Source of the DNA: Caulobacter flavus
Lineage (GTDB): Bacteria > Pseudomonadota > Alphaproteobacteria > Caulobacterales > Caulobacteraceae
Direction: 5' to 3'
DNA length: 64,000 bases
Assembly (NCBI RefSeq): GCF_003722335.1
Contig: NZ_CP026100.1
Span: 2,020,001-2,084,000 of the forward strand
Shown: in pieces, positions 1 to 64,000 of the stretch
Layout: the number at the start of each line of letters is the position of its first letter
Numbering within the stretch: position 1 is the first letter of the stretch
The notes under the pieces: generated by a model
Seen by the model: only the letters and a program-made list of their open reading frames with translations
What the model was told of the DNA's origin: nothing
The model's database searches: none
Program-made: the position numbers and the translations under genes

Positions 1-1
1 T

Positions 2-814
2 CCCGGCTACGGCGCCATGGCCGGCATGCTGGTCGGCGCCCGCAACCCGGTCCCGGCCAGCATCGGCTATTCGGCCACGACCTTCTCGTCGGCGGCCGGG
101 GCGGCCAACTACGCCGTCAGCGCCGAGCCGCTGACCGGCCTGGCGGTCGAGTGGCGCCGCAACTCGCCGTTCGGCCAGGGCGACACCTTGCGCCTGGACA
201 TGACCGCCGGCGGCCAGTCGCTGAACGACAGCTATGCCGGCCGGGCGGTGTCGTACAACGACTATCCCTACGGCGTGAACGCGGCGCGCAGCACCACCGA
301 GGTCGTCGCCTTCGACGGGGCCAAGGGCCTGGTCGAGATGATGTACCGGGTGTCGGGCGTCGACCTGCGCTACGCCAGCGTGGCCGGCTGGCGCTCCACC
401 GACTCGCGCGCCTCGCATTTCGTGGCCCTGGGCCAGCGGGCCACCGACGTCCCGCAGACCGGCAAGGCCGAGTACCAGGGCGTGGTCTCGGCTACCTACA
501 ACGACAACAACTACGCCCTCCCGACGACGGGCAAGGTGGCGATGACGGTGGACTTCGCGGCCGCGTCGCTGACGGGGTCGACCTCCGGCCTGGCGATCAA
601 CTCGGGCCGGCCCGATCCGAACTTCAGCTTCAAGGCCTCGATCGCCAACGCCGAGTTCTCGGGCGACTTCGCCAACGCCGACAACACCCTGTCGGGACCG
701 GTCAAGGGCCTGTTCGCCGGTCCGGGCGCGCCCGAGGCGGTGGGGACGTTCAACGCGACCAAGGCCCCGGCCGGAACCACCTACACCGGCGGCTTCGTGG
801 CGGTGAAGAAGTAG
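2..814 (+). CDS. Transferrin-binding-protein-like (TbpB/Slam-type) surface beta-barrel protein, 5' end cut by window
   Basis: The reading frame is open to the left edge, so the true start is probably upstream; the first ATG inside the window is at 17. The visible part is rich in Gly, Ser, Thr and Asn with alternating polar and hydrophobic residues. Its C-terminus has the GLFAGPGAPEAVGTF pattern followed by a GGFVAVKK end, typical of the C-lobe barrel of TbpB-like or factor-H-binding-like surface lipoproteins. These usually sit on the outer membrane surface and often bind metal or haem carriers. No lipobox is visible because the N-terminus is missing. The ligand cannot be inferred. It converges on the outer membrane protein gene at 894-1550, with a shared hairpin terminator between them. 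Confidence 0.7.
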   Translation, partial: PGYGAMAGMLVGARNPVPASIGYSATTFSSAAGAANYAVSAEPLTGLAVEWRRNSPFGQGDTLRLDMTAGGQSLNDSYAGRAVSYNDYPYGVNAARSTTEVVAFDGAKGLVEMMYRVSGVDLRYASVAGWRSTDSRASHFVALGQRATDVPQTGKAEYQGVVSATYNDNNYALPTTGKVAMTVDFAAASLTGSTSGLAINSGRPDPNFSFKASIANAEFSGDFANADNTLSGPVKGLFAGPGAPEAVGTFNATKAPAGTTYTGGFVAVKK

Positions 815-837
815 GGAGCGCCGGCTCCCCGCAAGAA

Positions 838-873
838 GAAGGGCGCGCCAGGCAAGGCCCGGCGCGCCCTTTT
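838..873. terminator. Bidirectional rho-independent terminator
   Basis: Arms GGGCGCGCC (841-849) and GGCGCGCCC (861-869) form a 9-bp GC stem with an 11-nt loop. An A-rich stretch lies before it and a T-rich stretch after it. It sits between two convergent genes and can serve both. Confidence 0.8.
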
Positions 874-893
874 CGTTTTCAGGTCGGCTCGGC

Positions 894-1550
894 TCAGAAG
901 CCGAAGCGCACGCCGACCAGGGCGCCGGCGCTCGACAGGTCGAACTTCGACTTGCTGTCGCCGCCCGAGGTGCTGGTCTCGACGCGGATCGGGCCGACGC
1001 GCTGGTAGCGGGCCTCGGCGAACAGCGAGACGCGGGGCGAGACCGCGACGCTGGCGCCGGCGATCGCCTGCAGGGTCAGGGCCGAGCCCTTGTCGTCGAG
1101 CAGGCCGTCGTCGATCTTGACCGAGGCCGCGCCGATGCCCGCGCCCAGATAGGGCTTCACCGGGCCGTTGACCGGGAAGTCGTAGTAGGCGTTCAGGTCG
1201 AGGCTGATGGTCTGGGCCTTGTCGCCTTCGAAGGTCTGCGACAGCGGACCCACGCGGACGGTGGTCTCGATGTCCTGGCTGCGGTAGCCGACGGCCAGCT
1301 CGGCGCGCCAGTTGCCTTCCAGCGACGCGCCCCAGGCGCCGGCGAACTGGACGTTGGCGTCGAGGTCGCCTTCGACGCGGCCGCCGGTGAAGCCGTAGTC
1401 GTAGTCGCTCTTGCCGATGTAGCCGGCGGCGACCGAGACGTACTGGCCCTTGGGAGCGGCGGCCGGCGCCTTGGCCGGCTTGGCGTCCTGGGCGCAGGCG
1501 ACGCCGGCGACGGCGAGCGCGGCGACGGCCGTGCTGATGAACAAGCGCAT
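894..1550 (-). CDS. Outer membrane beta-barrel protein (OmpA-like / OMP_b-brl family)
   Basis: A 218-residue protein with a Sec signal peptide (MRLFISTAVAALAVAGVACA, cleavage probably after the AxA-like end near residue 20). Eight or so amphipathic strands follow, with an internal PYLGAGIGAASV segment typical of OmpA/Opa-like small barrels, and the protein ends in a Phe (VGVRFGF), the usual C-terminal BAM signal. It lacks an OmpA peptidoglycan-binding domain. An Ala/Pro/Lys linker lies between signal peptide and barrel (about residues 22-34). Probable structural or porin-like role; function unknown. It lies alone, with about 170 bp upstream to the ABC-F gene. Confidence 0.85.
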   Translation of the reverse strand: MRLFISTAVAALAVAGVACAQDAKPAKAPAAAPKGQYVSVAAGYIGKSDYDYGFTGGRVEGDLDANVQFAGAWGASLEGNWRAELAVGYRSQDIETTVRVGPLSQTFEGDKAQTISLDLNAYYDFPVNGPVKPYLGAGIGAASVKIDDGLLDDKGSALTLQAIAGASVAVSPRVSLFAEARYQRVGPIRVETSTSGGDSKSKFDLSSAGALVGVRFGF

Positions 1551-1723
1551 GAAGTGAAATCCCCCAATAGGTACACGTCCGGGTTGGACGCGTCCGGCGA
1601 TAGGGGGTAAAGTGACGGCTGTAAACTGACGCCCCGAGCAAGCTTGACTGTTTGTCGCCGACTATTGCACGGGCGCAACATTTGGTTGCGTGGCGGTCAT
1701 TTCTTCAACCGTGGCGCGGGCGG
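1551..1723 (-). promoter_or_regulatory. Probable promoter and leader region of the outer membrane barrel gene
   Basis: This 173-bp gap precedes the barrel gene on the minus strand. Read on that strand it contains TTACAG followed about 16-17 bases later by TATCGC, a weak sigma70-like pair, then a GGGGG-rich leader before the ATG. This is a guess from spacing only. Confidence 0.3.
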
Positions 1724-3550
1724 TCAGCCGGCGATGGCCTCGCGCTTTTCCTCCAGCATCAGCCAGTCTTCCTCGGCCTGGGCCAGGTCGGCGCGGGCCT
1801 TGTCGAGGGCCTTCATGATCTTGTCGAAGCCGGCCGGATCGCGGGCGTAGAGGTTGGGGTCGTCCAGCTTCTTCTCCAGGTCGCCGAGGATCTTGGGAGA
1901 ATTGGCGATCAGGGCCTCGCACTCCTCCAGCCGGCGCTGGTCCTTGTAGGACAGCTTGGTGGTCTTCTTCGGAGCGGCGGGCGCGGCCGGGGCGGGCTTG
2001 GGGGCCGGGGCGCCGGTGGCGAAGTCGCCGGTCGCGCCGCGGGCGCCCTTGAAGAAGTCCGGGGCCTGGTCGATCAGGTCGGTCCAGCCGCCGGGCGTCT
2101 CCAGCACGTCGCCGTGGCCGTTCATGGCGATGGTCGAGGTGGCCAGGCGGTCGATGAAGTCGCGATCGTGGCTGACGAGAATGAGGGTTCCCTCGAAATC
2201 GGCCAGCAGCTCCTCCAGCAGGTCCAGCGTGTCCATGTCGAGGTCGTTGGTCGGTTCGTCGAGCACCAGCAGGTTCATCGGCGAGGCCAGGGCGCGGGCC
2301 AGCAGCAGGCGGTTGCGCTCGCCGCCCGACAGGCTGGTGACCGGCTGGCGCAGCTGGGCCTCGGTGAACAGGAACTCCTTGGCGTAGCCGGCGACGTGCT
2401 TGGAGACGCCGCGCACCAGGATGGAGTCGCCGCCCGACGGGGTCAGGAAGTCCCAGACGGTGATCTTTTCCGACAGGGCCAGGCGGTTCTGGTCGACATA
2501 GGCGATCTCCAGATTGGTCCCCAGCTGCACCGTGCCGGCGTCGGCCGGGATCTCGCCCAGCAGCAGGCGCACCAGCGTGGTCTTGCCCGCGCCGTTGGGG
2601 CCCACCAGGGCCACCCGGTCGCCGCGCAGGATGCGGGTGTTGAAGTTCTCGACGATCGTGCGGTCGCCGAAGGTCTTGGTCAGGCCCTTGGCCTCGACCA
2701 CCCGCTTGCCCGACGTGCCCGAGCTCTCGACGGCCATGGTCATCGAGCCGCGCTTCTCGGACTGGATGTCCTTCTTCTCGGCGCGCAGGGCCATTAGGGC
2801 GCGGCGGCGGCCCTCGTTGCGGGCCCGGCGACCCTGGACGCCGCGGGCCAGCCAGGCGTTCTCGACCTCGAGCTTCTTGTTGAGGCGGCGCTCCTCTTCC
2901 GCCTCGGCGGCCAGCACCTGCTCGCTCCAGGCCTCGAATTCGGAAAAGCCCTTGTCGAGGCGGCGCACCTTGCGGTGCTCCAGCCAGAAGGTGCGCTGGG
3001 TGACGCGGTTGAGGAAGGCGCGGTCGTGGCTGACGATCAGCGCCGCGCACTTGGAATTGGCCAGCTCCTCTTCCAGCGTCTGGATGGCGAAGATGTCGAG
3101 GTGGTTGGTGGGCTCGTCCAGCAGCAGCACGTCGGGCTGCTCGGCGAACGCCCGCGCCAGGGCGGCGCGGCGGCGCTCGCCGCCCGACAGCCCCTGCGTG
3201 CTCTGGTCGTAGTTCAGGCCGAAGTCGGCCAGGGTGGCGTGGGCCTCGTAGTCCTGGGCGCCGCCGGCGGTGCAGTAGTCGAGCAGCGTCTCGCCGGTGA
3301 TCTCCGGCTCCTGGCTGACGAACACCACCTTGGCGCCCGGCTGCACGGCGCGCTCGCCGCTGTCGGCCTCGGCGCCCTGGGCGGCCAGCACCTTGAGCAG
3401 GGTCGACTTGCCGGCGCCGTTGCGGCCCACCAGGCAGGCGCGGACGCGCGGCTCCAGGGCCAGGTCGACGCCGTCGAACAAAGGCTTGGCGCCGTCGGCG
3501 AGGCGGACGTCCTTGAGGGCGAGCACGGGGGCGCGGGCGGGGGCGGCCAT
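1724..3550 (-). CDS. uup: ABC-F family ATPase, Uup-like
   Basis: A 608-residue soluble protein with two ABC ATPase domains and no membrane segments. The first domain shows Walker A GRNGAGKSTLL (about 43-53) and signature LSGGERRRAALARAF. The second shows GPNGAGKTTLV and LSGGERNRLLLARAL. Both have LDEPTNHLD/LDEPTNDLD Walker B/D-loop motifs. A basic helical linker joins them, and the last 70 residues form a charged probable coiled coil, as in Uup. ABC-F proteins act on the ribosome or, for Uup, in DNA and ribosome metabolism. Uup is favoured over EttA by the C-terminal extension, but the symbol is an inference. Start chosen at MAAPARAPVLALKDV. Confidence 0.88.
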   Translation of the reverse strand: MAAPARAPVLALKDVRLADGAKPLFDGVDLALEPRVRACLVGRNGAGKSTLLKVLAAQGAEADSGERAVQPGAKVVFVSQEPEITGETLLDYCTAGGAQDYEAHATLADFGLNYDQSTQGLSGGERRRAALARAFAEQPDVLLLDEPTNHLDIFAIQTLEEELANSKCAALIVSHDRAFLNRVTQRTFWLEHRKVRRLDKGFSEFEAWSEQVLAAEAEEERRLNKKLEVENAWLARGVQGRRARNEGRRRALMALRAEKKDIQSEKRGSMTMAVESSGTSGKRVVEAKGLTKTFGDRTIVENFNTRILRGDRVALVGPNGAGKTTLVRLLLGEIPADAGTVQLGTNLEIAYVDQNRLALSEKITVWDFLTPSGGDSILVRGVSKHVAGYAKEFLFTEAQLRQPVTSLSGGERNRLLLARALASPMNLLVLDEPTNDLDMDTLDLLEELLADFEGTLILVSHDRDFIDRLATSTIAMNGHGDVLETPGGWTDLIDQAPDFFKGARGATGDFATGAPAPKPAPAAPAAPKKTTKLSYKDQRRLEECEALIANSPKILGDLEKKLDDPNLYARDPAGFDKIMKALDKARADLAQAEEDWLMLEEKREAIAG

Positions 3551-3654
3551 GGATTAAGTCTTCTTGGTCTTGCGAGGCGGTCGAGGCGAGGAGATGGGGC
3601 CTATAGCAGGGCGCGGGGAGGGGGAAGGCGGAAAGTTGTCTCGTCTGCGACGAG

Positions 3655-3755
3655 CCCCCTCAGTCGGCTTCGCCGACAGCTCCCCCAGAGGGGGAGCATC
3701 TTGCTGACCAGATCCTCCCCCTCTGGGGGAGGTGGCCCGGAGGGCCGGAGGGGGT
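3655..3755. repeat. R1 palindromic repeat pair
   Basis: Two R1 units face each other. The first (3655-3697) carries the TCGGCTTCGCCGA hairpin next to CTCCCCCAGAGGGGGAG. The second (3713-3755) carries CTCCCCCTCTGGGGGAG followed by TGGCCCGGAGGGCC. It occupies the gap between the ABC-F gene and the small membrane protein gene. Confidence 0.85.
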
Positions 3756-3816
3756 CTTCAGCCGCGAACCGCTCGCCCGATTGCCGCCCCCGCCTTCAAC
3801 CTCTACCGTGGCGCGC

Positions 3817-4221
3817 ATGGACGAGGTGGTGAAACCGTCGTGGAAGCGACGCCTGTGGGGCGTGGTCGAGATCGTGCTGGGCGCGACCTTCCTGTGGTGT
3901 GCGCTCGGCGACCGGATCATGCGCTTCATCGACAGCGGCGGCCGCGAGGAGCGCGGCTATCTAGGAGGCCTGCTGGGCCTGGGCGCGGCAGGCCTTCTGG
4001 TGCTGGCCCTGCTGGCGCTGATCGACCGGCGCCTGAAGGGACAGGCCGCCGTCGTGGCCTATCTGACGGTGTTCTCGCTGGTCTGGCTGGCGTTCACGAC
4101 CTGGATGCTGTGGTCGGCCGGCGCCCACGGGGCGTGGCTGACGGGCGCCGCCCTGGCCTTCGGGCCGATCCTCATGGTCTGGGGCGTGGTCTTCGGCTAC
4201 CTGCGCAGGGGCGCGCGCTAG
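3817..4221 (+). CDS. Small integral membrane protein, unknown function
   Basis: A protein of 134 residues from the ATG at 3817 (MDEVVKPSWKRR). An in-frame ATG at 3781 is possible, but the residues it adds (MPPPPSTST) lie next to the repeat and look non-coding. Four hydrophobic segments are predicted: around VVEIVLGATFLWCAL, GLLGLGAAGLLVLALLALI, VVAYLTVFSLVWLAFTTWML and ALAFGPILMVWGVVFGYL. Basic residues precede the first (positive-inside). No catalytic motif seen. It converges on the acyltransferase gene with only 4 bp between stops. Confidence 0.75.
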   Translation: MDEVVKPSWKRRLWGVVEIVLGATFLWCALGDRIMRFIDSGGREERGYLGGLLGLGAAGLLVLALLALIDRRLKGQAAVVAYLTVFSLVWLAFTTWMLWSAGAHGAWLTGAALAFGPILMVWGVVFGYLRRGAR

Positions 4222-4225
4222 GCCC

Positions 4226-5413
4226 TCAAGCCGCCCGCTTCATCGGTTCCTCCACGACCGCCGGAAGCGGCCGCCGCAGCACCCGGTCGCGCAGCCGCAG
4301 GAACGGCCGCTCGACCAGCAGCCACAGCAGGATCGCGGCCGTGAAGTCAGCGGCGAGATAGGCGCCAAGGCCTGTCCAGCCGTGCAGCACGCCGTCGCCC
4401 AGCCGCTCGCGCAGCATGTGCTGAACCGGCTTGTGGACGAGGTAGAGGCTGTAGGCCAGGGTGGCGACGAAGGTGACCGGGGCCAGCGGCAGGCGCCGGA
4501 GGGCCGGTTCGATGTCGAGCAGGGCGCACAGCAGCAGGGTCGCGGCCAGGCAGGCCAGCGGATAGACGACGACCGCGCCCGCCAGATCCAGCGACACCCC
4601 GTCGGCGTGGCGGATGCACAGCACCACCGTCCCGGCGGCGGCGATCAGGCCCAGCGGTCCGGTCAGCCTGGGCGGTGCGAAACGGGCGACGGCGGCGGGG
4701 CGGAACACCCTCGCCGCGGCCAGCAGCACGCCCATGGCCAGGCCGTCCAGGCGGGTCCAGGTGGGATAGTAGATCAGCCGCAGGAAGTCGGCCGGACGCG
4801 TGGCCGGGTCGGCGACGGGGCCGTGCCAGATCGCCCAGCGCAGGGCCATGCCGCCCAGGATCACGGCGGCGCCGAGGGCCAGGGCCGGTCCCGCGCCGCG
4901 CCAGCGGGTCAGGACGAGGACCAGCGGGGGGAGAAGCCAGTAGAAATGCTCCTCCACGCACAGCGACCAGGCCGAGGTGAAGGCGCCGGTGACGCGGTAG
5001 TCGAGGCCGAAGTTCATCGTGAAGGTCAGGAACCTCCACAGCGGCTGGATCGCCTTGCCGTCCGAGAAGTCGGGCAGGGTGAAATAGAGCGCCAGCACCG
5101 CCAGGAAGGCCGGCAGAATGCGGAAGGCGCGGCTGGCCCAGAAGCGCCTGAAGTCGACCCCGTGTCCCCCGGCGATCCCCTTCAGCAGTTGGGCGCCGAT
5201 CAGGTAGCCGCTGAGCACGAAGAAGACGTCGACCCCCAGCCAGCCGAACGGCCGGATCGCCGCCAGCGGCTCGGGCCGGGCGGGACCGGGCATGTGCCAG
5301 GCCATGACCAGCAGGATGGCGGCGGCGCGCAGCAGGTCGGGTCCGTAGGCGCGCCCGTGGGCGTCGCGCGACGGGGCGAAGAGGGCGGTGAGAGCCCCGG
5401 AGACGGCGGTCAT
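4226..5413 (-). CDS. Acyltransferase-3 family membrane protein (OafA/YrhL type)
   Basis: A 395-residue protein with about ten membrane segments. The family hallmarks are present near the start: DLLRAAAILLVMAWH carries the catalytic His of the R-x10-H motif, followed by GWLGVDVFFVLSGYLIG and RFWASRAFRILPAF. CVEEHFYWLLP lies in the middle. These enzymes transfer O-acetyl or other acyl groups to sugars of surface polysaccharide, peptidoglycan or small molecules. The acceptor cannot be told from sequence. No SGNH domain is attached. Start at MTAVSGALTAL. Confidence 0.9.
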   Translation of the reverse strand: MTAVSGALTALFAPSRDAHGRAYGPDLLRAAAILLVMAWHMPGPARPEPLAAIRPFGWLGVDVFFVLSGYLIGAQLLKGIAGGHGVDFRRFWASRAFRILPAFLAVLALYFTLPDFSDGKAIQPLWRFLTFTMNFGLDYRVTGAFTSAWSLCVEEHFYWLLPPLVLVLTRWRGAGPALALGAAVILGGMALRWAIWHGPVADPATRPADFLRLIYYPTWTRLDGLAMGVLLAAARVFRPAAVARFAPPRLTGPLGLIAAAGTVVLCIRHADGVSLDLAGAVVVYPLACLAATLLLCALLDIEPALRRLPLAPVTFVATLAYSLYLVHKPVQHMLRERLGDGVLHGWTGLGAYLAADFTAAILLWLLVERPFLRLRDRVLRRPLPAVVEEPMKRAA

Positions 5414-5524
5414 GATTGTCCCGAAAGGCCGCCGGGAAGCGAGGTCGGCGGCCGGCGGGGATGGTGGCCGATCAACCTTGAGTCGTCACGGGGAAGGGCG
5501 AGGATTTCGGAAGATTTCGAAGCC

Positions 5525-5555
5525 CTGGATCCTCCTCCTGAAGGGCAGGATCCAG
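5525..5555. other. Inverted repeat just after the stop of the gene at 5558-6277
   Basis: CTGGATCCT (5525-5533) and AGGATCCAG (5547-5555) are perfect 9-bp arms around a 13-nt loop, directly downstream of a minus-strand gene. It may be a terminator hairpin, but there is no T run. Confidence 0.4.
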
Positions 5556-5557
5556 CT

Positions 5558-6277
5558 TCAGCGCGCCTGCGCCTGCGCCAGCGCCAGCGCCGCGCGCACC
5601 ACCTTGACCCAGGCCCCGTCGGGGCCGGAGACGCGAACGTGGGCGGGGCCAGGGATCTGGCTGGCGCGCCCCATGAACTTCACCTCGACCGGGGCGCGCA
5701 GCAGGCGGCCGGCGGCGTCGCGGAAGACCAGCAGGGTCATGCCCTCGCCGGTGACGAAGAGCGGGGTCTCGCAGGCGCCGGGGCCGGGCCAGGCGGCGAG
5801 GTCCTGCTGGTCGAGATGGTTCGTCAGATCGCGCAGCGGCATGTCGGCGGGATAGGCGACGCCGGGCGGCGGCGGGGTCAGGCGCACGCCGTCCAGGGTG
5901 AAGGTGTCGGCCGAGGCGCCCTTCAGCCGCTCGACGACGCGGTAGTGGATGCGCACGCCGTTGTCGGCCCAGTCCTCACGAGCGATCTTCAGCACTTCGT
6001 CCATGGTCTTGGGGGCGTCGGGCTCGTCGCCCAGCCAGATCGACCAGCCTTCGGGATTGCGCGTCCCGACCTCGAAGTCCGGGGTCAGGGCCTCGACCCG
6101 CACAAGGTCGATATAGGTCGCGGCCGCGACCATGGTCCGCGCGACCTTGGGGGGCGACAGCCGCGCCTTGGCCGGCCAGCTGGGCGCGGGTACGCAGGCC
6201 AGGGCGGCCGGCGCGGCGACGCAGACGGCGACGGGGGCGGCCAGGAGGGCCGCCAGGGCCAGAGCGCGCGGGGTCAT
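5558..6277 (-). CDS. Secreted protein of unknown function
   Basis: A protein of 239 residues from MTPRALALAALLAAPVAV, a clear signal peptide ending near AALA. The ATG overlaps the stop of the upstream gene (ATGA), so the two are translationally coupled; longer in-frame starts run backwards through that gene and are rejected. The mature part is mixed alpha/beta with a C-terminal GRLLRAPVEVKFMGRASQIPG segment and two or three Cys. No catalytic motif or family recognised. Likely periplasmic and functionally tied to the DUF6250-like partner. Confidence 0.7.
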   Translation of the reverse strand: MTPRALALAALLAAPVAVCVAAPAALACVPAPSWPAKARLSPPKVARTMVAAATYIDLVRVEALTPDFEVGTRNPEGWSIWLGDEPDAPKTMDEVLKIAREDWADNGVRIHYRVVERLKGASADTFTLDGVRLTPPPPGVAYPADMPLRDLTNHLDQQDLAAWPGPGACETPLFVTGEGMTLLVFRDAAGRLLRAPVEVKFMGRASQIPGPAHVRVSGPDGAWVKVVRAALALAQAQAR

Positions 6278-6990
6278 GCCGCCTCCAGCCGCCACACGGT
6301 GAAATCCTTGAACCGCAGGCGGCTCCAGGTGGTGCGCAGGCCAAACCAGCCGGCGGCGTAGGGGTCCTGGTCGCGCATCTCGAAGAGCTTTCGGCCGTCG
6401 GCCCAATACTGGACGAGGCCGTCGTAGGCGACGAGCTGGACGGCCACCCAGCGGTTGGGCTGGAGCAGGGCCCGGGCGTCCTTGAGGTCGTGCTCGGGGA
6501 GCATCGGGCGGTCGCCGGGCCGGCCGACATAGCGGCGCAGGCGGGTGCTGGAATTGTAGTTGCCGCCCTGGCCCACATAGTAGGTCTTCAGGAGGTCGTA
6601 GCCGGCGAAGGCGCCGGTGCGGGGGCTGGCGAAGAGGTCGTCCGGGCTGCGGACGTCGGTCGCCATCCAGAAGGCGTTGAGGTCGCTGATCCGGTCGTTG
6701 CGGCCGCCTTCGTAGACGGCCAGGGCCTGGTATTCGATCAGCACGGGGCCGGTCAGGCGCGGCTTGAACCAGGCGGTGATCCCGGCCGGGGCGTCGAGCT
6801 CGAGGACGCCGTTCTCTGCCGCGACCTTGGAGGGCTGCTCGGCCTCGACGATCCAGTTGGCGAGGCTGTGGGTGAAATCGTCCGTATAGAGACGGTCAGC
6901 CTTGCGCCAGGGCTCGGGGCTTTGCGCGCGGGCGGTGGTAGCCAGCGGCACGGCGAGGGCGGAGAGGGCGAGGGACCGGCGGGTGAGCAT
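6274..6990 (-). CDS. Tat-exported DUF6250-like (concanavalin-fold) protein
   Basis: A 238-residue protein with a twin-arginine start (MLTRRSLALSALAVPLATTARA). The mature domain has a beta-sandwich pattern with an early FTHSLANWIVEAEQ strand, YQALAVYEGGRNDRISDLNAFWMATD in the middle and a late VQYWADGRKLFEMRDQDPY-GWFGLRTTWSRLRF region. These resemble DUF6250 proteins, which occur near polysaccharide-degrading enzymes and probably bind carbohydrate. First gene of a two-gene operon with the secreted protein at 5558-6277. The family call is from memory of the motifs. Confidence 0.7.
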   Translation of the reverse strand: MLTRRSLALSALAVPLATTARAQSPEPWRKADRLYTDDFTHSLANWIVEAEQPSKVAAENGVLELDAPAGITAWFKPRLTGPVLIEYQALAVYEGGRNDRISDLNAFWMATDVRSPDDLFASPRTGAFAGYDLLKTYYVGQGGNYNSSTRLRRYVGRPGDRPMLPEHDLKDARALLQPNRWVAVQLVAYDGLVQYWADGRKLFEMRDQDPYAAGWFGLRTTWSRLRFKDFTVWRLEAA

Positions 6991-7025
6991 GGGGGAAGCC
7001 TTAGCGTGAGCCTGGCTTCCAAGGA

Positions 7026-7207
7026 ACCTCTCCCCGTGGGGGAGGCGATCGCGCAGCGATCGGTGGGGGAGTTGGCGCCGCCGCCTCGGAAGCTGAAAAC
7101 GGCCCCTCTCCGGCCCTCCGGGCCACCTCCCCCAGAGGGGAGGATCTGGTCGGCGCTCTGGATGCTCCCCCCCTGGGGGAGCTGTCGCGGAGCGACTGAG
7201 GGGGGGT
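7026..7207. repeat. R1 repeat cluster (three units)
   Basis: Three R1 units fill the gap between two minus-strand genes. The first (7026-7070) carries the GATCGCGCAGCGATC hairpin. The second (7102-7144) carries CCGGCCCTCCGGGCC with CTCCCCCAGAGGGGAG. The third (7163-7207) carries GTCGCGGAGCGAC. AGCTGAAAAC just before the second unit recurs at two other loci (near 59724 and 63833), so the repeated unit extends beyond the palindromes. Confidence 0.85.
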
Positions 7208-7215
7208 CTGGCTCC

Positions 7216-7704
7216 TCAGTCCTCGTCGGGCTCATACGGCCAGTCGCCCTTGTCGACCATCAGGTCGACAGCGACGAAGTCCATGGCGTCCTCGGGGTCG
7301 TCGAGGCTGGCTTCGCTGATGGTCTGGTCGCGGACCGAGACGCCGGCCTTGTGGGGGCTGTCGGGGTCGCCGGTGATCAGCGGGTGCCACTGGGGCAGGG
7401 TCTTGCCCTCGTGCAGGCGGCGATAGGCGCAGGAGGGGGGCATCCACTCCAGGTCCTCGATGTTGTGCGGCGTCAGCTTGATGCAGTCGGGCACGGTCTT
7501 GCGGCGATTGGGATAGTCGCTGCAGCGGCAGAGGTGGGCGTCGAGCAGCTGGCAGTGCACGCGGGTGGGGATCACCTCGCCGGTGTCTTCGTCTTCGAAG
7601 CGAACCAGGCAGCAAAGGCCGCAGCCGTCGCATAGACTCTCCCACTCGGGGACGGTCATCTGGTGAAGGGATTTCGTCTCCCAGAAAGGTTTGCGCGGCA
7701 TCAT
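7216..7704 (-). CDS. YcgN family cysteine-cluster protein (UPF0260)
   Basis: A 162-residue soluble protein. The Cys cluster CDGCGLCC near the N-terminus, followed by further Cys (VHCQLLDAHLCRCSDY, VPDCIKLT, PPSCAYR), is diagnostic of the UPF0260/YcgN family, presumed to bind zinc or an iron-sulfur cluster. Length is normal for the family and it ends in an acidic tail (YEPDED). Function unknown. It is divergent from the PBP1A gene with only about 50 bp between starts, so promoters overlap. Confidence 0.9.
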   Translation of the reverse strand: MMPRKPFWETKSLHQMTVPEWESLCDGCGLCCLVRFEDEDTGEVIPTRVHCQLLDAHLCRCSDYPNRRKTVPDCIKLTPHNIEDLEWMPPSCAYRRLHEGKTLPQWHPLITGDPDSPHKAGVSVRDQTISEASLDDPEDAMDFVAVDLMVDKGDWPYEPDED

Positions 7705-7757
7705 CCGCGCGTCCTAAACCCAATCGCGACGAAGACCAACCGGACGCAACACCGCAC

Positions 7758-9911
7758 GTGAACGACTGGACGCTGCCGCCCTACAAGTTCGACGACCCGC
7801 CCGCGCGCCCGACGCCGCCGGCGGGAGGCGGCTTCGCGCCTGTTCCGCCGCCGCCTCCGCAGCCGCCGAAAGGCCCGCCGCAGCGGCCGCCCGAAGAGCC
7901 GTTCCGGGCCGACCTGAAGCCGCCGCGCAAGCGGGGCGGCTGGGCCTGGGTGTGGATCACCCTGCTGGTCAGCGCCCTGGTCGGCTTTCTCGCCGTAGGC
8001 GGGGCGGGCGCCTATGTGTGGTTCAAGTACCTGAAGGACACCCCGGAGCTGCCGTCGCGCGAGGCGCTGTTCGCCGTCAACCGTGCGCCCGGCGTGCGGT
8101 TCGAGGACCGCAGCGGCCAGGTGATCGCCACGCGCGGGCCGCGCTACGGCCAGCGGGTGACGGTCAAGACCGTGCCCGGCTACGTGCCGCTGGCCTTCCT
8201 GGCGGCCGAGGACAAGCGCTTCTACAAGCACGGCCCGATCGACACCTACGGCATCGCCCGGGCGGCTTACGTCAACTGGCGCGCCGGCCGCACGGTGCAG
8301 GGCGCCTCCACCCTATCCCAGCAGCTGGCCAAGGGGATGTTCCTGACGCCCGACCGCACGGTCGAGCGCAAGCTGCAGGAAATGCTGATGGCCTGGCGGC
8401 TCGAGCAGGTCCTGACCAAGGACGAGGTGCTGGAGCTCTATCTCAACCGCGTGTTCTTCGGGGCCAACACCTATGGCGTCGACGGCGCGGCGCGGACCTA
8501 TTTCGCCAAGCCGGCCAGCCAGCTGACGCTGTCGGAGGCGGCCCTGCTGGCCTCGCTGCCCAAGGCGCCGTCGCGCCTGGCCCTGAACCGCGACATGGAG
8601 GGGGCGCTGGCCCGCTCGCGGCTCGTCTTGGCCAACATGGAGAAGGAGGGCTGGATCACGGCGGCCGAGCACGCCGCGGCCCTGGACGACACCCCCAAGC
8701 TGTCGCCCGACGCGGTGAGCAACGAGGGCGACTACGGCTGGGTGCTGGACTACGCCACCACCGAGGCCATCCGCATCGCCGGCCAGAACGCGCCGGATCT
8801 CGTCGTGCGCCTGACCATCGACACCCGCCTGCAGAAGGCGGGGGCCGACATCGTGCGCCAGGCCATCGCGCTGGGCGGCCAGCACGCCGGCGCCAGCCAG
8901 GCCGCGCTGCTGTCGCTGTCGGCCGACGGGGCGATCCGGGCGATGGTGGGCGGCACCGACTACATCGCCAGCCCCTTCAACCGCGCGGTGCAGGCCAGGC
9001 GCCAGCCGGGCTCGACCTTCAAGCCGTTCGTCTATGCCGCGGCCCTGGAGAAGGGCGTGCTGCCCAGCGACATCCGCGTCGACGGGCCGGTGCAGTTCGG
9101 CAGCTGGAAGCCGGAGAACTACGGCGGCGACTATCGCGGGCCGATGACCGTCGAGCAGGCCCTGGTCAATTCCACCAACACCATCGCCGTCAAGCTGGCC
9201 CAGGAGGCCGGCGGCGCGCAGGTGGGGAACCTGGCCCGCCGGTTCGGGATCACCAGCCTGCCCGACCGGCCCGACCTGTCGGTGGCGCTGGGGGCCTACG
9301 AGGTGAACCTCTTGCAGATGACCTCGGGCTTCCAGGTCTTCCAGCTGGGCGGCCAGCGGGTGGAGCCCTACGTCATCGAGAGCATCACCGCCCAGGACGG
9401 CCGGCCGATCTACAGCCGGGGGCCGCTCGCGCCCGCTCAGGTCTACGACATCGCCAAGGCCAGCATGATGGTCAAGATGATGAAGAAGGTGGTCGACCAG
9501 GGCACGGCCAAGCGGGCGGCGTTCGGCTGGCCGGCGGCGGGCAAGACCGGCACCAGCCAGAACTGGCGCGACGCCTGGTTCGTGGGCTTCACGCCGGACT
9601 TCGCCACCGGCGTCTGGGTGGGCAACGACAACGACAAGCCGATGAACAAGGTGGTCGGCGGCGACATGCCGGCCAGCATCTGGCGGCGCTACATGCTGGC
9701 CGCGCACCAGAACCTGGCGATCCGGGATTTCCCGTGGCTGCTGCCCGATCCGGGTCCGCGAACCTCGCCCGATCCGAGGAACGGCTTCTACGAGACCCTG
9801 GCCTCGGAGTTCGCGCGTACGGCGTCGGAACTGGAGGCCGAGGCCGCGCAGGACGAGCCGGCCGACGACGGGCGCGGGCCGGTCCCGCCGCCGGAAGAGC
9901 TGCCGTATTAG
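7758..9911 (+). CDS. Class A penicillin-binding protein, PBP1A family
   Basis: A 717-residue bifunctional peptidoglycan synthase starting at a GTG. A proline-rich cytoplasmic tail (about 1-65) is followed by one membrane anchor (WVWITLLVSALVGFLAVGG). The GT51 glycosyltransferase domain has the catalytic Glu151 in AAEDKRFYKHG and the ASTLSQQLAKG motif. The transpeptidase domain has Ser419 in GSTFKPF, Ser472-Thr-Asn and the Lys596-Thr-Gly-Thr-Ser box, all intact. The acidic C-terminal tail ends in PPPEELPY. It polymerises and cross-links murein in the periplasm. Caulobacter has several such paralogues, so a specific symbol is not assigned. Confidence 0.92.
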   Translation: MNDWTLPPYKFDDPPARPTPPAGGGFAPVPPPPPQPPKGPPQRPPEEPFRADLKPPRKRGGWAWVWITLLVSALVGFLAVGGAGAYVWFKYLKDTPELPSREALFAVNRAPGVRFEDRSGQVIATRGPRYGQRVTVKTVPGYVPLAFLAAEDKRFYKHGPIDTYGIARAAYVNWRAGRTVQGASTLSQQLAKGMFLTPDRTVERKLQEMLMAWRLEQVLTKDEVLELYLNRVFFGANTYGVDGAARTYFAKPASQLTLSEAALLASLPKAPSRLALNRDMEGALARSRLVLANMEKEGWITAAEHAAALDDTPKLSPDAVSNEGDYGWVLDYATTEAIRIAGQNAPDLVVRLTIDTRLQKAGADIVRQAIALGGQHAGASQAALLSLSADGAIRAMVGGTDYIASPFNRAVQARRQPGSTFKPFVYAAALEKGVLPSDIRVDGPVQFGSWKPENYGGDYRGPMTVEQALVNSTNTIAVKLAQEAGGAQVGNLARRFGITSLPDRPDLSVALGAYEVNLLQMTSGFQVFQLGGQRVEPYVIESITAQDGRPIYSRGPLAPAQVYDIAKASMMVKMMKKVVDQGTAKRAAFGWPAAGKTGTSQNWRDAWFVGFTPDFATGVWVGNDNDKPMNKVVGGDMPASIWRRYMLAAHQNLAIRDFPWLLPDPGPRTSPDPRNGFYETLASEFARTASELEAEAAQDEPADDGRGPVPPPEELPY

Positions 9912-10251
9912 ATCCCTCTCTCCTTGAGAGAAGGGGCCGGGACCCAGGGAACTGGGCGCGGCGCGTGAACTCACCGCCCGTCGGCGGCCGGTGCATCGCC
10001 GGCGGCCCCTGGGTCCCGGCTCTGCGGTCCGCTGCGCGCACCTTCGGCCGGGATGACGGCTAGGGGCGGCTGGGGTGAAATCTCTCACCCTTCCCCTCTC
10101 GACGAGAGAGGGGTCCTAGGGAGCCGCCCGGACAGGGATAGAGCCGCGTCGATCCTCTGCGTGGACGGAAAAAGTTCGTGAGATAACAGTCGCTTGCAAC
10201 TTTCTCGCGGGTCTGGATCAGACGGATCCACTGCTGTCGTAGACTTCTGTC
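9912..10251. other. Intergenic region with palindromes and putative GTA promoter
   Basis: No gene is seen in these 340 bases. Near the PBP stop, CTCTC-CTT-GAGAG may terminate it. A large inverted repeat has arms GCCGGGACCCAGGG (about 9948-9961) and CCCTGGGTCCCGGC (about 10007-10020). A third hairpin is CCCCTCTC-GACGA-GAGAGGGG (about 10094-10114). The last 90 bases are AT-richer, contain the inverted pair AAAGTT/AACTTT and a TTGCAA, and lead into the first GTA gene, so the GTA promoter is most likely here. GTA transcription in Caulobacter is known to need GafYZ and IHF; I cannot identify their sites with confidence. Confidence 0.5.
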
Positions 10252-10743
10252 ATGGCCGAGAAAAGCGAACGCATCGACGTGCTGATGGACGAGATCCGCG
10301 ACCTGGTCGTGGACACCTTTCACGGCGCCGCCAAGGAAATGCTGACCGAGGTGAAAGGTGAGCCGCCGAAGGCGCGGATGGAGGCGAGCAGGCAGGTCGC
10401 TCTCGTCGGGCGGCCGGTGGACATGCTCCACGCCGCCAGGCTGCGTTCGCGCAAGATCTCGGCCGCCAGGCAAGCGCGGATCGCCAAGGCGGTCGGCGAG
10501 GAGGTGGCGATGAATGACGACGAACCCTGGACCGCCGAACGATTGGAGCGGCTTCATGCCGCTATCGAGCGCCGACTGGGCGCTCCTGGATCCCTCGAAC
10601 TCAAGCGACTGGTTGCGGAGCGCGCCAGACTTGAAGCGGTGGGAAGAAGCCTGGCTGCGGGGCTGGACGGCGCTGGATCACCAGAAGCCGCCGCAAGCGG
10701 CCTGGGCGACCTGGCTGATGCTGGGCGGGCGGGGCGCGGGTAA
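10252..10743 (+). CDS. Putative GTA g1 (candidate small terminase subunit)
   Basis: A protein of up to 163 residues, predicted all-helical and highly charged (MAEKSERIDVLMDEIRDLV... then AERLERLHAAIERRLG). By position it matches g1 of the RcGTA cluster, described as the small terminase subunit, but I cannot see a diagnostic motif. Its 3' part overlaps the g2 frame for almost 190 bp. In the overlap the codon use of this frame becomes poorer (more A/T third positions), so it could be shorter or an artefact past residue 100. No strong ribosome-binding site is visible. Confidence 0.5.
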   Translation: MAEKSERIDVLMDEIRDLVVDTFHGAAKEMLTEVKGEPPKARMEASRQVALVGRPVDMLHAARLRSRKISAARQARIAKAVGEEVAMNDDEPWTAERLERLHAAIERRLGAPGSLELKRLVAERARLEAVGRSLAAGLDGAGSPEAAASGLGDLADAGRAGRG

Positions 10744-11833
10744 GACCTTCGCCGGGGCCGGCTGGGTGACCGACCAGGCAGCAAAGCCGTGCCGGATGGC
10801 GCTGGTGGGGCCCACCTTCCACGACGTGCGCGAGGTGATGATCGAGGGGCCGTCGGGCCTGCGGGCCATGGCCCAGGCGGGCAATCGCGTGCGCTGGGAA
10901 GGCTCGCGCCGGCGGCTGGTCTGGGACAACGGCGCGGAGGCCTACGCCTTTTCGGCCGAGGATCCCGACAGCCTGCGCGGGCCGCAGTTCCATGCGGCCT
11001 GGGCAGACGAGTTCTGCGCCTGGCCCAAGGCCAGCGAGACCCTGGCCATGCTGCGGTTCGGGCTGCGGCTGGGCGAGGACCCAAGGCTTGTGGTGACCAC
11101 CACGCCGCGTCCGACCCGGGCGCTGAAGGTGCTGATGGCCGAGCCGGGCGTCGTCACGACGCGGGCGGGGACAGCGGCCAACGCCGGCAACCTGGCGCCG
11201 GCCTTCCTGGCCACGCTGGAGGGGCTGTACGGCGGCACCCGGCTGGCGGCCCAGGAGCTGGAGGGGATCGTCGTCGAGACCGACGGCAGCCTCTTTCGCG
11301 CCGAGGACCTGGCCAGATGTCGCGGGGCGCCGCCGGCGAAGTTCGACCGGGTGGTGGTGGCGGTCGACCCGCCGGCCACCGCGCGCGGCGACGCCTGCGG
11401 GGTGGTGGTCGCGGGCCGAAGGGACGGCCGCGCCTACGTGCTGGCCGACCGCACGGCGCGAGGGCTGTCGCCCAACGGCTGGGCGCGCCTGGCCGTGGCG
11501 GCGGCCGTGGATTTCGACGCCGACGCGCTGGTGGCCGAGGCCAACCAGGGCGGCGACATGGTCCGCACCGTGCTGGCCCAGGCCGCGCCGCCGTGCCCGA
11601 TCAAGCTGGTGCGGGCGTCCGTGGGCAAACGGGCCCGGGCCGAGCCGGTGGCGGCGCTCTACGAGCAGGGCCGGGTGGTCCACTGCGGGGCGTTCCCGGC
11701 GCTGGAGGAGGAACTGATGGGCCTGGGCGACGGGGACCTTGGCCACAGCCCCGACCGGGCGGACGCCCTGGTCTGGGCGCTGAGCGAGCTGATGCTGGGC
11801 GGGGGCAGGGAGCCGCGGCTTAGGGTGGTGTGA
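10556..11833 (+). CDS. GTA g2: large terminase subunit (DNA packaging ATPase/nuclease)
   Basis: A protein of 425 residues from MPLSSADWALLDP; an ATG at 10514 would add 14 residues. The ATPase domain shows Walker A LGGRGAGKTFAGA and a Walker B-like FHAAWADEF. The nuclease half has DRVVVAVDPPAT with acidic residues and GVVVAGRRDGRAYVLADRT, then a late SPDRADALVWALSELM segment. It packages random host DNA into GTA particles. It follows g1 and is separated from the portal gene by an invading DUF559/repeat block, which is unusual since g2 and g3 are normally adjacent. Confidence 0.92.
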   Translation: MPLSSADWALLDPSNSSDWLRSAPDLKRWEEAWLRGWTALDHQKPPQAAWATWLMLGGRGAGKTFAGAGWVTDQAAKPCRMALVGPTFHDVREVMIEGPSGLRAMAQAGNRVRWEGSRRRLVWDNGAEAYAFSAEDPDSLRGPQFHAAWADEFCAWPKASETLAMLRFGLRLGEDPRLVVTTTPRPTRALKVLMAEPGVVTTRAGTAANAGNLAPAFLATLEGLYGGTRLAAQELEGIVVETDGSLFRAEDLARCRGAPPAKFDRVVVAVDPPATARGDACGVVVAGRRDGRAYVLADRTARGLSPNGWARLAVAAAVDFDADALVAEANQGGDMVRTVLAQAAPPCPIKLVRASVGKRARAEPVAALYEQGRVVHCGAFPALEEELMGLGDGDLGHSPDRADALVWALSELMLGGGREPRLRVV

Positions 11834-12408
11834 GCGCCCTTCGGGCGACCCCCACCGGCCCTTCGGGCCGCCTCCCCCACAGGGGGATCGTTGCATAATG
11901 GGGTAAAACAAGAACGACTTTCCCCTTTTGATTCCGAACTGTTCTCGAACGGATTCTGGTCTGTTCTTCGACGTTCCGAATTTCGCAACAGTCCCCCACA
12001 GGGGGAGGTTCGGCGTTCAAGGGGCCTCCCCCTGTGGGGGAGGCGACCGCGCAGCGGTCGGTGGGGGAGTTCCGCACGGATCGTCGCGACGACGTCGTCG
12101 ACCGATTTCAACACTTCGGCGGCGGGGATCCGCAGCGTGCGTATGCCGAAGCCGGCCATGTAGTCGTCACGAATGGCGTCTCGTTCGGGGCGGTCCTCGG
12201 TGTCGTGGGCGTAGCTGTCGATTTCGACGGCGAGCTTGAAGGCCGGGCAGTAGAAATCGAGCACATAGGGACCGAACGGGTGCTGGCGGCGAAAGCGCAA
12301 ACCGTCCAGCTGACTGCCGCGCAGAGCCTTCCAGAGCATCATTTCGGGCAGGGACATGTCCTTGCGCAGGGCGCGAGCGCGTCGGACGAGCGGGTTTTCG
12401 TCGGGCAT
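11659..12408 (-). CDS. DUF559 (Vsr/PD-(D/E)XK-like) endonuclease-domain protein with run-on C-terminus
   Basis: From MPDENPLVRRARALR (ATG at 12408) the DUF559 domain covers residues 1-114: the LPEMMLWKAL start, LRFRRQHPFGPYVLDFYCP, the acidic/His nuclease-like core LAVEIDSYAHD and the terminal IRTLRIPAAEVL. After Leu114 the frame enters R1 repeats, the 116-bp element and the antisense of g2 with no stop until 11659, so the last 135 residues are probably not native. Its ribosome-binding site (GGAG) is donated by the repeat upstream. It sits antisense between GTA g2 and g3, bracketed by inverted R1 copies. A likely mobile passenger; its activity is unproven. Confidence 0.7.
   Translation of the reverse strand: MPDENPLVRRARALRKDMSLPEMMLWKALRGSQLDGLRFRRQHPFGPYVLDFYCPAFKLAVEIDSYAHDTEDRPERDAIRDDYMAGFGIRTLRIPAAEVLKSVDDVVATIRAELPHRPLRGRLPHRGRPLERRTSPCGGLLRNSERRRTDQNPFENSSESKGESRSCFTPLCNDPPVGEAARRAGGGRPKGAHTTLSRGSLPPPSISSLSAQTRASARSGLWPRSPSPRPISSSSSAGNAPQWTTRPCS
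11849..12069. repeat. R1 repeat block with nested 116-bp element
   Basis: Starting 16 bp after the g2 stop, R1 units run up to the 3' side of the DUF559 domain. The first unit has the CCGGCCCTTCGGGCC hairpin and a CTCCCCCACAGGGGGAG palindrome split at its loop by the 116-bp element at 11882-11997. The last unit (12025-12069) carries GACCGCGCAGCGGTC and is the inverted counterpart of the unit at 12418-12463. Confidence 0.85.
11882..11997 (+). mobile_element. 116-bp MITE-like element, copy A
   Basis: The ends GGGGGATCGTTGC and GCAACAGTCCCCC form a 13-bp inverted repeat with two mismatches. ACA flanks both sides (11879-11881 and 11998-12000), consistent with a 3-bp target duplication in the loop of an R1 palindrome. 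It is identical by eye to copy B (59798-59913) and differs from copy C (63881-63996, opposite orientation) at about two positions. No coding capacity. Confidence 0.8.
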
Positions 12409-12417
12409 CGGCTGTCG

Positions 12418-12463
12418 CTCCCCCCACCGATCGCTGCGCGATCGCCTCCCCCACGGGGGGAGG
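12418..12463. repeat. R1 repeat upstream of the DUF559 gene
   Basis: CTCCCCCC, then the hairpin GATCGCTGCGCGATC, then CTCCCCCACGGGGGGAG. It is the inverted partner of the unit at 12025-12069 and lies 10 bp before the DUF559 start codon. Confidence 0.85.
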
Positions 12464-12527
12464 TTCTCGATTGTCGCCTTCACCTTACATCGTTCTTCAT
12501 TTGTTCTCAACCTTCACGGGAGCGCCC

Positions 12528-13664
12528 ATGGCCCTCTTCGCTCGCCGGCGCGCGCCGGAAATCAAGGATTCGCGGGCCGCCAGGCTGGTGGCGCTGACCA
12601 GCGGCGGGCGGCCGCAGTGGACGCCCAGGGACTATGCGACCCTGGCGGCCGAGGGGTTCGGCAAGAACCCGGTGGCCTATCGCTGCGTGCGGATGATCGC
12701 CGAGGCCGCGGCCGCCGTGCCGCTGGCGGTGTTCCATGACGGGCGGCGCAGCGACGGGCATCCGCTGGCGCGGCTGCTGGCGGCGCCCAATCCCGAGCAG
12801 GGCGGGCCCGACCTGATGGAGGCGTTCTTCGGGCACCTGCAGGTGGCGGGCAACGGCTATCTGGAGGCGGCCGGCGACCAGCCGGGCGAGCTCTACGCCC
12901 TGCGGCCCGACCGGATGAGCGTGGTGCCGGGGGCGCGCGGCTGGCCGGCGGCCTACGACTACCAGGCCGGCGGGCGGACGGCGCGGATCGCCCGCGACGC
13001 CGACGGCTGGCTGCCGGTGCTGCACCTGAAGCTGTTCAACCCGACCAGCGATCACTACGGGGCCTCGCCGCTGGAGGCGGCGGCCTTCGCCATCGACGTG
13101 CACACCGCCTCGGGGGCCTGGAACAAGGCGCTGCTCGACAACGCCGCGCGGCCGTCGGGGGCGCTGGTCTATGGCGGCCGCGACGGCGACCGGCTCTCCG
13201 AGGAGCAGTTCGAGCGGCTGAAGGCCGAGCTGGCCAATGCGCACGGCGGGACGGCCAACGCCGGCCGGCCGCTGCTGCTGGAGGGCGGGCTGGAGTGGAA
13301 GCCGATGTCGCTGACCCCGGCGGACCTGGACTTCGTCGAGGGCAAGCACGCGGCGGCGCGCGAGATCGCCCTGGCCTTCGGGGTTCCGCCGCAGCTGCTG
13401 GGGATCCCGGGCGACAACACCTACGCCAACTATCGCGAGGCCAACGGGGCGTTCTGGCGGCACACGGTCGTGCCCCTGGCCGAGCGGGCGGCGCGGGCGC
13501 TGACGGCCTGGCTGGGGCCGAAGTTCCCCGGCGCGCGGGTGGCCTGCGACCTCGACGCCGTGCCGGCCCTGAGCGCCGAACGCGACGCGCTGTGGGCGCG
13601 GCTGGAGGCGGCGAGCTTCCTGACCGACGCCGAGCGGCGGCGGCTGGCGGGGTTGGAGGGTTAG
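12528..13664 (+). CDS. GTA g3: portal protein (HK97/phage portal family)
   Basis: A protein of 378 residues from MALFARRRAPEIK; the ATG is preceded by GGGAG. Family features are VAYRCVRMIAEAAAAVPL near residue 45, a central LHLKLFNPTSDHYGASPLEAAAFAID, and FGVPPQLLGIPGDNTYANYREANGAFWRHTVVPL near 285-320, the classic portal stem/clip region. It forms the dodecameric ring at the capsid vertex through which DNA enters. Length is normal for the GTA portal. An upstream start at 12471 is in repeat-adjacent sequence and is rejected. Confidence 0.92.
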   Translation: MALFARRRAPEIKDSRAARLVALTSGGRPQWTPRDYATLAAEGFGKNPVAYRCVRMIAEAAAAVPLAVFHDGRRSDGHPLARLLAAPNPEQGGPDLMEAFFGHLQVAGNGYLEAAGDQPGELYALRPDRMSVVPGARGWPAAYDYQAGGRTARIARDADGWLPVLHLKLFNPTSDHYGASPLEAAAFAIDVHTASGAWNKALLDNAARPSGALVYGGRDGDRLSEEQFERLKAELANAHGGTANAGRPLLLEGGLEWKPMSLTPADLDFVEGKHAAAREIALAFGVPPQLLGIPGDNTYANYREANGAFWRHTVVPLAERAARALTAWLGPKFPGARVACDLDAVPALSAERDALWARLEAASFLTDAERRRLAGLEG

Positions 13665-13670
13665 TCGAGA

Positions 13671-13806
13671 CCCTCTCCCCGAAGGGGGAGGTGGCCCGGA
13701 GGGCCGGAGAGGGAAGTCCCTTCGTCCTTCAACGTGTCGCCGCCTCCGCAATCACATCCCCCTCCGTCGGCTTCGCCGACACCTCCCCCTTCAGGGGGAG
13801 GGTCTT
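13671..13806. repeat. Inverted pair of R1 repeats between g3 and g3.5
   Basis: Unit one (13671-13714) has TGGCCCGGAGGGCC; unit two (13757-13806) has TCGGCTTCGCCGA and CTCCCCCTTCAGGGGGAG. The pair ends 14 bp before the g3.5 start codon. Confidence 0.85.
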
Positions 13807-13820
13807 GGAAAGCGACTTCA

Positions 13821-14069
13821 ATGACTACACCCAACCGCTGGCGGCTGGACCGCCAGGTGTCGGTCGCCGTGCTGGTGGCCGTGACGCTGCAGGCGGCCGC
13901 GGCCCTGATGTGGGCCGGGCGGGCCAGCGCCCGGATCGACGAGCTCACGAGCCGCCTCGACGCCCAGGCCCCGGTGGCCGAGCGGCTGGCGCGGCTGGAG
14001 ACCCAGGCCGAGGCCACGCGCGCGGCGCTGGTGCGGATCGAGGCCAAGCTGGACGGGGGCGGGCGATGA
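13821..14069 (+). CDS. GTA g3.5-like small membrane protein
   Basis: A protein of 82 residues from MTTPNRWRLDRQ. One N-terminal membrane helix (VSVAVLVAVTLQAAAALMWAG) is followed by a heptad-like coiled coil (RIDELTSRLDAQAPVAERLARLETQAEATRAALVRIEAKL). Position between portal and protease matches g3.5 of RcGTA, whose function is unknown. Its stop overlaps the protease start (ATGA), so the two are coupled. A start at 13734 would translate the repeat and is rejected. Confidence 0.8.
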   Translation: MTTPNRWRLDRQVSVAVLVAVTLQAAAALMWAGRASARIDELTSRLDAQAPVAERLARLETQAEATRAALVRIEAKLDGGGR

Positions 14070-14464
14070 AGGACGTGCGCATCGAGGGCTATGCCAGCCT
14101 GTTCTGGACCCGCGACCTCAACGACGACGTCACCGCCGCCGGCGCCTTCAAGGAGAGCCTGCAGGCCGGACCGATCCGCATGCTGCACCAGCACGACGAG
14201 GCCGAGCCGGTGGGCGTCTGGGACGAGGCGTTCGAGGACGCGCGCGGCCTGTTCGTCCGTGGGCGGATCATGTCCGCCACGCCGCGCGGGCGCCTGGTCG
14301 CGGCGCTTGTCGGCGCGGGCGCGCTGGACGGGCTGTCGATCGGCTTTCGGCAAGTGAAGGCGCGGCGCGACGGGGCGCTGCGGGTGCTCTCCCGCGTCGA
14401 CCTCTGGGAGGTGTCGATCGTCACCTTCCCGATGCTGCCGGCGGCGCGGCTGCGGGTGGTTTGA
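14066..14464 (+). CDS. GTA g4: HK97-family prohead protease
   Basis: A 132-residue protein starting at the ATG that overlaps the g3.5 stop. It shows the prohead protease pattern: IEGYASLFWTRDLNDDVTAAGAF, then IRMLHQHDEAEPVGVWDE with the catalytic His, and LDGLSIGFRQVKARRD with the catalytic Ser. VDLWEVSIVTFPMLPAARL closes the fold. It processes the capsid N-terminal scaffold during head maturation. Shorter than phage relatives but normal for GTAs. Confidence 0.92.
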   Translation: MKDVRIEGYASLFWTRDLNDDVTAAGAFKESLQAGPIRMLHQHDEAEPVGVWDEAFEDARGLFVRGRIMSATPRGRLVAALVGAGALDGLSIGFRQVKARRDGALRVLSRVDLWEVSIVTFPMLPAARLRVV

Positions 14465-14472
14465 GCACAGAG

Positions 14473-14600
14473 ATCCTCCCCCCGAAGGGGGAGGTGGCCC
14501 GGAGGGCCGGAGGGGGAAGCAATCCCCGCGCCGGCCACTTCCCCCTCCGTCGTCCCGGCCTTCGCCGGGCCGACACCTCCCCCTTCTGGGGAGGGTCTTC
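14473..14600. repeat. Inverted pair of R1 repeats between g4 and g5
   Basis: The first unit (14473-14518) has CTCCCCCCGAAGGGGGAG and TGGCCCGGAGGGCC. The second (14539-14600) has CCCGGCCTTCGCCGGG and CTCCCCCTTCTGGGGAG. It ends about 18 bp before the capsid start codon. Confidence 0.85.
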
Positions 14601-14617
14601 CCAAAACGGAGAACTCC

Positions 14618-15853
14618 ATGAAGGAAACCAAACAGGTCCCGGCCTCGCCGGAGGCCCGGATGGCGCTGGCGCAGATGCTGGCGGCGTTCGAGGGCTTCAA
14701 GGCGGCCAACGACCAGCGGCTGGCGGCCATCGAGAGCAAGAGCGCCCCGGGGAGCGCCGACGTGCTGCTGGAGGAGAAGGTCTCGCGCATCGACGCGGCC
14801 CTGACCAGCGCCCAGGACAGGCTGGACCGCATCCTGGCCGAGAGCCGCCGTCCGGCCCTGGCCGGCGAGGCCCCGGCCGCGCGGGTCGACGAGCGCAAGG
14901 CCGCCTTCGACCGCTACGTGAAGACCGGCGAGACGGCCGGTCTTGTCGAGGTGAAAGGCCTGTCGGAAGGCGTGGCCACGGCCGGCGGCTATGTGGCGCC
15001 GCCCGAGCTGGAGCGGCAGATCCTGCGCCGCCTGGCCGCCACCTCGCCGATGCGCGAGATCTGCCAGGTGCGCACCATCGGCGCGGGCACGTTCCGCAAG
15101 CCGGTCAGCCCCGCCGGCCTGGCCGCGGCCTGGGTGGCCGAGACGGCGGCGCGTCCGGAGACCACGGCGCCCACGCTGGACGTCATCGACTTCCCGGCCG
15201 GCGAGCTCTACGCCAGCCCGGCCGCCACCCAGGCCCTGCTCGACGACGCCTATGTGAGCATCGACGAGTGGCTGGCCGAGGAGGTGCAGGACGCCTTCGC
15301 CGCCCAGGAGACGGCGGCCTTCGTCAGCGGCGACGGCGTCAACAAGCCCAAGGGCCTCTTGGCCTACACCGCCGCGCCGGACGCCAGCTACGCCTGGGGG
15401 CAGCTGGGCTACACGGCCACCGGCGTTGCCGGCAACTGGCCGGCCAGCAACCCGACCGACAAGCTGATCGACCTGATCTACTCGGCCAGGGCGCAGTACC
15501 GCCAGAACGGCCGCTTCGTGCTCAATCGCCGCACGGTGAGCATGGTGCGCAAGTTCAAGGACGCGCAAGGCAACTACATCTGGAACGCGGCCCTGCAGCC
15601 GGGCCAGTCGGCGAGCCTGCTCGGCTTCCCGGTGACCGAGATCGAGGCCATGCCCGACGTCGGCGCCAACAGCATCGCCGTGGCCTTCGGCGACTTCGAG
15701 AAGGGATACCTGATCGTCGACCGCGCCGGGGTGCGGGTGCTGCGCGACCCCTATTCGGCCAAGCCGCACGTGCTTTTCTACACCACCAAGCGCGTGGGCG
15801 GCGGCGTGCAGAACTTCGACGCGGTGAAGCTGCTGAAGTTCTCGGTGAGCTGA
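14618..15853 (+). CDS. GTA g5: HK97-type major capsid protein
   Basis: A 411-residue protein. The first ~110 residues are helical, scaffold-like delta domain (ALAQMLAAFEGFKAANDQRL...), to be removed by g4. The mature capsid follows: VATAGGYVAPPELERQILRRLAATSPMREICQVRTI, then PVSPAGLAAAWVAETAARPETTAPTLDVI, QALLDDAYVSIDEWLAEEV and a C-terminal QNFDAVKLLKFSVS. All are typical of the phage_capsid family. Good A/G-rich leader before the ATG. It builds the small GTA head. Confidence 0.95.
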   Translation: MKETKQVPASPEARMALAQMLAAFEGFKAANDQRLAAIESKSAPGSADVLLEEKVSRIDAALTSAQDRLDRILAESRRPALAGEAPAARVDERKAAFDRYVKTGETAGLVEVKGLSEGVATAGGYVAPPELERQILRRLAATSPMREICQVRTIGAGTFRKPVSPAGLAAAWVAETAARPETTAPTLDVIDFPAGELYASPAATQALLDDAYVSIDEWLAEEVQDAFAAQETAAFVSGDGVNKPKGLLAYTAAPDASYAWGQLGYTATGVAGNWPASNPTDKLIDLIYSARAQYRQNGRFVLNRRTVSMVRKFKDAQGNYIWNAALQPGQSASLLGFPVTEIEAMPDVGANSIAVAFGDFEKGYLIVDRAGVRVLRDPYSAKPHVLFYTTKRVGGGVQNFDAVKLLKFSVS

Positions 15854-15867
15854 TGTGAGCCGCGCTG

Positions 15868-15991
15868 CCCTCCCCCTGAAGGGGGAGGTGGCGCGAAGCG
15901 CCGGAGGGGGAAGCCGCGCGGGCGACACCCCAGCCCCTTCCCCCTCCGTCGTCCCTCCGGGCCGACACCTCCCCCTTCAGGGGGAGGGTCT
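15868..15991. repeat. Inverted pair of R1 repeats between g5 and g6
   Basis: The first unit (15868-15911) has CTCCCCCTGAAGGGGGAG with GGCGCGAAGCGCC. The second (15939-15991) has CCCTCCGGG and CTCCCCCTTCAGGGGGAG. It ends 18 bp before the g6 start codon. Confidence 0.85.
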
Positions 15992-16009
15992 TCGAATACG
16001 GAAATCTCC

Positions 16010-16282
16010 ATGCCCCATTCCGTGACCCTGGCGCAGGCCAAGGAGTTCCTGCGCGTGGGCGGGAGCGGCGAGGACGACCTGGTTTCCCTGCTGATCGACG
16101 CCGCCGAGGCGCGGGTCGGGCAGGCGGCCGGGACGATCCTGACGTCCGCCAGTCCCGCGCCGCTGCGCCTGGCCGTGCTGGTCCTGGCCTGCCACGCCTA
16201 CGAGCATCGCGGCGAGCCCAGGCCGCCGCCGCTGTCGCTGGTCGAGCCGTGGATCGCGCCCTACCGGGAGGCGCGGCTGTGA
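16010..16282 (+). CDS. GTA g6: head-tail connector (adaptor) protein
   Basis: A 90-residue, mostly helical protein (VTLAQAKEFLRVGGSGEDDLVSLLIDAAEARVGQAAG) that matches the gp6-like head-tail connector pattern. It forms the ring under the portal. Its stop overlaps the GTG of the next gene (GTGA). The RcGTA g7 gene that normally follows is not present here. Confidence 0.85.
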   Translation: MPHSVTLAQAKEFLRVGGSGEDDLVSLLIDAAEARVGQAAGTILTSASPAPLRLAVLVLACHAYEHRGEPRPPPLSLVEPWIAPYREARL

Positions 16283-16674
16283 GCGCCGAGGTCGCCCTGG
16301 CCGGGGCCTTGGCGCGGCTGCTGGCGAGCGCGCCGGCGGTGGCGGCGATCGTGGGGACGCGGGCGCATGCCGCTCCGCCCCGGATGCTGACCTATCCGTG
16401 CGTCAGCGTCGGCCGGATCGAGAGCCGGCCGGTCGGCGAAGGCGACCTGCTGGAGCATGTCGTCACCATCACCTGCGCCTCGCGCTTCGGCGGGCCGGAG
16501 GAGGCGCGGGCCATGGTCGCCGCCGCGCGGCTGGCCCTGCACGACGCCAGCCCGCCGGTCGAGGGCCGGGCGCTGGCCTCGCTGAAGGTGCGCTTCTGCG
16601 ACGTGTTCGCGAGCGCCGACGACGAGCTGACCCTGGGCGTGCTGCGCGTGCGGGCCGTCAGCGAACCGGCCTGA
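16279..16674 (+). CDS. GTA g8: DUF3168 tail terminator protein
   Basis: A protein of 131 residues from the GTG at 16279 (SAEVALAGALARLLASAPAVAAIVGTRAH). DUF3168 features are the N-terminal helix then PCVSVGRIESRPVGEGDLLEHVVTITCASRF and a C-terminal RVRAVSEPA strand. It caps the tail tube and joins it to the head. Overlaps g6 by 4 bp. The upstream in-frame start at 16249 lies within g6 and is rejected. Confidence 0.88.
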   Translation: MSAEVALAGALARLLASAPAVAAIVGTRAHAAPPRMLTYPCVSVGRIESRPVGEGDLLEHVVTITCASRFGGPEEARAMVAAARLALHDASPPVEGRALASLKVRFCDVFASADDELTLGVLRVRAVSEPA

Positions 16675-16699
16675 ATTCCAACCATCGAGGAGAACCGCC

Positions 16700-17116
16700 A
16701 TGGCCGCGCAAGCCGGCAAGGACATGCTGCTGAAGATCGGCGACGGGGGCTCGCCGCAGGCTTTCGTGACGGTGGCGGGCCTGCGGGCCCGGACCATCAG
16801 CCTGAACGCCAGGACCATCGACGCCACCGACGGCGACAGCGCCGGGCGCTGGCGCGAGCTGCTGGCCGGAGCCGGCGTGCGCTCGGCCGCCGTGTCGGGG
16901 GCGGGGGTGTTCCGCGACGCGGCCTCGGACGCGCTGGTGCGCGACAGCTTCTTTTCCCAGACCGCCAGGACCTGGCGGCTGGTGATCCCCGACTTCGCCC
17001 AGCTGGAAGGGCCGTTCCTGGTCTCGGCGCTGGAATATGCCGGCCAGCACGACGGCGAGGCGGCCTTCGCCCTGACCCTGGCCTCGGCCGGGGCGATCAG
17101 CGTGACGGCGATCTGA
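16700..17116 (+). CDS. GTA g9: major tail tube protein
   Basis: A 138-residue protein after a good GGAG ribosome-binding site (AGGAGAACCGCC). The start AGKDMLLKIGDGGSPQAFVTVAGLRARTISLN and the central RWRELLAGAGVRSAAVSGAGVF are typical of the TP901-1-like phage major tail protein family used by GTAs. It polymerises into the tail tube. 25 bp after g8. Confidence 0.92.
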   Translation: MAAQAGKDMLLKIGDGGSPQAFVTVAGLRARTISLNARTIDATDGDSAGRWRELLAGAGVRSAAVSGAGVFRDAASDALVRDSFFSQTARTWRLVIPDFAQLEGPFLVSALEYAGQHDGEAAFALTLASAGAISVTAI

Positions 17117-17129
17117 GGAGAGCGACGAG

Positions 17130-17411
17130 ATGACCCTTCCCAACCTGGCCAGGGGCGAGGCGCTTGCGGTGCTGGGCGGCGTGACGCGGCGGCTGTGCCT
17201 GACTCTGGGCGCCCTGGCGCGGATCGAGGCGGCGCTGGGGCTGACCGACTGGAGCCAGCTGCCGCAGCGGCTGGCGCGGCCGTCGGCGGCCGACCTGATG
17301 GCGGTGCTGGAGGCCCTGGTCGATGACGGGCTGGGACCATTGGACGCGGCGGGGCTGAACCCGCGCGAGGCCGCCGACGCCGTGGCCAAGGCCCTGGCGG
17401 CGGCCGCGTGA
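17130..17411 (+). CDS. GTA g10: gene-product-10 family tail protein (DUF3356-like)
   Basis: A 93-residue protein (LARGEALAVLGGVTRRLCLTLGALARIEAALGLTDW...). The start motif and the ADLMAVLEALVDDGL segment match the GTA gp10 / tail tube protein GTA-gp10 family. Probably a tail assembly chaperone. Start chosen at the ATG 8 bp after GAGGAGAG. Overlaps the next gene by 4 bp. Confidence 0.85.
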   Translation: MTLPNLARGEALAVLGGVTRRLCLTLGALARIEAALGLTDWSQLPQRLARPSAADLMAVLEALVDDGLGPLDAAGLNPREAADAVAKALAAAA

Positions 17412-17596
17412 GCCCCTGGGGCGAGATGCTGCGGCGGGCGGCGATCGAGTTCGCCGCGCCGCCGGACGCGTTCTGGCGGCTGTCGCTGAAGGAGTGGCGG
17501 GCGCTGACCGGGGCGCAGGTCGGCCCGGCGCTGGCGAGGCCGGAACTGGCGGCGCTGATGGCGCGGTTTCCCGATGAAGAGGAAGCGGACGGATGA
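17408..17596 (+). CDS. GTA g10.1: small tail assembly chaperone (rcc01693-like)
   Basis: A 62-residue protein from a GTG overlapping the g10 stop. PWGEMLRRAAIEFAAPPDAFWRLSLKEWRALT is diagnostic of the rcc01693/DUF2376 family found between g10 and g11 in GTA clusters. It ends with an acidic PDEEEADG. Its stop overlaps the tape measure start. Confidence 0.88.
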   Translation: MSPWGEMLRRAAIEFAAPPDAFWRLSLKEWRALTGAQVGPALARPELAALMARFPDEEEADG

Positions 17597-18117
17597 GCGG
17601 TTTCGACGAGGTGGAGGGCCTGCCGCTGCGCACGGCCGAGGCCGCCGAGGCCCTGGCGGGGCTGGAGGCCCCGGCGCGGGCGGCGGCGCGGTCGATCGAG
17701 GACGCCTTCGCCGGCGCGGGCGAGCGGCTGGCGCGGTCGCTGGCCCGGGCGGCCGCCGACGGCGAGCTGTCGCTGGCCGAACTGGCGCGGGCGGTGCTGG
17801 GCGCGATGGCCGGCGGTCGCGGCGGCGGCCACGGAGGCGGGCTGGGCGAGGCGTTGAGCGCGGCGGTGTCGGGCGTGTTTTCCGGGGCGCGGGCCGAGGG
17901 CGGCCCGGTGACCGGCGGCGGGGCCTATCTGGTCGGCGAGCGCGGGCCCGAGGTGTTCCGCCCGGCCGGGGCGGGCGTGATCGAGCCGGCCGGGGGCGGC
18001 GGCGTCAGCGTGACGGTGCAGGTGGCCGGCGGCGAGGTCGGGGCCCTGGCCCGCTCGGACGCCCAGCTGGCCCAGGCCCTGGCGCGGGCGGTCAGCCTGG
18101 GCGCGCGGCGGCTCTAG
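17593..18117 (+). CDS. GTA g11: short tape measure protein
   Basis: A 174-residue protein. A helical N-terminal half (EAAEALAGLEAPARAAARSIEDAFAGAGERLARSL) is followed by a Gly-rich stretch and the conserved tape-measure end ARAEGGPVTGGGAYLVGERGPEVFRP. The short length fits the short GTA tail. Its stop abuts the convergent stop of the DUF805 cluster (overlap of 4 bp at 18114-18117). In RcGTA, g12 follows directly; here it is 2.46 kb away. Confidence 0.9.
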   Translation: MSGFDEVEGLPLRTAEAAEALAGLEAPARAAARSIEDAFAGAGERLARSLARAAADGELSLAELARAVLGAMAGGRGGGHGGGLGEALSAAVSGVFSGARAEGGPVTGGGAYLVGERGPEVFRPAGAGVIEPAGGGGVSVTVQVAGGEVGALARSDAQLAQALARAVSLGARRL

Positions 18118-18533
18118 CCGAACAGCTCGGCCCGCTGCTCGGGACTGGGGGCGGCCGGGCGCCTGGGCGGCCAGACGCCGAGCAGCACGATCAGGCAGAG
18201 CACCAGGGCCATGCCGGCCAGGCCGATGGGCATGGCGAGGCCGAGCGCGTCGCGGACGTCGAGGCCGGACATCGCCAGCTTTCGCAGGCCGTTGACCGCC
18301 ACCGGGATCACCAGCGGGAACGGGGCCAGCCACAGGGGCAGGCCCGCGTCGCGCAGGCGGCGGACGGCGATGGGACACCAGGCCGCCAGGCCCGCCCAGC
18401 GGAGCGTCCAGAGCGGTATGTCGACCGGGACCATCATGCCCGTGACGACCGCGGCGAGGATGGCGACGATCGCGATCCAGTATTCGCGCCGACGGCCGCG
18501 TCCGCCCAGCCAGGCGACCACGGCGGCGATCAC
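18114..18533 (-). CDS. DUF805-type small membrane protein, paralogue 1
   Basis: A protein of 139 residues from a GTG that overlaps the stop of the next DUF805 gene (GTGA). It has the RRREYWI motif that marks the start of the DUF805 fold, four hydrophobic helices, and VRRLRDAGLPLWL, the DUF805 K/RRLRDxG signature. It ends AELFG, like its neighbours. DUF805 proteins are inner membrane proteins of unknown role. Last of a minus-strand row of five paralogues. Confidence 0.85.
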   Translation of the reverse strand: MIAAVVAWLGGRGRRREYWIAIVAILAAVVTGMMVPVDIPLWTLRWAGLAAWCPIAVRRLRDAGLPLWLAPFPLVIPVAVNGLRKLAMSGLDVRDALGLAMPIGLAGMALVLCLIVLLGVWPPRRPAAPSPEQRAELFG

Positions 18534-18952
18534 CCGAACACCTCGGCCCGGGCCTGCGGCGTCGGGAGGTCGGACGGCCTGGACTTCCAGACGCCGATCA
18601 GCGTCCAGAAACCGACCCATATGGCCAGGAGCGCGAAGGGGGCGATGTTGAGCATGGCCTCGCCGCCGCGCCCGTCGCCGCTGGAGGCGAGCGCGAACAC
18701 ACCGAAGAAGACCGCCAGCGACGCGGCGATCGGCGCCAGGCACAGCCAGGGCGACCAGCCGATGTCGCGAAGGCGTCGCGAGGCCAGCAGCAGCCAGGCC
18801 GCGAACAGCGTCCATCCCAGGGCGGTGCTGGCGGGCGCCAGGCGCAGCGCCAAGCCGGCGCCGATCAGCGCCACGGCGCTGATCCAGTATTCCTGCCGCC
18901 GGCAGCGGCCGGCCAGATAGCGCCAGGCGGCGCGAAGCGGGGAAACGGCCAT
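18530..18952 (-). CDS. DUF805-type small membrane protein, paralogue 2
   Basis: A protein of 140 residues from the ATG at 18952 (MAVSPLRAAWRYLAGRCRRQEYWI). SRRLRDIGWSPWLCLAP carries the family signature. Four membrane segments, C-terminal RAEVFG. Longer starts run back through the upstream paralogues in another frame. It starts 5 bp after the upstream paralogue's stop and overlaps the next by 4 bp, so these genes form an operon. Confidence 0.85.
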   Translation of the reverse strand: MAVSPLRAAWRYLAGRCRRQEYWISAVALIGAGLALRLAPASTALGWTLFAAWLLLASRRLRDIGWSPWLCLAPIAASLAVFFGVFALASSGDGRGGEAMLNIAPFALLAIWVGFWTLIGVWKSRPSDLPTPQARAEVFG

Positions 18953-18957
18953 GGCGC

Positions 18958-19371
18958 TCAGTCGAAGACCTCGGCCAGGCGGGGGGCCTGGTCGAGGCTG
19001 GCCGCGGGCTTCAGCGAGGCCCGGGCGCCGAGATAGATGATGAAGATCCAGGTTCCGACCACGCCGACGCCGACCGACACGAGCTTGGCGGTCTCGGGCG
19101 TCATGACGGGGACGATCGTGCGGGCCATGCCCACCAGCACGCCGAAGCCGAAGGTCGCGCCCAGCGGCGCGAGGCTGAGCCAGGGCGACCAGCCCAGCGC
19201 GCGCAGGCGGCGGACGGCGATCGGCAGCCACAGGAAGAAACCCAGGGCGTTGCCGAGGATGTTGTAGCCCAGCGCGCCGGCGGTTCCCGACGCCAGCACC
19301 AGCAGAACGATGCTGATCCAGTATTCGCGCCGGCTGGACCGGCCCGTCAGATAGGTCTTGATCGCGTTCAC
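18958..19371 (-). CDS. DUF805-type small membrane protein, paralogue 3
   Basis: A protein of 137 residues from the GTG at 19371 (NAIKTYLTGRSSRREYWI). A GTG at 19389 lies in the T-rich tail of the preceding terminator and is less likely. VRRLRALGWSPWLSLAP is a degenerate form of the signature (RLRALG in place of RLRDxG). Four membrane helices, ends LAEVFD. First gene of the lower three-gene operon. Confidence 0.83.
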   Translation of the reverse strand: MNAIKTYLTGRSSRREYWISIVLLVLASGTAGALGYNILGNALGFFLWLPIAVRRLRALGWSPWLSLAPLGATFGFGVLVGMARTIVPVMTPETAKLVSVGVGVVGTWIFIIYLGARASLKPAASLDQAPRLAEVFD

Positions 19372-19379
19372 GCCGCGCC

Positions 19380-19417
19380 CCCGAAACACAAAGCCCCGCC
19401 GCAGGGTAGCGGCGGGG
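19380..19417 (-). terminator. Rho-independent terminator within the DUF805 row
   Basis: Arms CCCCGCCG and CGGCGGGG (about 19394-19416) form a strong stem. Read on the minus strand it is followed by CTTTGTGTTT. It ends transcription of paralogue 4 just before paralogue 3. Confidence 0.75.
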
Positions 19418-19446
19418 TTGCGCGGGCGAAAGGGCTCTCGCCGCGG

Positions 19447-19905
19447 TCAGACGGCCAGGGCGTTCAGCGGGCGGTCGCCCCAGCGGTTGTCGCTGGTGTC
19501 GCCCGGGGTGACGCCGACCCACAGCGTGAAGCCGATGCTGACCAGGAAGCCCAGCAGCAGGGACATCACCACGCCGCCGGCGCCGGCCAGGGCGAACAGT
19601 TCGGGGTCGCCGCCGTTCAGGGCGATGGCCGCCGCGCCGAAGCCCAGCCACAGGGCCGAGCCGATCAGCATCACCGGTCCCAGCACGATCGGGACGGCCT
19701 GCCACCAGCCGCTCTTGCCCATGTCGTGCAGGCGCTTGGTGTAGATGCAGACGAAGCAGTAGAGCGACGCCAGGGCCGCCAGATTGCCGATGACGGGGAT
19801 CCACCCGGCCACCACGTTGACGCCCAGCAGCATGAGCCAGGCGATCCAGAACGCCTGACGGCCGATGCGGCCGTCGGCGGAGAACATCAGGTTTTTCCAG
19901 TCCAT
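19447..19905 (-). CDS. DUF805 membrane protein, paralogue 4 (canonical)
   Basis: A protein of 152 residues from MDWKNLMFSADGRIGRQAFWIAW, the canonical DUF805 start, with GGGAG at proper spacing before the ATG at 19905; a TTG 15 bp further upstream is rejected. YTKRLHDMGKSGWWQAVP is the full family signature. Four helices. The ~15-residue tail DTSDNRWGDRPLNAL resembles the usual DUF805 end (G..G.NRYGP.P). It has its own terminator downstream. Confidence 0.9.
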   Translation of the reverse strand: MDWKNLMFSADGRIGRQAFWIAWLMLLGVNVVAGWIPVIGNLAALASLYCFVCIYTKRLHDMGKSGWWQAVPIVLGPVMLIGSALWLGFGAAAIALNGGDPELFALAGAGGVVMSLLLGFLVSIGFTLWVGVTPGDTSDNRWGDRPLNALAV

Positions 19906-19984
19906 GTCTTTGTCTCCCAACCTTGAGGAGAGACTAGGGCGGGCCCCCGCGCACCTGAAGTGAAATGGGCGTCATGACAAGGGT

Positions 19985-20500
19985 TTAACCCGCCGCCATC
20001 GCGGCGGGCGCCAGCGCCGGGTCAGGCGTCGCGCGGCGCGGGCCGGGCTCGACGCCCAGCCAGCCCAGCAGGGCCAGCCACAGCAGGCCCGAGGCGCCGG
20101 CGCCGGTGAAGATCGGCACGATGACGGCCATGCCCTGCAGGTGGCCCATCCAGGCCATCAGGGCGCCGGTGAGGATCAGGTCCAGGCCCCAGACCCCGAC
20201 CAGCGGGCCGGCGCCATGGCCCATGTCGCGCAGGCGCTTGAGGCACAGCACGCCGCTGATCCAGCCCTGCAGGGCCAGGATGAGCAGGCCTGGGATCCAG
20301 CCGTCGAAGCCGAGGGCCGGACCGCTGACGTCGACCAGCCACGGCCCGACCAGCGGGATGGCGGCCATGGGCGCGGCGCCGTGTCGGCCGAACGCCAGGA
20401 AGCCGCCGATCTCGAGCCCGAGCAGCAGGAACAGGCCTGTCCAGAACGGTCCGCGGCCGATGGCGCCGCGCGGCGAGAAGAGCAGGACGAAGAAGGGCAC
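19985..20500 (-). CDS. DUF805 membrane protein, paralogue 5
   Basis: A protein of 171 residues from a GTG at 20500 (PFFVLLFSPRGAIGRGPFWTGLFLLLGLE) with GGAG upstream. LKRLRDMGHGAGPLVGVW is the family signature. Four to five hydrophobic segments and an Ala/Pro-rich tail. It is divergent from GTA g12; the 78-bp spacer holds an operator-like palindrome. Confidence 0.85.
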   Translation of the reverse strand: MPFFVLLFSPRGAIGRGPFWTGLFLLLGLEIGGFLAFGRHGAAPMAAIPLVGPWLVDVSGPALGFDGWIPGLLILALQGWISGVLCLKRLRDMGHGAGPLVGVWGLDLILTGALMAWMGHLQGMAVIVPIFTGAGASGLLWLALLGWLGVEPGPRRATPDPALAPAAMAAG

Positions 20501-20528
20501 GGCGGGAGCTCCGGCGGGTCTGGATGGA

Positions 20529-20552
20529 ATGTAAGTAAATAATCACTCACAT
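20529..20552. promoter_or_regulatory. Operator-like imperfect palindrome between DUF805 paralogue 5 and g12
   Basis: The 24-bp AT-rich site has half-sites ATGTAAGTAAAT and AATCACTCACAT, matching at 9 of 12 positions when one is reversed. It resembles TetR-family operators and lies 26-28 bp from both divergent start codons. No cognate regulator is recognised nearby. Confidence 0.45.
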
Positions 20553-20578
20553 CATGCGACTGTCAAGGAGGCTCCACA

Positions 20579-21223
20579 ATGAGCTTGGGCTTGAGCGCCT
20601 TTCACGAGGTGCGGCTGCCCGTTCGCCTGGCCTTCGGCGGGACGAGCGGGATCGAGCGCCGCACCGAGATCGTCGGCCTGGCCTCGGGGTTCGAGCACAG
20701 GTCCAGCCCCTGGGCGCACGGCCGGCGGCGCTATCTGGTCGGCACGGCGACGCGGAGCCTGGACGAGGCGGCCGAGCTGGTCGCGTTCTTCGAGGCGCGG
20801 CGCGGGCGGCTGCACGGCTTCCGCTTCCGCGACCCGGCCGACTTCAAGTCGTGCGCGCCGTCGCTGGCGCCGGCCCCGGGCGACCAGGTGCTGGGAACCG
20901 GCGACGGGACGCGGACGGCGTTCCAGCTGGCCAAGGCCTATGGGACGGGCGCCGAGGCGGTGGTGCGGCCGATCGCCAAGCCGCTGGCCGCGACCGTGCG
21001 GGCAGCCGTGGCCGGGGCGGAACTGGCGCCTGGCGCCTTTTTCGTCGATGCGGCGACGGGGCTGGTGGTGCTGGCGACGGCGCCGGCGGCGGGCGCGGCG
21101 GTGACCGCCGGCTTCCTGTTCGACACGCCCGTGCGCTTCGACCTGGACCGGATCGACGTGACCCTGGAGGGGTTCGGCGCGGCCCGGGTCGGGGCGGTGT
21201 CGCTGGTCGAGGTGCGGGCCTGA
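20579..21223 (+). CDS. GTA g12: DUF2460 distal tail protein
   Basis: A 214-residue protein with a near-perfect Shine-Dalgarno (AAGGAGG, 20565-20571). FHEVRLPVRLAFGGTSGIERRTEIVGLASGFEHRSSPWAHGRRRYLVG is the DUF2460 (phage-related, TIGR02217-like) hallmark, and VRFDLDRIDVTLEGFGAARVGAVSLVEVR is the conserved end. It forms the distal tail ring. Its stop overlaps the g13 start (TGATG). It is the first gene after the DUF805 interruption and may have its own promoter. Confidence 0.93.
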   Translation: MSLGLSAFHEVRLPVRLAFGGTSGIERRTEIVGLASGFEHRSSPWAHGRRRYLVGTATRSLDEAAELVAFFEARRGRLHGFRFRDPADFKSCAPSLAPAPGDQVLGTGDGTRTAFQLAKAYGTGAEAVVRPIAKPLAATVRAAVAGAELAPGAFFVDAATGLVVLATAPAAGAAVTAGFLFDTPVRFDLDRIDVTLEGFGAARVGAVSLVEVRA

Positions 21224-21873
21224 TGCGCGCGATCGACGCGGCGCTGGCGGCGCGCATCGCGAGCGGGGCGGCCAGCCTGTGCCACGCCTGGGTGCTGACC
21301 CGGGCGGACGGGGCGGTGCTGGGCTTCACCGACCACGACCGCGACCTGACGGTGGCGGGCGTGACCTGCCGGGCGGCCAGCGGCTGGAGCGCGGGCGCGG
21401 CCGAGAGCGAGGCGGGGTTCGGGCCCGGCCTGGCTGCGGCCTTGGGGGCGCTGGACGATATGGCGATTACGGCCGCCGACATCGAGGCGGGCCTCTATGA
21501 CGGCGCCCAGGTGGTCTGCCGGCGGGTGGACTGGAGCGCGCCGGCGCTGCTGGTCGAGCTGTGGCGGGCGCGGGTTGCGCGGGTGTCGTGGACCGGCCAG
21601 GCCTTCACGGCCGAGCTGGAGGGACCGGCGGCGGACCTGGAGCGCACGGCGGGCCGGACCTACGCGCGCAACTGCGACGCGAGCTTGGGCGACGCCCGCT
21701 GCGGCGTCGATCTGGCGGCCCATCCCGGCGCGACCTGCGACCGGCGCTGGACGACCTGCCGGACGGTGTTTTCCAACGGCGCCAACTTCCGCGGCTTTCC
21801 GACCCTGCCGGGCGAGGACTTCCTGACGCTCTATCCGTCCGAGGGCGAGACCCACGACGGGGGGCGGCGATGA
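21223..21873 (+). CDS. GTA g13: DUF2163 baseplate hub protein
   Basis: A 216-residue protein. CHAWVLTRADGAVLGFTDHDRDLTVAGVTCRAASGW is the DUF2163 start, and TYARNCDASLGDARCGVDLA carries the conserved Cys of the C-terminal phage_BR0599 domain; RcGTA gp13 is reported to bind an iron-sulfur cluster with such Cys. FSNGANFRGFPTLPGEDFLTLYP ends the domain. Overlaps g12 and g14 by 1 and 4 bp. Confidence 0.93.
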   Translation: MRAIDAALAARIASGAASLCHAWVLTRADGAVLGFTDHDRDLTVAGVTCRAASGWSAGAAESEAGFGPGLAAALGALDDMAITAADIEAGLYDGAQVVCRRVDWSAPALLVELWRARVARVSWTGQAFTAELEGPAADLERTAGRTYARNCDASLGDARCGVDLAAHPGATCDRRWTTCRTVFSNGANFRGFPTLPGEDFLTLYPSEGETHDGGRR

Positions 21874-22322
21874 GGGCGCCGTCGCGAAGAGAGGCGATCC
21901 TTGCCGAGGCGCGCGGCTGGCTGGGCACGCCCTACCAGCACCAGGCCAGCCTGCAGGGCGCGGGCTGCGACTGCCTGGGGCTGGTGCGCGGGGTGTGGCG
22001 GGCGCTGCACGGGACCGAGCGCGAGGCGCTGCCGCCCTATCGCCCCGACTGGGCCGAGATCGGCGAGGGCGAGCCGCTGCTGGAGGGGCTGGGGCGGTCG
22101 CTGGTCGCCATCGACCCGGCGGCGGCGCGCCCTGGCGACGTGGTGGCGTTCCGCATGGCCGCCGGCGTGGCGGCCAAACACTGCGCGATCCTGTCGGCGC
22201 TGGGGCCGAAGGGCGCGCGGATGATCCACGCCTATTGGGGACGGGCCTGCGTCGAGAGCTGGCTGGGACCCTGGTGGCGCGCGCGGCTGGTCGCCGCATT
22301 CTCGTTTCCGGAGCAGGGCTGA
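21870..22322 (+). CDS. GTA g14: NlpC/P60 cell-wall peptidase
   Basis: A 150-residue protein. AEARGWLGTPYQHQASLQGAGCDCLGLVRGVWRAL contains the catalytic Cys (GCDC), and AAKHCAILSAL carries the His; ARPGDVVAF is the middle motif. It cleaves peptidoglycan as the GTA particle enters the recipient. Coupled to g13 (ATGA) and g15 (TGATG). Confidence 0.93.
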   Translation: MRAPSRREAILAEARGWLGTPYQHQASLQGAGCDCLGLVRGVWRALHGTEREALPPYRPDWAEIGEGEPLLEGLGRSLVAIDPAAARPGDVVAFRMAAGVAAKHCAILSALGPKGARMIHAYWGRACVESWLGPWWRARLVAAFSFPEQG

Positions 22323-25300
22323 TGGCGCAGATGATCCTCACCGGGGCCAGTTCGGGCCTGGGTTCGCTGGGCGCGGTCGGCGCGACCCTGGGGGCGATGG
22401 TCGATGTGGGCCTGGCCGCGGCCCTGGCGCCGGCCAGGGTCTCGGGGCCGCGCATCGCCGAACTGAAGCTGACCGGGGCGGCCGAGGGCGCGCCCATGCC
22501 CTGCGCGTTCGGCCGGGCGCGGGTGGCCGGCCAGGTGATCTGGGCGGCGCGCTTTCGCGAGCATCGCCGGCAGAGCGGCGGCAAGGGCGGGCGCGTGCGC
22601 TCGTACGGCTACAGCCTGTCGTTCGCCCTGGCGGTGGGCGAGGGTCCGATCGACGGGATCGGCCGGGTGTGGGCCGACGGCAAGGTGATGGACATGGACG
22701 GCGTGGCCATGCGCGTCCATCGCGGAACGCAGGACCAGGCGCCCGACCCGCTGATCGCGGCTGTAGAGGGCGAGGGAGGGGGCGAGGCGCCGGCCTATCG
22801 CGGCACGGCCTACGTGGTGTTCGAGGACCTGGCGCTGGACGCCTTCGGCGGGCGGCCGCCGCAGCTGTCGTTCGAGGTGCTGCGCCGGCCGGGCGGCGAG
22901 GGGACGGGGCTGGAGGACCGGCTGCGGAGCGTGTGCCTGATCCCCGGGGCGGGCGAGTTCGTGCTGGCCACCGACGTGGTGCTGCGCCGCGAGGGGCTGA
23001 CCCGCACCAGCGCCGAGAACCAGAACAACGCCGAGGGGCGGGCCGACCTGCTGGTCTCGCTGGACCAGCTGCTGGCGCAGCTGCCGAACGTGAGGCACGT
23101 GAACCTGGTGGTCAGCTGGTTCGGGACCGACCTGCGCTGCGGGACGTGCCAGATCCGGCCGGGCGTCGAAGCGGCCGACAAGCCGACCGAGCCGATGGCC
23201 TGGAACGTGGCGGGGCTGTCGCGCGGGCAGGCGCGGCCGATCTCGAGCAGCGGCGGCGCCGTCGCCTACGGCGGCACGCCGGCCGACGCGGCGGTGATCC
23301 AGGCGATCGCCGAACTGAAGCGGCGGGGGCTGTCGGTGACCCTCTATCCGTTCGTGCTGATGGACGTGCCGGCGGGTAACGGCCTGGCCGATCCGCATGG
23401 CGGGAGCGAGCAGGCGGCCTATCCCTGGCGCGGGCGGATCAGCTGCCATCCGGCGCCGGGACGGGCCGGATCGCCGCACAGGACCGCGGCGGCGGCCGGG
23501 CAGGTGGCGGCGTTCTTCGACGGCGAATGGGGCCTTGGCCGGTTCGTGCGGCACTATGCCCAGCTGGCGGCGCGGGCCGGCGGGGTGGACGGCTTCCTGA
23601 TCGGCTCGGAGCTGGTCGGCGTCACCCGGGTGCGGGACGCGGCGGGGTTTCCGGCGGTGGACGCCCTGAAGGCGCTGGCCGGGCAGGTGCGGGCGCTGGT
23701 CGGGCCGGATACGAAGATCGGCTACGCCGCCGACTGGAGCGAGTATTTCGGATCCCAGCCGGCCGACGGCTCGGGCGACGTGCACTTCCATCTCGACCCG
23801 CTGTGGGCCGATCCGGACATCGACTTCGTGGGGATCGACTATTACCCGCCGATCACCGACTGGCGGGACGGCGAGGACCACGAGGACGCCCTGGCCGGCT
23901 GGGGCGGACCGCACGATCCCGACTACCTGCGCCACGGCCTGACGGGCGGCGAGGGCTTCGAGTGGTTCTACGCCTCGGCGCAGGACCGGGCGGCGCAGGC
24001 GCGCACGCCGATCACCGACGGGGCGCATGGCGAGCCCTGGGTGTTCCGGCCCAAGGACCTGCTGGGCTGGTGGAGCAACCCGCACCACGACCGGCCCGGC
24101 GGCGTGCGACAGGCCAGCCCGACGGCCTGGGTTCCGAGGTCCAAGCCGATCCGGTTGATCGAGTTCGGCTGCGGGGCGGTGGACAAGGGCGCCAACGCCC
24201 CGAACCTGTTCGTCGACGACAAGAGCGCCGAGAGCGCCCTGCCGCCGTTCTCGGACGGAAGCGCCGACGAGCTGGGCCAGCGGCGGGCGCTGGAGGCGGT
24301 GCTGGGCTGGGTGGCCGATCCGGCCGCCAATCCTGTGTCGCCGGTCTATGGCGGACCGATGATCGAGCAGGCCAGCGCCTGGTGCTGGGACGCGCGGCCG
24401 TTCCCCGACTTTCCGGCCCGCGCGACCGTGTGGGCCGACGCGCCCAACTGGCGGCTGGGCCACTGGCTGAACGGCCGGGCCGGCGCGGCGGGCTTGGCCG
24501 AACTGGTCGTGGCCGTGGCGGCGCGGGCCGGCGTCGAGATCGATCCGGGCGAGGCCAGGGGCGCGCTGGGCGGGATCGTGGCCGGCTATGTCATCGAGCG
24601 GCCGATGCGGCTGCGCGACGCGCTGGCGCCGCTGACCGAGGCCTTCGGGCTGGACGCGGTGGAGCGGGGCGGCCGGGTGCGGCTGGTCTCGCGCTCGGGT
24701 CCGGCGCTGGGCGTGCTGGCCGGGGAAGACCTGGCCTGGCCCGAGGACCGTCCGGCCCCGACCAGCGCGGCGCGGCGGCTGGAGGACGCGGCGGGCGCGG
24801 TGCGGCTGCGGTTCGTGGACCTGGCGCGCGACTACCAGGCCGGCGGCCTGGTCGTGCGGGAGGGGCCCGGGGCGCTGACCCTGGACGTCGAGGCGCCGCT
24901 GGTGCTGACGGCGGCCCAGGCCGGGGCGATCGCCCGGCGGCGGCTGGACGCCGAAAGCGCCGCGCGGCGCGAGCGGATCGTCCACCTGTCGCCGCTGGCG
25001 GCGCTGCGCTGGCAGGCGGGCGATCGCCTGACGCTGGACGGCGAGACCTGGCGGGCGGCGCGGGTCGACCTGGACGAGCGGCCGCGCATGAAGCTGTTGC
25101 CCGTGCTGCCGATGACGGGCGAGACCGGGGCGATCGACTGGAGCCCGGCGCCGGCGCGTCCGCCGGTGGGGCCGCCGGCCCTGCTGGTGCTGGACCTGCC
25201 GCCTCTGCCGGGCGCGGAGGAGGACGTCCGGCCGCTGGTCGCGGTCGCGGCCCAGCCCTGGCGGGCCTTCGACGTGCATGCGGGGGCGGGCGCCGAGGCG

Positions 25301-26089
25301 CTGCGCGTGCGGGCGACCGCCACGGCCAGCGCGACGGTGGGGACGACGCTGTCTGACCTGCCGGCCGGGCCCCGGCACAGGATCGACCGGGGCACGCGGC
25401 TGGTGGCGCGGCTGGAGGGCGAGGCGCCGCGCAGCCGGGCCCGCGCCGCGGTGCTGGCCGGCGAGAACCTGCTGGCGGTGCGCGGGCCGGACGGCGACTG
25501 GGAGCTGCTGCAGTTCCTGCACGCCCAGCTGATCGGGCCGGAGACCTGGGCGCTGAGCGGACTGCTGCGCGCGCAGGGCGGTTCGGACATGGCGGCGCTG
25601 GTCCCGGCCGGAGCGACGGCGGTGCTGGTCGACGAAGCGCTGGTCCGGGCCGAGGTCGCCCTGGGCGAGCGGGGCCTGCCCCAGGTCTGGCGCGCCGCGC
25701 CGGCCGGCGGTCCGGCGGCGGGGCCGGCGATGACGCAGGTCGAGGCGACCTGGCGGGGCATGGCGCTGCGGCCGTGGTCGCCAGCCCACCCGCGGGCGCG
25801 GATCGTGGGCGGCGAGACCCGGCTGTCGTGGATCGCGCGCGCCCGGATCGGCGGCGACGGCTGGGAGGCCGAGGTCGCGCCGGGCGAGGCCGGCGAGGCC
25901 TGGCGGGTGGAGATCCTGGACGGCGAAGAGGTGGTGCGGACGGCGCAGGTCGCGACGCCGAACTTCGTGTGGACGGCGGCGATGCGGGCGGCCGACCTGC
26001 CGGCCGGGGCGTCCGGACCGCTGTCGGCGCGGGTGGCCCAGGGCTCTGCGGCCTTCGGCTGGGGCGCGCCTGCGACCATCTCGCTGTGA
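22322..26089 (+). CDS. GTA g15: host specificity / tail fibre-tip megatron protein
   Basis: A 1255-residue protein from MAQMILTGASSGLGSLGAVG; longer starts lie inside g14. A short N-terminal hydrophobic/Gly-rich part precedes the gp27-like hub region (about 50-330). A glycoside-hydrolase TIM-barrel-like domain follows (TLYPFVLMDVPAGNG, AFFDGEWGLGRFVRHYAQLA, LIGSELVGVTRVRD, IGYAADWSEYFG, IDFVGIDYYPPITDW). After about residue 800 come phage-tail_3 and C-terminal beta domains. It contacts the recipient surface at the tail tip. Last gene of the GTA cluster; stop at 26089. Confidence 0.93.
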   Translation: MAQMILTGASSGLGSLGAVGATLGAMVDVGLAAALAPARVSGPRIAELKLTGAAEGAPMPCAFGRARVAGQVIWAARFREHRRQSGGKGGRVRSYGYSLSFALAVGEGPIDGIGRVWADGKVMDMDGVAMRVHRGTQDQAPDPLIAAVEGEGGGEAPAYRGTAYVVFEDLALDAFGGRPPQLSFEVLRRPGGEGTGLEDRLRSVCLIPGAGEFVLATDVVLRREGLTRTSAENQNNAEGRADLLVSLDQLLAQLPNVRHVNLVVSWFGTDLRCGTCQIRPGVEAADKPTEPMAWNVAGLSRGQARPISSSGGAVAYGGTPADAAVIQAIAELKRRGLSVTLYPFVLMDVPAGNGLADPHGGSEQAAYPWRGRISCHPAPGRAGSPHRTAAAAGQVAAFFDGEWGLGRFVRHYAQLAARAGGVDGFLIGSELVGVTRVRDAAGFPAVDALKALAGQVRALVGPDTKIGYAADWSEYFGSQPADGSGDVHFHLDPLWADPDIDFVGIDYYPPITDWRDGEDHEDALAGWGGPHDPDYLRHGLTGGEGFEWFYASAQDRAAQARTPITDGAHGEPWVFRPKDLLGWWSNPHHDRPGGVRQASPTAWVPRSKPIRLIEFGCGAVDKGANAPNLFVDDKSAESALPPFSDGSADELGQRRALEAVLGWVADPAANPVSPVYGGPMIEQASAWCWDARPFPDFPARATVWADAPNWRLGHWLNGRAGAAGLAELVVAVAARAGVEIDPGEARGALGGIVAGYVIERPMRLRDALAPLTEAFGLDAVERGGRVRLVSRSGPALGVLAGEDLAWPEDRPAPTSAARRLEDAAGAVRLRFVDLARDYQAGGLVVREGPGALTLDVEAPLVLTAAQAGAIARRRLDAESAARRERIVHLSPLAALRWQAGDRLTLDGETWRAARVDLDERPRMKLLPVLPMTGETGAIDWSPAPARPPVGPPALLVLDLPPLPGAEEDVRPLVAVAAQPWRAFDVHAGAGAEALRVRATATASATVGTTLSDLPAGPRHRIDRGTRLVARLEGEAPRSRARAAVLAGENLLAVRGPDGDWELLQFLHAQLIGPETWALSGLLRAQGGSDMAALVPAGATAVLVDEALVRAEVALGERGLPQVWRAAPAGGPAAGPAMTQVEATWRGMALRPWSPAHPRARIVGGETRLSWIARARIGGDGWEAEVAPGEAGEAWRVEILDGEEVVRTAQVATPNFVWTAAMRAADLPAGASGPLSARVAQGSAAFGWGAPATISL

Positions 26090-26175
26090 TATTAATGCAA
26101 CATTTGGCTTGCGCCCGGCGCGGAACCGCCTAATTGAGGGGCTTCGGCATTTCCGTACTTCCTTGAGGGCCTTCC

Positions 26176-27108
<933 letters not shown>

Positions 27109-27123
27109 TGCCTTTCGGGCCCG

Positions 27124-27711
27124 TCACTGCGCGAGGCGCTCTGCGTCGATCGTCAGCCGGCGCCACCTGCCCGGCGCACCGCCGGTGAGGTTGGTGAAGG
27201 CGCGGGTGAAATGCGCCTGGTCGGCGAAGCCGCAGGCCAGGGCGATCTGACCAAGGCTCTGCCCGGTGGTCATCATCAGCCAGCGCGCCCGCTCCAAGCG
27301 CCGGCGGGTGACGTGCTTGCTGAACGGCGCGCCGAAGCTGACCCGAAAGCAGCGAGAGAAATGGCTGGGGCTGAGCCGCACCTGTTCGGCCGCCTCGGCC
27401 AGGGTGAGGCGGCGGTCCAGCCCCTCGTCGACATAGCGGCCGATGCGCTTGACCTGCCAGGGCGCAAGGCCGCCTGGCGGATTGTGATCTTCCGGCGTGA
27501 GCAGGCGGCGCGCGGCGGTGAGGCAGCGGCGAACCGCCCGGGGATCGTCTTCGAGCCGCTCCAGGCTCTCGCGCACGAGAAGATCGATCGTCGCCAGGTC
27601 CGGCGCCTGGCCGGGCCTTCGACGCGGCCGGCGATCGTCGTCGACGAGCGCGAACGGGAACGCCTGGGGGCGGTTGGCGGATAGCTCTCGAGACGACTGT
27701 TCCGCGATCAT
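27124..27711 (-). CDS. AraC family transcriptional regulator
   Basis: A 195-residue protein. A short N-terminal region without a recognisable sensor domain is followed by the AraC DNA-binding domain: VDEGLDRRLTLAEAAEQVRLSPSHFSRCFRVSFGAPFSKHVTRRRLERARWLMM (first HTH) and SLGQIALACGFADQAHFTRAFTNLTGGAPGRWRR (second HTH). All key positions are present. Convergent with dnaJ and divergent from the RidA gene, which it may control through the inverted repeat at 27791-27830. Confidence 0.9.
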   Translation of the reverse strand: MIAEQSSRELSANRPQAFPFALVDDDRRPRRRPGQAPDLATIDLLVRESLERLEDDPRAVRRCLTAARRLLTPEDHNPPGGLAPWQVKRIGRYVDEGLDRRLTLAEAAEQVRLSPSHFSRCFRVSFGAPFSKHVTRRRLERARWLMMTTGQSLGQIALACGFADQAHFTRAFTNLTGGAPGRWRRLTIDAERLAQ

Positions 27712-27790
27712 GGCCGTACCTGCTCCTCGTCAAGGCGAGGCTGACCGCCTCCCGTTGGCGAAGGGGTAGGGAGCGGACGGACGGCTGACC

Positions 27791-27830
27791 AACGGCATTT
27801 CTGCCCGACCAATTGGGCAGAAACGCCGTT
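27791..27830. promoter_or_regulatory. Long inverted repeat between the AraC and RidA genes
   Basis: Arms AACGGCATTTCTGCCC (27791-27806) and GGGCAGAAACGCCGTT (27815-27830) are 16 bp with one mismatch around GACCAATT. It lies 80 bp from each divergent start, so an operator is more likely than a terminator. Confidence 0.6.
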
Positions 27831-27910
27831 TGAACGGCGCGCCCAATTCCTGCGATCAGGTCGCCGACGCCGGGCCGAACCGGAGCGGCGAGACATGCAG
27901 GAGGCGGGAC

Positions 27911-28369
27911 ATGACGAACCCGAGCGCAACCATCGACAAGCAAGCCGCCTATCTGGGCGTTCCGTGGGAGGACGCTTACGGCTACGCCCAGGCGATCAAG
28001 GTGGGGAACACGATCCGGGTGTCGGGCCAGCTGAGCCATGACGACCAGGGCAAGCTGATCGCGCCGGCCGCGCTGGACGCGCACGGCCGGCCCGCCGATT
28101 TCTCGACCATGGAGGCGCAGATGCGCGCCACCTACGCCAATGCGGCCAAGGTGCTGGCGCAGTACGGGGCCAGCCTCGACAACGTGGTGGAAGAAACCCT
28201 CTACGTGCTCGACGTCGACGCGGCGTTCGCCGTCGCGTCCAAGGTTCGCGGCGAAGCCTACGACGTGGCCCGGCCGATGGTGGCCAGCAACCTGATCGGG
28301 GTGTCGCGCCTGGCGTTTCCCGAGCAGATCATCGAGATCACCTTCACCGCCCTGCTGCCGGAAACCTGA
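27911..28369 (+). CDS. RidA/YjgF family protein
   Basis: A protein of 152 residues from MTNPSATIDKQAAYLG. The fold is visible as GYAQAIKVGNTIRVSGQLSHDDQGKLIAP, MRATYANAAKVLAQYGASLDNVVEETLYV, RPMVASNLIGVSRLAFPEQIIEITFTAL. RidA proteins hydrolyse reactive enamine/imine intermediates from amino-acid metabolism. The catalytic Arg of strict RidA (in RxxVxVxxL) is replaced by a Ser-Arg-Leu context (IGVSRLAFPEQIIEI), so it could be another Rid subgroup. The last 26 bp overlap the convergent LysR gene. Confidence 0.85.
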   Translation: MTNPSATIDKQAAYLGVPWEDAYGYAQAIKVGNTIRVSGQLSHDDQGKLIAPAALDAHGRPADFSTMEAQMRATYANAAKVLAQYGASLDNVVEETLYVLDVDAAFAVASKVRGEAYDVARPMVASNLIGVSRLAFPEQIIEITFTALLPET

Positions 28370-29297
28370 GCGGGCGCGGGCGGCGGTCCGGCCCCGCGTC
28401 TTGGCCGGACCGGCCCTCGACCAGGTCCCGGCTCTGGCCGATGGCCTCGGCGCAATGGGTCATGAACGCGTAGACCCGGCCCGAGCGGCGGATGTCGGGA
28501 TGGGTCAGCAGCCACAGGTCGTCGTTTAGCGCCGGTTCGATCGGGCCGACGCGCTCGATGTCGGGCGACAGGTCGCCCAGCATGCACGGCAGGTAGCCCA
28601 CGCCCAGGCCCGCGGCGATGGCCGCCGCGGCGCCGGCGACGGAGTCCGTGAGGTAGCCGATGGCGTCGGGCGACACGCGGCCCGCGACCAGTTCGGCGGC
28701 CTTGAGACCAGACAGCCTGCCGCCGTAGGACACCCACTGCCGATCGGCCGCCGGATGCGCGGCGGAGGATGGGCGGGGCCCATAAGGCGCCCAGGCGATC
28801 ACGGCGACCTTGCGCCCGAACAGATTCTCGGGCGGTTTCTCGGTGGCGCGAATGGCGATATCCGCCTCGCCGCGCGCCAGGTTCAAGGCGCCGTTGCCGA
28901 CATTGACCTCGACCCGGACCGCCGGGTTCCGCGCCTTGAACGAGGCGATCATCGGCGTGAGGAAATAGAGCAGGATCGAGTCGCTGGTGGTGATGCGCAG
29001 GTCGCCCGCATGGCCCTGCGCGTGGCCCGACACCCGGCGGGCGACGCCGACCACGTCCAGCTCGACGCGCTCGGCCAGGGCGACCACCTCTTGTCCCTGC
29101 GCGGTGGCGACATAGCCGGTGCGGCGGCGGTCGAAGAGCGCCACGCCTAGCACTTCTTCGACCTTGGCCAGGCGGCGCGCGATGGTCGAGCCGTTGATGC
29201 CCAGCATCTGGGCCGCGGCCGCCAGCGCGCCGGTGCGGGCGACAGCCTGGACGATGCGAAGGTCGTCCCAAGAGAGCTTGCTGGTGGGGTCGCTCAT
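28344..29297 (-). CDS. LysR family transcriptional regulator
   Basis: A 317-residue protein. The N-terminal winged HTH is LSWDDLRIVQAVARTGALAAAAQMLGINGSTIARRLAKVEEVLGVALFDRRRTGYVATAQG. A periplasmic-binding-like effector domain follows (LRITTSDSILLYFLTPMIASFKARNPAVRVEV, GEADIAIRATEKP, GLGVGYLPCMLGDL). The tail after residue 295 is Arg/Pro/Gly-rich and overlaps the 3' end of the RidA gene. Targets unknown. Confidence 0.9.
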   Translation of the reverse strand: MSDPTSKLSWDDLRIVQAVARTGALAAAAQMLGINGSTIARRLAKVEEVLGVALFDRRRTGYVATAQGQEVVALAERVELDVVGVARRVSGHAQGHAGDLRITTSDSILLYFLTPMIASFKARNPAVRVEVNVGNGALNLARGEADIAIRATEKPPENLFGRKVAVIAWAPYGPRPSSAAHPAADRQWVSYGGRLSGLKAAELVAGRVSPDAIGYLTDSVAGAAAAIAAGLGVGYLPCMLGDLSPDIERVGPIEPALNDDLWLLTHPDIRRSGRVYAFMTHCAEAIGQSRDLVEGRSGQDAGPDRRPRPLRFPAAGR

Positions 29298-29456
29298 GCC
29301 GTTTGCGGTTTCGATCTCGACATCAACCGGGCCATGCGCCCGCGCGGGGCCGGTCGTATGGTCGAGTCGTCTCGCAAAATCACGATCCGTTTGCGCTAGA
29401 CGGATCTTACGCCGCCAGCGAACGAGGCGCGCGGTGCATCGCGCGCCCCTCCATCG

Positions 29457-31811
29457 CTACGCCCCGACCAGTTGCTCCCTCGCGGCCTTGGCGGCGGCGA
29501 CCATGTTGGCCAGGGCCGGTTCGACTTCTTCCCACTTGCGGGTCTTCAGGCCGCAGTCGGGATTGACCCACAGCTGGGCGGGCGACAGGCGCTGGCCGGC
29601 CAGGGCGAGCAGGTCGAGCATCTCGCCGGAGGCGGGGCTGCGGGGGGCGTGGATGTCGTAGACGCCGGGGCCGATCTGGGCCGGGTAGGCGTAGGCCTCG
29701 AAGGCGTCGAGCAGCTCCATCTTCGAGCGCGCGGTCTCGATGGAGATGACGTCGGCGTCCATGGCGCCGATGGCGGCGATGATGTCGTTGAACTCCGAGT
29801 AGCACATGTGGGTGTGGATCTGGGTCTCGTCGCGCACGCCGCTGGCGGCGATGCGGAAGGCCTCGACGGCCCAGGCAAGATAGGCGTCCCAATCGCCGCG
29901 ACGCAGCGGCAGGCCCTCGCGCAGGGCGGCCTCGTCGATCTGGATGATCTTCGCGCCGGCGGCTTCCAGGTCGAGCACCTCGTCGCGGACGGCCAGGGCG
30001 ATCTGGCGGCAGGTCTGGCCGCGCGGGATGTCGTCGCGGACGAACGACCACTGCAGGATGGTGACCGGGCCCGTCAGCATGCCCTTCATCGGCTTGTCGG
30101 TGAGGGATTGGGCGTAGGCCCACCACTCGACCGTCATCGGCGCGGGACGCGAGACGTCGCCGTAAAGGATCGGCGGGCGCACGCAGCGCGAGCCGTAGGA
30201 CTGGACCCAGGCATGCTTGGTGAAGGTAAAGCCGTTCAGCCGCTCGCCGAAGTACTGGACCATGTCGTTGCGCTCGAACTCGCCGTGGACCAGCACGTCG
30301 AGGCCGATGTCCTGCTGCCAGGCCACCGCGCGGGCGGTCTCGGCGCGCAGGAAGTCGGCGTAGTCGACGTCGGGCATTTGTCCCTTGGCGTGGGCGGCGC
30401 GGGCGGCTCGCACGGCGGCGGTCTGCGGGAACGAGCCGATGGTGGTGGTCGGCAGGGGCGGCAGGGACAGGCGCTGCTGCTGCAGGACGATGCGCTGAGC
30501 GAACGGCGTGGCGCGGGTCGCGTCACCGGCCGTGACTGCGGCGGCGCGGGCCTGGACTGCGGCGTCGTGGATGCGCGGCGAAGTCTTGCGCGAGGCGACG
30601 GCGGCGCTCGCGGCGTCGAGTTGCTCGCGGACGGCGGCGCGACCCTGGTTCAGGGCCTTGGCCAGGATGGCCAGCTCTTCCAGCTTCTGGACGGCGAAGG
30701 CCAGCCACTGGGCGACCTCGGGGTCGAGGGCGGTCTCGACCGCGAGATCGAGCGGCGTGTGCAGCAGCGAGCAGGACGGGGCCAGGATCACCCGGTCGGG
30801 GCCGCGGGCGGCGACCACGGGTTCGACGCGGTCGAGAACGGCTTCGAGATCGGCGCGCCAGACGTTGCGGCCGTCGACGACGCCGAGTTCGAGGACGAGG
30901 CTGTCGCGGGCCAGGGCGAGCACGGCGTCGAGGTCTTGCGGCGCGCGCACGAGGTCCAGGTGCAGGCCGTCGACCGGCAAGTTGGCGGCGGTGGAGAGAT
31001 TGTCGCCGTAGGTCCCGAAATAGCTGGCCAGCAGGATGCGCAGGCGCGGGGCGGCGTGGGTCAGGGCGCCGTAGGCGCGGCGGATCTCGGCGCGCTCGAA
31101 GTCGGTGAGGTCGAGCGCCAGGCACGGCTCGTCGATCTGCACCCAGTCGGCGCCGGCCACGGCCAGGCGCTGCAGGATCTCGGCATAGACGGGCAGCAGC
31201 GCCGACAGCAGCGACAGCGGCTGGAAGTCCTTGTCCTTGGACTTGGCCAGCTTGAGGAAGGTGACGGGGCCCAGGATCACCGGGCGGGTGAAGATCCCTT
31301 GCGCCTTGGCCTCGAGGAAGTCGTCGACGACCTTGGTCGAGGTCAGGGCGAAGGCCTGGCCGGGGACCAGCTCGGGCGCGAGGTAGTGGTAGTTGGTGTC
31401 GAACCACTTGGTCATCTCGAGCGCCGGCAAGCCGGTGGCGGGGGCGCCGTGGGCGCAGCCGTGACCGCAGGTCTCGTGCTCGCCTTGGGCGCCATGACCT
31501 TGCGTGCCGCGCGCCATGGCGAAGTAGAGCGGCAGGTCCACGGGGCCGCCGGTCCAGCCATAGCCGGACGGGATCGCGCCGACCATGACGGCGGTGTCGA
31601 GCACGTGGTCGTACAGCGAGAAGTCGTTGCCGGGCACGTGGTCGACGCCCAGGTCGGCCTGGCGGCGCCAGGCCAGGGCGCGAAGCTCGGCGGCCTGCGC
31701 CTGGAGGCCGGCGGCGTCGAGGCGGCCGGCCCAGTGGGCCTCCAGCGCAGTCTTCAGGCGGCGCTGCGGGCCGATGCGGGGAAAGCCGAGGGCGGCGACG
31801 GTGACGGTCAT
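29457..31811 (-). CDS. metE: Cobalamin-independent methionine synthase
   Basis: A protein of 784 residues from MTVTVAALGFPRIGPQRRLKTAL, the standard MetE start. It transfers the methyl group from 5-methyl-tetrahydrofolate-triglutamate to homocysteine using zinc. The zinc ligands are visible in IHTHMCYSEFNDI (His, Cys) and WVNPDCGLKTR (Cys), and the folate-side motif MTGQ-like TGPVTILQWSFVRDD is present. Length is normal. A cobalamin riboswitch and a promoter lie upstream, so expression is expected to fall when B12 is available and MetH can work. The in-frame start at 31970 is inside the riboswitch and is rejected. Confidence 0.96.
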   Translation of the reverse strand: MTVTVAALGFPRIGPQRRLKTALEAHWAGRLDAAGLQAQAAELRALAWRRQADLGVDHVPGNDFSLYDHVLDTAVMVGAIPSGYGWTGGPVDLPLYFAMARGTQGHGAQGEHETCGHGCAHGAPATGLPALEMTKWFDTNYHYLAPELVPGQAFALTSTKVVDDFLEAKAQGIFTRPVILGPVTFLKLAKSKDKDFQPLSLLSALLPVYAEILQRLAVAGADWVQIDEPCLALDLTDFERAEIRRAYGALTHAAPRLRILLASYFGTYGDNLSTAANLPVDGLHLDLVRAPQDLDAVLALARDSLVLELGVVDGRNVWRADLEAVLDRVEPVVAARGPDRVILAPSCSLLHTPLDLAVETALDPEVAQWLAFAVQKLEELAILAKALNQGRAAVREQLDAASAAVASRKTSPRIHDAAVQARAAAVTAGDATRATPFAQRIVLQQQRLSLPPLPTTTIGSFPQTAAVRAARAAHAKGQMPDVDYADFLRAETARAVAWQQDIGLDVLVHGEFERNDMVQYFGERLNGFTFTKHAWVQSYGSRCVRPPILYGDVSRPAPMTVEWWAYAQSLTDKPMKGMLTGPVTILQWSFVRDDIPRGQTCRQIALAVRDEVLDLEAAGAKIIQIDEAALREGLPLRRGDWDAYLAWAVEAFRIAASGVRDETQIHTHMCYSEFNDIIAAIGAMDADVISIETARSKMELLDAFEAYAYPAQIGPGVYDIHAPRSPASGEMLDLLALAGQRLSPAQLWVNPDCGLKTRKWEEVEPALANMVAAAKAAREQLVGA

Positions 31812-31929
31812 TCTCGAAAGCCTCTGTCTCGATGATGACGGAGGCTGGACGGGGCGCAGGCACGGGCGCGCGAACGGGCTGGCCGACCCGCGCCTGGAGC
31901 TAGCGACCAGACCGGGCACCCCGCCGGAG

Positions 31930-32105
31930 GACGTTATCTGTCGAGGCAGGTCTCCTGGCTCGCGGGTCAACGCCGCCGTCCTGGCCTTCCCGGCGCCCCG
32001 CCGAATCGAGTTCGGGGCGCCAGTGACACGTATCGGACGACCGCTCGCCGCTTACAGTTGCGGGGGCAGCGCCGGTTTCACACCGGCTTCCCTCTTAGCT
32101 TTGGA
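31930..32105 (-). promoter_or_regulatory. Cobalamin (B12) riboswitch upstream of metE
   Basis: Read on the minus strand it starts with GGGAAGCCGGTGTGAAACCG (complement of about 32073-32092), then GCTGCCCCCGCAACTGTAAG (complement of 32051-32070). It ends with the B12 box AGCCAGGAGACCTGCC (complement of 31945-31960). These are the conserved blocks of the Rfam cobalamin class. About 120 nt of leader to the metE ATG can hold the expression platform. B12 binding is expected to switch off metE. Confidence 0.95.
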
Positions 32106-32134
32106 CGCAAAACGTCCGCAGACCACGACCCCTC

Positions 32135-32164
32135 TATCAAGCCAGGAAGCGGGAGCGTTGTCAA
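32135..32164 (-). promoter_or_regulatory. Sigma70-type promoter of metE
   Basis: On the minus strand TTGACA (32164-32159) is followed after 18 bp by TTGATA (32140-32135). The predicted transcript starts just before the riboswitch. Confidence 0.65.
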
Positions 32165-32169
32165 CAAGG

Positions 32170-32189
32170 ACATAAAGATATCTTTATGT
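32170..32189. promoter_or_regulatory. Perfect 20-bp palindrome upstream of the metE promoter
   Basis: ACATAAAGATATCTTTATGT is fully self-complementary and AT-rich in an otherwise GC-rich region. It ends 6 bp upstream of the -35 hexamer. It looks like an operator of an ArsR-type regulator of methionine/SAH metabolism (SahR-like); this assignment is an inference. Confidence 0.7.
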
Positions 32190-32299
32190 GATCTAAGATT
32201 GCGTCGGAGCGGGGCCTTGGCCCGTGACAGGACGTCGCACACCGTTCATAAACCCCGCGTTCAGTCTCCATTCAGCCGTGCGCGGCTAAACCGGACGCC

Positions 32300-32617
32300 A
32301 TGAAGCCGATCCGAGCCATACTCGCCGCAGCCGCCATCGTCGCCGCCCTCCCGGGCGCGGCTCTGGCCCAGCGCGGCCCGGACTCTCTGGGCGCCGACTG
32401 GCGGGCCCGGCAGGACCAGGCGCGTGGCGGCGTACAGTCGGGCCGGCTGGTGCCGCTGAGCGCGGTGATCGACAACATCGCCCGCCGCACGCCGGGCCGC
32501 CTGCTGGACGCGGGCCTGGAAGGCCGCAACTATCGCATCCGCTGGGCGACGACCGACGGCCGCCGCATCGACTTCATCGTCGACGCCGAGAGCGGCCGGA
32601 TCCTCAGCGGGGGCTAA
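32300..32617 (+). CDS. Periplasmic PepSY-domain-like protein
   Basis: A 105-residue protein with a signal peptide (MKPIRAILAAAAIVAALPGAALA). The mature part has LVPLSAVIDNIARRTPGRLLDAGLEGRNYRIRWATTDGRRIDFIVDAESGRILSGG, the single PepSY pattern ending in I-V-D-A-x-S-G-x-I. Such small proteins often precede PhoPQ-like genes and may modulate the sensor in the periplasm. It is 17 bp upstream of the response regulator, so probably one operon. Confidence 0.88.
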   Translation: MKPIRAILAAAAIVAALPGAALAQRGPDSLGADWRARQDQARGGVQSGRLVPLSAVIDNIARRTPGRLLDAGLEGRNYRIRWATTDGRRIDFIVDAESGRILSGG

Positions 32618-32634
32618 GGAGCTTCTAAAAGACC

Positions 32635-33312
32635 ATGCGCATCCTGCTCGTCGAAGACGATCCCGACCTGTCGCGCCAGCTGAAGCTGGCCCTGGCCGAC
32701 GCCGGCTACGCCGTCGACCATGCCGCCGACGGCGAGGAGGCCCAGTTCCTCGGCGAGACCGAGCCCTATGACGCGGTCATCCTCGACCTGGGCCTGCCCA
32801 AGGTGGACGGGGTGTCGGTGCTGGAGCGCTGGCGGCGCGGCAGCGTGGCCACGCCGGTGCTGATCCTCACCGCCCGCGGCGCCTGGAGCGAGAAGGTCGC
32901 CGGCTTCGACGCCGGGGCTGACGACTACCTGACCAAGCCGTTCCACACCGAAGAGCTGCTGGCGCGCCTGCGGGCGCTGCTGCGGCGCTCGGCCGGCCAC
33001 GCCGCGCCGAGCCTGACCTGCGGCGGCCTGCGCCTGGATCCGCGCGCCGCGCGGGCCAGCGTCAACGGCGAACCGCTGCGCCTGACCTCGCTGGAATACC
33101 GCCTGCTGCACTACATGATGATGCACCAGGGCCGGGTGATCGGCCGCACCGAGCTGGTCGAGCACCTGTACGACCAGGACTTCGACCGCGACTCAAACAC
33201 CATCGAGGTGTTCATCGGCCGCCTGCGCAAGAAGCTGGGCGCCGACCGCATCGAGACGGTGCGCGGCCTGGGCTACAGGCTGATCCCGCTGGAAGGCGAG
33301 ACGACCGGGTGA
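32635..33312 (+). CDS. OmpR-family response regulator (PhoP/QseB-like)
   Basis: A 225-residue protein. The receiver domain has acidic Asp8/Asp9, phosphoacceptor Asp51 (VILDLGLPKVDG) and Lys101 (DYLTKPF). The C-terminal winged helix shows LTSLEYRLLHYMMMHQGRVIGRTELVEHLYDQDFDRDSNTIEVFIGRLRKKLG. It is followed directly by its histidine kinase. The PepSY gene before it supports a PhoP-like role, but the signal is unknown. Confidence 0.93.
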   Translation: MRILLVEDDPDLSRQLKLALADAGYAVDHAADGEEAQFLGETEPYDAVILDLGLPKVDGVSVLERWRRGSVATPVLILTARGAWSEKVAGFDAGADDYLTKPFHTEELLARLRALLRRSAGHAAPSLTCGGLRLDPRAARASVNGEPLRLTSLEYRLLHYMMMHQGRVIGRTELVEHLYDQDFDRDSNTIEVFIGRLRKKLGADRIETVRGLGYRLIPLEGETTG

Positions 33313-33334
33313 TCCCGCGCGGCGGCGCCTGTTG

Positions 33335-34723
33335 ATGCTCGACTTCCGCAAGCGCTCGCTCGTCCGGCGGCTGGTGCTGCTGGCGGCCATCTGGACGCTG
33401 ATCGTGCTGCTGGCGGCCGGGGCCTTCCTGACCGCCCAGTTCCGCGACGCGGCCATCCGCCGGTTCGACCAGTCGCTGGCGGTGCTGACCGACGACCTCT
33501 ACGCCGGCTCGGCGGTGGAGGACGGGGTGCTGAAGGCGCCATTCCTGACCGATATCCGCGCCACCCGGGCCTATTCGGGCCGCTACTGGACGATCTTCGC
33601 CCAGCGGAACGGGGCCCTCAAGGCGGTCGAGCGCTCGCGGTCGCTGTTCGACAGCGACCTGATGCTGTCGACGGCCCAGGTCGACCGGCTGACCGCCGAC
33701 CCGGGCAAGACCCAGTTCTTCGACATGCACGGTCCGCAGGACACGCCGCTGCGGGCGGCGGCGATCCTGGCGCGCCTGCCCAACTATCCCGACCCGGTGG
33801 TGTTCATCGCCGCCGAAGACCGATCCCCGATCGACGACGACGCCGACCGTTTCGGAAGAATCACCATCTTCGCCCTGCTGCTGCTGGGCGCGGGCCTGAT
33901 CCTGGCCATCGTCGTGCAGGTGCGTTTCGGCCTGCAGCCGATCTTCCGCCTTCGCCGCGAGATCGCCGACGTGCGGCGCGGCAAGGCCGAGCGGCTGGCC
34001 GGCCCCTATCCGGTGGAGCTGGAGCCGCTGGCCGGCGAGCTGAACGGCCTGCTGGCCCACAACCAGGAAGTGGTCGAGCGCCAGCGCACCCACGTCGGCA
34101 ACCTGGCCCACGCCCTGAAGACGCCGCTGTCGGTGATGCTGACCGAGGCCAGCCAGCAGGGCGGGGCGCTGGCCGAGGTGGTCGAGCGCCAGGCCCAGAC
34201 CATGCGCGAGCAGGTCGACCACCACCTGCGCCGGGCGCGGGCGGCGGCGCGCTCGCAGACCAGCGGCGAGCGCACGCCGGTGGAGCCGATTCTCGACGAA
34301 CTGGCCGTGACCCTGGAGCGGATCTTCCAGGACAAGGCCGACGGCCGGGGCGTGGAGATCGACTGGCGCTGCCCCGAGGACCTTTGCTTCCAGGGCGAGC
34401 GGCAGGACTTCATGGAACTGGCCGGCAACGTCATGGAAAACGCCGGCAAGTGGTCGAAGGCCAAGATCCGGGCCGAGGCCAGGGCCGACGGCGAGGGCAA
34501 GATGCTGCTGGTCGTCGACGACGACGGGCCGGGCATTCCCGCCGAGCAGCGGGCGCAGGCGCTCAAGCGCGGCCAACGGATGGACGAGCACACGCCGGGC
34601 ACCGGCCTTGGCCTGTCGATCGTCGACGAACTGACCCGGGCCTATGGCGGATCGGTGACGCTGGACGATTCGCCGCTGGGCGGCCTGCGGGTGGTGCTGT
34701 CGCTGCCGCGCGCCGAAGGTTAA
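33335..34723 (+). CDS. Sensor histidine kinase (PhoQ-like)
   Basis: A 462-residue inner-membrane kinase from MLDFRKRSLVRRLVLL (ATG at 33335). The first membrane helix is at about 12-35, a periplasmic sensor of about 140 residues follows, and the second helix is ITIFALLLLGAGLILAIVVQV. The phosphoacceptor is His259 in NLAHALKTPLS. ATP-binding boxes follow: N box ELAGNVMENAGKWSK, G1 VDDDGPGIP, G2 GTGLGLSIV. It partners with the response regulator just upstream. Confidence 0.93.
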   Translation: MLDFRKRSLVRRLVLLAAIWTLIVLLAAGAFLTAQFRDAAIRRFDQSLAVLTDDLYAGSAVEDGVLKAPFLTDIRATRAYSGRYWTIFAQRNGALKAVERSRSLFDSDLMLSTAQVDRLTADPGKTQFFDMHGPQDTPLRAAAILARLPNYPDPVVFIAAEDRSPIDDDADRFGRITIFALLLLGAGLILAIVVQVRFGLQPIFRLRREIADVRRGKAERLAGPYPVELEPLAGELNGLLAHNQEVVERQRTHVGNLAHALKTPLSVMLTEASQQGGALAEVVERQAQTMREQVDHHLRRARAAARSQTSGERTPVEPILDELAVTLERIFQDKADGRGVEIDWRCPEDLCFQGERQDFMELAGNVMENAGKWSKAKIRAEARADGEGKMLLVVDDDGPGIPAEQRAQALKRGQRMDEHTPGTGLGLSIVDELTRAYGGSVTLDDSPLGGLRVVLSLPRAEG

Positions 34724-34895
34724 CGCCACCGGGCGCCATCTGCGGGCGAGCGCGCTGTCGCGAAGGTGGAGCCAGGCGTCCCGCGACCATTCGCCTGACC
34801 TTCCGACGTTGAAAAAGCAGCGGTTTCGGAAAGTTTTAACTTCGTTGGCAACATGGTTGACGCTGCCAGGACCCCCCAGTTCCCGGCGGAGATCC

Positions 34896-36227
34896 ATGGC
34901 CGCACTCGCCGCGCAAAAACTGCAGATCATCCGGACGCTGGTCGAGACCGCGCCCGATGCGGCTCTGCGCAGTCTGGAGCTGGCGCTGGCCAATGCGTCG
35001 GGCGGCGCGCTGTCGACCGTGCGGGCCATCGTCGAGGACGAGACGGCCGACCGCTACGTCCGCAACACCATCCTTTCGCCGATCGCGCCGCTGTGCCAGC
35101 CGCGCGCGGCCGACCTGCCGCAGTTTCCGCGCCGGGCCCTGGCCCTGCTGTGGATCGCGCTGAAGGCCGAGGCCCCGCGCCAGGTCGCCGAGGGCGCGGC
35201 GCGCTGCAATCCCTGGGACCTCGACAACGGCGCCCCGGACGTCTTCAACCAGCTGTGCAAGATCGCCGCCCGCGGCCTGCGCGAGCCGACGCGGCCCGAG
35301 TTCGAGGCGGTGGGCCGGATCTGCGACGCCGAAGCGCTGGCCGACTATCTGGATCTGTCGATCATCGTCCGCAACGCCCTGCCGCGGCTGTCTGAATGGG
35401 TCAGCCGGATGAACGGCGAACGGGCGGCCTCGGCGCGCCTGGCCTATCGCGACGCCTGCGCCATCAGCGGCGACGCCGGTCCCCGGATGTTCGAGATGCT
35501 AGCCGCGCACCTGCCCGAGCCGTGGCGCATCCTGCGGGTGATCTCGGCCGTGATGGACCGTCCCAACGACCGCTATCTGGCTTCGTCGGAGGTCAAGGCC
35601 TTCGGCGAGCGCATGCTGGCCGACATCGAGGCCAGCATCGAGCACGTGCGCGGCTTCGACCTTTCCGGCGGCCAGGCGGCGGGGCGCGAGGCCGCCGCCA
35701 GCGCCCAGCGCATCGCCAACCAACTGACCGAGTTCGAGCAGGCGGTCGACGTGGCCAAGGACGGTCCGTGGGGCAAGCGGATCTCGAAGTTCAAGCAGGC
35801 CGCGGCCCAGGCGGCCGAGGCGCGGATGAACGCGGCCGACAAGGAGCTGTCTCTGGCCCTGCCGTCGCGGCCGATCTCGATGATGGGCAAGATGGGCGGC
35901 GGCAAGGGCGTGCCCAAGCTGGACGTCGCCCCCGACGAGGCCCTGGTGCGCCGCGCGACGGCGGCCCTGGCCTTCATCGAGGACCTGCGGCCCTGCGCGG
36001 CCCAGGCGGGCTACGGCGCGACCCGCACCAAGGCGCTGGAGAAGCTGAACCAGCGCCTGGACCAGTACATCGAGGACTGCCTGTACGTGGCCCGCACCGC
36101 CGAGGGCGGCGACCCGCAGATCGCCCGGGCCTATCTCGACATCGCGGCCGGCTACATCGTGCATACGCGCGACGAGAAGACCGCCGAGATCGTCCGCCGT
36201 CGCGCCGTCGCGGCCATGGCGGCGTGA
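34896..36227 (+). CDS. Conserved hypothetical, helical protein
   Basis: A 443-residue soluble protein from MAALAAQKLQIIRTLVE with a good GGCGGAG ribosome-binding site. It is almost entirely alpha-helical and reads like a repeat/HEAT-type scaffold. A low-complexity MMGKMGGGKG linker lies near residue 330. No catalytic motif, signal peptide or membrane segment. I do not recognise the family beyond its frequent place before ccmI-like genes in this group, which is an impression. An upstream start at 34809 is less well supported. Confidence 0.75.
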   Translation: MAALAAQKLQIIRTLVETAPDAALRSLELALANASGGALSTVRAIVEDETADRYVRNTILSPIAPLCQPRAADLPQFPRRALALLWIALKAEAPRQVAEGAARCNPWDLDNGAPDVFNQLCKIAARGLREPTRPEFEAVGRICDAEALADYLDLSIIVRNALPRLSEWVSRMNGERAASARLAYRDACAISGDAGPRMFEMLAAHLPEPWRILRVISAVMDRPNDRYLASSEVKAFGERMLADIEASIEHVRGFDLSGGQAAGREAAASAQRIANQLTEFEQAVDVAKDGPWGKRISKFKQAAAQAAEARMNAADKELSLALPSRPISMMGKMGGGKGVPKLDVAPDEALVRRATAALAFIEDLRPCAAQAGYGATRTKALEKLNQRLDQYIEDCLYVARTAEGGDPQIARAYLDIAAGYIVHTRDEKTAEIVRRRAVAAMAA

Positions 36228-36290
36228 TCGCGTCCCTTAAGCGCGTTTTTTCACTGACGGGCGGCCGCTTCTCCGGCTAACAGCGATCTC

Positions 36291-37418
36291 ATGATCGGTT
36301 TCTGGATCGCAGCCGCGGGTCTGTCCGCCGCCGTCGCCGCCCTCGTGCTGCGAGGCGCCGCGCGTGGTCTCACGCCCGCCGGGGACGATCCTGCCCTGGC
36401 CGTGCACCGCCGCCAGCTTTCCGAGATCGACGACCTGGCCGAGCGGGGCCTGCTGGCCGAGGGCGAGCTGAAGGCCGCCCGCGCCGAGGCCGGTCGCCGC
36501 CTGCTGGCCGCCGCCGACCAGAGCGCGGCCTGGCCAAGAGAGGGTCTGGGTCCGCGCCGCGTGACCGTGATCGCCGCCGCCGCCGCGCCGCTGCTGGCCC
36601 TGGGTCTCTATGTCGTCGTCGGGGCGCCGGGCGCGCCCGACCAGCCGTTCGCCCGCCGGGTGGCCGAATGGAAGGCGGGCGATGCGAGCCTGCTCGATCC
36701 GCCGCGCATCGTGGCGATCCTGGAGCAGGCGGCCCGCACCGAGACCGACAATCCCGAGCTCTATCGCAACCTGGCCATCGCCCGCATGGCCGGCGGCGAC
36801 GCCATCGGCGCGGCCGAGGCCTTGCGCAAGGCCGTGCGCCTGGCGCCGCAGCGGGCCGAGCTGTGGACGGCGCTGGGCGAGGCCTTCGTGACCAGCGAGG
36901 AGGGCCAGGTGGGCGCCGACGCCCGCACCGCCTTCACCGAGGCGCTCAAGCGCGATCCTGAGAACCTTTCCGCCCGCTATCACCTGGCCAAGGGCGAGAT
37001 CGCCGACGGCCGCCTCGAGGCCGGTCTGGCCGGCTGGCGCGCGGTGCTGGCCGACCTGCCGGCCGACGACCCGCGCCGCCCGGTGCTGGCCGCCGAGATC
37101 GACCGCACGGCTCAGGCCGGACGCCTGGTCGACGCCGTCCCGCAGCAGGCCGCCGCCGGCGAGGTCACCCCCGACATGATCCAGGGCATGGTCGAGGGCC
37201 TGGCCCAGCGGCTGGCCGCGGCGCCCGACGACCCCGAAGGCTGGGTGCGGCTGGTGCGCGCCTATGCCGTGCTCGGCGACGCCGCCCGCCGCGACGCGGC
37301 CCTGAAGGCCGCCTCCGAGCGCTTCGCGGACCAGCCCCGCGTGCTGGCCGCGCTGCGCCAGGCCGCCGACACGCCGCCCGCCCAGACCCTGAACGTCCCC
37401 AAGTCGAACGCGCGATGA
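36291..37418 (+). CDS. ccmI: Cytochrome c biogenesis protein CcmI (CycH)
   Basis: A 375-residue protein. Two N-terminal membrane helices (MIGFWIAAAGLSAAVAALVL and VIAAAAAPLLALGLYVVV) enclose a short cytoplasmic loop with DPALAVHRRQLSEIDDLAERGLLAEGELKAARAEAGRRLL, the CcmI signature. TPR-like helical repeats follow in the periplasm (about 120-370) and hold apocytochrome c for haem ligation. First gene of ccmI-E-F-H; overlaps ccmE by 4 bp. Confidence 0.93.
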   Translation: MIGFWIAAAGLSAAVAALVLRGAARGLTPAGDDPALAVHRRQLSEIDDLAERGLLAEGELKAARAEAGRRLLAAADQSAAWPREGLGPRRVTVIAAAAAPLLALGLYVVVGAPGAPDQPFARRVAEWKAGDASLLDPPRIVAILEQAARTETDNPELYRNLAIARMAGGDAIGAAEALRKAVRLAPQRAELWTALGEAFVTSEEGQVGADARTAFTEALKRDPENLSARYHLAKGEIADGRLEAGLAGWRAVLADLPADDPRRPVLAAEIDRTAQAGRLVDAVPQQAAAGEVTPDMIQGMVEGLAQRLAAAPDDPEGWVRLVRAYAVLGDAARRDAALKAASERFADQPRVLAALRQAADTPPAQTLNVPKSNAR

Positions 37419-37921
37419 GCCTGCTTCCCAAATCCCGCAAGGCGCGCCGGCGCCTGACCATCCTGCTGGCCATCGCGCCGGTGGCGGCCCTGGCGGTGGG
37501 CCTGGCGCTGTACGGCATGCGGGACTCGATCTCGCTGTTCTACACCCCCGCCCAGGCCCAGGAGGCCAAGGTGCCGGCCGGCCGCAAGGTGCAGCTCGGC
37601 GGGCTGGTCCAGACGGGGAGCGTGGTCAAGCATCCCGACGGCCTGGTGGAGTTCGTCGTCGCCGACCAGAAGGCGACCAGCAAGGTGCGCTACCAGGGCG
37701 ACCTGCCCGACCTGTTCCGCGAGGGGCAGGGGATCGTCGCCACCGGCGCCTTCGACGACGACGGCGTGTTCGTCGCCGGGCAGGTGCTGGCCAAGCACGA
37801 CGAGCGCTACATGCCGCGCGAGGTGGCCAAGGCCATCAAGGAGCAGGGCGAGTGGCGCGGCGAGGGGGCGCCGCCTCCCGCTTATGGATCGTCCAAGGGT
37901 CCGGAGAAGACCGCCAAATGA
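37415..37921 (+). CDS. ccmE: Haem chaperone CcmE (CycJ)
   Basis: A 168-residue protein. An N-terminal basic/membrane anchor (KSRKARRRLTILLAIAPVAALAVGLALYGM) is followed by an OB-fold domain. The covalent haem-binding His128 is in LAKHDERYMP, intact. It carries haem to CcmF in the periplasm. Coupled to ccmI (ATGA) and ccmF (ATGA). Confidence 0.96.
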   Translation: MSLLPKSRKARRRLTILLAIAPVAALAVGLALYGMRDSISLFYTPAQAQEAKVPAGRKVQLGGLVQTGSVVKHPDGLVEFVVADQKATSKVRYQGDLPDLFREGQGIVATGAFDDDGVFVAGQVLAKHDERYMPREVAKAIKEQGEWRGEGAPPPAYGSSKGPEKTAK

Positions 37922-39900
37922 TCGTCGAGTTCGGCGCCTTCGCGCTGGTTTTGGCCCTGGCCCTGTCGGTCGCCCAGACGGGTCTTTCCGCCGCCGGCGC
38001 CTTGCGGCGCTCGGGCGTGCTGGCCGGGGCGGGACGCGGCGCGGCCCTGGGGGCCTTCGCGGCCCTGGCCTGCGCCTTCGCGGCGCTGATCTACGCCTTC
38101 GTGGGCTCGGACTTCTCGGTGGCCAACGTGGCGGCCAATTCCCACACCGCCAAGCCGCTGCTCTACAAGGTGGCCGGCGCCTGGGGCAGCCACGAGGGCT
38201 CGATGCTGCTGTGGTGCCTGGTGCTGACCGGCTACGGCGCGGCCGTGGCGGTGTTCGGCGAGCGCCTGCCGCCGCGCCTGCGGGCCTGGGCCATCGCCAT
38301 GCAGGGCGCGCTGGGCGTGCTGTTTTCGGCTTACACCGTCTTCGCCTCTAATCCGCTGGCCCGCCTGGCCGACCCGCCGGTGGAAGGCCGCTCGCTCAAT
38401 CCGCTGCTGCAGGACTGGGCGCTGGCCGTGCACCCGCCGTTCCTCTACGCCGGCTATGTCGGCTTCTCGGTGGTGTTCTCGTTCGCGGTCGCCGCCCTGA
38501 TCGAGGGCAAGGTCGACGCGGCCTTCGCCCGCTGGGTGCGGCCCTGGACCCTGGCGGCCTGGAGCCTGCTGACCGTCGGCATCACCCTGGGCGCCTTCTG
38601 GGCCTATTACGAGCTGGGCTGGGGCGGCTGGTGGTTCTGGGACCCGGTCGAGAACGCCAGCTTCATGCCCTGGCTGATCGGGGCGGCCCTGCTGCACTCG
38701 GCCATCGTGCTGGAGAAGCGCGGCGCCCTGCCGGGCTGGACGGTGTTCCTGGCCCTGGCGGCGTTCGGCTTCTCGATGCTGGGCGCGTTCCTCGTGCGCT
38801 CGGGCGTGCTGACCAGTGTCCACGCCTTCGCCGTCGACCCGACGCGCGGCGTGCTGCTGCTGAGCATCATGGGGATCGCGGCGGGCTTCGGCTTCCTGAT
38901 GTTCGCGATCCGCGCGCCGAGCCTGAACGCCGGCGGCCTGTTCGCGCCGGTCAGCCGCGAGAGCGCGATCGTGCTGAACAACATCATCCTGTCGGCGGCG
39001 ACGGCGACGGTGCTGCTGGGCACGCTCTATCCGCTGATCCGCGAGGCCATGGACGGCGAGGCCGTCTCGGTGGGGCCGCCGTTCTTCAACCTGACCTTCA
39101 CGCCGCTCCTGGTGTTGGCGCTGGCCATCCTGCCGGCCGGGCCGCTGCTGGCCTGGAAGCGGGGCGACGCGCGCCTGGTCGTGCGTCGGCTTTGGCTGGC
39201 GCTGCTGATCGCGGCGATCCTGGGCATGGCCGCCTACGCCGTGGTCACGCCGCGCAAGGCGCTGGCCAGCCTTGGGCTGGTGCTGGGCTTCTGGCTGATC
39301 GGCGGGGCGCTGGCCGAGCTGGCCGAACGGGTGAAGGCCTTCCGCGCGCCCTGGGCCGAGGTGCGCCGCCGCGCCGCCGGCCTGCCGCGCGGCGCCTGGG
39401 GCACGACCATCGCCCATGCGGGCCTTGGCCTCTTCGTGCTGGGCGCCTGCTTCGAGACCGCCTGGAAGGTCGAGACCGCCCAGGCCCTGTCGGTCGGCGG
39501 CAGGATCGAGTTGGGCGGCTACGTGCTGACCCTGACCGACGTCGGCACGCTGGAAGGGCCCAACTACCTGGCCGAGCGCGGGATCGTGCGTATCGAGAAG
39601 CAGGACGGGGGGCTGGTCTGCACCGCCCAGCCCGAGCGGCGGTTCTTCCCCACCGGCGGCCAGACGACCTCGGAAGTGGCGCTATGCCCGCGCGGCCTGG
39701 ACGACCTATACGTGGTCATCGGCGAGCGCCGGGCCGGCGCCGACGGCCAGCCGGCCTGGCTGGTGCGGGCCTACGTCAATCCGTGGGTGCGGCTGATCTT
39801 CCTGGGACCGCTGATCATGGCGCTGGGGGGCGTGGTATCGCTGTCGGACCGTCGGCTGCGGCTGGGCGTGGCCAGGAAAGCCAAGGGAGCGCAGGCGTGA
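37918..39900 (+). CDS. ccmF: Haem lyase subunit CcmF (CycK)
   Basis: A protein of 660 residues from MIVEFGAFALVLALALS. About 15 membrane segments; the WWD haem-handling motif is WGGWWFWDPVENASFMPW near residue 240, with flanking conserved His (NSHTAKPLLYKVAGAWGSHEGSMLLW, VHPPFLYAGYVG). A large periplasmic loop lies near the C-terminus. It attaches haem to the CXXCH motifs of c-type cytochromes. Overlaps both neighbours by 4 bp. Confidence 0.96.
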   Translation: MIVEFGAFALVLALALSVAQTGLSAAGALRRSGVLAGAGRGAALGAFAALACAFAALIYAFVGSDFSVANVAANSHTAKPLLYKVAGAWGSHEGSMLLWCLVLTGYGAAVAVFGERLPPRLRAWAIAMQGALGVLFSAYTVFASNPLARLADPPVEGRSLNPLLQDWALAVHPPFLYAGYVGFSVVFSFAVAALIEGKVDAAFARWVRPWTLAAWSLLTVGITLGAFWAYYELGWGGWWFWDPVENASFMPWLIGAALLHSAIVLEKRGALPGWTVFLALAAFGFSMLGAFLVRSGVLTSVHAFAVDPTRGVLLLSIMGIAAGFGFLMFAIRAPSLNAGGLFAPVSRESAIVLNNIILSAATATVLLGTLYPLIREAMDGEAVSVGPPFFNLTFTPLLVLALAILPAGPLLAWKRGDARLVVRRLWLALLIAAILGMAAYAVVTPRKALASLGLVLGFWLIGGALAELAERVKAFRAPWAEVRRRAAGLPRGAWGTTIAHAGLGLFVLGACFETAWKVETAQALSVGGRIELGGYVLTLTDVGTLEGPNYLAERGIVRIEKQDGGLVCTAQPERRFFPTGGQTTSEVALCPRGLDDLYVVIGERRAGADGQPAWLVRAYVNPWVRLIFLGPLIMALGGVVSLSDRRLRLGVARKAKGAQA

Positions 39901-40361
39901 AGGCGTTCGTCCGGACCCTCGCCGTCGCCCTAGCCGCCGTCGCCTGCATGGCCGCCGCCTCCGATCCGTCCGAGCGCCTGGCCGACCCGGCCCAGGAGGC
40001 CAGGGCGCGCGATCTGTTCAAGGAAGTGCGCTGCCTGGTCTGCCAGAACGAGTCCATCGACGACTCCGAGGCGGCGCTGGCCCGCGACCTGCGTCTTCTG
40101 GTGCGCGACCAAGTGAAGCAGGGGCGGAGCGACGCGGAGATCCGCGCGTTCCTGACGCAGCGCTATGGCGAGTTCGTGCTGCTGAAGCCGCCGTTCTCGG
40201 CCGGCAACGCGGTGCTGTGGCTTACGCCGCTGGCGGTTCTGCTGGCCGGCGGGGGGCTGATGGTCGCGCTGCTGCGGCGTCGCCGGACCCCCGAAGCGGG
40301 GCCGGAAGCGCTGTCGGCGGAGGAAGAAGCGCGGCTGAAGGGACTACTCGAAGGCGAATGA
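39897..40361 (+). CDS. ccmH: Cytochrome c thioreductant CcmH (CycL)
   Basis: A protein of 154 residues from a GTG overlapping the ccmF stop. A signal peptide, then the redox motif VRCLVCQNESIDDSEA (C-x-x-C), the helical RDLRLLVRDQVKQGRSDAEIRAFLTQRYGEFVLLKPP and a C-terminal membrane helix. It reduces apocytochrome Cys. A ccmG/dsbE gene normally sits between ccmF and ccmH but is not here, so it must be elsewhere or replaced. Confidence 0.95.
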   Translation: MKAFVRTLAVALAAVACMAAASDPSERLADPAQEARARDLFKEVRCLVCQNESIDDSEAALARDLRLLVRDQVKQGRSDAEIRAFLTQRYGEFVLLKPPFSAGNAVLWLTPLAVLLAGGGLMVALLRRRRTPEAGPEALSAEEEARLKGLLEGE

Positions 40362-40427
40362 CACGATTGCGCCCTGATGAGGCCGCAAGAAACGCCGCGA
40401 GGATGAAGGAAAGATAATCCTGGAACC

Positions 40428-40469
40428 GTTGCACGAATTGCTGGTGCAACTAGGTTCTGTTCGAGAACC
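40428..40469. promoter_or_regulatory. Two short palindromes upstream of degP
   Basis: GTTGCAC-N9-GTGCAAC (40428-40450) and GGTTCT-N5-AGAACC (40453-40469) are perfect inverted repeats 36-77 bp before the degP ATG. They may be operators for an envelope-stress regulator, possibly the response regulator encoded downstream. Confidence 0.4.
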
Positions 40470-40504
40470 CGGCGCGGAGCGCCGTGGGTGAGGAAAGACG
40501 AAAG

Positions 40505-42082
40505 ATGGCTGCTCGGAAGTCAGGATTCATTGTTGGCGCCGTCGCGGGCGCCGGCGTTGCTTGCGCCGCTTTGGCGGGCGTGGGCATGCGCATGGGGCCG
40601 GCCGGCGCGGCCGAGCAGGAGCCGTCGCTGGTGCGCGCTTCGGCCACGAGCGCGCCGATGTTCGCCCCGCCGCCGGGAGCGCCCCTGTCCTTCGCCGACA
40701 TCTTCGAGAAGGTCTCTCCGGCCGTCGTGCAGATCGACGTGACGTCCAAAGCCGACCCGAAGGCCCGCCTGCGCATTCCCGGCCTTGAGGGCCTGCCCTT
40801 CGACATCGTGCCGCGCGGCCAGAAGCCGGGCGAAGAGGGCGAGGACGCGCAGGCCGCGCCCAAGCAGCAGTCCTCGGGCTCGGGCTTCTTCATCTCGGCC
40901 GACGGCTACATCGTCACCAACAACCACGTGGTGGCCGACGCCGACACCGACGGCATCAATGTCGTCATGAAAGACGGCCGCGAGCTGAAGGCCACCATCG
41001 TCGGCCGCGACGAGAGCACCGACCTGGCGGTGATCAAGGTCATCGACCCGCAGGCCAAGGGCGCGGCGTTCCCGTATGTGAATTTCGAGAACCAGGCCCG
41101 CCCGCGCGTCGGCGACTGGGTGATCACCATCGGCAACCCGTTCGGCCTGGGCGGCACGGCCACGGCCGGCATCATCTCGGCCTATGGCCGCGACCTGGGC
41201 GACAACTCCTCGCAGTTCGTCGACTACATCCAGATCGACGCCCCCATCAACCGCGGCAACTCGGGCGGTCCGTCGTTCGACATCTACGGCCGGGTGATCG
41301 GCGTGAACACGGCGATCTTCTCGCCGACCGGCGGCTCGGTGGGCATCGGCTTCGCCATCCCGGCCGACGTGGCCGAGGCCACCGCCAAGCAGCTGATCAA
41401 CGGCGGCAAGGTGGTGCGCGGCTACATCGGCGCCCAGATCCAGCCGTTCACCAGCGAGATGGCCGAGGCGCAGGGCCTGGCCGGCACCAAGGGCGCCATC
41501 GTCGCCGACCTGGTGCCCGGCGGTCCCGCCCAGCGCGGCGGCCTGATGCCCGAGGACGTGGTCACCAGCGTCAACGGCGTGGCGATCAAGAGCGGCTCGG
41601 AACTGACCCGCGAAGTGGCCAAGGCCCGTCCGGGCGAGGTCATCAAGCTGGCCGTGCTGCGCGGCGGCAAGCCCCGTACCGTCGAGATCCGCTCGGGCGT
41701 GCGCCCGACCGAGAAGGAACTGGCCGACAACGACAACGAGGACGGCGGCGACAAGGCCGCTCCGGCCAAGCCGGCGGCCCCCAAGGCCGAGGCCCTGGGC
41801 ATGAGCCTGTCGCCCCTGGATGACGCCGCCCGCAAGGCCAACGGCATCGACAGCGCGGTGAAGGGCCTGCTGATCGACAGCGTCAAGGCCTCGTCCGACG
41901 CCGGCGAGAAGGGCCTGCGCAAGGGCGACGTGATCACCAGCGTCAACGGCGACACCGTCAGCACCGTGGCCGATGTCACCGCCGCGGTCGAGACGGCCAA
42001 GAAGCTGCAGCGCCCGAGCGTCAACCTGCGCATCGTCCGCGCCGGCCGCCCGACCATCGTGCCGCTGAAGATCGCTCCGTAA
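40505..42082 (+). CDS. degP: Do-family periplasmic serine protease (DegP/HtrA)
   Basis: A protein of 525 residues from MAARKSGFIVGAVAGAGVACAA (ATG at 40505). A signal peptide or anchor is followed by the trypsin-like domain with His141 (TNNHVV), Asp173 (STDLAVIKV) and Ser253 (RGNSGGPSF), all intact. PDZ1 begins near GYIGAQIQPFTSEMAEA; an acidic Ala/Pro linker (DNDNEDGGDKAAPAKPAAP) joins PDZ2. It degrades or refolds misfolded envelope proteins. It has its own terminator and precedes the second two-component system. Confidence 0.94.
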   Translation: MAARKSGFIVGAVAGAGVACAALAGVGMRMGPAGAAEQEPSLVRASATSAPMFAPPPGAPLSFADIFEKVSPAVVQIDVTSKADPKARLRIPGLEGLPFDIVPRGQKPGEEGEDAQAAPKQQSSGSGFFISADGYIVTNNHVVADADTDGINVVMKDGRELKATIVGRDESTDLAVIKVIDPQAKGAAFPYVNFENQARPRVGDWVITIGNPFGLGGTATAGIISAYGRDLGDNSSQFVDYIQIDAPINRGNSGGPSFDIYGRVIGVNTAIFSPTGGSVGIGFAIPADVAEATAKQLINGGKVVRGYIGAQIQPFTSEMAEAQGLAGTKGAIVADLVPGGPAQRGGLMPEDVVTSVNGVAIKSGSELTREVAKARPGEVIKLAVLRGGKPRTVEIRSGVRPTEKELADNDNEDGGDKAAPAKPAAPKAEALGMSLSPLDDAARKANGIDSAVKGLLIDSVKASSDAGEKGLRKGDVITSVNGDTVSTVADVTAAVETAKKLQRPSVNLRIVRAGRPTIVPLKIAP

Positions 42083-42107
42083 GCGATCCAAGTCGTTCGA
42101 ACGATCG

Positions 42108-42139
42108 ATCCCGCTCCCAGCTTTGGGGGCGGGATTTTT
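42108..42139 (+). terminator. Rho-independent terminator after degP
   Basis: ATCCCGCTCCC and GGGGGCGGGAT pair around AGCTTT, followed by TTTTT. Confidence 0.9.
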
Positions 42140-42265
42140 CGTATGTGACCAAGGTTTAAGGTACGCTCCCTCGCAAAGCCGGTATCGAGCCGGCTACTAT
42201 CGCGCCGGTTGGTCGAATCGGGAGAACGTGGATCGTTTCTCCATCGGCGCACGAGGGGTTGGCTG

Positions 42266-42937
42266 ATGCGTATTCTGATTATCGAGGACGATCTCGAGGC
42301 CGCCGGCGCCATGACCCATGGCCTGACCGAGGCCGGCTATGCCTGCGTCCACGCGCCGGACGGCGAGGCGGGCCTGACCGAGGCCGGCAAGGGCGGCTTC
42401 GACGTTCTGATCGTCGACCGCATGATGCCCAAGAAGAACGGCGTCGAGGTGGTCTCGACCCTGCGCCGCGAGGGCGACCAGACGCCGGTGCTGTTCCTGT
42501 CGGCCCTGGGCGAGGTCGGCGATCGCGTCGACGGCCTGAAGGCCGGCGCCGACGACTACCTGGTCAAGCCCTACGCCTTTCCCGAGCTGATCGCCCGCGT
42601 CGAGGCCCTGTCGCGCCGCCGCGAGACGGGCGCGGTCGCCACCACCCTGAAGGTGGGCGAGCTCGAGATGAACCTCATCAACCGAACGGTTCATCGCCAG
42701 GGCAAGGAGATCGACCTCCAGCCCCGCGAATTCCAGCTGCTGGAGTTCATGATGCGCCACGCCGGCCAGTCGGTGACCCGCACCATGCTGCTGGAGAAGG
42801 TGTGGGAATACCACTTCGACCCGCAGACCAACGTCATCGACGTGCACATCTCCCGCCTGCGCTCCAAGATCGACAAGGGCTTCGACCGGGCGATGCTGCA
42901 GACCGTGCGCGGGGCCGGCTACCGGCTCGATCCGTAG
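42266..42937 (+). CDS. OmpR-family response regulator (CzcR/CopR-like)
   Basis: A protein of 223 residues from MRILIIEDDLEAAGAMTHGLTEAGY. Asp51 (LIVDRMMPKKNG) and Lys101 (DYLVKPY) are present. The winged-helix domain has LQPREFQLLEFMMRHAGQSVTRTMLLEKVWEYHFDPQTNVIDVHISRLRSKID, the heavy-metal RR subfamily pattern. The likely partner kinase is at 43507-44913, separated from it by a toxin-antitoxin pair. A longer start at 42209 is rejected. Confidence 0.93.
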   Translation: MRILIIEDDLEAAGAMTHGLTEAGYACVHAPDGEAGLTEAGKGGFDVLIVDRMMPKKNGVEVVSTLRREGDQTPVLFLSALGEVGDRVDGLKAGADDYLVKPYAFPELIARVEALSRRRETGAVATTLKVGELEMNLINRTVHRQGKEIDLQPREFQLLEFMMRHAGQSVTRTMLLEKVWEYHFDPQTNVIDVHISRLRSKIDKGFDRAMLQTVRGAGYRLDP

Positions 42938-42970
42938 GCGGCCTGGGCGCGCCGTGCTAGGCTGGGAGCC

Positions 42971-43192
42971 ATGAACAAGCCGGTGAAATCCGTTCAGCAG
43001 GAGGCTCCCGTCGGCTCGGAACTATCCGAAGCCGACCTCGACGCCTGGGCCGCCCGCAACCACGAAGCGCTCGAGGCGCTGGTCGCGGAAGCGGACGCCC
43101 AGCTGGAGCGCGGCGAGCAGTCGGTTCTCGACATGGACCGGCTGATCGCCGAGGAAACCTCGCGGTTCCTTCTGTCCACGCCCAAGGCTTGA
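42971..43192 (+). CDS. Probable type II antitoxin (ParD-like)
   Basis: A 73-residue acidic, helical protein ([52 protein letters not shown]). Small size, overlap in style and position 10 bp before a ParE-like toxin identify it as the antitoxin. No clear ribbon-helix-helix at the N-terminus is visible, so DNA binding is uncertain. It would neutralise the toxin and may autorepress. Confidence 0.75.
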   Translation: MNKPVKSVQQEAPVGSELSEADLDAWAARNHEALEALVAEADAQLERGEQSVLDMDRLIAEETSRFLLSTPKA

Positions 43193-43202
43193 CGCCCCGC
43201 TC

Positions 43203-43502
43203 GTGTCGCCGCCGCGCTTAGTCACTACGGCCAAGGCCGAGGCGGATCTTCGGGACATCTTTCGACAGGTCGCCGCCGACAATGGGCTTTCGGCCGCGAC
43301 CTCGGTGCTGAGGAGACTGGAGAAGGCCTTGCCAAACCTGGCCGCCTTTCCGCACCTTGGCCGAGCTACACGCAGCGGCGCGCGCCTTCACAGCGTCAAG
43401 CCGTGGATCATCGTCTATCGCCCGATCACGGGCGGCGTCGAGGTGCTGCGGGTCCTGGATGGCCGGCGCGACCTTGGCGTTCTGATCGGCAAGAAGACCT
43501 GA
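43203..43502 (+). CDS. ParE/RelE-family toxin
   Basis: A protein of 99 residues from a GTG. LVTTAKAEADLRDIFRQVAADNGLSAATSVLRRLEKALPNLAAFPHLGR is the ParE start, and VKPWIIVYRPITGGVEVLRVLDGRRDL is the conserved RelE/ParE core end. ParE toxins poison gyrase, RelE toxins cut mRNA; the ParE branch fits better. It sits 4 bp before the histidine kinase gene, splitting a two-component operon. Confidence 0.85.
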   Translation: MSPPRLVTTAKAEADLRDIFRQVAADNGLSAATSVLRRLEKALPNLAAFPHLGRATRSGARLHSVKPWIIVYRPITGGVEVLRVLDGRRDLGVLIGKKT

Positions 43503-43506
43503 AGCC

Positions 43507-44913
43507 ATGCGCCTGCCGCGCCTCGTTCGATCGACGCCTTTCCGGCTGACCCTGCTGTTCCTGGCCCTGTTCGCGGCCGCGGCGACGGCCTTCCTGGGCT
43601 ATATCTACATCGCCACCGCCGGCGAGGTGGACCGGCGCGCCGACGCCGAGATCACCCGCGAGATGGAGAGCCTGGAGGCCGCCTATCGGCAGGGCGGGGT
43701 CAACGCCCTGAACCAGACCCTGGTCGAGCGGGCCATCGGCGAGCGGCCGTTCCTCTATTACTTCGCCGACAAGACCGGCAAGCGGATCACCGGCTCGATC
43801 GAGGAGTCGCCGATCGACGACTTCACCGGCGCGGGTCCGACCTGGCGCAGCTTCACCCTGACCGAGACCGACCTGGACGGCGCGGCCGTACGGCGCTCGG
43901 CCCGCGGCGTGCAGGAGCGCCTGGCCGGCGGCGAGATCCTGTTCGTCGGCGCCGACGTCGCCGAGTCCCAGGGCTATGTGATGAAGATCGTCCGGGCGCT
44001 GTGGGGCGCGGGCGCGCTGGTGATCATCCTGGGTCTGGCCGGCGGGGTGCTGATCAGCCGCAACGTCAGCCGCAGCATGCAGGGCCTGGTGGACGTCGTG
44101 AACGCCGTGCGGGGCGGCGACCTGCACGCCCGCGCCAAGATCCGCGGGGCCCGCGACGAGTACGACGAACTGGCCGAGGGCCTGAACGACATGCTCGACC
44201 GCATCGAGCGGCTGATGGGCGGCCTGCGCCACGCCGGCGACGCCATCGCCCACGACCTGCGCAGCCCCCTGACCCGCCTGCGCGCCCGCATGGAAGTGGC
44301 CCTGATCGACGCCGAGAACGGCAAGGGCGACCCGGTGGCGGCGCTGGAGACGGCGCTGATGGACGCCGACGGCGTGCTCAAGACCTTCAACGCCGTGCTG
44401 GCCATCGCTCGCCTGCAGGCGGCCGGCCAGGCCCCCGACCAGAAGCCGTTCGAGGCCAGCGACCTGGCCACCGACATGGCCGAGCTCTACGAATTCTCGT
44501 GCGAGGACAAGGGCCTCGACTTCAAGGCCGAGATCACGCCGGCGCTCAGCCTGCGCGGCAATCGCGAGTTCATCGCCCAGGCCCTGGCCAACCTGCTGGA
44601 CAACGCCATCAAGTACACCCCCGAGGGCGGCGCGATCATGCTGCGCCTGCGTCGACGCTCGTCGGGCGAGCTGGAGTTCTCGGTCACCGACACCGGCCCC
44701 GGCGTGCCCGAGGCCGACCGCGCCCGCGTGGTCCAGCGTTTCGTGCGCCTGGAGAACAGCCGCAGCGAGCCGGGCGCGGGGCTTGGCCTGTCGCTGGTGC
44801 AGGCGGTGGCCGCCTCGCACGGCGGCCGGCTGGAGCTGGCCGAGGGGCCGGGCGAGTACAACGGCATGGGTCCAGGCCTGCGCGTTGCCCTGGTGCTGCC
44901 CCGCGCCGAGTAG
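43507..44913 (+). CDS. Sensor histidine kinase
   Basis: A 468-residue membrane kinase. First helix at about 12-35, periplasmic domain to about 155, second helix IVRALWGAGALVIILGLAGGVLI, then a HAMP domain (SRSMQGLVDVVNAVRGGDLHARAKIRGARDEYDEL). The phosphoacceptor is His249 in AIAHDLRSPL. N box ALANLLDNAIKYTPEGG, G1 VTDTGPGVP and G2 AGLGLSLVQAV are present. Likely partner of the response regulator at 42266-42937. Confidence 0.93.
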   Translation: MRLPRLVRSTPFRLTLLFLALFAAAATAFLGYIYIATAGEVDRRADAEITREMESLEAAYRQGGVNALNQTLVERAIGERPFLYYFADKTGKRITGSIEESPIDDFTGAGPTWRSFTLTETDLDGAAVRRSARGVQERLAGGEILFVGADVAESQGYVMKIVRALWGAGALVIILGLAGGVLISRNVSRSMQGLVDVVNAVRGGDLHARAKIRGARDEYDELAEGLNDMLDRIERLMGGLRHAGDAIAHDLRSPLTRLRARMEVALIDAENGKGDPVAALETALMDADGVLKTFNAVLAIARLQAAGQAPDQKPFEASDLATDMAELYEFSCEDKGLDFKAEITPALSLRGNREFIAQALANLLDNAIKYTPEGGAIMLRLRRRSSGELEFSVTDTGPGVPEADRARVVQRFVRLENSRSEPGAGLGLSLVQAVAASHGGRLELAEGPGEYNGMGPGLRVALVLPRAE

Positions 44914-45231
44914 GCTGGCCGACAATCTTCCCGTCATTCCCGCCCTTGTGGCGGGAAATCCTGGTTCCGTTCGCACGTGAAGCGCCAGCGGCGTGCTGGG
45001 CACGCCGTCCCATACGCCCCTTCGGCTGACAGAGGGGGTCCCGCCATGAGGGCGGGAATGACAGGCGTTGGAGGGGGAGAGGTCCAAGCTCCCTCAGGTT
45101 CACACCGAAGCGCGTTCGTCCCAGCCGCAGCGCGATACGTTCAAGCCCGCTCCCGTGCTCTGAGCCACTTTGCCCCTCGTTCGGGGCCGCAACAAAACAC
45201 GCCCCCGATTGTTCGATGCAGAGGGCGACCG
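44914..45231. repeat. Intergenic region holding an R2 repeat (44933-45062)
   Basis: R2 spans 44933-45062, with termini GTCATTCCCGCCCTTGTGGC and its near-complement at the right end (24-bp inverted repeats, two mismatches). The centre contains CCGTTCGCACGTGAAGCGC, shared with the second copy at 56441-56569. The remaining 170 bases hold no recognised gene and should contain the promoter of the hydrolase gene. Confidence 0.8.
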
Positions 45232-46203
45232 ATGACCACCCACTCCTCCGACGACGGCGCCTCGCGCCGGGACGTCCTCGCCGTCGGCCTCGGCCTGGCG
45301 GCCTTCGCGGTCGCGCCGACCTTCGCCGCGGCCTCGCCCGCGAGCCCTACCCCAGGAGCCAAGACCATGAGCAGCGGTTACGTCACGACCAAGGACGGCG
45401 TGCAGATCTACTACAAGGACTGGGGTCCCAAGACCGCCCAGCCGATCGTGTTCCACCACGGCTGGCCGCTGACGGCCGACGACTGGGACAACCAGATGAT
45501 GTTCTTCTACGCCCAGGGCTTCCGGGTGATCGCCCATGATCGCCGGGGCCATGGCCGCTCGACCCAGACCGACACCGGCAACGAGATGGACACCTACGCC
45601 GCCGACGTCGCGGCCCTGACCGACCACCTCGACCTGAAGAACGCCATCCACGTGGGCCACTCGACCGGCGGCGGCGAGGTGATCCACTACGTCGCCCGCG
45701 CCAAGCCGGGCCGCGTGGCCAAGGCCGTGCTGATCGGCGCGGTGCCGCCGATCATGGTCAAGAGCGACAAGAACCCGGGCGGCCTGCCGATCGAGGTGTT
45801 CGACGGCTTCCGCGCCGCCACCGCCGGCAACCGCGCGCAGTTCTTCTACGACGTGCCGGCCGGTCCGTTCTACGGCTACAACCGTCCGGGCGCGAAGGTC
45901 GACCAGGGCGTGATCTGGAACTGGTGGCGCCAGGGCATGACCGGCAGCGTCAAGGCCCACTACGACTGCATCAAGGCCTTCTCCGAGACCGACTTCACCG
46001 ACGACCTCAAGAAGGTCGACGTGCCGGTTCTGGTGATGCACGGCGACGACGACCAGATCGTGCCGATCGCCGACTCCGCGCTGCTGTCGGCCAAGCTGGT
46101 CAAGAAGGGCGAGCTGAAGGTCTACAAGGGCCTGCCGCACGGTATGTGCACGACCCATCCGGAGATCGTGAACCCCGACCTGCTGGCCTTCTTCAAGGCC
46201 TGA
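45232..46203 (+). CDS. Tat-exported alpha/beta hydrolase (chloroperoxidase/arylesterase type)
   Basis: A protein of 323 residues from [29 protein letters not shown], a twin-arginine signal. The mature part is a cofactor-free haloperoxidase-like hydrolase: oxyanion strand [18 protein letters not shown], nucleophile Ser144 in [10 protein letters not shown], acid [11 protein letters not shown] and His in YKGLPHGMC. Periplasmic esterase or perhydrolase activity is likely; substrate unknown. A strong terminator follows. Confidence 0.92.
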
Positions 46204-46206
46204 CGA

Positions 46207-46239
46207 AAAAGGGGCGGCCGCCATGCGCGGCCGCCCTTT
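46207..46239 (+). terminator. Rho-independent terminator after the hydrolase gene
   Basis: A perfect 10-bp stem GGGCGGCCGC (46212-46221) / GCGGCCGCCC (46227-46236) with loop CATGC, an A run before and TTT after. Confidence 0.88.
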
Positions 46240-46295
46240 CCACTTTCACGGTCACGCTCTAGCGTCCTCGCGTTCAGATCAGCGAGGCCGACAGC

Positions 46296-47576
46296 ATGCG
46301 TGGACCGACGATTTCGACCCTGGCGGTCGCCCTGACGCTGGCCGTCCCGACGCTCGCGGGGGCCGCCGAGACGAAGGTCGTCACCGCCGCCCGGCTGCTC
46401 GACGTGGCCAGCGGCCGCTATGTCGACAAGCCCGTGGTGCTGGTCGTCGCCGGCCGGATCACCGCCGTCGGCAAGGCCGGCGACTTCGCCATCCCCGCCG
46501 ACGCCGAGGCCGTCGACCTGCCCGGCGCGACCCTGCTGCCCGGCCTGATCGACATGCACGTGCACCTCGACGCCTCGCCGGTCTATGGCGGCTACAACGC
46601 CCTGCAGTTCAGCGACGCCTTCTGGAGCGTGACCCAGACCGCCAACGCCAAGGCCACGCTGGAGGCCGGCTTCACCACCGTGCGCAACGTCGGCGCGGAT
46701 CGCTTCAACGACGTGGGCCTGCGCGAGGCCGTCGACGAGGGCGTCGTGCCCGGCCCGCGCATCGTGACCGCCACCTACGCCATCGGGGCCACCGGCGGCC
46801 ACTGCGACAGCACCTTCTTCCCGCCGTCGATGGACCAGAAGGCCCCCTACAACATCGACAGCCCCGACCAGGCCCGCAAGGCGGTGCGCACGCTCAAGAA
46901 GTACGGCGCCCAGGTGATCAAGATCTGCGCCACCGGCGGGGTGTTCTCGCGCGGCGACGAGCCGGGCCAGCAGCAACTGACCTACGACGAGATGAAGGCC
47001 GTGGCCGACGAGGCCCACATGGCCGGCCTCAAGGTCGCCGCCCACGCCCACGGCGGGGCGGGCATCAAGGAGGCCATCCGCGCCGGCATCGACACCATCG
47101 AGCACGCCAGCCTCGTCGACGACGAGGGCATCAGGCTGGCCGCCCAGAAGGGGACCTGGTTCTCGATGGACATCTACAACACCGACTACACCCAGTCCGA
47201 AGGGCGCAAGAACGGCGTGCTGGAGGACAACCTGCGCAAGGACCGCGACATCGCCGAGATCCAGCGCGAGAACTTCCGCAAGGCCCTGAAGGGCGGCGTG
47301 AAGATGGTCTACGGCACCGACGCCGGGGTCTATCCGCACGGCGACAACGCCCGCCAGTTCGCCGTCATGGTCCGCTATGGCGCCACGCCCCTGCAGGCCA
47401 TCCAGGCCGCCACCCTCAACGCCGCCCAGGCCCTGGGCCGAGACAAGGACCTGGGCCAGGTCACCGCCGGGCGCTACGCCGACCTGATCGCGGTCTCGGG
47501 CGACCCGCTGGCGGATGTCACCGTGCTTGAGAAGCCGGTGTTCGTGATGAAGGGCGGGGCGGTGGTGAGACGGTAG
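46296..47576 (+). CDS. Secreted amidohydrolase-superfamily metallo(carboxy)peptidase
   Basis: A 426-residue protein with a signal peptide (MRGPTISTLAVALTLAVPTLAGA). Metal-site motifs are LIDMHVHLD, the Lys in AQVIKICATGGVFSRGD, VAAHAHGGAGIKEAI, IEHASLVDDEG and YGTDAGVYPHGDN. The pattern matches the Xaa-Pro/Xaa-Arg dipeptidase group (imidazolonepropionase-like) with characterised Caulobacter members acting on Xaa-Arg/Lys dipeptides. Binuclear zinc hydrolase, probably periplasmic. Last gene before the low-GC island. Confidence 0.9.
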   Translation: MRGPTISTLAVALTLAVPTLAGAAETKVVTAARLLDVASGRYVDKPVVLVVAGRITAVGKAGDFAIPADAEAVDLPGATLLPGLIDMHVHLDASPVYGGYNALQFSDAFWSVTQTANAKATLEAGFTTVRNVGADRFNDVGLREAVDEGVVPGPRIVTATYAIGATGGHCDSTFFPPSMDQKAPYNIDSPDQARKAVRTLKKYGAQVIKICATGGVFSRGDEPGQQQLTYDEMKAVADEAHMAGLKVAAHAHGGAGIKEAIRAGIDTIEHASLVDDEGIRLAAQKGTWFSMDIYNTDYTQSEGRKNGVLEDNLRKDRDIAEIQRENFRKALKGGVKMVYGTDAGVYPHGDNARQFAVMVRYGATPLQAIQAATLNAAQALGRDKDLGQVTAGRYADLIAVSGDPLADVTVLEKPVFVMKGGAVVRR

Positions 47577-47719
47577 GGGGCTTGGGGCCGTCTCGGCTCG
47601 ACGCAGCAGTTGATGGTCCGCTTTCGGGAGTCGCTTTGATCTAGGCCGTCTATGCATCCTCCCGTTGCAATGCCCGAACAGGCGGGTCATACGCTAGGTA
47701 CAGAGACGGGGAGGCAACT

Positions 47720-48772
47720 ATGGACCGCAGGCCGACGACACAGGATATTTCTTGGTTGCTCGATCTCGACAAAAACGGTCAGCTTGATCTGGACCCGCCT
47801 TACCAGCGACGAAGCGTCTGGACAGCGAAGGATCGCCGGTTCTTCCTAGACACGATTTTCAGAAACTTCCCGTCTCCAGCTATTTTCCTGCATAAGGTCA
47901 TTTCTGAGACCGGTGCGGTCAAATACTACGTTGTAGATGGGAAGCAGCGTCTAGAAACAATTCTTCGCTTCTCGAAAGGAAAGCTGCGTATCGCCCAAGA
48001 TTACGGTGATGTTCGACTTAATCACAAGCGATTTTCGGACCTCGCTGACGATTTCGAGATGAAATCTCGGTTCTGGAATTATCAACTGCCAGTTGAAATG
48101 ATTGATTTCCAAGACGCTAAGCTGGTCAAGGACGTATTCGACCGCCTGAACCGCAATTCGCGCAAGCTGACCGGTCAAGAACTTCGTCATGCCAAATTTG
48201 ACGGCTGGCTGATCACCAAGGCGGAGGCCGAGGCGGAGCTCGAGGTGTGGCGTTCGCTTGGTGTCGCCACCCGAGCACGGGCCACTCGGATGACAGACGT
48301 CCAATTCATCTCTGAGCTTATCGCAGTGGTACTTGAGGGCGGGCCCAATGGGTTTAGTCAGGACGATCTAGACGATCTCTATGCTGCCTATGATGATCTT
48401 GATGAGTTGCCAGACTTCGATGTCCAAGCCTTTGAAGATCGGATGGAGGCCGGCAAATCAGCCTTGGTGGCGATGGAGGGGTACAACAAATCCGTCACTG
48501 AGATCGCTCGCACCTTCACCCACATTTACTCGCTCTGGGGCGTGCTAGCGACCGCAGACCTCCTACCCGAGGCCACTGTACTCGCTAATCGGTACCAGGC
48601 CTTCATGGCCAAGGTCGAGGAGCTTGCGGACCGCGGGCCGGGCTTACCTCTGCCTGGTGGCGATTACGTGCATGCGGATGAGTATCGAGAAGCGTCCCGA
48701 GGTGCCAGCACCGAACCAGCCCAGCGCTTGGCCCGGCACGCGATCCTCAGCGCAGAACTTCTCGCTCCGTGA
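47720..48772 (+). CDS. DUF262 (GmrSD N-terminal / ParB-Srx fold) protein, stand-alone
   Basis: A 350-residue protein. LDLDPPYQRRSVW and YYVVDGKQRLETILRF are the two hallmark motifs of DUF262 (consensus YQRxYxW and DGQQRLxTL). This NTP-binding ParB-like domain is found in GmrSD, BrxU and SspE defence proteins. VFDRLNRNSRKLTGQELRHAKFDG continues the family. The DUF1524 HNH nuclease normally fused after it is absent. Codon use is more A/T-rich than flanking genes. Its stop overlaps the GTG of the RelA/SpoT-fold gene, so both are made together. Probably a sensor or NTPase subunit of a defence or toxin module. Confidence 0.88.
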   Translation: MDRRPTTQDISWLLDLDKNGQLDLDPPYQRRSVWTAKDRRFFLDTIFRNFPSPAIFLHKVISETGAVKYYVVDGKQRLETILRFSKGKLRIAQDYGDVRLNHKRFSDLADDFEMKSRFWNYQLPVEMIDFQDAKLVKDVFDRLNRNSRKLTGQELRHAKFDGWLITKAEAEAELEVWRSLGVATRARATRMTDVQFISELIAVVLEGGPNGFSQDDLDDLYAAYDDLDELPDFDVQAFEDRMEAGKSALVAMEGYNKSVTEIARTFTHIYSLWGVLATADLLPEATVLANRYQAFMAKVEELADRGPGLPLPGGDYVHADEYREASRGASTEPAQRLARHAILSAELLAP

Positions 48773-49743
48773 AAGTTCAAGCCTCCATCCGGGCGCTCTA
48801 CGATCAGCAAAGGCCGGTTGCTGAGGTGTTGCGCGCGCAAGTTGATCGAACTCTGGAAGCCTCCAAGCCCAGGCGGTGGCATTTCGAAAGCCGGATAAAG
48901 GAAATTAAAAGTTTCACGATTAAGGTCGAGACAGGCCGGGTCAAAAGCCCGGAGGCGTTAGAGGATTTTCTTGCTTGCACGATCGTTGTGCCAAACAGTG
49001 CTTCTATCGATGATGCGATCCGCTGGATCGAGCAGCATTTCGAGATTCGGTATCGCCGACCGCCAGTCGCCTCGAAGACGAGCAAGAATGCCGACAGCTT
49101 CCCGTTTGATGATCTGCGCCTCTATTGCGCCCGCGGCAATGATGGATCTAGGCCGCCCGAGCCGATCGACAACGTTATATTCGAGGTTCAGGTAAAGACC
49201 TTCCTGCAGCATGCTTGGGGGATAGCCACGCACGACCTTAGTTACAAAACTGAAGATGTTAGATGGGGCAAAGACCGGATCGTGTCCCACCTCAAGGCTG
49301 CCATAGAGTTCGCGGAGCTCTCGCTCCAGCAGGCTGAGGCGTTGTCCCACAGTCCCAGCCTACAGCTTGAGCATAAACCTACCACGACAACCGCCGCCAT
49401 CATCGACATCTGTAGGGCAATGTGGCGATCAGATGAGTTGCCGGAAAACCTGCGCGGGCTGGCCGAGACTGTTCGTGGCATTCTCAAGGACGCGGAACTA
49501 ACGGTCGAGGACCTCCGCGCCTGTCTGGAAGCAGCAAAAGCAGGGTCCGGATCGCTGCCTACTAATCTGTCGCCCTACGGAGTTATCCTACAGGCCCTGA
49601 TTCGCAGCCACGAAACACAAATAGACGCTATGCTGCGCAACGGGCGCACGAGGGCGCAAATCCTCGTGACGCCGGAGGTGGATCTCCCTGCGACATTCCT
49701 GCCCTCAGCGTATGCGAACAGGGTGGTGATCGTCTCAGCTTAA
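48769..49743 (+). CDS. RelA/SpoT-fold nucleotidyltransferase (putative toxin/alarmone synthetase)
   Basis: A 324-residue protein from a GTG overlapping the DUF262 stop (GTGA). The synthetase fold shows HFESRIKEIKSFTIKVETGRVKSPEALEDFLACTIVV, then FEVQVKTFLQHAWGIATHDLSYK. The latter matches the conserved EIQIRT...HAxWAxxEHxxxYK block with the catalytic Glu and the His/Tyr. No HD hydrolase domain, TGS or ACT, so it cannot degrade its product. A helical C-terminal region of about 130 residues is unique. Related fused or paired enzymes (CapRel, ToxSAS) make (p)ppGpp/ppApp or pyrophosphorylate tRNA to stop growth after phage infection. Low-GC island gene. Confidence 0.85.
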   Translation: MKVQASIRALYDQQRPVAEVLRAQVDRTLEASKPRRWHFESRIKEIKSFTIKVETGRVKSPEALEDFLACTIVVPNSASIDDAIRWIEQHFEIRYRRPPVASKTSKNADSFPFDDLRLYCARGNDGSRPPEPIDNVIFEVQVKTFLQHAWGIATHDLSYKTEDVRWGKDRIVSHLKAAIEFAELSLQQAEALSHSPSLQLEHKPTTTTAAIIDICRAMWRSDELPENLRGLAETVRGILKDAELTVEDLRACLEAAKAGSGSLPTNLSPYGVILQALIRSHETQIDAMLRNGRTRAQILVTPEVDLPATFLPSAYANRVVIVSA

Positions 49744-51143
49744 GATAGTGCCTCGCGATAGGCTAGCCGCAACGCGGTGTCTTCATCTTTTCCGGCGTCC
49801 AAGTGGCGGAGCAAGAGCTTGGCTGGCGGCAGGCCCATCCGCTGGAGCACCTTGGTGCTGACGCTTACCGTGCCGGACAGGCGTCTGTACTGAGCATCCA
49901 AAACCGAGCTGTTGAGAAGTTGCAGGACAGTCTGGATAGGCACCAGCTGTGAAGTGTCCATCCTCGGTAGAACCACGATAGTGTGGTTCTCCGTCACGAA
50001 TCCACCAAACCGGTTCGCTGCTTCTGCATCCACCAGACCCGCGACTATTCGTCTCTTTTGCGATCGATTAGTAGTCCGCTGCAGCACAATAGCCGGCCCC
50101 CTAATGAGGGCGCTGCTTCCTGCTGGCAATGTGACGCATGAGATTTGGCCCTTGCTTGCCGTAGTCCCGCCTTTTCGGGTCTGGAGCTCGATCCGAGCAT
50201 TTGGCTGAATATTGTTGGCCCAGATGAGTGGCACCTCGCCGGCGAGTGGAGTTGATCGCTCCGTCAGTCTCGCTCGCGAACGGTTCCAGACGAAGTAGCC
50301 TGATCGCGCCTGATAGCCCCATTCCCACAGATCGCTCAGGCGATCATCGAACAGGGGCAGCTCTGCCTCATCGCTTGCGGTAGGTAGGCCCCAAGCCCGC
50401 CGCCCAGAAACTGGGAGATCCGCGCACCCGAGCGGGCGGCTCTTTCCGGCGGTCACAACCATCGTCGTGGGGGGCTGCCAATCTACTATAGCGCCCACTC
50501 CGCGTTTTCTCATAATCAGGACGCAAGTGTCCTGTACAACATCGAGGAAAACCTCTGATCGCTTTTCTACGATGTTGATCTCAAGTACTTCTGAAGTTGC
50601 GAGGATATATTCCCGCAGCCCGGCGAAATACGGACCGGACATAAAGCTGGTAGGTACGATCACAGCCACTAATCCACCGGCCCGAGCTTGTTCAAGCGCG
50701 GCGGCAATGAATAGAGCGTAGGTGTTTACGTGACCGTCGGTAATTACAGACTGCCAGCGTGCGATCGTGGCCCTGGATGCCCGGAAGACTCTGCCGTACG
50801 GCGGATTGCTTATCACTGCGCCGAACTGTTCAGACCCTGAAATCTTAAGTCCGTTAGCTCGGTTCACAACACGCAGACTGTCTTGGTCAGCGGCTCGCAG
50901 CTCCGCGTCAAAGACGTCGGCGAGTAGCATCTCGGACAGCCGCGCTAGGCCCGGCTCAATCTCGACCCCTGCCAACAACTCGCGAGCACGTTCCACGACG
51001 GCCTCGCCTGAAAGACCCTGCCTTTTCAGTTGGTCAAGGAGTCGCCGAGCGGCGGGAACTAGGAAGGCGGCCCCGCCAGAAGCGGGATCAAGGAGCCGGT
51101 GCTGACTCACGTCGTAGCCATAGCGCTCAAGCCGCTCGAACAC
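49740..51143 (-). CDS. N6-adenine DNA methyltransferase, main part (frameshifted gene)
   Basis: A 467-residue reading frame. Motif I is RLLDPASGGAAFLVPA and motif IV is GAVISNPPYGRVF, giving an Eco57I/TaqI-like class I adenine methylase; a target-recognition-like C-terminal half follows (about 240-440). The N-terminal part lies in another frame at 51107-51547; one extra C in the run at 51160-51165 (G on the plus strand) would join them as FFTPPHLCDHVFERLERYGYD. Its stop overlaps the convergent RelA/SpoT-fold stop. No nuclease domain is visible. Either phase-variable, inactive, or a sequencing error. Confidence 0.85.
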   Translation of the reverse strand: MFERLERYGYDVSQHRLLDPASGGAAFLVPAARRLLDQLKRQGLSGEAVVERARELLAGVEIEPGLARLSEMLLADVFDAELRAADQDSLRVVNRANGLKISGSEQFGAVISNPPYGRVFRASRATIARWQSVITDGHVNTYALFIAAALEQARAGGLVAVIVPTSFMSGPYFAGLREYILATSEVLEINIVEKRSEVFLDVVQDTCVLIMRKRGVGAIVDWQPPTTMVVTAGKSRPLGCADLPVSGRRAWGLPTASDEAELPLFDDRLSDLWEWGYQARSGYFVWNRSRARLTERSTPLAGEVPLIWANNIQPNARIELQTRKGGTTASKGQISCVTLPAGSSALIRGPAIVLQRTTNRSQKRRIVAGLVDAEAANRFGGFVTENHTIVVLPRMDTSQLVPIQTVLQLLNSSVLDAQYRRLSGTVSVSTKVLQRMGLPPAKLLLRHLDAGKDEDTALRLAYREALS

Positions 51144-51547
51144 ATGGTCGCATAGGTGAGGGGGGTGAAGAAGGCGGCCAACTGCTGACGCCTCCTGGTG
51201 GGCATCATACGCATATAGAGGGCGCTGATGCGGTAATGCCGCTCATCCAAGGGTAGAGTTGTAAACTCTGGACCCCAACCTGTTTCCGCGAGGGCTGACG
51301 GGTCGTTCGCCAGCAGCCGACGACAAAGATCGAGCCGCGCCTCCGACGATAAATGCCCCCGCGCCTCAATCAGTCGGATAGCGGAGCGTATTAGAGAGTG
51401 GGGCAAAGAGCTGGGAGGGGCTTTTGTTTGAGCGACCGGTATTTCTCCTCCGCCATTCTGGTCGAATAACTCGGTCGAGGGAGATGACTGTAGCCTTGGT
51501 CGGTTCGGCTGCGGTGCTGCGATCAACTCCTGCCTCACCTCATGCAT
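51107..51547 (-). pseudogene. N-terminal part of the frameshifted N6-adenine methyltransferase
   Basis: The frame reads ...PLDERHYRISALYMRMMPTRRRQQLAAFFTP and then goes out of phase (LTYATMCSS...) after a run of six C on the minus strand. RRRQQLAAFFTP is the typical entry to a methylase core (R-x-x-x-G/A-x-F/Y-F-T-P-P). Continuing in the other frame gives the methylase motif I. The start at 51547 is uncertain, because the first 40 residues are low complexity; later GTG or ATG starts are possible. Confidence 0.75.
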
Positions 51548-51845
51548 TTCGGGTTACACGACCCAGGATGACTCCTACCAGTTTGGCGCCTCGGTCAGCA
51601 ATGGACTACCGACTTGAGCGGTCACACCGCCTTCTTCGCTTGTATCCTATGTCTCCAGTTCGGCAGGATGCCAACGTCCGCTTTTAGCACTTAGCGGCTT
51701 TTCGGCAGGGACGCAGGACGTTTGGCTTCGGCTTCTCATCCTTGTCAAACCAACCACCGATATCCCGCCCCGAGCCCGATTTCCCGTTCACCTGAGCCGT
51801 AAGCGCGCCTATTGCTGCCCCTCCTACGCGTTTCTCGGGGGCATC
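51548..51845. other. Island right flank, no confident gene
   Basis: About 300 bases of lower GC between the methyltransferase and the S9 peptidase. On the minus strand an open stretch at about 51687-51840 ends ...DIGGWFDKDEKPKPNVLRPCRKAAKC then a stop, with no good start. It may be the tail of a lost gene. It also must contain the promoter of the peptidase gene. GTCCGCTTT occurs here (about 51677) and in the left flank (about 47620), too short to call an attachment repeat. Confidence 0.4.
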
Positions 51846-54344
51846 ATGTTCGACATCCAATTCCGTCGCCGCGCCGCGGCCCTGGCTTCGACCGCCGTGC
51901 TGGCGGCGCTGACCGGCGGGGCCGTCGCCTCCGTCGCCGTCGCTGGCGAGGCCTATCGCACGCCGCCGGCGCCGATCGCCCAGATCCTCGACGCCGCGCC
52001 GACGCCGGCCGTCACGCTGAGCCCCGAGCGCAAGACCCTGGCCCTGCTGGGCCGCGAGAACCTGCCGCCGATCCGGGCGGTGGCCGATCCGATCCTGCGC
52101 CTGGGCGGCTATCGCATCAATCCGCGCACCAACGGCCCGATCGAGGCCCGCACCACCTGGTCCAACAGCCTGGCCTTCGAGGACGTCAAGACCGGCGCCG
52201 TGCGCGAGGTGGCCCTGCCGCAGGGCGCGCGCTTCATCCTGCCGCGCTGGTCGAGCGACGGCCAGCAGCTGGCCCTGGTGATGGAGGCCCCGACCGGGCT
52301 GGAGCTGTGGGTCGCCGACCTGAAGACCGCCAAGGTCCGCAAGCTGACCGGCCCGGTGCTGAACGCCGCCTTCGGCGCGGCCTATGACTGGCTGCCCGGC
52401 GACGCGGGCCTGATTATCCGCCAGGTCCCGGAGGGCCGTGGCGCGGCGCCGGCGCAGCCGGCCGCGCCCGAGGGCCCGATCGTCCAGCAGTCGGCCGGCC
52501 GCACCGCCGCCATCCGCACCTACCAGGACCTGCTGGGCGACGCCCACGACGAGGCGCTGTTCGATCACTACTTCACCAGCCAGCTGGCCCGGGTGTCGCT
52601 GGCCGACGGCGCGATCACCCCGGTCGGCGCGCCGGGCGTGATCAGCGGCTTCTCGGTCTCGCCCGACGGCCGCTTCCTGCTGACGACGCGCCTCAAGCGC
52701 CCCTACAGCTACCTGGTGCCGGCCGCCCGCTTCCCCACCGAGATCCAGGTGGTCGACGCGACCGACGGCAAGCTGGTCAAGACCCTGGTCGACCGCCCGC
52801 TGGCCGACAACCTGTCGTCGGCCTTCGACGCGGTGGTGGCAGGGCCCCGCAGCCCGCAGTGGCGCGACGACGCGCCCGCCACCCTGGTCTGGGTCGAGGC
52901 CCAGGACGGCGGCGACCCGAAGAAGAAGGTCGAGATCCACGACCGCGTGCTGATGCAGGCCGCGCCGTTCGAGGCCGCGCCGGTCACCCTGGTCGATCTC
53001 GACCTGCGCTATGGCGGCATCGAGTGGGGGCGCGACGACTTCGCCCTGGTCCACAGCCGCTGGTTCGACAACCGCAAGGAAAAGCGCCTGGCCGTCGATC
53101 CGTCCAAGCCCGGCGCCGGCCGCGTGCTGATCGAGCGCAACTACCAGGACCGCTACAACGATCCGGGCTCGGCCATGAGCCGCCGCAACGCGCTCGGCGA
53201 GGAGGTCCTGCACTTCACGCCGGACGGCAAGGGCCTGTTCGTCTCCGGAGAAGGCGCGACGGCCAAGGGCGAGTTCCCGTTCGTGGGCGTGATGAACCTG
53301 GCCGATGGCAAGACCACCCGCCTGTGGCAGGCCAAGGCCCCGTACTACGAGGCCCCGGTCACCTTCGCCGACGAAGCCGGCAAGACCCTGATCACCCGCC
53401 GCGAGAGCAAGGACGAGGTTCCGAACTACTTCGTGAAGCCGCTGAAGGGCGGTAACGGCCGGGCCCTGACCAAGTTCGTCGACCGCGCCCCGCAGTTCGC
53501 CGGCGTCACCAAGCAGACCATCACCTACAACCGCGCCGACGGCGTGAAGCTGTCGGGCGACCTCTATCTGCCGGCCGGCTACGACAAGGCCAAGGACGGC
53601 CCGCTGCCGATGCTGATGTGGGCCTATCCCGAGGAGTTCACCGACGCCTCGGTGGCCGGCCAGACGGTGGACGCGGGCAACCGCTTCACCCGTCCGGGCG
53701 GCGCCAGCCACCTGTTCCTGCTGACCCAGGGCTATGCGGTGCTGGACGGTCCGGGCATGCCGATCATCGGCAAGGACGGGGCCGAGCCCAACGACACCTA
53801 TGTTGAACAGCTCGTAGCCGACGCCAAGGCCGCGGTCGACGCGGTCGTGGCCCTGGGCGTGGCCGACCGCGACCGTATCGCCGTGGGCGGCCACAGCTAT
53901 GGCGCGTTCATGACCGCCAACCTGCTGGCCCACTCCGACCTCTTCCGGGCCGGCATCGCGCGGTCGGGCGCCTACAACCGCACCCTGACGCCGTTCGGCT
54001 TCCAGTCCGAGCAGCGCACCTACTGGCAGGCCACCGACACCTATACGAAGATGAGCCCCTTCACCTATGTGAAGCAGGTCAACGAGCCGATCCTGCTGAT
54101 CCACGGCGAGGCGGACGACAACTCCGGCACCTTCCCGATCCAGAGCGAGCGCTTCTACGCCGCGCTGAAGGGGGCGGGGGCCACCGTGCGCTACACCGTG
54201 CTGCCCTACGAGGCCCACGGCTATCGCGCCCGGGAGTCGGTGATGCACACCCTGTGGGAGATGACCGACTGGATGGACCGCTACGTCAAGAACGCCCCGC
54301 CGCGCGCGGCCGCCCCGGCCGCCGTCGCGCCGGCCGCGAAGTAA
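51846..54344 (+). CDS. Secreted S9-family (prolyl oligopeptidase-like) serine peptidase
   Basis: An 832-residue protein. The signal peptide is within [35 protein letters not shown] seven-bladed beta-propeller follows (about 60-560; blades such as [29 protein letters not shown]). The C-terminal alpha/beta-hydrolase domain has nucleophile Ser684 in [15 protein letters not shown], acid in [21 protein letters not shown] and His in [13 protein letters not shown]. It resembles glutamyl-endopeptidase-like S9 enzymes. It cleaves short peptides in the periplasm and may feed the methionine transporter genes that follow 14 bp later. Confidence 0.93.
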
Positions 54345-54357
54345 GGACCAGCCGCCG

Positions 54358-55355
<998 letters not shown>

Positions 55356-55359
<4 letters not shown>

Positions 55360-56018
55360 GCCTGTTTTCCAACATCGACTGGGCCGATATCGGTCTGGCT
55401 ACGCTCGACACCCTGACCATGCTCGGCGGCTCGATGGTGCTGACCGTGGTGCTGGGCCTGCCGCTGGGCGTGATCCTGTTCCTGACCGGCAAGGGCCAGA
55501 TGCTGGAGAACAAGCCCGCCCATACGGCGCTGGGCCTGCTGGTCAACATCCTGCGCTCGGTGCCGTTCGTGATCCTGCTGATCGTGATGATCCCGCTGAC
55601 GGTGCTGCTGGTCGGCACCTCTCTGGGCGTGGCCGGGGCCATCCCGCCGCTGGTGGTGGGCGCCGCGCCGTTCTACGCGCGCCTGGTCGAGACCGCCCTG
55701 CGCGAAGTCGACAAGGGCGTGGTCGAGGCCAGCTTCGCCCTGGGCGCCACGCGCCGCCAGGTGGTGCTGGGCGCGCTGCTGCCCGAAGCCATGCCGGGGA
55801 TCATCGCCGGCGCCACCGTGACCGCCATCGCGCTCGTCTCCTATACGGCCATGGCCGGGGTGGTCGGGGCCGGGGGCCTCGGCGACCTGGCCATCCGCTT
55901 CGGCTACCAGCGCTTCCAGACCGACGTCATGGTGGTGACCGTGGTGCTGCTGCTGGTCCTGGTGCAGGTGCTGCAGATGGTCGGCGACACGGTGGTGCGG
56001 AAGGTCTCGCACCGGTGA
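55356..56018 (+). CDS. metI: Methionine ABC transporter permease
   Basis: A 220-residue inner-membrane protein with five to six helices. The family signature is [45 protein letters not shown] (EAA loop that binds MetN). [24 protein letters not shown] is the first helix region. Overlaps metN. Confidence 0.95.
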
Positions 56019-56053
56019 TTGCGGGCGCGAGGGCAGGGGCCTAAGAACCCCTC

Positions 56054-56413
56054 ATGATCGACGAAATCCTCTCCGCCCCGCCGCCCGAGCACTGGGACCA
56101 GGCGCTGGCCGACACCTTGCCCGGCCGCATCATCCTGGTGGGCCTGACCTTCCTCGACGCCGACGGCGAGATCGAGGACGTCGAGCAGTTCCACGGCGTC
56201 ATCCTCTCGGCCGACCCGGAAGAGGGCATTCTCGTGGACCTGCTGACGCAGGAAGAGGACGGCGACACCTACCTGCTGCCGCCCCAGACCTCGAACATCC
56301 GGCAGGCCCAGCCGGGGACCTACACCCTGGCCAACGGCGAGGTGCTGGAGAACCCCGACTTCGTGTCGAACTGGACCATCCAGGGCCCCGAAGACCCGGC
56401 CAACGACGACTGA
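56054..56413 (+). CDS. Conserved hypothetical acidic protein between metI and metQ
   Basis: A 119-residue soluble protein (IILVGLTFLDADGEIEDVEQFHGVILSADPEEGILVDLLTQEEDGDTYLLPPQTSNIRQAQPGTYTLANGEVLENPDFVSNW). It is strongly acidic and likely an all-beta barrel-like fold. No motif recognised. Position inside the met transporter locus may be accidental. Confidence 0.8.
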   Translation: MIDEILSAPPPEHWDQALADTLPGRIILVGLTFLDADGEIEDVEQFHGVILSADPEEGILVDLLTQEEDGDTYLLPPQTSNIRQAQPGTYTLANGEVLENPDFVSNWTIQGPEDPANDD

Positions 56414-56440
56414 GGGCTGTCTCTCCCTCTCTAAACTCCC

Positions 56441-56569
56441 GTCATTCCCGCCCTTGTGGCGGGAACCTCTGGTTCCGCCCGCACGTGAAGCGCAAGCGGA
56501 TCGCCGGCGATCCGCCCCAACCGCACTTGCGGCTGACAGAGGGGTTCCCGCCACAAGGGCGGGAATGAC
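56441..56569. repeat. R2 repeat, second copy
   Basis: 129 bp with perfect long terminal inverted repeats: CTCCCGTCATTCCCGCCC on the left and its complement on the right, extending about 30 bp including flanks. The interior shares GCACGTGAAGCGC with the copy at 44933-45062. It separates the hypothetical gene from metQ. Confidence 0.85.
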
Positions 56570-56688
56570 GGGAGGCAGGGAGAGGTGGCCAGCCGCGGCT
56601 CTCTACCCCTCCCCAGGAAAACTGATTCCGCGCCCCCGGCGTTTTCGCGCAATACCCTCCCGGAATTATCGACTTATCGGAGCCGTTC

Positions 56689-57492
56689 ATGGTCGCCCGC
56701 CGCGCCGCCCTCGTCAGCCTCGCCGCCTTCGCCCTGCTGGCCGCCTGCAGCCGCCAGCCCGCGCCCTCGGCGGCCGACACCCTGGTGGTCGGCGCCACCG
56801 CCGTGCCGCATGCCGAGGTCCTGGAGTTCATCAAGCCGAAGCTGGCGGCCGAGGGCCTGAAGCTCGACGTCAAGGTGTTCAACGACTACGTCCAGCCCAA
56901 CGTGCAGCTGGCCGAGAAGCATCTGGACGCCAACTACTTCCAGACCGGTCCCTATCTCGACACCGTCAACGCCGACCGCGGCTGGGGCCTGGTCAAGGTC
57001 GCCGGCGTGCACATCGAGCCGTTGGGCGCCTATTCCTCGAAGATCAAGGCCATCGCCGACCTGCCGGCCGGCGCTGTGGTGGCCATCCCCAACGAGCCCA
57101 GCAACGGCGGCCGCGCCCTGCTGCTGCTCAACAAGAACGGCCTGATCACCCTGAAGGACCCGTCCAACCCGGTCTCGACCCTCAAGGACATCACCGCCAA
57201 CCCGAAGGGCCTGAAGTTCAAGGAGCTGGAGTCGGCGACCCTGCCGCGCGTGCTGAACCAGGTCGACCTGGCGGTGATCAACACCAACTACGCCCTGGAC
57301 GCCAAGCTCGACCCGGCCAAGGACGCCCTGCTGATCGAGGACAAGACCAGCCCCTATGTGAACTTCCTGGTCACCCGTCCGGACAACGCCGCCGACCCGC
57401 GCGTGGCCAAGCTGGCCAAGGCCCTGGCCTCGCCCGAGGTGAAGGCGTTCATGGCGGAGAAGTACAAGGGCGCGGTGGTTCCGGCGTTCTGA
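56689..57492 (+). CDS. metQ: Methionine-binding lipoprotein
   Basis: A 267-residue protein. A lipoprotein signal with lipobox LLAACS (MVARRAALVSLAAFALLAAC). The NlpA/MetQ domain shows VVGATAVPHAEVLEFIKPKLAAEGLKLDVKVFNDYVQPNVQLAEKHLDANYFQTGPYLD and KDITANPKGLKFKELESATLPRVLNQVDLAVINTNYAL. It captures methionine for MetNI. Separated from metI by about 670 bp with a hypothetical gene and an R2 repeat, so it may have its own promoter. Confidence 0.94.
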   Translation: MVARRAALVSLAAFALLAACSRQPAPSAADTLVVGATAVPHAEVLEFIKPKLAAEGLKLDVKVFNDYVQPNVQLAEKHLDANYFQTGPYLDTVNADRGWGLVKVAGVHIEPLGAYSSKIKAIADLPAGAVVAIPNEPSNGGRALLLLNKNGLITLKDPSNPVSTLKDITANPKGLKFKELESATLPRVLNQVDLAVINTNYALDAKLDPAKDALLIEDKTSPYVNFLVTRPDNAADPRVAKLAKALASPEVKAFMAEKYKGAVVPAF

Positions 57493-57578
57493 TCGCACGC
57501 CCTGGCGTCGAGGGCGCGTCGCCGTCCTCGACAACTCCAGATTGTTAAGCTCTAATCGCGCTCACGCAGAGGGGCGCG

Positions 57579-58352
57579 ATGGTCAGCGGCAAGTCCTTGA
57601 AGGTGTCGGAGGCCGCGCCGCGCGCGCTCCAGGCGGACAAGACCGCCCCCGCCGCCAAGGCGGGCAAGGCCGCGCTGGTCGCCGCCCACCATACGGGTCA
57701 TCGCGATCGCCTGCGCGAGCGGGCCCGGGCCGGAGGGCTGGCGGCCCTTCCCGACTACGAACTGCTCGAGCTCTATCTCTTCCGCAGCCTGCCGCGCGGC
57801 GACGTCAAGCCGCTGGCCAAGGCGCTGCTGGCGCGGTTCGGCTCGTTCGCCGGGGTGCTGGGCGCCACCGTCGAGGAGCTGAAGACAGTCTCCGGGGTCG
57901 GCGAGACGGCGGCGGTCGACCTGAAGATCCTGCACGAGGCCACTCTGCGGGCCGGGCGCGAGGGCATCACCAAGCGGCCGGTGATCTCGTCGTGGACGGC
58001 GCTGCTGGGCTATGTCCGCGTCGCCCTGGCCAACGAGTCCCGCGAGCAGTTCCGGGTGCTGTTCCTCGACAAGAAGAACCAGCTGATCGCCGACGAGGTG
58101 ATGAACCACGGCACGGTCGACCATGCGCCGGTCTATCCGCGCGAGGTGATGCGCCGGGCGCTGGAGCTTTCCAGCTCCAACCTGATCCTGCTCCACAACC
58201 ACCCCAGCGGCGATCCCACCCCCTCGCGTCCCGACATCGAGATGACCAAGCAGATCGTCACCGCCGGCAAGGCGCTGAGCATCGCCGTCCACGACCACCT
58301 GGTGGTGGGTCGCGACGGGGTGGCCAGCTTCAAGGCGCTGGGGCTGATTTGA
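57579..58352 (+). CDS. radC: RadC family JAB/MPN-domain protein
   Basis: A 257-residue protein. N-terminal UPF0758 helix-hairpin-helix region ([48 protein letters not shown]). The C-terminal JAMM domain has [22 protein letters not shown], the HxH...D metal-binding motif, intact. Role in DNA repair is historic and unproven; the domain is a putative metallo-isopeptidase. 87 bp after metQ. Confidence 0.93.
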
Positions 58353-58431
58353 GGGCGAAGAAAATCTAACGCCCTTGACGGCGCCTGCGGCATTGCGGAG
58401 CTTGGCCGGATCAGCTGTTCCGGAGTGTTCC

Positions 58432-59667
58432 ATGCGTCGCCTGCTGTCAGTCCTCCTCGGCTCGGCCGCTCTTATGGGCGTCGCCGCCCACGCCGCCGAG
58501 GCTCCGGTCTCGAAAGCTGCCGTCTCCAAGGCTGATCGGGCGCTGCACGAGCGCATCCTGACGCTGGACACCCATCTCGACACGCCCGAGCACTTCGCGC
58601 GGCCGGGCTGGAGCATGGTCGACCGCCACAGCGTGCCGCAGGACTTCAGCCAGGTCGACCTGCCGCGCATGAACGACGGCGGCCTCGATGGCGGGTTCTT
58701 CGTGATCTACACCGGCCAGGGCGACCTGACCGCCGAGGGCTATCGCAAGGCCCGCGACTTCGCCCTGACCCGCGCGACCGAGATCCGCGAGATGGTGGCC
58801 GCCCACAGCGACAGGTTCGAGCTGGCCTATACCCCCGAGGATGCGATCCGCATCAACAAGGCGGGCAAGAAGTTCGCCTTCCAGAGCATCGAGAACAGCT
58901 GGCCGCTGGGCGAGGACCTCACCCTGCTGCAGACCTTCCACGCCGCCGGGGTGCGGATGGCCGGCCCGGTCCACTTCCGCAACAACCAGTTCGCCGACAG
59001 CTCGACCGACCCCAAGGGCAAGATCTGGAACGGCTTCTCGCCGCTCGGTTTGCGCTGGCTGGCCGAGGCCAACCGCCTGGGGATCCTGATCGACGTCAGC
59101 CACGCTTCCGACGACGTCGTGGACCAGGCGGTGGCCCTGTCGAAGGTTCCGGTCATCGCCTCGCACTCGGGCGCCCGGGCGGTGTTCGACCATCCGCGCA
59201 ATCTCGACGACGCGCATATCCGCAAGATCGCGCAGAGCGGCGGGGCGATCTGCATCAACTCGGTCTATCTGCGCGCCTCGACCAACAGCCCCGAGCGCAA
59301 GGCGGCGCTGGAGGCCCTGGGCAAGGGTCCTGGCGACGAGGCCAGCCAGGCGCAGGTCGTCGCCTACGCCAAGAAGCGCGCCGAGGTCGACGCGAAGTTC
59401 CCGCCCGTGCGCGCCAACTTCGACACCTTCATGGACAGCATGAACCACGTGCTGAAGATCGGCGGCGCCAAGGCCGTCTGCGTCGGCGCCGACTGGGACG
59501 GCGGCGGCGGCGTCGAGGGCCTGGAGGACGTGGCCGACCTGCCCAAGATCACCGCCCGCCTCAAGGCCGCTGGCTACAGCGACGCCGACATCGAGGCGAT
59601 CTGGAGCGGCAACGTGCTGCGGCTGCTGGGCCAGGCGCAGGCCTGGGCGAAGACGGCGGCGAAGTAA
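58432..59667 (+). CDS. Secreted membrane dipeptidase (M19, renal dipeptidase family)
   Basis: A protein of 411 residues from [21 protein letters not shown], a signal peptide (ATG at 58432; an earlier start at 58375 lacks one). Family motifs: [14 protein letters not shown] with metal-binding His/Asp, [31 protein letters not shown] and [11 protein letters not shown] binuclear zinc enzyme that hydrolyses dipeptides, likely periplasmic. Confidence 0.92.
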
Positions 59668-59674
59668 GGCCGAA

Positions 59675-59927
59675 GATCCTCCCCCTCTGGGGGAGGTGGC
59701 CCGGAGGGCCGGAGGGGGGACGTTTTCAGCTTCCATAAAGCCGGCCGGTTTCCCCGCAACTCCCCCCACCGATCGCTGCGCGATCGCCTCCCCCACAGGG
59801 GGATCGTTGCATAATGGGGTAAAACAAGAACGACTTTCCCCTTTTGATTCCGAACTGTTCTCGAACGGATTCTGGTCTGTTCTTCGACGTTCCGAATTTC
59901 GCAACAGTCCCCCACAGGGGGAGGTTC
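59675..59927. repeat. R1 repeat block with nested 116-bp element
   Basis: The first unit (about 59675-59720) has CTCCCCCTCTGGGGGAG and TGGCCCGGAGGGCC, followed by ACGTTTTCAGCT as at other loci. The second (about 59763-59925) has GATCGCTGCGCGATC and a CTCCCCCACAGGGGGAG palindrome split by the 116-bp element. Confidence 0.85.
59798..59913 (+). mobile_element. 116-bp MITE-like element, copy B
   Basis: Same ends and same sequence by eye as copy A (11882-11997). ACA flanks both sides (59795-59797 and 59914-59916), again within the loop of an R1 palindrome. It lies 14 bp beyond the stop of msrQ. Confidence 0.8.
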
Positions 59928-60689
59928 CTAGCGTGCGGCGATCTTCCGCCACGCCCGCCACCCCAGCAGCACCGCCAGGATCGCGCCGTACACCAGCGGC
60001 GGCCGATGATCGGCCTTCACCAGCAGGTAGTAGTGGGCCACGCCCAGGGGCACGATCAGGTAGATCAGCCAGTGCAGCCGGCTCCAGGCCGCTCGCCCCA
60101 TCCGCGCCACCCAGCCGTTGGTCGAGGTGATCGCCAGCGGAACCAGCATCACGAAGGCGGCCATGCCCAGGGTGATGAACGGCCGCTTGAGGATGTCCTT
60201 CCACAGCTGGCCGAAGTCGAAATAGAGGTCGACGCCGATGTAGCTGAGCAGATGCAGCGACACGTAGGCGAAGGCGAACAGGCCGACGGTCCGGCGAAAG
60301 CGCACGAGGCGCGGCTTCCTCAGGATCACCGCCGCCGGCGTGATCGCCAGGCCGACCAGCAGCAGCCGCAGACCCCAGACCCCCAGCTGGCGCACCAGGG
60401 TCTCGATCGGATTGACGCCCAGGTCGCCGGTGAAGGCGCGGGAGGCAAGCCACGCCAGCGGCGCGGCGCAGGCCAGCCAGACCGCGGCGTAGACGAGTGC
60501 GTCGCGGGTCTTGGAGGGGCGTTTCCTTCGAGCCCTTCCCTCTTGATGGGGGAAGGGTTGGGATGGGGGTGACGACGGCGGCGCCGCATTCTTCTCGGTT
60601 GACGACCTGCCGCTAGCCAGCGCCGTGTCACCCCCAACCCCGGCCCTTCCCCCATCGAGGGGGAAGGGGGCTTCTTCAGCGTTCGTCAT
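59928..60689 (-). CDS. msrQ: MsrQ haem-binding membrane subunit of the methionine sulfoxide reductase system
   Basis: A protein of 253 residues from [14 protein letters not shown], whose ATG overlaps the msrP stop (TGATG). Six helices from about residue 60 onwards; FRRTVGLFAFAYVSLHLLSYIGVD and WSRLHWLIYLIVPLGVAHYYLLVKADHR contain the haem-ligand His. It passes quinol or flavin electrons to periplasmic MsrP. Residues about 7-53 are encoded by an R3 inverted repeat inserted in frame (60533-60670) and are absent from ordinary MsrQ. Whether this tail is tolerated or a later start is used is unknown. Confidence 0.9.
   Translation of the reverse strand: MTNAEEAPFPLDGGRAGVGGDTALASGRSSTEKNAAPPSSPPSQPFPHQEGRARRKRPSKTRDALVYAAVWLACAAPLAWLASRAFTGDLGVNPIETLVRQLGVWGLRLLLVGLAITPAAVILRKPRLVRFRRTVGLFAFAYVSLHLLSYIGVDLYFDFGQLWKDILKRPFITLGMAAFVMLVPLAITSTNGWVARMGRAAWSRLHWLIYLIVPLGVAHYYLLVKADHRPPLVYGAILAVLLGWRAWRKIAAR
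60533..60670. repeat. R3 inverted repeat inside the 5' end of msrQ
   Basis: 138 bp (46 codons). The left arm has CCCTTCCC...GATGGGGGAAGGG then TTGGGATGGGGGTGAC. The right arm is an imperfect complement (GTCACCCCCAACCCC then CCCTTCCCCCATCGAGGGGG). Looks like an intergenic repeat, but lies in coding sequence. Confidence 0.8.
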
Positions 60690-61627
60690 CAGAAGTTCCG
60701 CTTCAGATCCATGCCGCGATACATGTCCGCCACCCACTCGCCATAGCCGTTGAAGGCCAGGGTGTCGCGCCGGCGGAACTCGCCGATGCGGCGTTCGGTG
60801 GCCTGCGACCAGCGGGGGTGGTCAACGGCTGGATTGACGTTGGAATAGAAGCCGTACTCGCGCGGCGCCGACAGGTTCCAGGCCGTCGGCGGCTGGCGCT
60901 CGACCAGGCTGATGCGGGTGATCGACTTGATGCTCTTGAAGCCGTACTTCCACGGCACGACCAGCCGCAGCGGCGCGCCGTTCTGGTTGGGGAGGGTCTC
61001 GCCGTAGAGGCCGACGGCGATCAGGGTCAGCGGATGGACGGCCTCGTCGATGCGCAGGCCCTCGCGATAGGGCCACTGCAGCACGTCCCAGCGCTGGCCG
61101 GTCATTTCCGAGGGGCGCAGCAGGGTCTCGAAGGCGACGAACCTGGCCTTCGAGGTCGGTTTGACCGCCGCGATCAGGTCCTTAAGCGGAAAGCCGACCC
61201 AGGGGATCACCATCGACCAGCCCTCGACGCAGCGCAGGCGATAGATCCGCTCCTCCAGCTTGTTGGCCTTGATCAGGTCGTCGATGTCGAAGGTCCTGGG
61301 GGCCTCGCAGGCGCCGTCGACGCGGACGGTCCAGGGGCGGGTCTTCAGCTTGCCGGCGTTCTCGGCCGGGTCGCCCTTGTCGACGCCGAATTCGTAGAAG
61401 TTGTTGTAGCTGGTGACGTCGTTCCTGGGCGTCGGCTTCTCGGTGGTCGAGAAGCCCTTGCTGAAGGCCAGGGGCGCGGCGCTGGCCGCGGCGCCGCCCA
61501 GGCCCGCCAGGCCCACGCCCGCGAGACCAAGGCCCGCCGCGCCCGTGATGAACTCGCGCCGGCGCAGATACAGCGCCTTGTCGGTGACGTCGTTGTCGGT
61601 CAGGTCGGGACGGTGGCGGATCAGCAC
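60689..61627 (-). CDS. msrP: MsrP, Tat-exported molybdopterin methionine sulfoxide reductase
   Basis: A protein of 312 residues from a GTG ([36 protein letters not shown]), with the twin-arginine motif RRREF. The Mo-coordinating Cys is in [43 protein letters not shown] is the conserved C-terminal core. It repairs oxidised Met in periplasmic proteins. Coupled to msrQ. An ECF-type promoter lies about 30 bp upstream. Confidence 0.94.
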
Positions 61628-61654
61628 GGCGTGTCTCCGGTTACAGCCTCGAAG

Positions 61655-61681
61655 ATACGGAGCCGGATGCGTTTTGGTTAC
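61655..61681 (-). promoter_or_regulatory. ECF-sigma-type promoter of msrPQ
   Basis: On the minus strand GTAACC (61681-61676) is followed after exactly 16 bp by CGTA (61659-61656). This fits ECF promoters; the Caulobacter SigF type is GTAACC-N16-CGAA. The transcript would have a leader of about 25 nt. The ECF gene at 62677-63237 is the obvious candidate activator. Confidence 0.65.
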
Positions 61682-62199
61682 GGCGCCTCGCGGTTTTTTC
61701 TTCGCGGCCGTTCGCCGTCGCCGTTGTCGCGCGGCTTCTGGCGCGGGGCGTAGACCCGGCGCAGGCCCTCGGCCAGCACCTTGCGCTCCTCGGGCGGCAG
61801 GCTTTCGGCGAAGGCCGTCAGCCGGCCGTCGACCTTGGCGCGGACGCCGCCTTCCAGCGTGCGGGCGGCGGCCATGCGGCGGTCGGCCTGGGCGCGATCG
61901 AAGCGGCCGTCCAGCATGGCGTCGACCACGGCCCGCCGCTCGGCCCGGGCGGCTTGGGCGTCGGCGCGGTTCTCCAGGGCGGCTTCGCGCAGGGTGCGAC
62001 GCAGGGCGCGGCGGTGCTCGGGCGGCAGGTCGCGGCCGGCGGTCCACAGCGGCGGTCGCTGGGCCAGGGCGGCGGCGACCGGCGCCTCGCGGCGGGCCTC
62101 GTGGCGCATCCAGGCCGCGCCGGCGATGCCGCCGACCAGGAACAGGTTCAGCGCGCCGGAGACTGCCAGGGCGACGATCAGGCGGCGGTCGGCGCTCAT
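61678..62199 (-). CDS. Spy/CpxP-like periplasmic protein (heavy-metal resistance/sensor type)
   Basis: A 173-residue protein with an N-terminal anchor or signal helix ([25 protein letters not shown]). The rest is charged and helical: [53 protein letters not shown], the Metal_resist/CnrR-CpxP pattern. C-terminal tail is basic ([19 protein letters not shown]). Probably senses metal or misfolded protein for the sigma/anti-sigma pair. Overlaps the upstream gene by 4 bp. Confidence 0.85.
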
Positions 62200-62639
62200 A
62201 GGTCGGTCGCCTCATCCTGGAGCTCGGGCGGGGCCTCGGTCGCCGCGTCGGGCTCTGTCGGGTCGTAGGCGGCGGCCAGGATGGCGTCGGCCCGGCGGTC
62301 CAGCCGCTCGCCCGCGCCCGAGGCGACGCCGACCGCGACCCCGGCGACGGCGGCGGCGGCCAGGCCCATGCCCGCCGCCAGTCCGGCCCACCAGGCGACC
62401 GCCGCGCGGCGCGGCCTGGGCGCGGCTTCCAGCAGCCGGCCGACCAGAGCCGCGTCGGCGGCCTGGGCCGGGGCCAGGTCGAGCAGCCGGTCGAGGTCGG
62501 CCTCGGCGGCCAGCAGCGCGCCCAGCCGGATCGGATCGGCGGCGAGGGCCGCGCGGGCGGCTTCGCGCAGCTCCTGCGGCCAGCGGCCGATGTCGCCGCC
62601 ATGGGCGGCCGCCAGTTCGGCGAAGCGATCGGGTGTCAT
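62196..62639 (-). CDS. Probable anti-sigma factor with one membrane helix
   Basis: A 147-residue protein. The N-terminal cytoplasmic part ([51 protein letters not shown]) is followed by one membrane helix ([26 protein letters not shown]) and a short acidic periplasmic tail. Position right after the ECF sigma gene identifies it as its likely anti-sigma. It is not the six-helix NrsF type. No zinc-binding HxxxCxxC motif. Confidence 0.75.
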
Positions 62640-62676
62640 GGTCGCGCGCCCTCCTTCGAGCTCATCGCCCGGATGA

Positions 62677-63237
62677 TCATCTGACCGCCTCCATCAGATC
62701 GGCCAGGGCCGCGCGCAGGGCGCGCCGTCCCCGGCCCAGCAGGCTTTCCAGCGTCTCGACCGACACGCCCAGCAGGGCGGCGGCCTCCTTGTTGCCCAGG
62801 CCCTGATGGTGGCACAGCACGATCGCCTCGCGCTGGCGCTCGGGCAGGGCGGCCAGCGCCCGCTCGATGCGGCCGCCGATCTGAACGCCCAGCAGCGCGC
62901 CCTCGCCGTCGGGCGCGATGTCGGCCACCTCCGGGGGCTGGGCCATGGTCGTCTCCCGCCGTCGCCGCAGCCGGTCGCGGCACAGGTTTAGCGCCACGCG
63001 GTGCAGCCAGGTGTCGAAGCGGGCCTGGCCAGGACGCCACGAGGGCGCCTGCCTCCAGGCCCGCAGGAAGGTCTCCTGGGCCACGTCCTGGGCCTCGTCC
63101 GGGTCGGCCAGGAGCCGCCGGGCCAAGGCCAGAACGCGCGGCAGGCGAGCGTCCAGCAGGCGTCGCACGGCGGCCTGCTCGCCCCGTCCCACGCCTTCCA
63201 GCAACGCCAGGTCGGGGTCTTCCCCCTCGCTCGCCAA
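62677..63237 (-). CDS. ECF-family RNA polymerase sigma factor
   Basis: A protein of 186 residues from a TTG (ASEGEDPDLALLEGVGRGEQAAV) with GAGG upstream. Region 2 is RLLADPDEAQDVAQETFLRAWRQAPSWRPGQARFDTWLHRVALNLCRDRLRRR. Region 4 is ALAALPERQREAIVLCHHQGLGNKEAAALLGVSVETLESLLGRGRRALR. It directs polymerase to stress promoters, with msrPQ a likely target. Operon order is EF-hand gene, sigma, anti-sigma, Spy-like. Confidence 0.93.
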   Translation of the reverse strand: MASEGEDPDLALLEGVGRGEQAAVRRLLDARLPRVLALARRLLADPDEAQDVAQETFLRAWRQAPSWRPGQARFDTWLHRVALNLCRDRLRRRRETTMAQPPEVADIAPDGEGALLGVQIGGRIERALAALPERQREAIVLCHHQGLGNKEAAALLGVSVETLESLLGRGRRALRAALADLMEAVR

Positions 63238-63271
63238 GCCTCACCTCGTCACGCCAAGCCCATGTCGGCCG

Positions 63272-63679
63272 TCACATCATCGCCTTGGCCTTGCCGGCCG
63301 CGGCCTGTCGTTCGGCCGAGGTGAGCACGCCGTCGCCGTCGGCGTCCATCCGCTGGAAGCGCTTGGCGGCCATGCTCTCCAGTTCGGCGCGCGACAGGAA
63401 GCCGTCCTTGTCGGCGTCCACGCGGCCCCACAGGCGATCGCCGCGGCCGGCTTTGGCCCCTTGGGCCTTGGCGCCGTCGGCCTTCTTTTTCCGCATGGCC
63501 TCGAACTCGGTCTTCGACAGCTTGCCGTCCTTGTCGGCGTCCAGCTTGGCCAGCATCTGGGCCGCGCGCTGGCTCTGGAAGGCGGCGAGGGCTTCGCCGG
63601 CCGGCTTGGTCTGGGCCATGGCCGGCACGGCGCAGGCGGCGATCGAGGTCGCGGCGACCAGGGTGGTGAACGTCTTCAT
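63272..63679 (-). CDS. Periplasmic EF-hand calcium-binding protein
   Basis: A 135-residue protein with a signal peptide (MKTFTTLVAATSIAACAVPAMA). Three EF-hand loops are visible: DADKDGKLSKTEF, DADKDGFLSRAEL and DADGDGVLTSAER, all with the Asp/Asn/Gly ligand pattern. A basic linker (KKKADGAKAQGAKAGRGD) lies between the first and second. It sits 34 bp upstream of the ECF sigma gene and is probably in the same operon. Confidence 0.9.
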   Translation of the reverse strand: MKTFTTLVAATSIAACAVPAMAQTKPAGEALAAFQSQRAAQMLAKLDADKDGKLSKTEFEAMRKKKADGAKAQGAKAGRGDRLWGRVDADKDGFLSRAELESMAAKRFQRMDADGDGVLTSAERQAAAGKAKAMM

Positions 63680-64000
63680 CGAATGCTCCGGGTGTAGGGA
63701 ATGGCCCGTCCTTCAGGAGCTTCAACGGGGCAGGGCGGGGTTTCCGTCGCTGACCGCAAGATCCTCCCCCTGAAGGGGGAGGTGTCGGCGAAGCCGACGG
63801 AGGGGGAAGTGGGCTGACTGTCAGCGTTTCGAAAGCTGAAAACGGCCCCCCTCCGGCCCTTCGGGCCACCTCCCCCCAGAGGGGGACTGTTGCGAAATTC
63901 GGAACGTCGAAGAACAGACCAGAATCTGTTCGAGAACAGTTCGGAATCAAAAGGGGAAAGTCGTTCTCGTTTTACCCCATTATGCAACGATCCCCCAGAG
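63680..64000. repeat. Intergenic region with R1 units and nested element, window end
   Basis: About 80 bp of promoter region for the EF-hand operon (63680-63760), then an R1 unit with TCGGCGAAGCCGA (63762-63804). AGCTGAAAAC (63833-63842) follows, then an R1 unit with CCGGCCCTTCGGGCC (about 63850-63880) interrupted by the 116-bp element. No gene is seen. Confidence 0.8.
63881..63996 (-). mobile_element. 116-bp MITE-like element, copy C (opposite orientation)
   Basis: The reverse complement of copies A and B with about two substitutions. AGA flanks both sides (63878-63880 and 63997-63999) instead of ACA, matching the loop of its own R1 host palindrome. The window ends one base later. Confidence 0.78.

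Follow-up and report, generated by a model that had tools for sequence, protein, structure and literature searches.

Vsr-like DUF559 nuclease genes often lie between inverted repeats that follow an intrastrand-triplex rule: a probable counterpart of RAYT-REP systems

RAYT systems are characterized by inverted flanking units, doublets of units and a pairing of lineages. In the REP/REPIN systems with RAYT (TnpAREP; see PMC2817692, PMC3116915, PMC3686654 and PMC8266576), a small nuclease gene lies amid inverted multicopy palindromic repeat units, gene-less inverted doublets are present elsewhere, and gene and repeat lineages pair with each other. These traits are common to the DUF559 genes described here. 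The RAYT-like layout pointed out in a preliminary description of this DNA was borne out by a gene lying between convergent units, by short gene-less doublets in the same orientation and by cognate pairing. The component parts are different. The RAYT enzyme has an HUH fold, whereas the DUF559 protein has a predicted Vsr-like PD-(D/E)XK fold, and the DUF559-associated repeats, unlike REP, possess a third-strand foot that mirrors the purine arm; the GTAG or CGTC tag of the REP foot was not seen in the two flanking units of the window (the whole stretch of 64,000 nucleotides of Caulobacter flavus DNA analysed). Neither enzyme nor repeat is common to both systems, and the DUF559 system would resemble RAYT-REP in its way of working.

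BoxC, PIT and TM repeats have been on record since the 1990s and are tied to genome instability. According to the available text of PMC4666352 (Holder et al. 2015), the class II intrastrand triplex repeats now named TM were formerly called BoxC or PIT, and E. coli carries them; Neisseria, Microcystis and Pseudomonas are named there as genera rich in TM. Like the DUF559 units, they show the order Y, R, reverse Hoogsteen strand with A(T)AT and GGC triads, and are GC-rich, multicopy and wide in bacteria. In that text, mobility activities were not found around E. coli TM sites, whereas here DUF559 lies between convergent units, and the loops of the ITxF search were of 1 to 6 nt, whereas many units here have a longer second hairpin. 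The PF04480 profile, which defines DUF559, matched 2 of 14 control genomes, and E. coli, one of the 14, gave no match; since E. coli has TM repeats, repeats of this kind exist without a present DUF559 gene.

The DUF559 domain is also contained in Caulobacter crescentus VsrA (CCNA_02930), which has been studied as a mismatch-repair candidate and is required for the SOS response in cells lacking ScmA (PMC12907096, available text). Because VsrA causes an SOS response, a member of the family is active in vivo, with another proposed target. VsrA is tied to the motif YGCCGGCR, and the same text mentions no repeat link, in contrast with the repeat-bracketed DUF559 genes studied here. The number of a Vsr-like gene, CCNA_02876, falls inside the GTA range CCNA_02880-02861 in the available text of PMC9632790; it comes after that of the portal gene CCNA_02877, hence CCNA_02876 may not be the gene that lies between terminase and portal. 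Near solved structures by profile and fold are I-Bth0305I (3r3p) and NGO0050 (3hrl). I-Bth0305I is an intron enzyme, whereas the DUF559 gene of the window is free-standing between two GTA genes, without intron or intein, and the homing endonuclease class was therefore set aside. A link between DUF559 and repeats was not found in the accessible text of the open full-text literature, outside which most subscription papers and preprints lie.

In standard GTAs, g2 and g3 are neighbours. In the window, the DUF559 gene lies antisense between the terminase and portal genes (Table 1), as the preliminary description had it, and the translation of 12408-12067 matched the PF04480 profile with an E value of 1.2e-27 (96.4 bits, gathering cut-off 20.6). 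The two R1 units around it are inverted copies of each other over 43 bp (40/43 identical). The R1 core pattern, allowing up to 3 mismatches, was matched 41 times in the whole genome and the reversed control pattern 0 times, and the inverted-flank score at this locus was 34 (36 in a second calculation), versus 10 and 11 in the two adjoining windows; a chance origin of the inverted flanks is thus excluded, and the inverted copies claimed earlier are real. The domain comprises 114 residues and, as had been noticed, its last codon (12069-12067) coincides with the left unit's inner boundary. The open frame extends further. The left unit has no stop codon, so the frame remains open to 11659 (249 aa from the ATG), crossing the left unit and a second inserted repeat into the antisense of the terminase 3' end. 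The frame of the other 25 complete GTA copies extends 5 to 44 codons beyond the domain and in many cases enters the unit; the absent stop codon of the window gene is odd. On the other side, the foot of the right unit plus GAG ends 9 nt 5' of the ATG and could supply the ribosome-binding site, as had been suggested.

Table 1. Features of the DUF559 locus and related repeats in the window
Feature	Position	Strand	Details and basis
GTA g2, large terminase	10514..11833	+	Pfam
Additional repeat unit to the left of the element, GGCC in hairpin 2	11849..11889	-	by eye
100-bp MITE-like insert, TCCCCCACAGGGGGA near both ends (hairpin-1 palindrome)	11890..11989	+	sequence
Left R1 unit	12025..12067	+	Y arm 12025-12032, loop, R arm 12036-12043
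Left R1 unit, rest	hairpin 2 12044-12059; third-strand foot 12060-12067	+	sequence reading and triad rule
DUF559 (PF04480) Vsr-like nuclease gene	12067..12408	-	ATG 12408; domain end 12067; PF04480 profile
Right R1 unit, inverted copy of left	12421..12463	-	foot 12428-12421
GTA g3, portal protein	12528..13664	+	Pfam; ATG 12528, stop 13664
Gene-less R1 doublet (mini-element), convergent units, short spacer	7026..7140	.	by eye
One other-type unit and R1 unit with MITE in hairpin 1	59678..59925	.	sequence

Other repeats are present in the window. The further unit left of the element has its hairpin 1 broken by the inserted repeat (by eye). This 100-bp MITE-like repeat is identical to 59806-59905, a third copy, reversed, starts from 63889, and it lies inside the hairpin-1 palindrome of R1-type units, flanked on either side by TCCCCCACAGGGGGA. 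Its ends were found beside at least 7 of 30 R1 loci, and it seems to target hairpin-1 palindromes of R1-type units. More inverted doublets, with other hairpin-2 stems, were observed at 3660-3740, 13672-13800, 14475-14590, 15869-15983 and 63763-63880; three of these five lie between or beside GTA genes, and the one at 3660 is in the opposite order.

The predicted structure of the window protein (pLDDT 93.9) was used for a Foldseek search, in which the best match was NGO0050 (3hrl, E 6e-8). I-Bth0305I (3r3p) and PvuRts1I each reached 1e-3, and Vsr (1vsr) was matched with an E value of 0.03, a TMq of 0.50 and a probability of 1.00. A profile search of solved structures likewise returned 3hrl (5.9e-36) and 3r3p (9.6e-4). 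Judging from the model, the protein would have a Vsr-like PD-(D/E)XK fold; E22, W26, Q42, D51, E62, D64 and R93 are invariant across 67 DUF559 sequences. In the Foldseek search, a mitoribosome protein of Toxoplasma came second (5.9e-4). That Ser65 marks the window copy as decayed was rejected, given that Ser65 is also present in other GTA copies. The PADLOC matches were all weak and partial.

To find out how general the bracketing is, a motif-free test was applied, in which the 250 bp to the left of the domain were aligned with the reverse-complemented 250 bp to its right, with a threshold score of 18. That DUF559 genes might lie mostly without flanks was thereby put to the test, and the majority proved to have them: inverted flanks were observed at 186 of 239 loci (181/234 minus five known duplicates), versus 0/460 control windows next to DUF559 loci (0/316 and 0/144). 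At a score of 15 or more, the controls yielded 3/316 and 1/144. Terminal inverted repeats, as in transposable elements, are accordingly present at DUF559 loci by this test and by the unit test described below. All four DUF559 genes of the C. flavus genome were bracketed, together with 74/87 loci of the genus, 43/69 of the class (Alphaproteobacteria) and 65/79 named loci, leaving 13/87, 26/69 and 14/79, respectively, below the threshold; no inverted flank similarity was found at L053, L055, L101, L110, L115, L127 and L147, among others. The class loci L093-L192 are a selection from the listed PF04480 matches, and the named loci are the best 80 of at least 573 confirmed relatives, many of them MAGs with possibly wrong labels; 1/80 named and 2/89 genus loci were unusable for the flank test. 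At least five named loci (L242, L245, L248, L272 and L320, all bracketed) duplicate genes already counted and are included in the named-locus, triad-rule and two-sided-unit counts. The named loci bracketed comprised 38/43 from Alphaproteobacteria, 13/15 from Gammaproteobacteria, 2/4 from Betaproteobacteria, 1/2 from unassigned Pseudomonadota and 11/15 from others. Among these others, the bracketed loci bear the labels Chloroflexi, Desulfobacteraceae and related, Gastranaerophilales, Kuenenia and an uncultured bacterium, and the loci below the threshold those of Nitrospirae, Spirochaetes, Desulfobulbaceae and an uncultured bacterium. At the same threshold, the two flanks were often similar in direct orientation as well (own 2/4, genus 31/87, class 23/69, named 41/79), which is compatible with local clusters of units.

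The repeats had been described as palindromic. Palindromes are indeed present, and the units are more than that. Their order is Y arm, loop, R arm, an optional second hairpin, a G-rich foot and then the gene, and the foot mirrors the R arm with A opposed by A or T, as in GGGAGAAGGG with GGGATGAGGG, GGGGGAAGGG with GGGATGGGGG and GGGGGAGG with GGTGGGGG. In their sequence, the flanking units obey the purine-motif class II intrastrand-triplex rule (BoxC/PIT/TM), and they may form triplexes physically. The mean triad match of 404 units was 0.897, versus 0.762 with permuted arms and 0.678 upstream, and a match of at least 0.87 was reached by 297/404 units versus 31/403 upstream. The antiparallel orientation of the third strand fitted better in 210 units, the parallel one in 13, and both equally in 102; the base opposite A was A or T in 705 of 724 cases, in units preselected at a match of 0.75. 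A triplex-rule unit was present on both sides of 139/236 DUF559 genes versus 0/461 control windows, and on at least one side of 193/236 genes versus 14/461 controls; two-sided units occurred at 30/68 class loci and 35/78 named loci, a minority in each. The spacer between R arm and foot measured up to 8 nt in 129/339 units and at least 12 nt in 207/339, often with a second hairpin, as in both window units. A second stem of at least 5 bp was found in 126 of these 207 longer spacers, versus 22.6 expected, with 63 different stems.

Each DUF559 lineage proved to have its own repeats. The link with R1 proposed earlier holds at the window locus and fails as an exclusive one: the other three DUF559 loci of the source genome (L001-L003) are flanked by a different repeat, and R1 was rejected as the sole partner. 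Protein identity between paralogues predicted unit similarity over 75 within-genome pairs from 38 genomes, which are not independent (Spearman 0.655; p 5e-4 by permutation, the lowest value that 2000 shuffles can give). Similarly, the left and right units of one gene had a similarity of 0.72 (n=97), versus 0.33 for units of same-genome paralogues (n=129; p 2e-23, pairs again not independent). Flank types at the GTA site vary between species, and both flanks usually match (inverted score 16-62, 26 loci). With flank types assigned by eye and three of at least five types counted genome-wide, the type at the GTA site was associated with its genomic abundance in 26 genomes (P2, p 4e-4; P3, p 1.6e-3; P1, p 0.014). 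Thus, P2 was present in 78, 78 and 80 copies in the three P2-flanked genomes and in at most 49 in the other 23; P1 was abundant in G043 and G055, neither of which is P1-flanked.

The possibility that repeats are equally common without DUF559 was examined with the TCTCCC hairpin, which is commoner than R1, in place of R1, and was not borne out for this hairpin. The DUF559 family was found in 56 of the 61 genomes of the genus, at 0 to 13 copies per genome. Among 241 alphaproteobacterial genomes, the median number of TCTCCC hairpins, a count resting on one motif, was 12 in those with a full DUF559 gene (best E below 1e-20; n=57) and 0 in the others (n=184), and at least 10 hairpins were present in 30/57 versus 6/184 (Fisher p 7e-17). 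Of these six, three had weak or partial DUF559 matches and three (G077, G230 and G254) no PF04480 match; fewer than 10 hairpins were found in 27/57 genomes with a full gene. Contrasts within families were positive in 20 cases, tied in 3 and negative in 0, and within genera in 7, 3 and 0, respectively.

Whole elements are present or absent beside approximately 97% identical neighbouring DNA. The L001 site lies 5' of a gene that we take to be pyrB, and the element was found there in 3 of the 30 genomes examined, the source genome included; the site carries no repeat in G009 (97%), another doublet in G019 (97%), and gene-less R2-type doublets in G031 and apparently also in G056. At the L003 site the element was present in 4/30 genomes, and G055 (97%) shows a single hairpin-1 palindrome, compatible with loss or with a pre-insertion site. 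DUF559 elements thus turn over and appear to move. The L001 site is occupied in further genomes of the genus (L342, L349 and L350) by a different family of inverted repeats (TGCGTCCTTCGAGGC...GCCTCGAAGGACGCA), which suggests an insertion hot spot common to several repeat families.

Gene-less doublets were examined at 30 of the 41 R1 matches. A script recovered 21 of them, 11 with a convergent partner; in 9 of these 11 pairs the gap was 41-44 bp, the other 2 being the gene element, and by eye all 28 gene-less R1 loci have a partner unit. In these mini-elements (L005-L034), also by eye, the R1 unit is mostly paired with a second unit of a different hairpin-2 stem, and the spacer is mostly a common one ending in GCTGAAAAC. 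As judged by eye, second unit and spacer differ from those of the gene element, so an origin of the doublets from that element by mere internal deletion was not supported.

By analogy with RAYT-REP, DUF559 genes and triplex-rule repeats probably constitute a nuclease-repeat partnership. The Vsr-like nuclease would recognize its own unit type (Y arm, R arm and third-strand foot), most likely on a single-stranded unit or one extruded as a hairpin or triplex, and would nick or cut there. Subsequent repair or strand transfer, drawing on another copy, would spread or homogenize units and short doublets and in some cases an entire unit-gene-unit element, the DUF559 protein thereby mobilizing the repeats. 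An unlikely alternative is that the nuclease lets genomes live with repeats, without spreading them, by processing the hairpin or triplex structures that they cause at replication forks, with the flanking units acting as operators or sensors in an autoregulatory arrangement. Cognate pairing, the copy-number link and, at the GTA site, the long residence and purifying selection described below agree with such tolerance, as does the end of one unit just 5' of the start codon; it leaves unexplained, on its own, the two-sided convergent bracketing, the near-constant gaps of the doublets and the presence or absence of whole elements at a site.

The partnership reading has to accommodate a GTA copy that stays in place like a host gene, which counts against it. 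The terminase was matched in 47/61 genomes of the genus, and the best 30 loci (L193-L222) were examined. Two of them (L203 and L222) end before the terminase-portal junction, and 26 of the 28 readable junctions carry a complete, antisense DUF559 gene; in L209 the gene is cut by the locus end, and in L195 (G019) it is absent, an inverted CCTTCTCCC-type doublet (2780-3040) lying where other genomes have the gene. The dN/dS of GTA-located DUF559 had a median of 0.07 in 13 pairs (0.02-0.17 in 12 of them), showing that the nuclease is under purifying selection there. A recent insertion into the cluster was rejected on the strength of the junctions. In correction of the preliminary description, the GTA copy is no new arrival: it has long been part of the genus and is inherited vertically. 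In the best reading, the gene has resided at this site for long, and the repeats on its flanks are replaced as the repeat population of the genome turns over. Conservation of gene, orientation and selection would also suit a domesticated GTA component, e.g., one for DNA processing in packaging or in the recipient, a role that is compatible with the partnership for other DUF559 copies. It is nevertheless distinctly unlikely, in view of a gene antisense to the GTA genes, of the GTA-bearing G019 with a doublet instead of it, and of the midpoint-rooted tree, in which all 26 GTA copies share a clade of 31 tips with five copies from outside the GTA.

It is very improbable that an unrelated mobilizer moves the repeats and that DUF559 travels along as cargo enclosed by a pair of units. 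Any gene could be carried by such an inverted pair, and mobilization by DUF559 is itself deduced; such a passenger would not be expected, however, to be one family bracketed in several phyla, nor to have its repeat type track the protein lineage within genomes. Y1 transposases (PF01797) gave no match in the C. flavus genome at E ≤ 0.001 and showed no link with hairpin-rich genomes (8/51 versus 28/190, p 0.83), so a RAYT as the hidden mobilizer was not supported. Finally, that DUF559 proteins are Vsr-type enzymes tied to solitary cytosine methyltransferases, with repeats merely accumulating nearby, is hardly credible: the SOS requirement for VsrA and the predicted structural kinship with Vsr fit it, whereas it accounts for neither the bracketing nor the cognate pairing, and a location of the ScmA/VsrA motif inside the units was rejected, its core GCCGGC occurring in 1/339 of them. 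This scarcity of the VsrA-linked motif in the units also counts against the partnership.

The nuclease-repeat partnership would be another instance, after RAYT-REP, of this mode of life, built from unrelated parts, and points to a role for a domain that has had no assigned function. We propose tentatively, as one joint claim, that DUF559 proteins are structure-guided nucleases that cut their cognate triplex repeats and copy the repeats and sometimes their own gene, and that they define a class of triplex-terminated elements in several phyla, DUF559 being the missing source of BoxC/PIT/TM. If so, genomes with repeats and without a DUF559 gene would be relics. DUF559 is a candidate for an enzyme that acts in nature on a DNA triplex or hairpin, and its bracketing makes the origin of intrastrand-triplex repeats a question for the bench.
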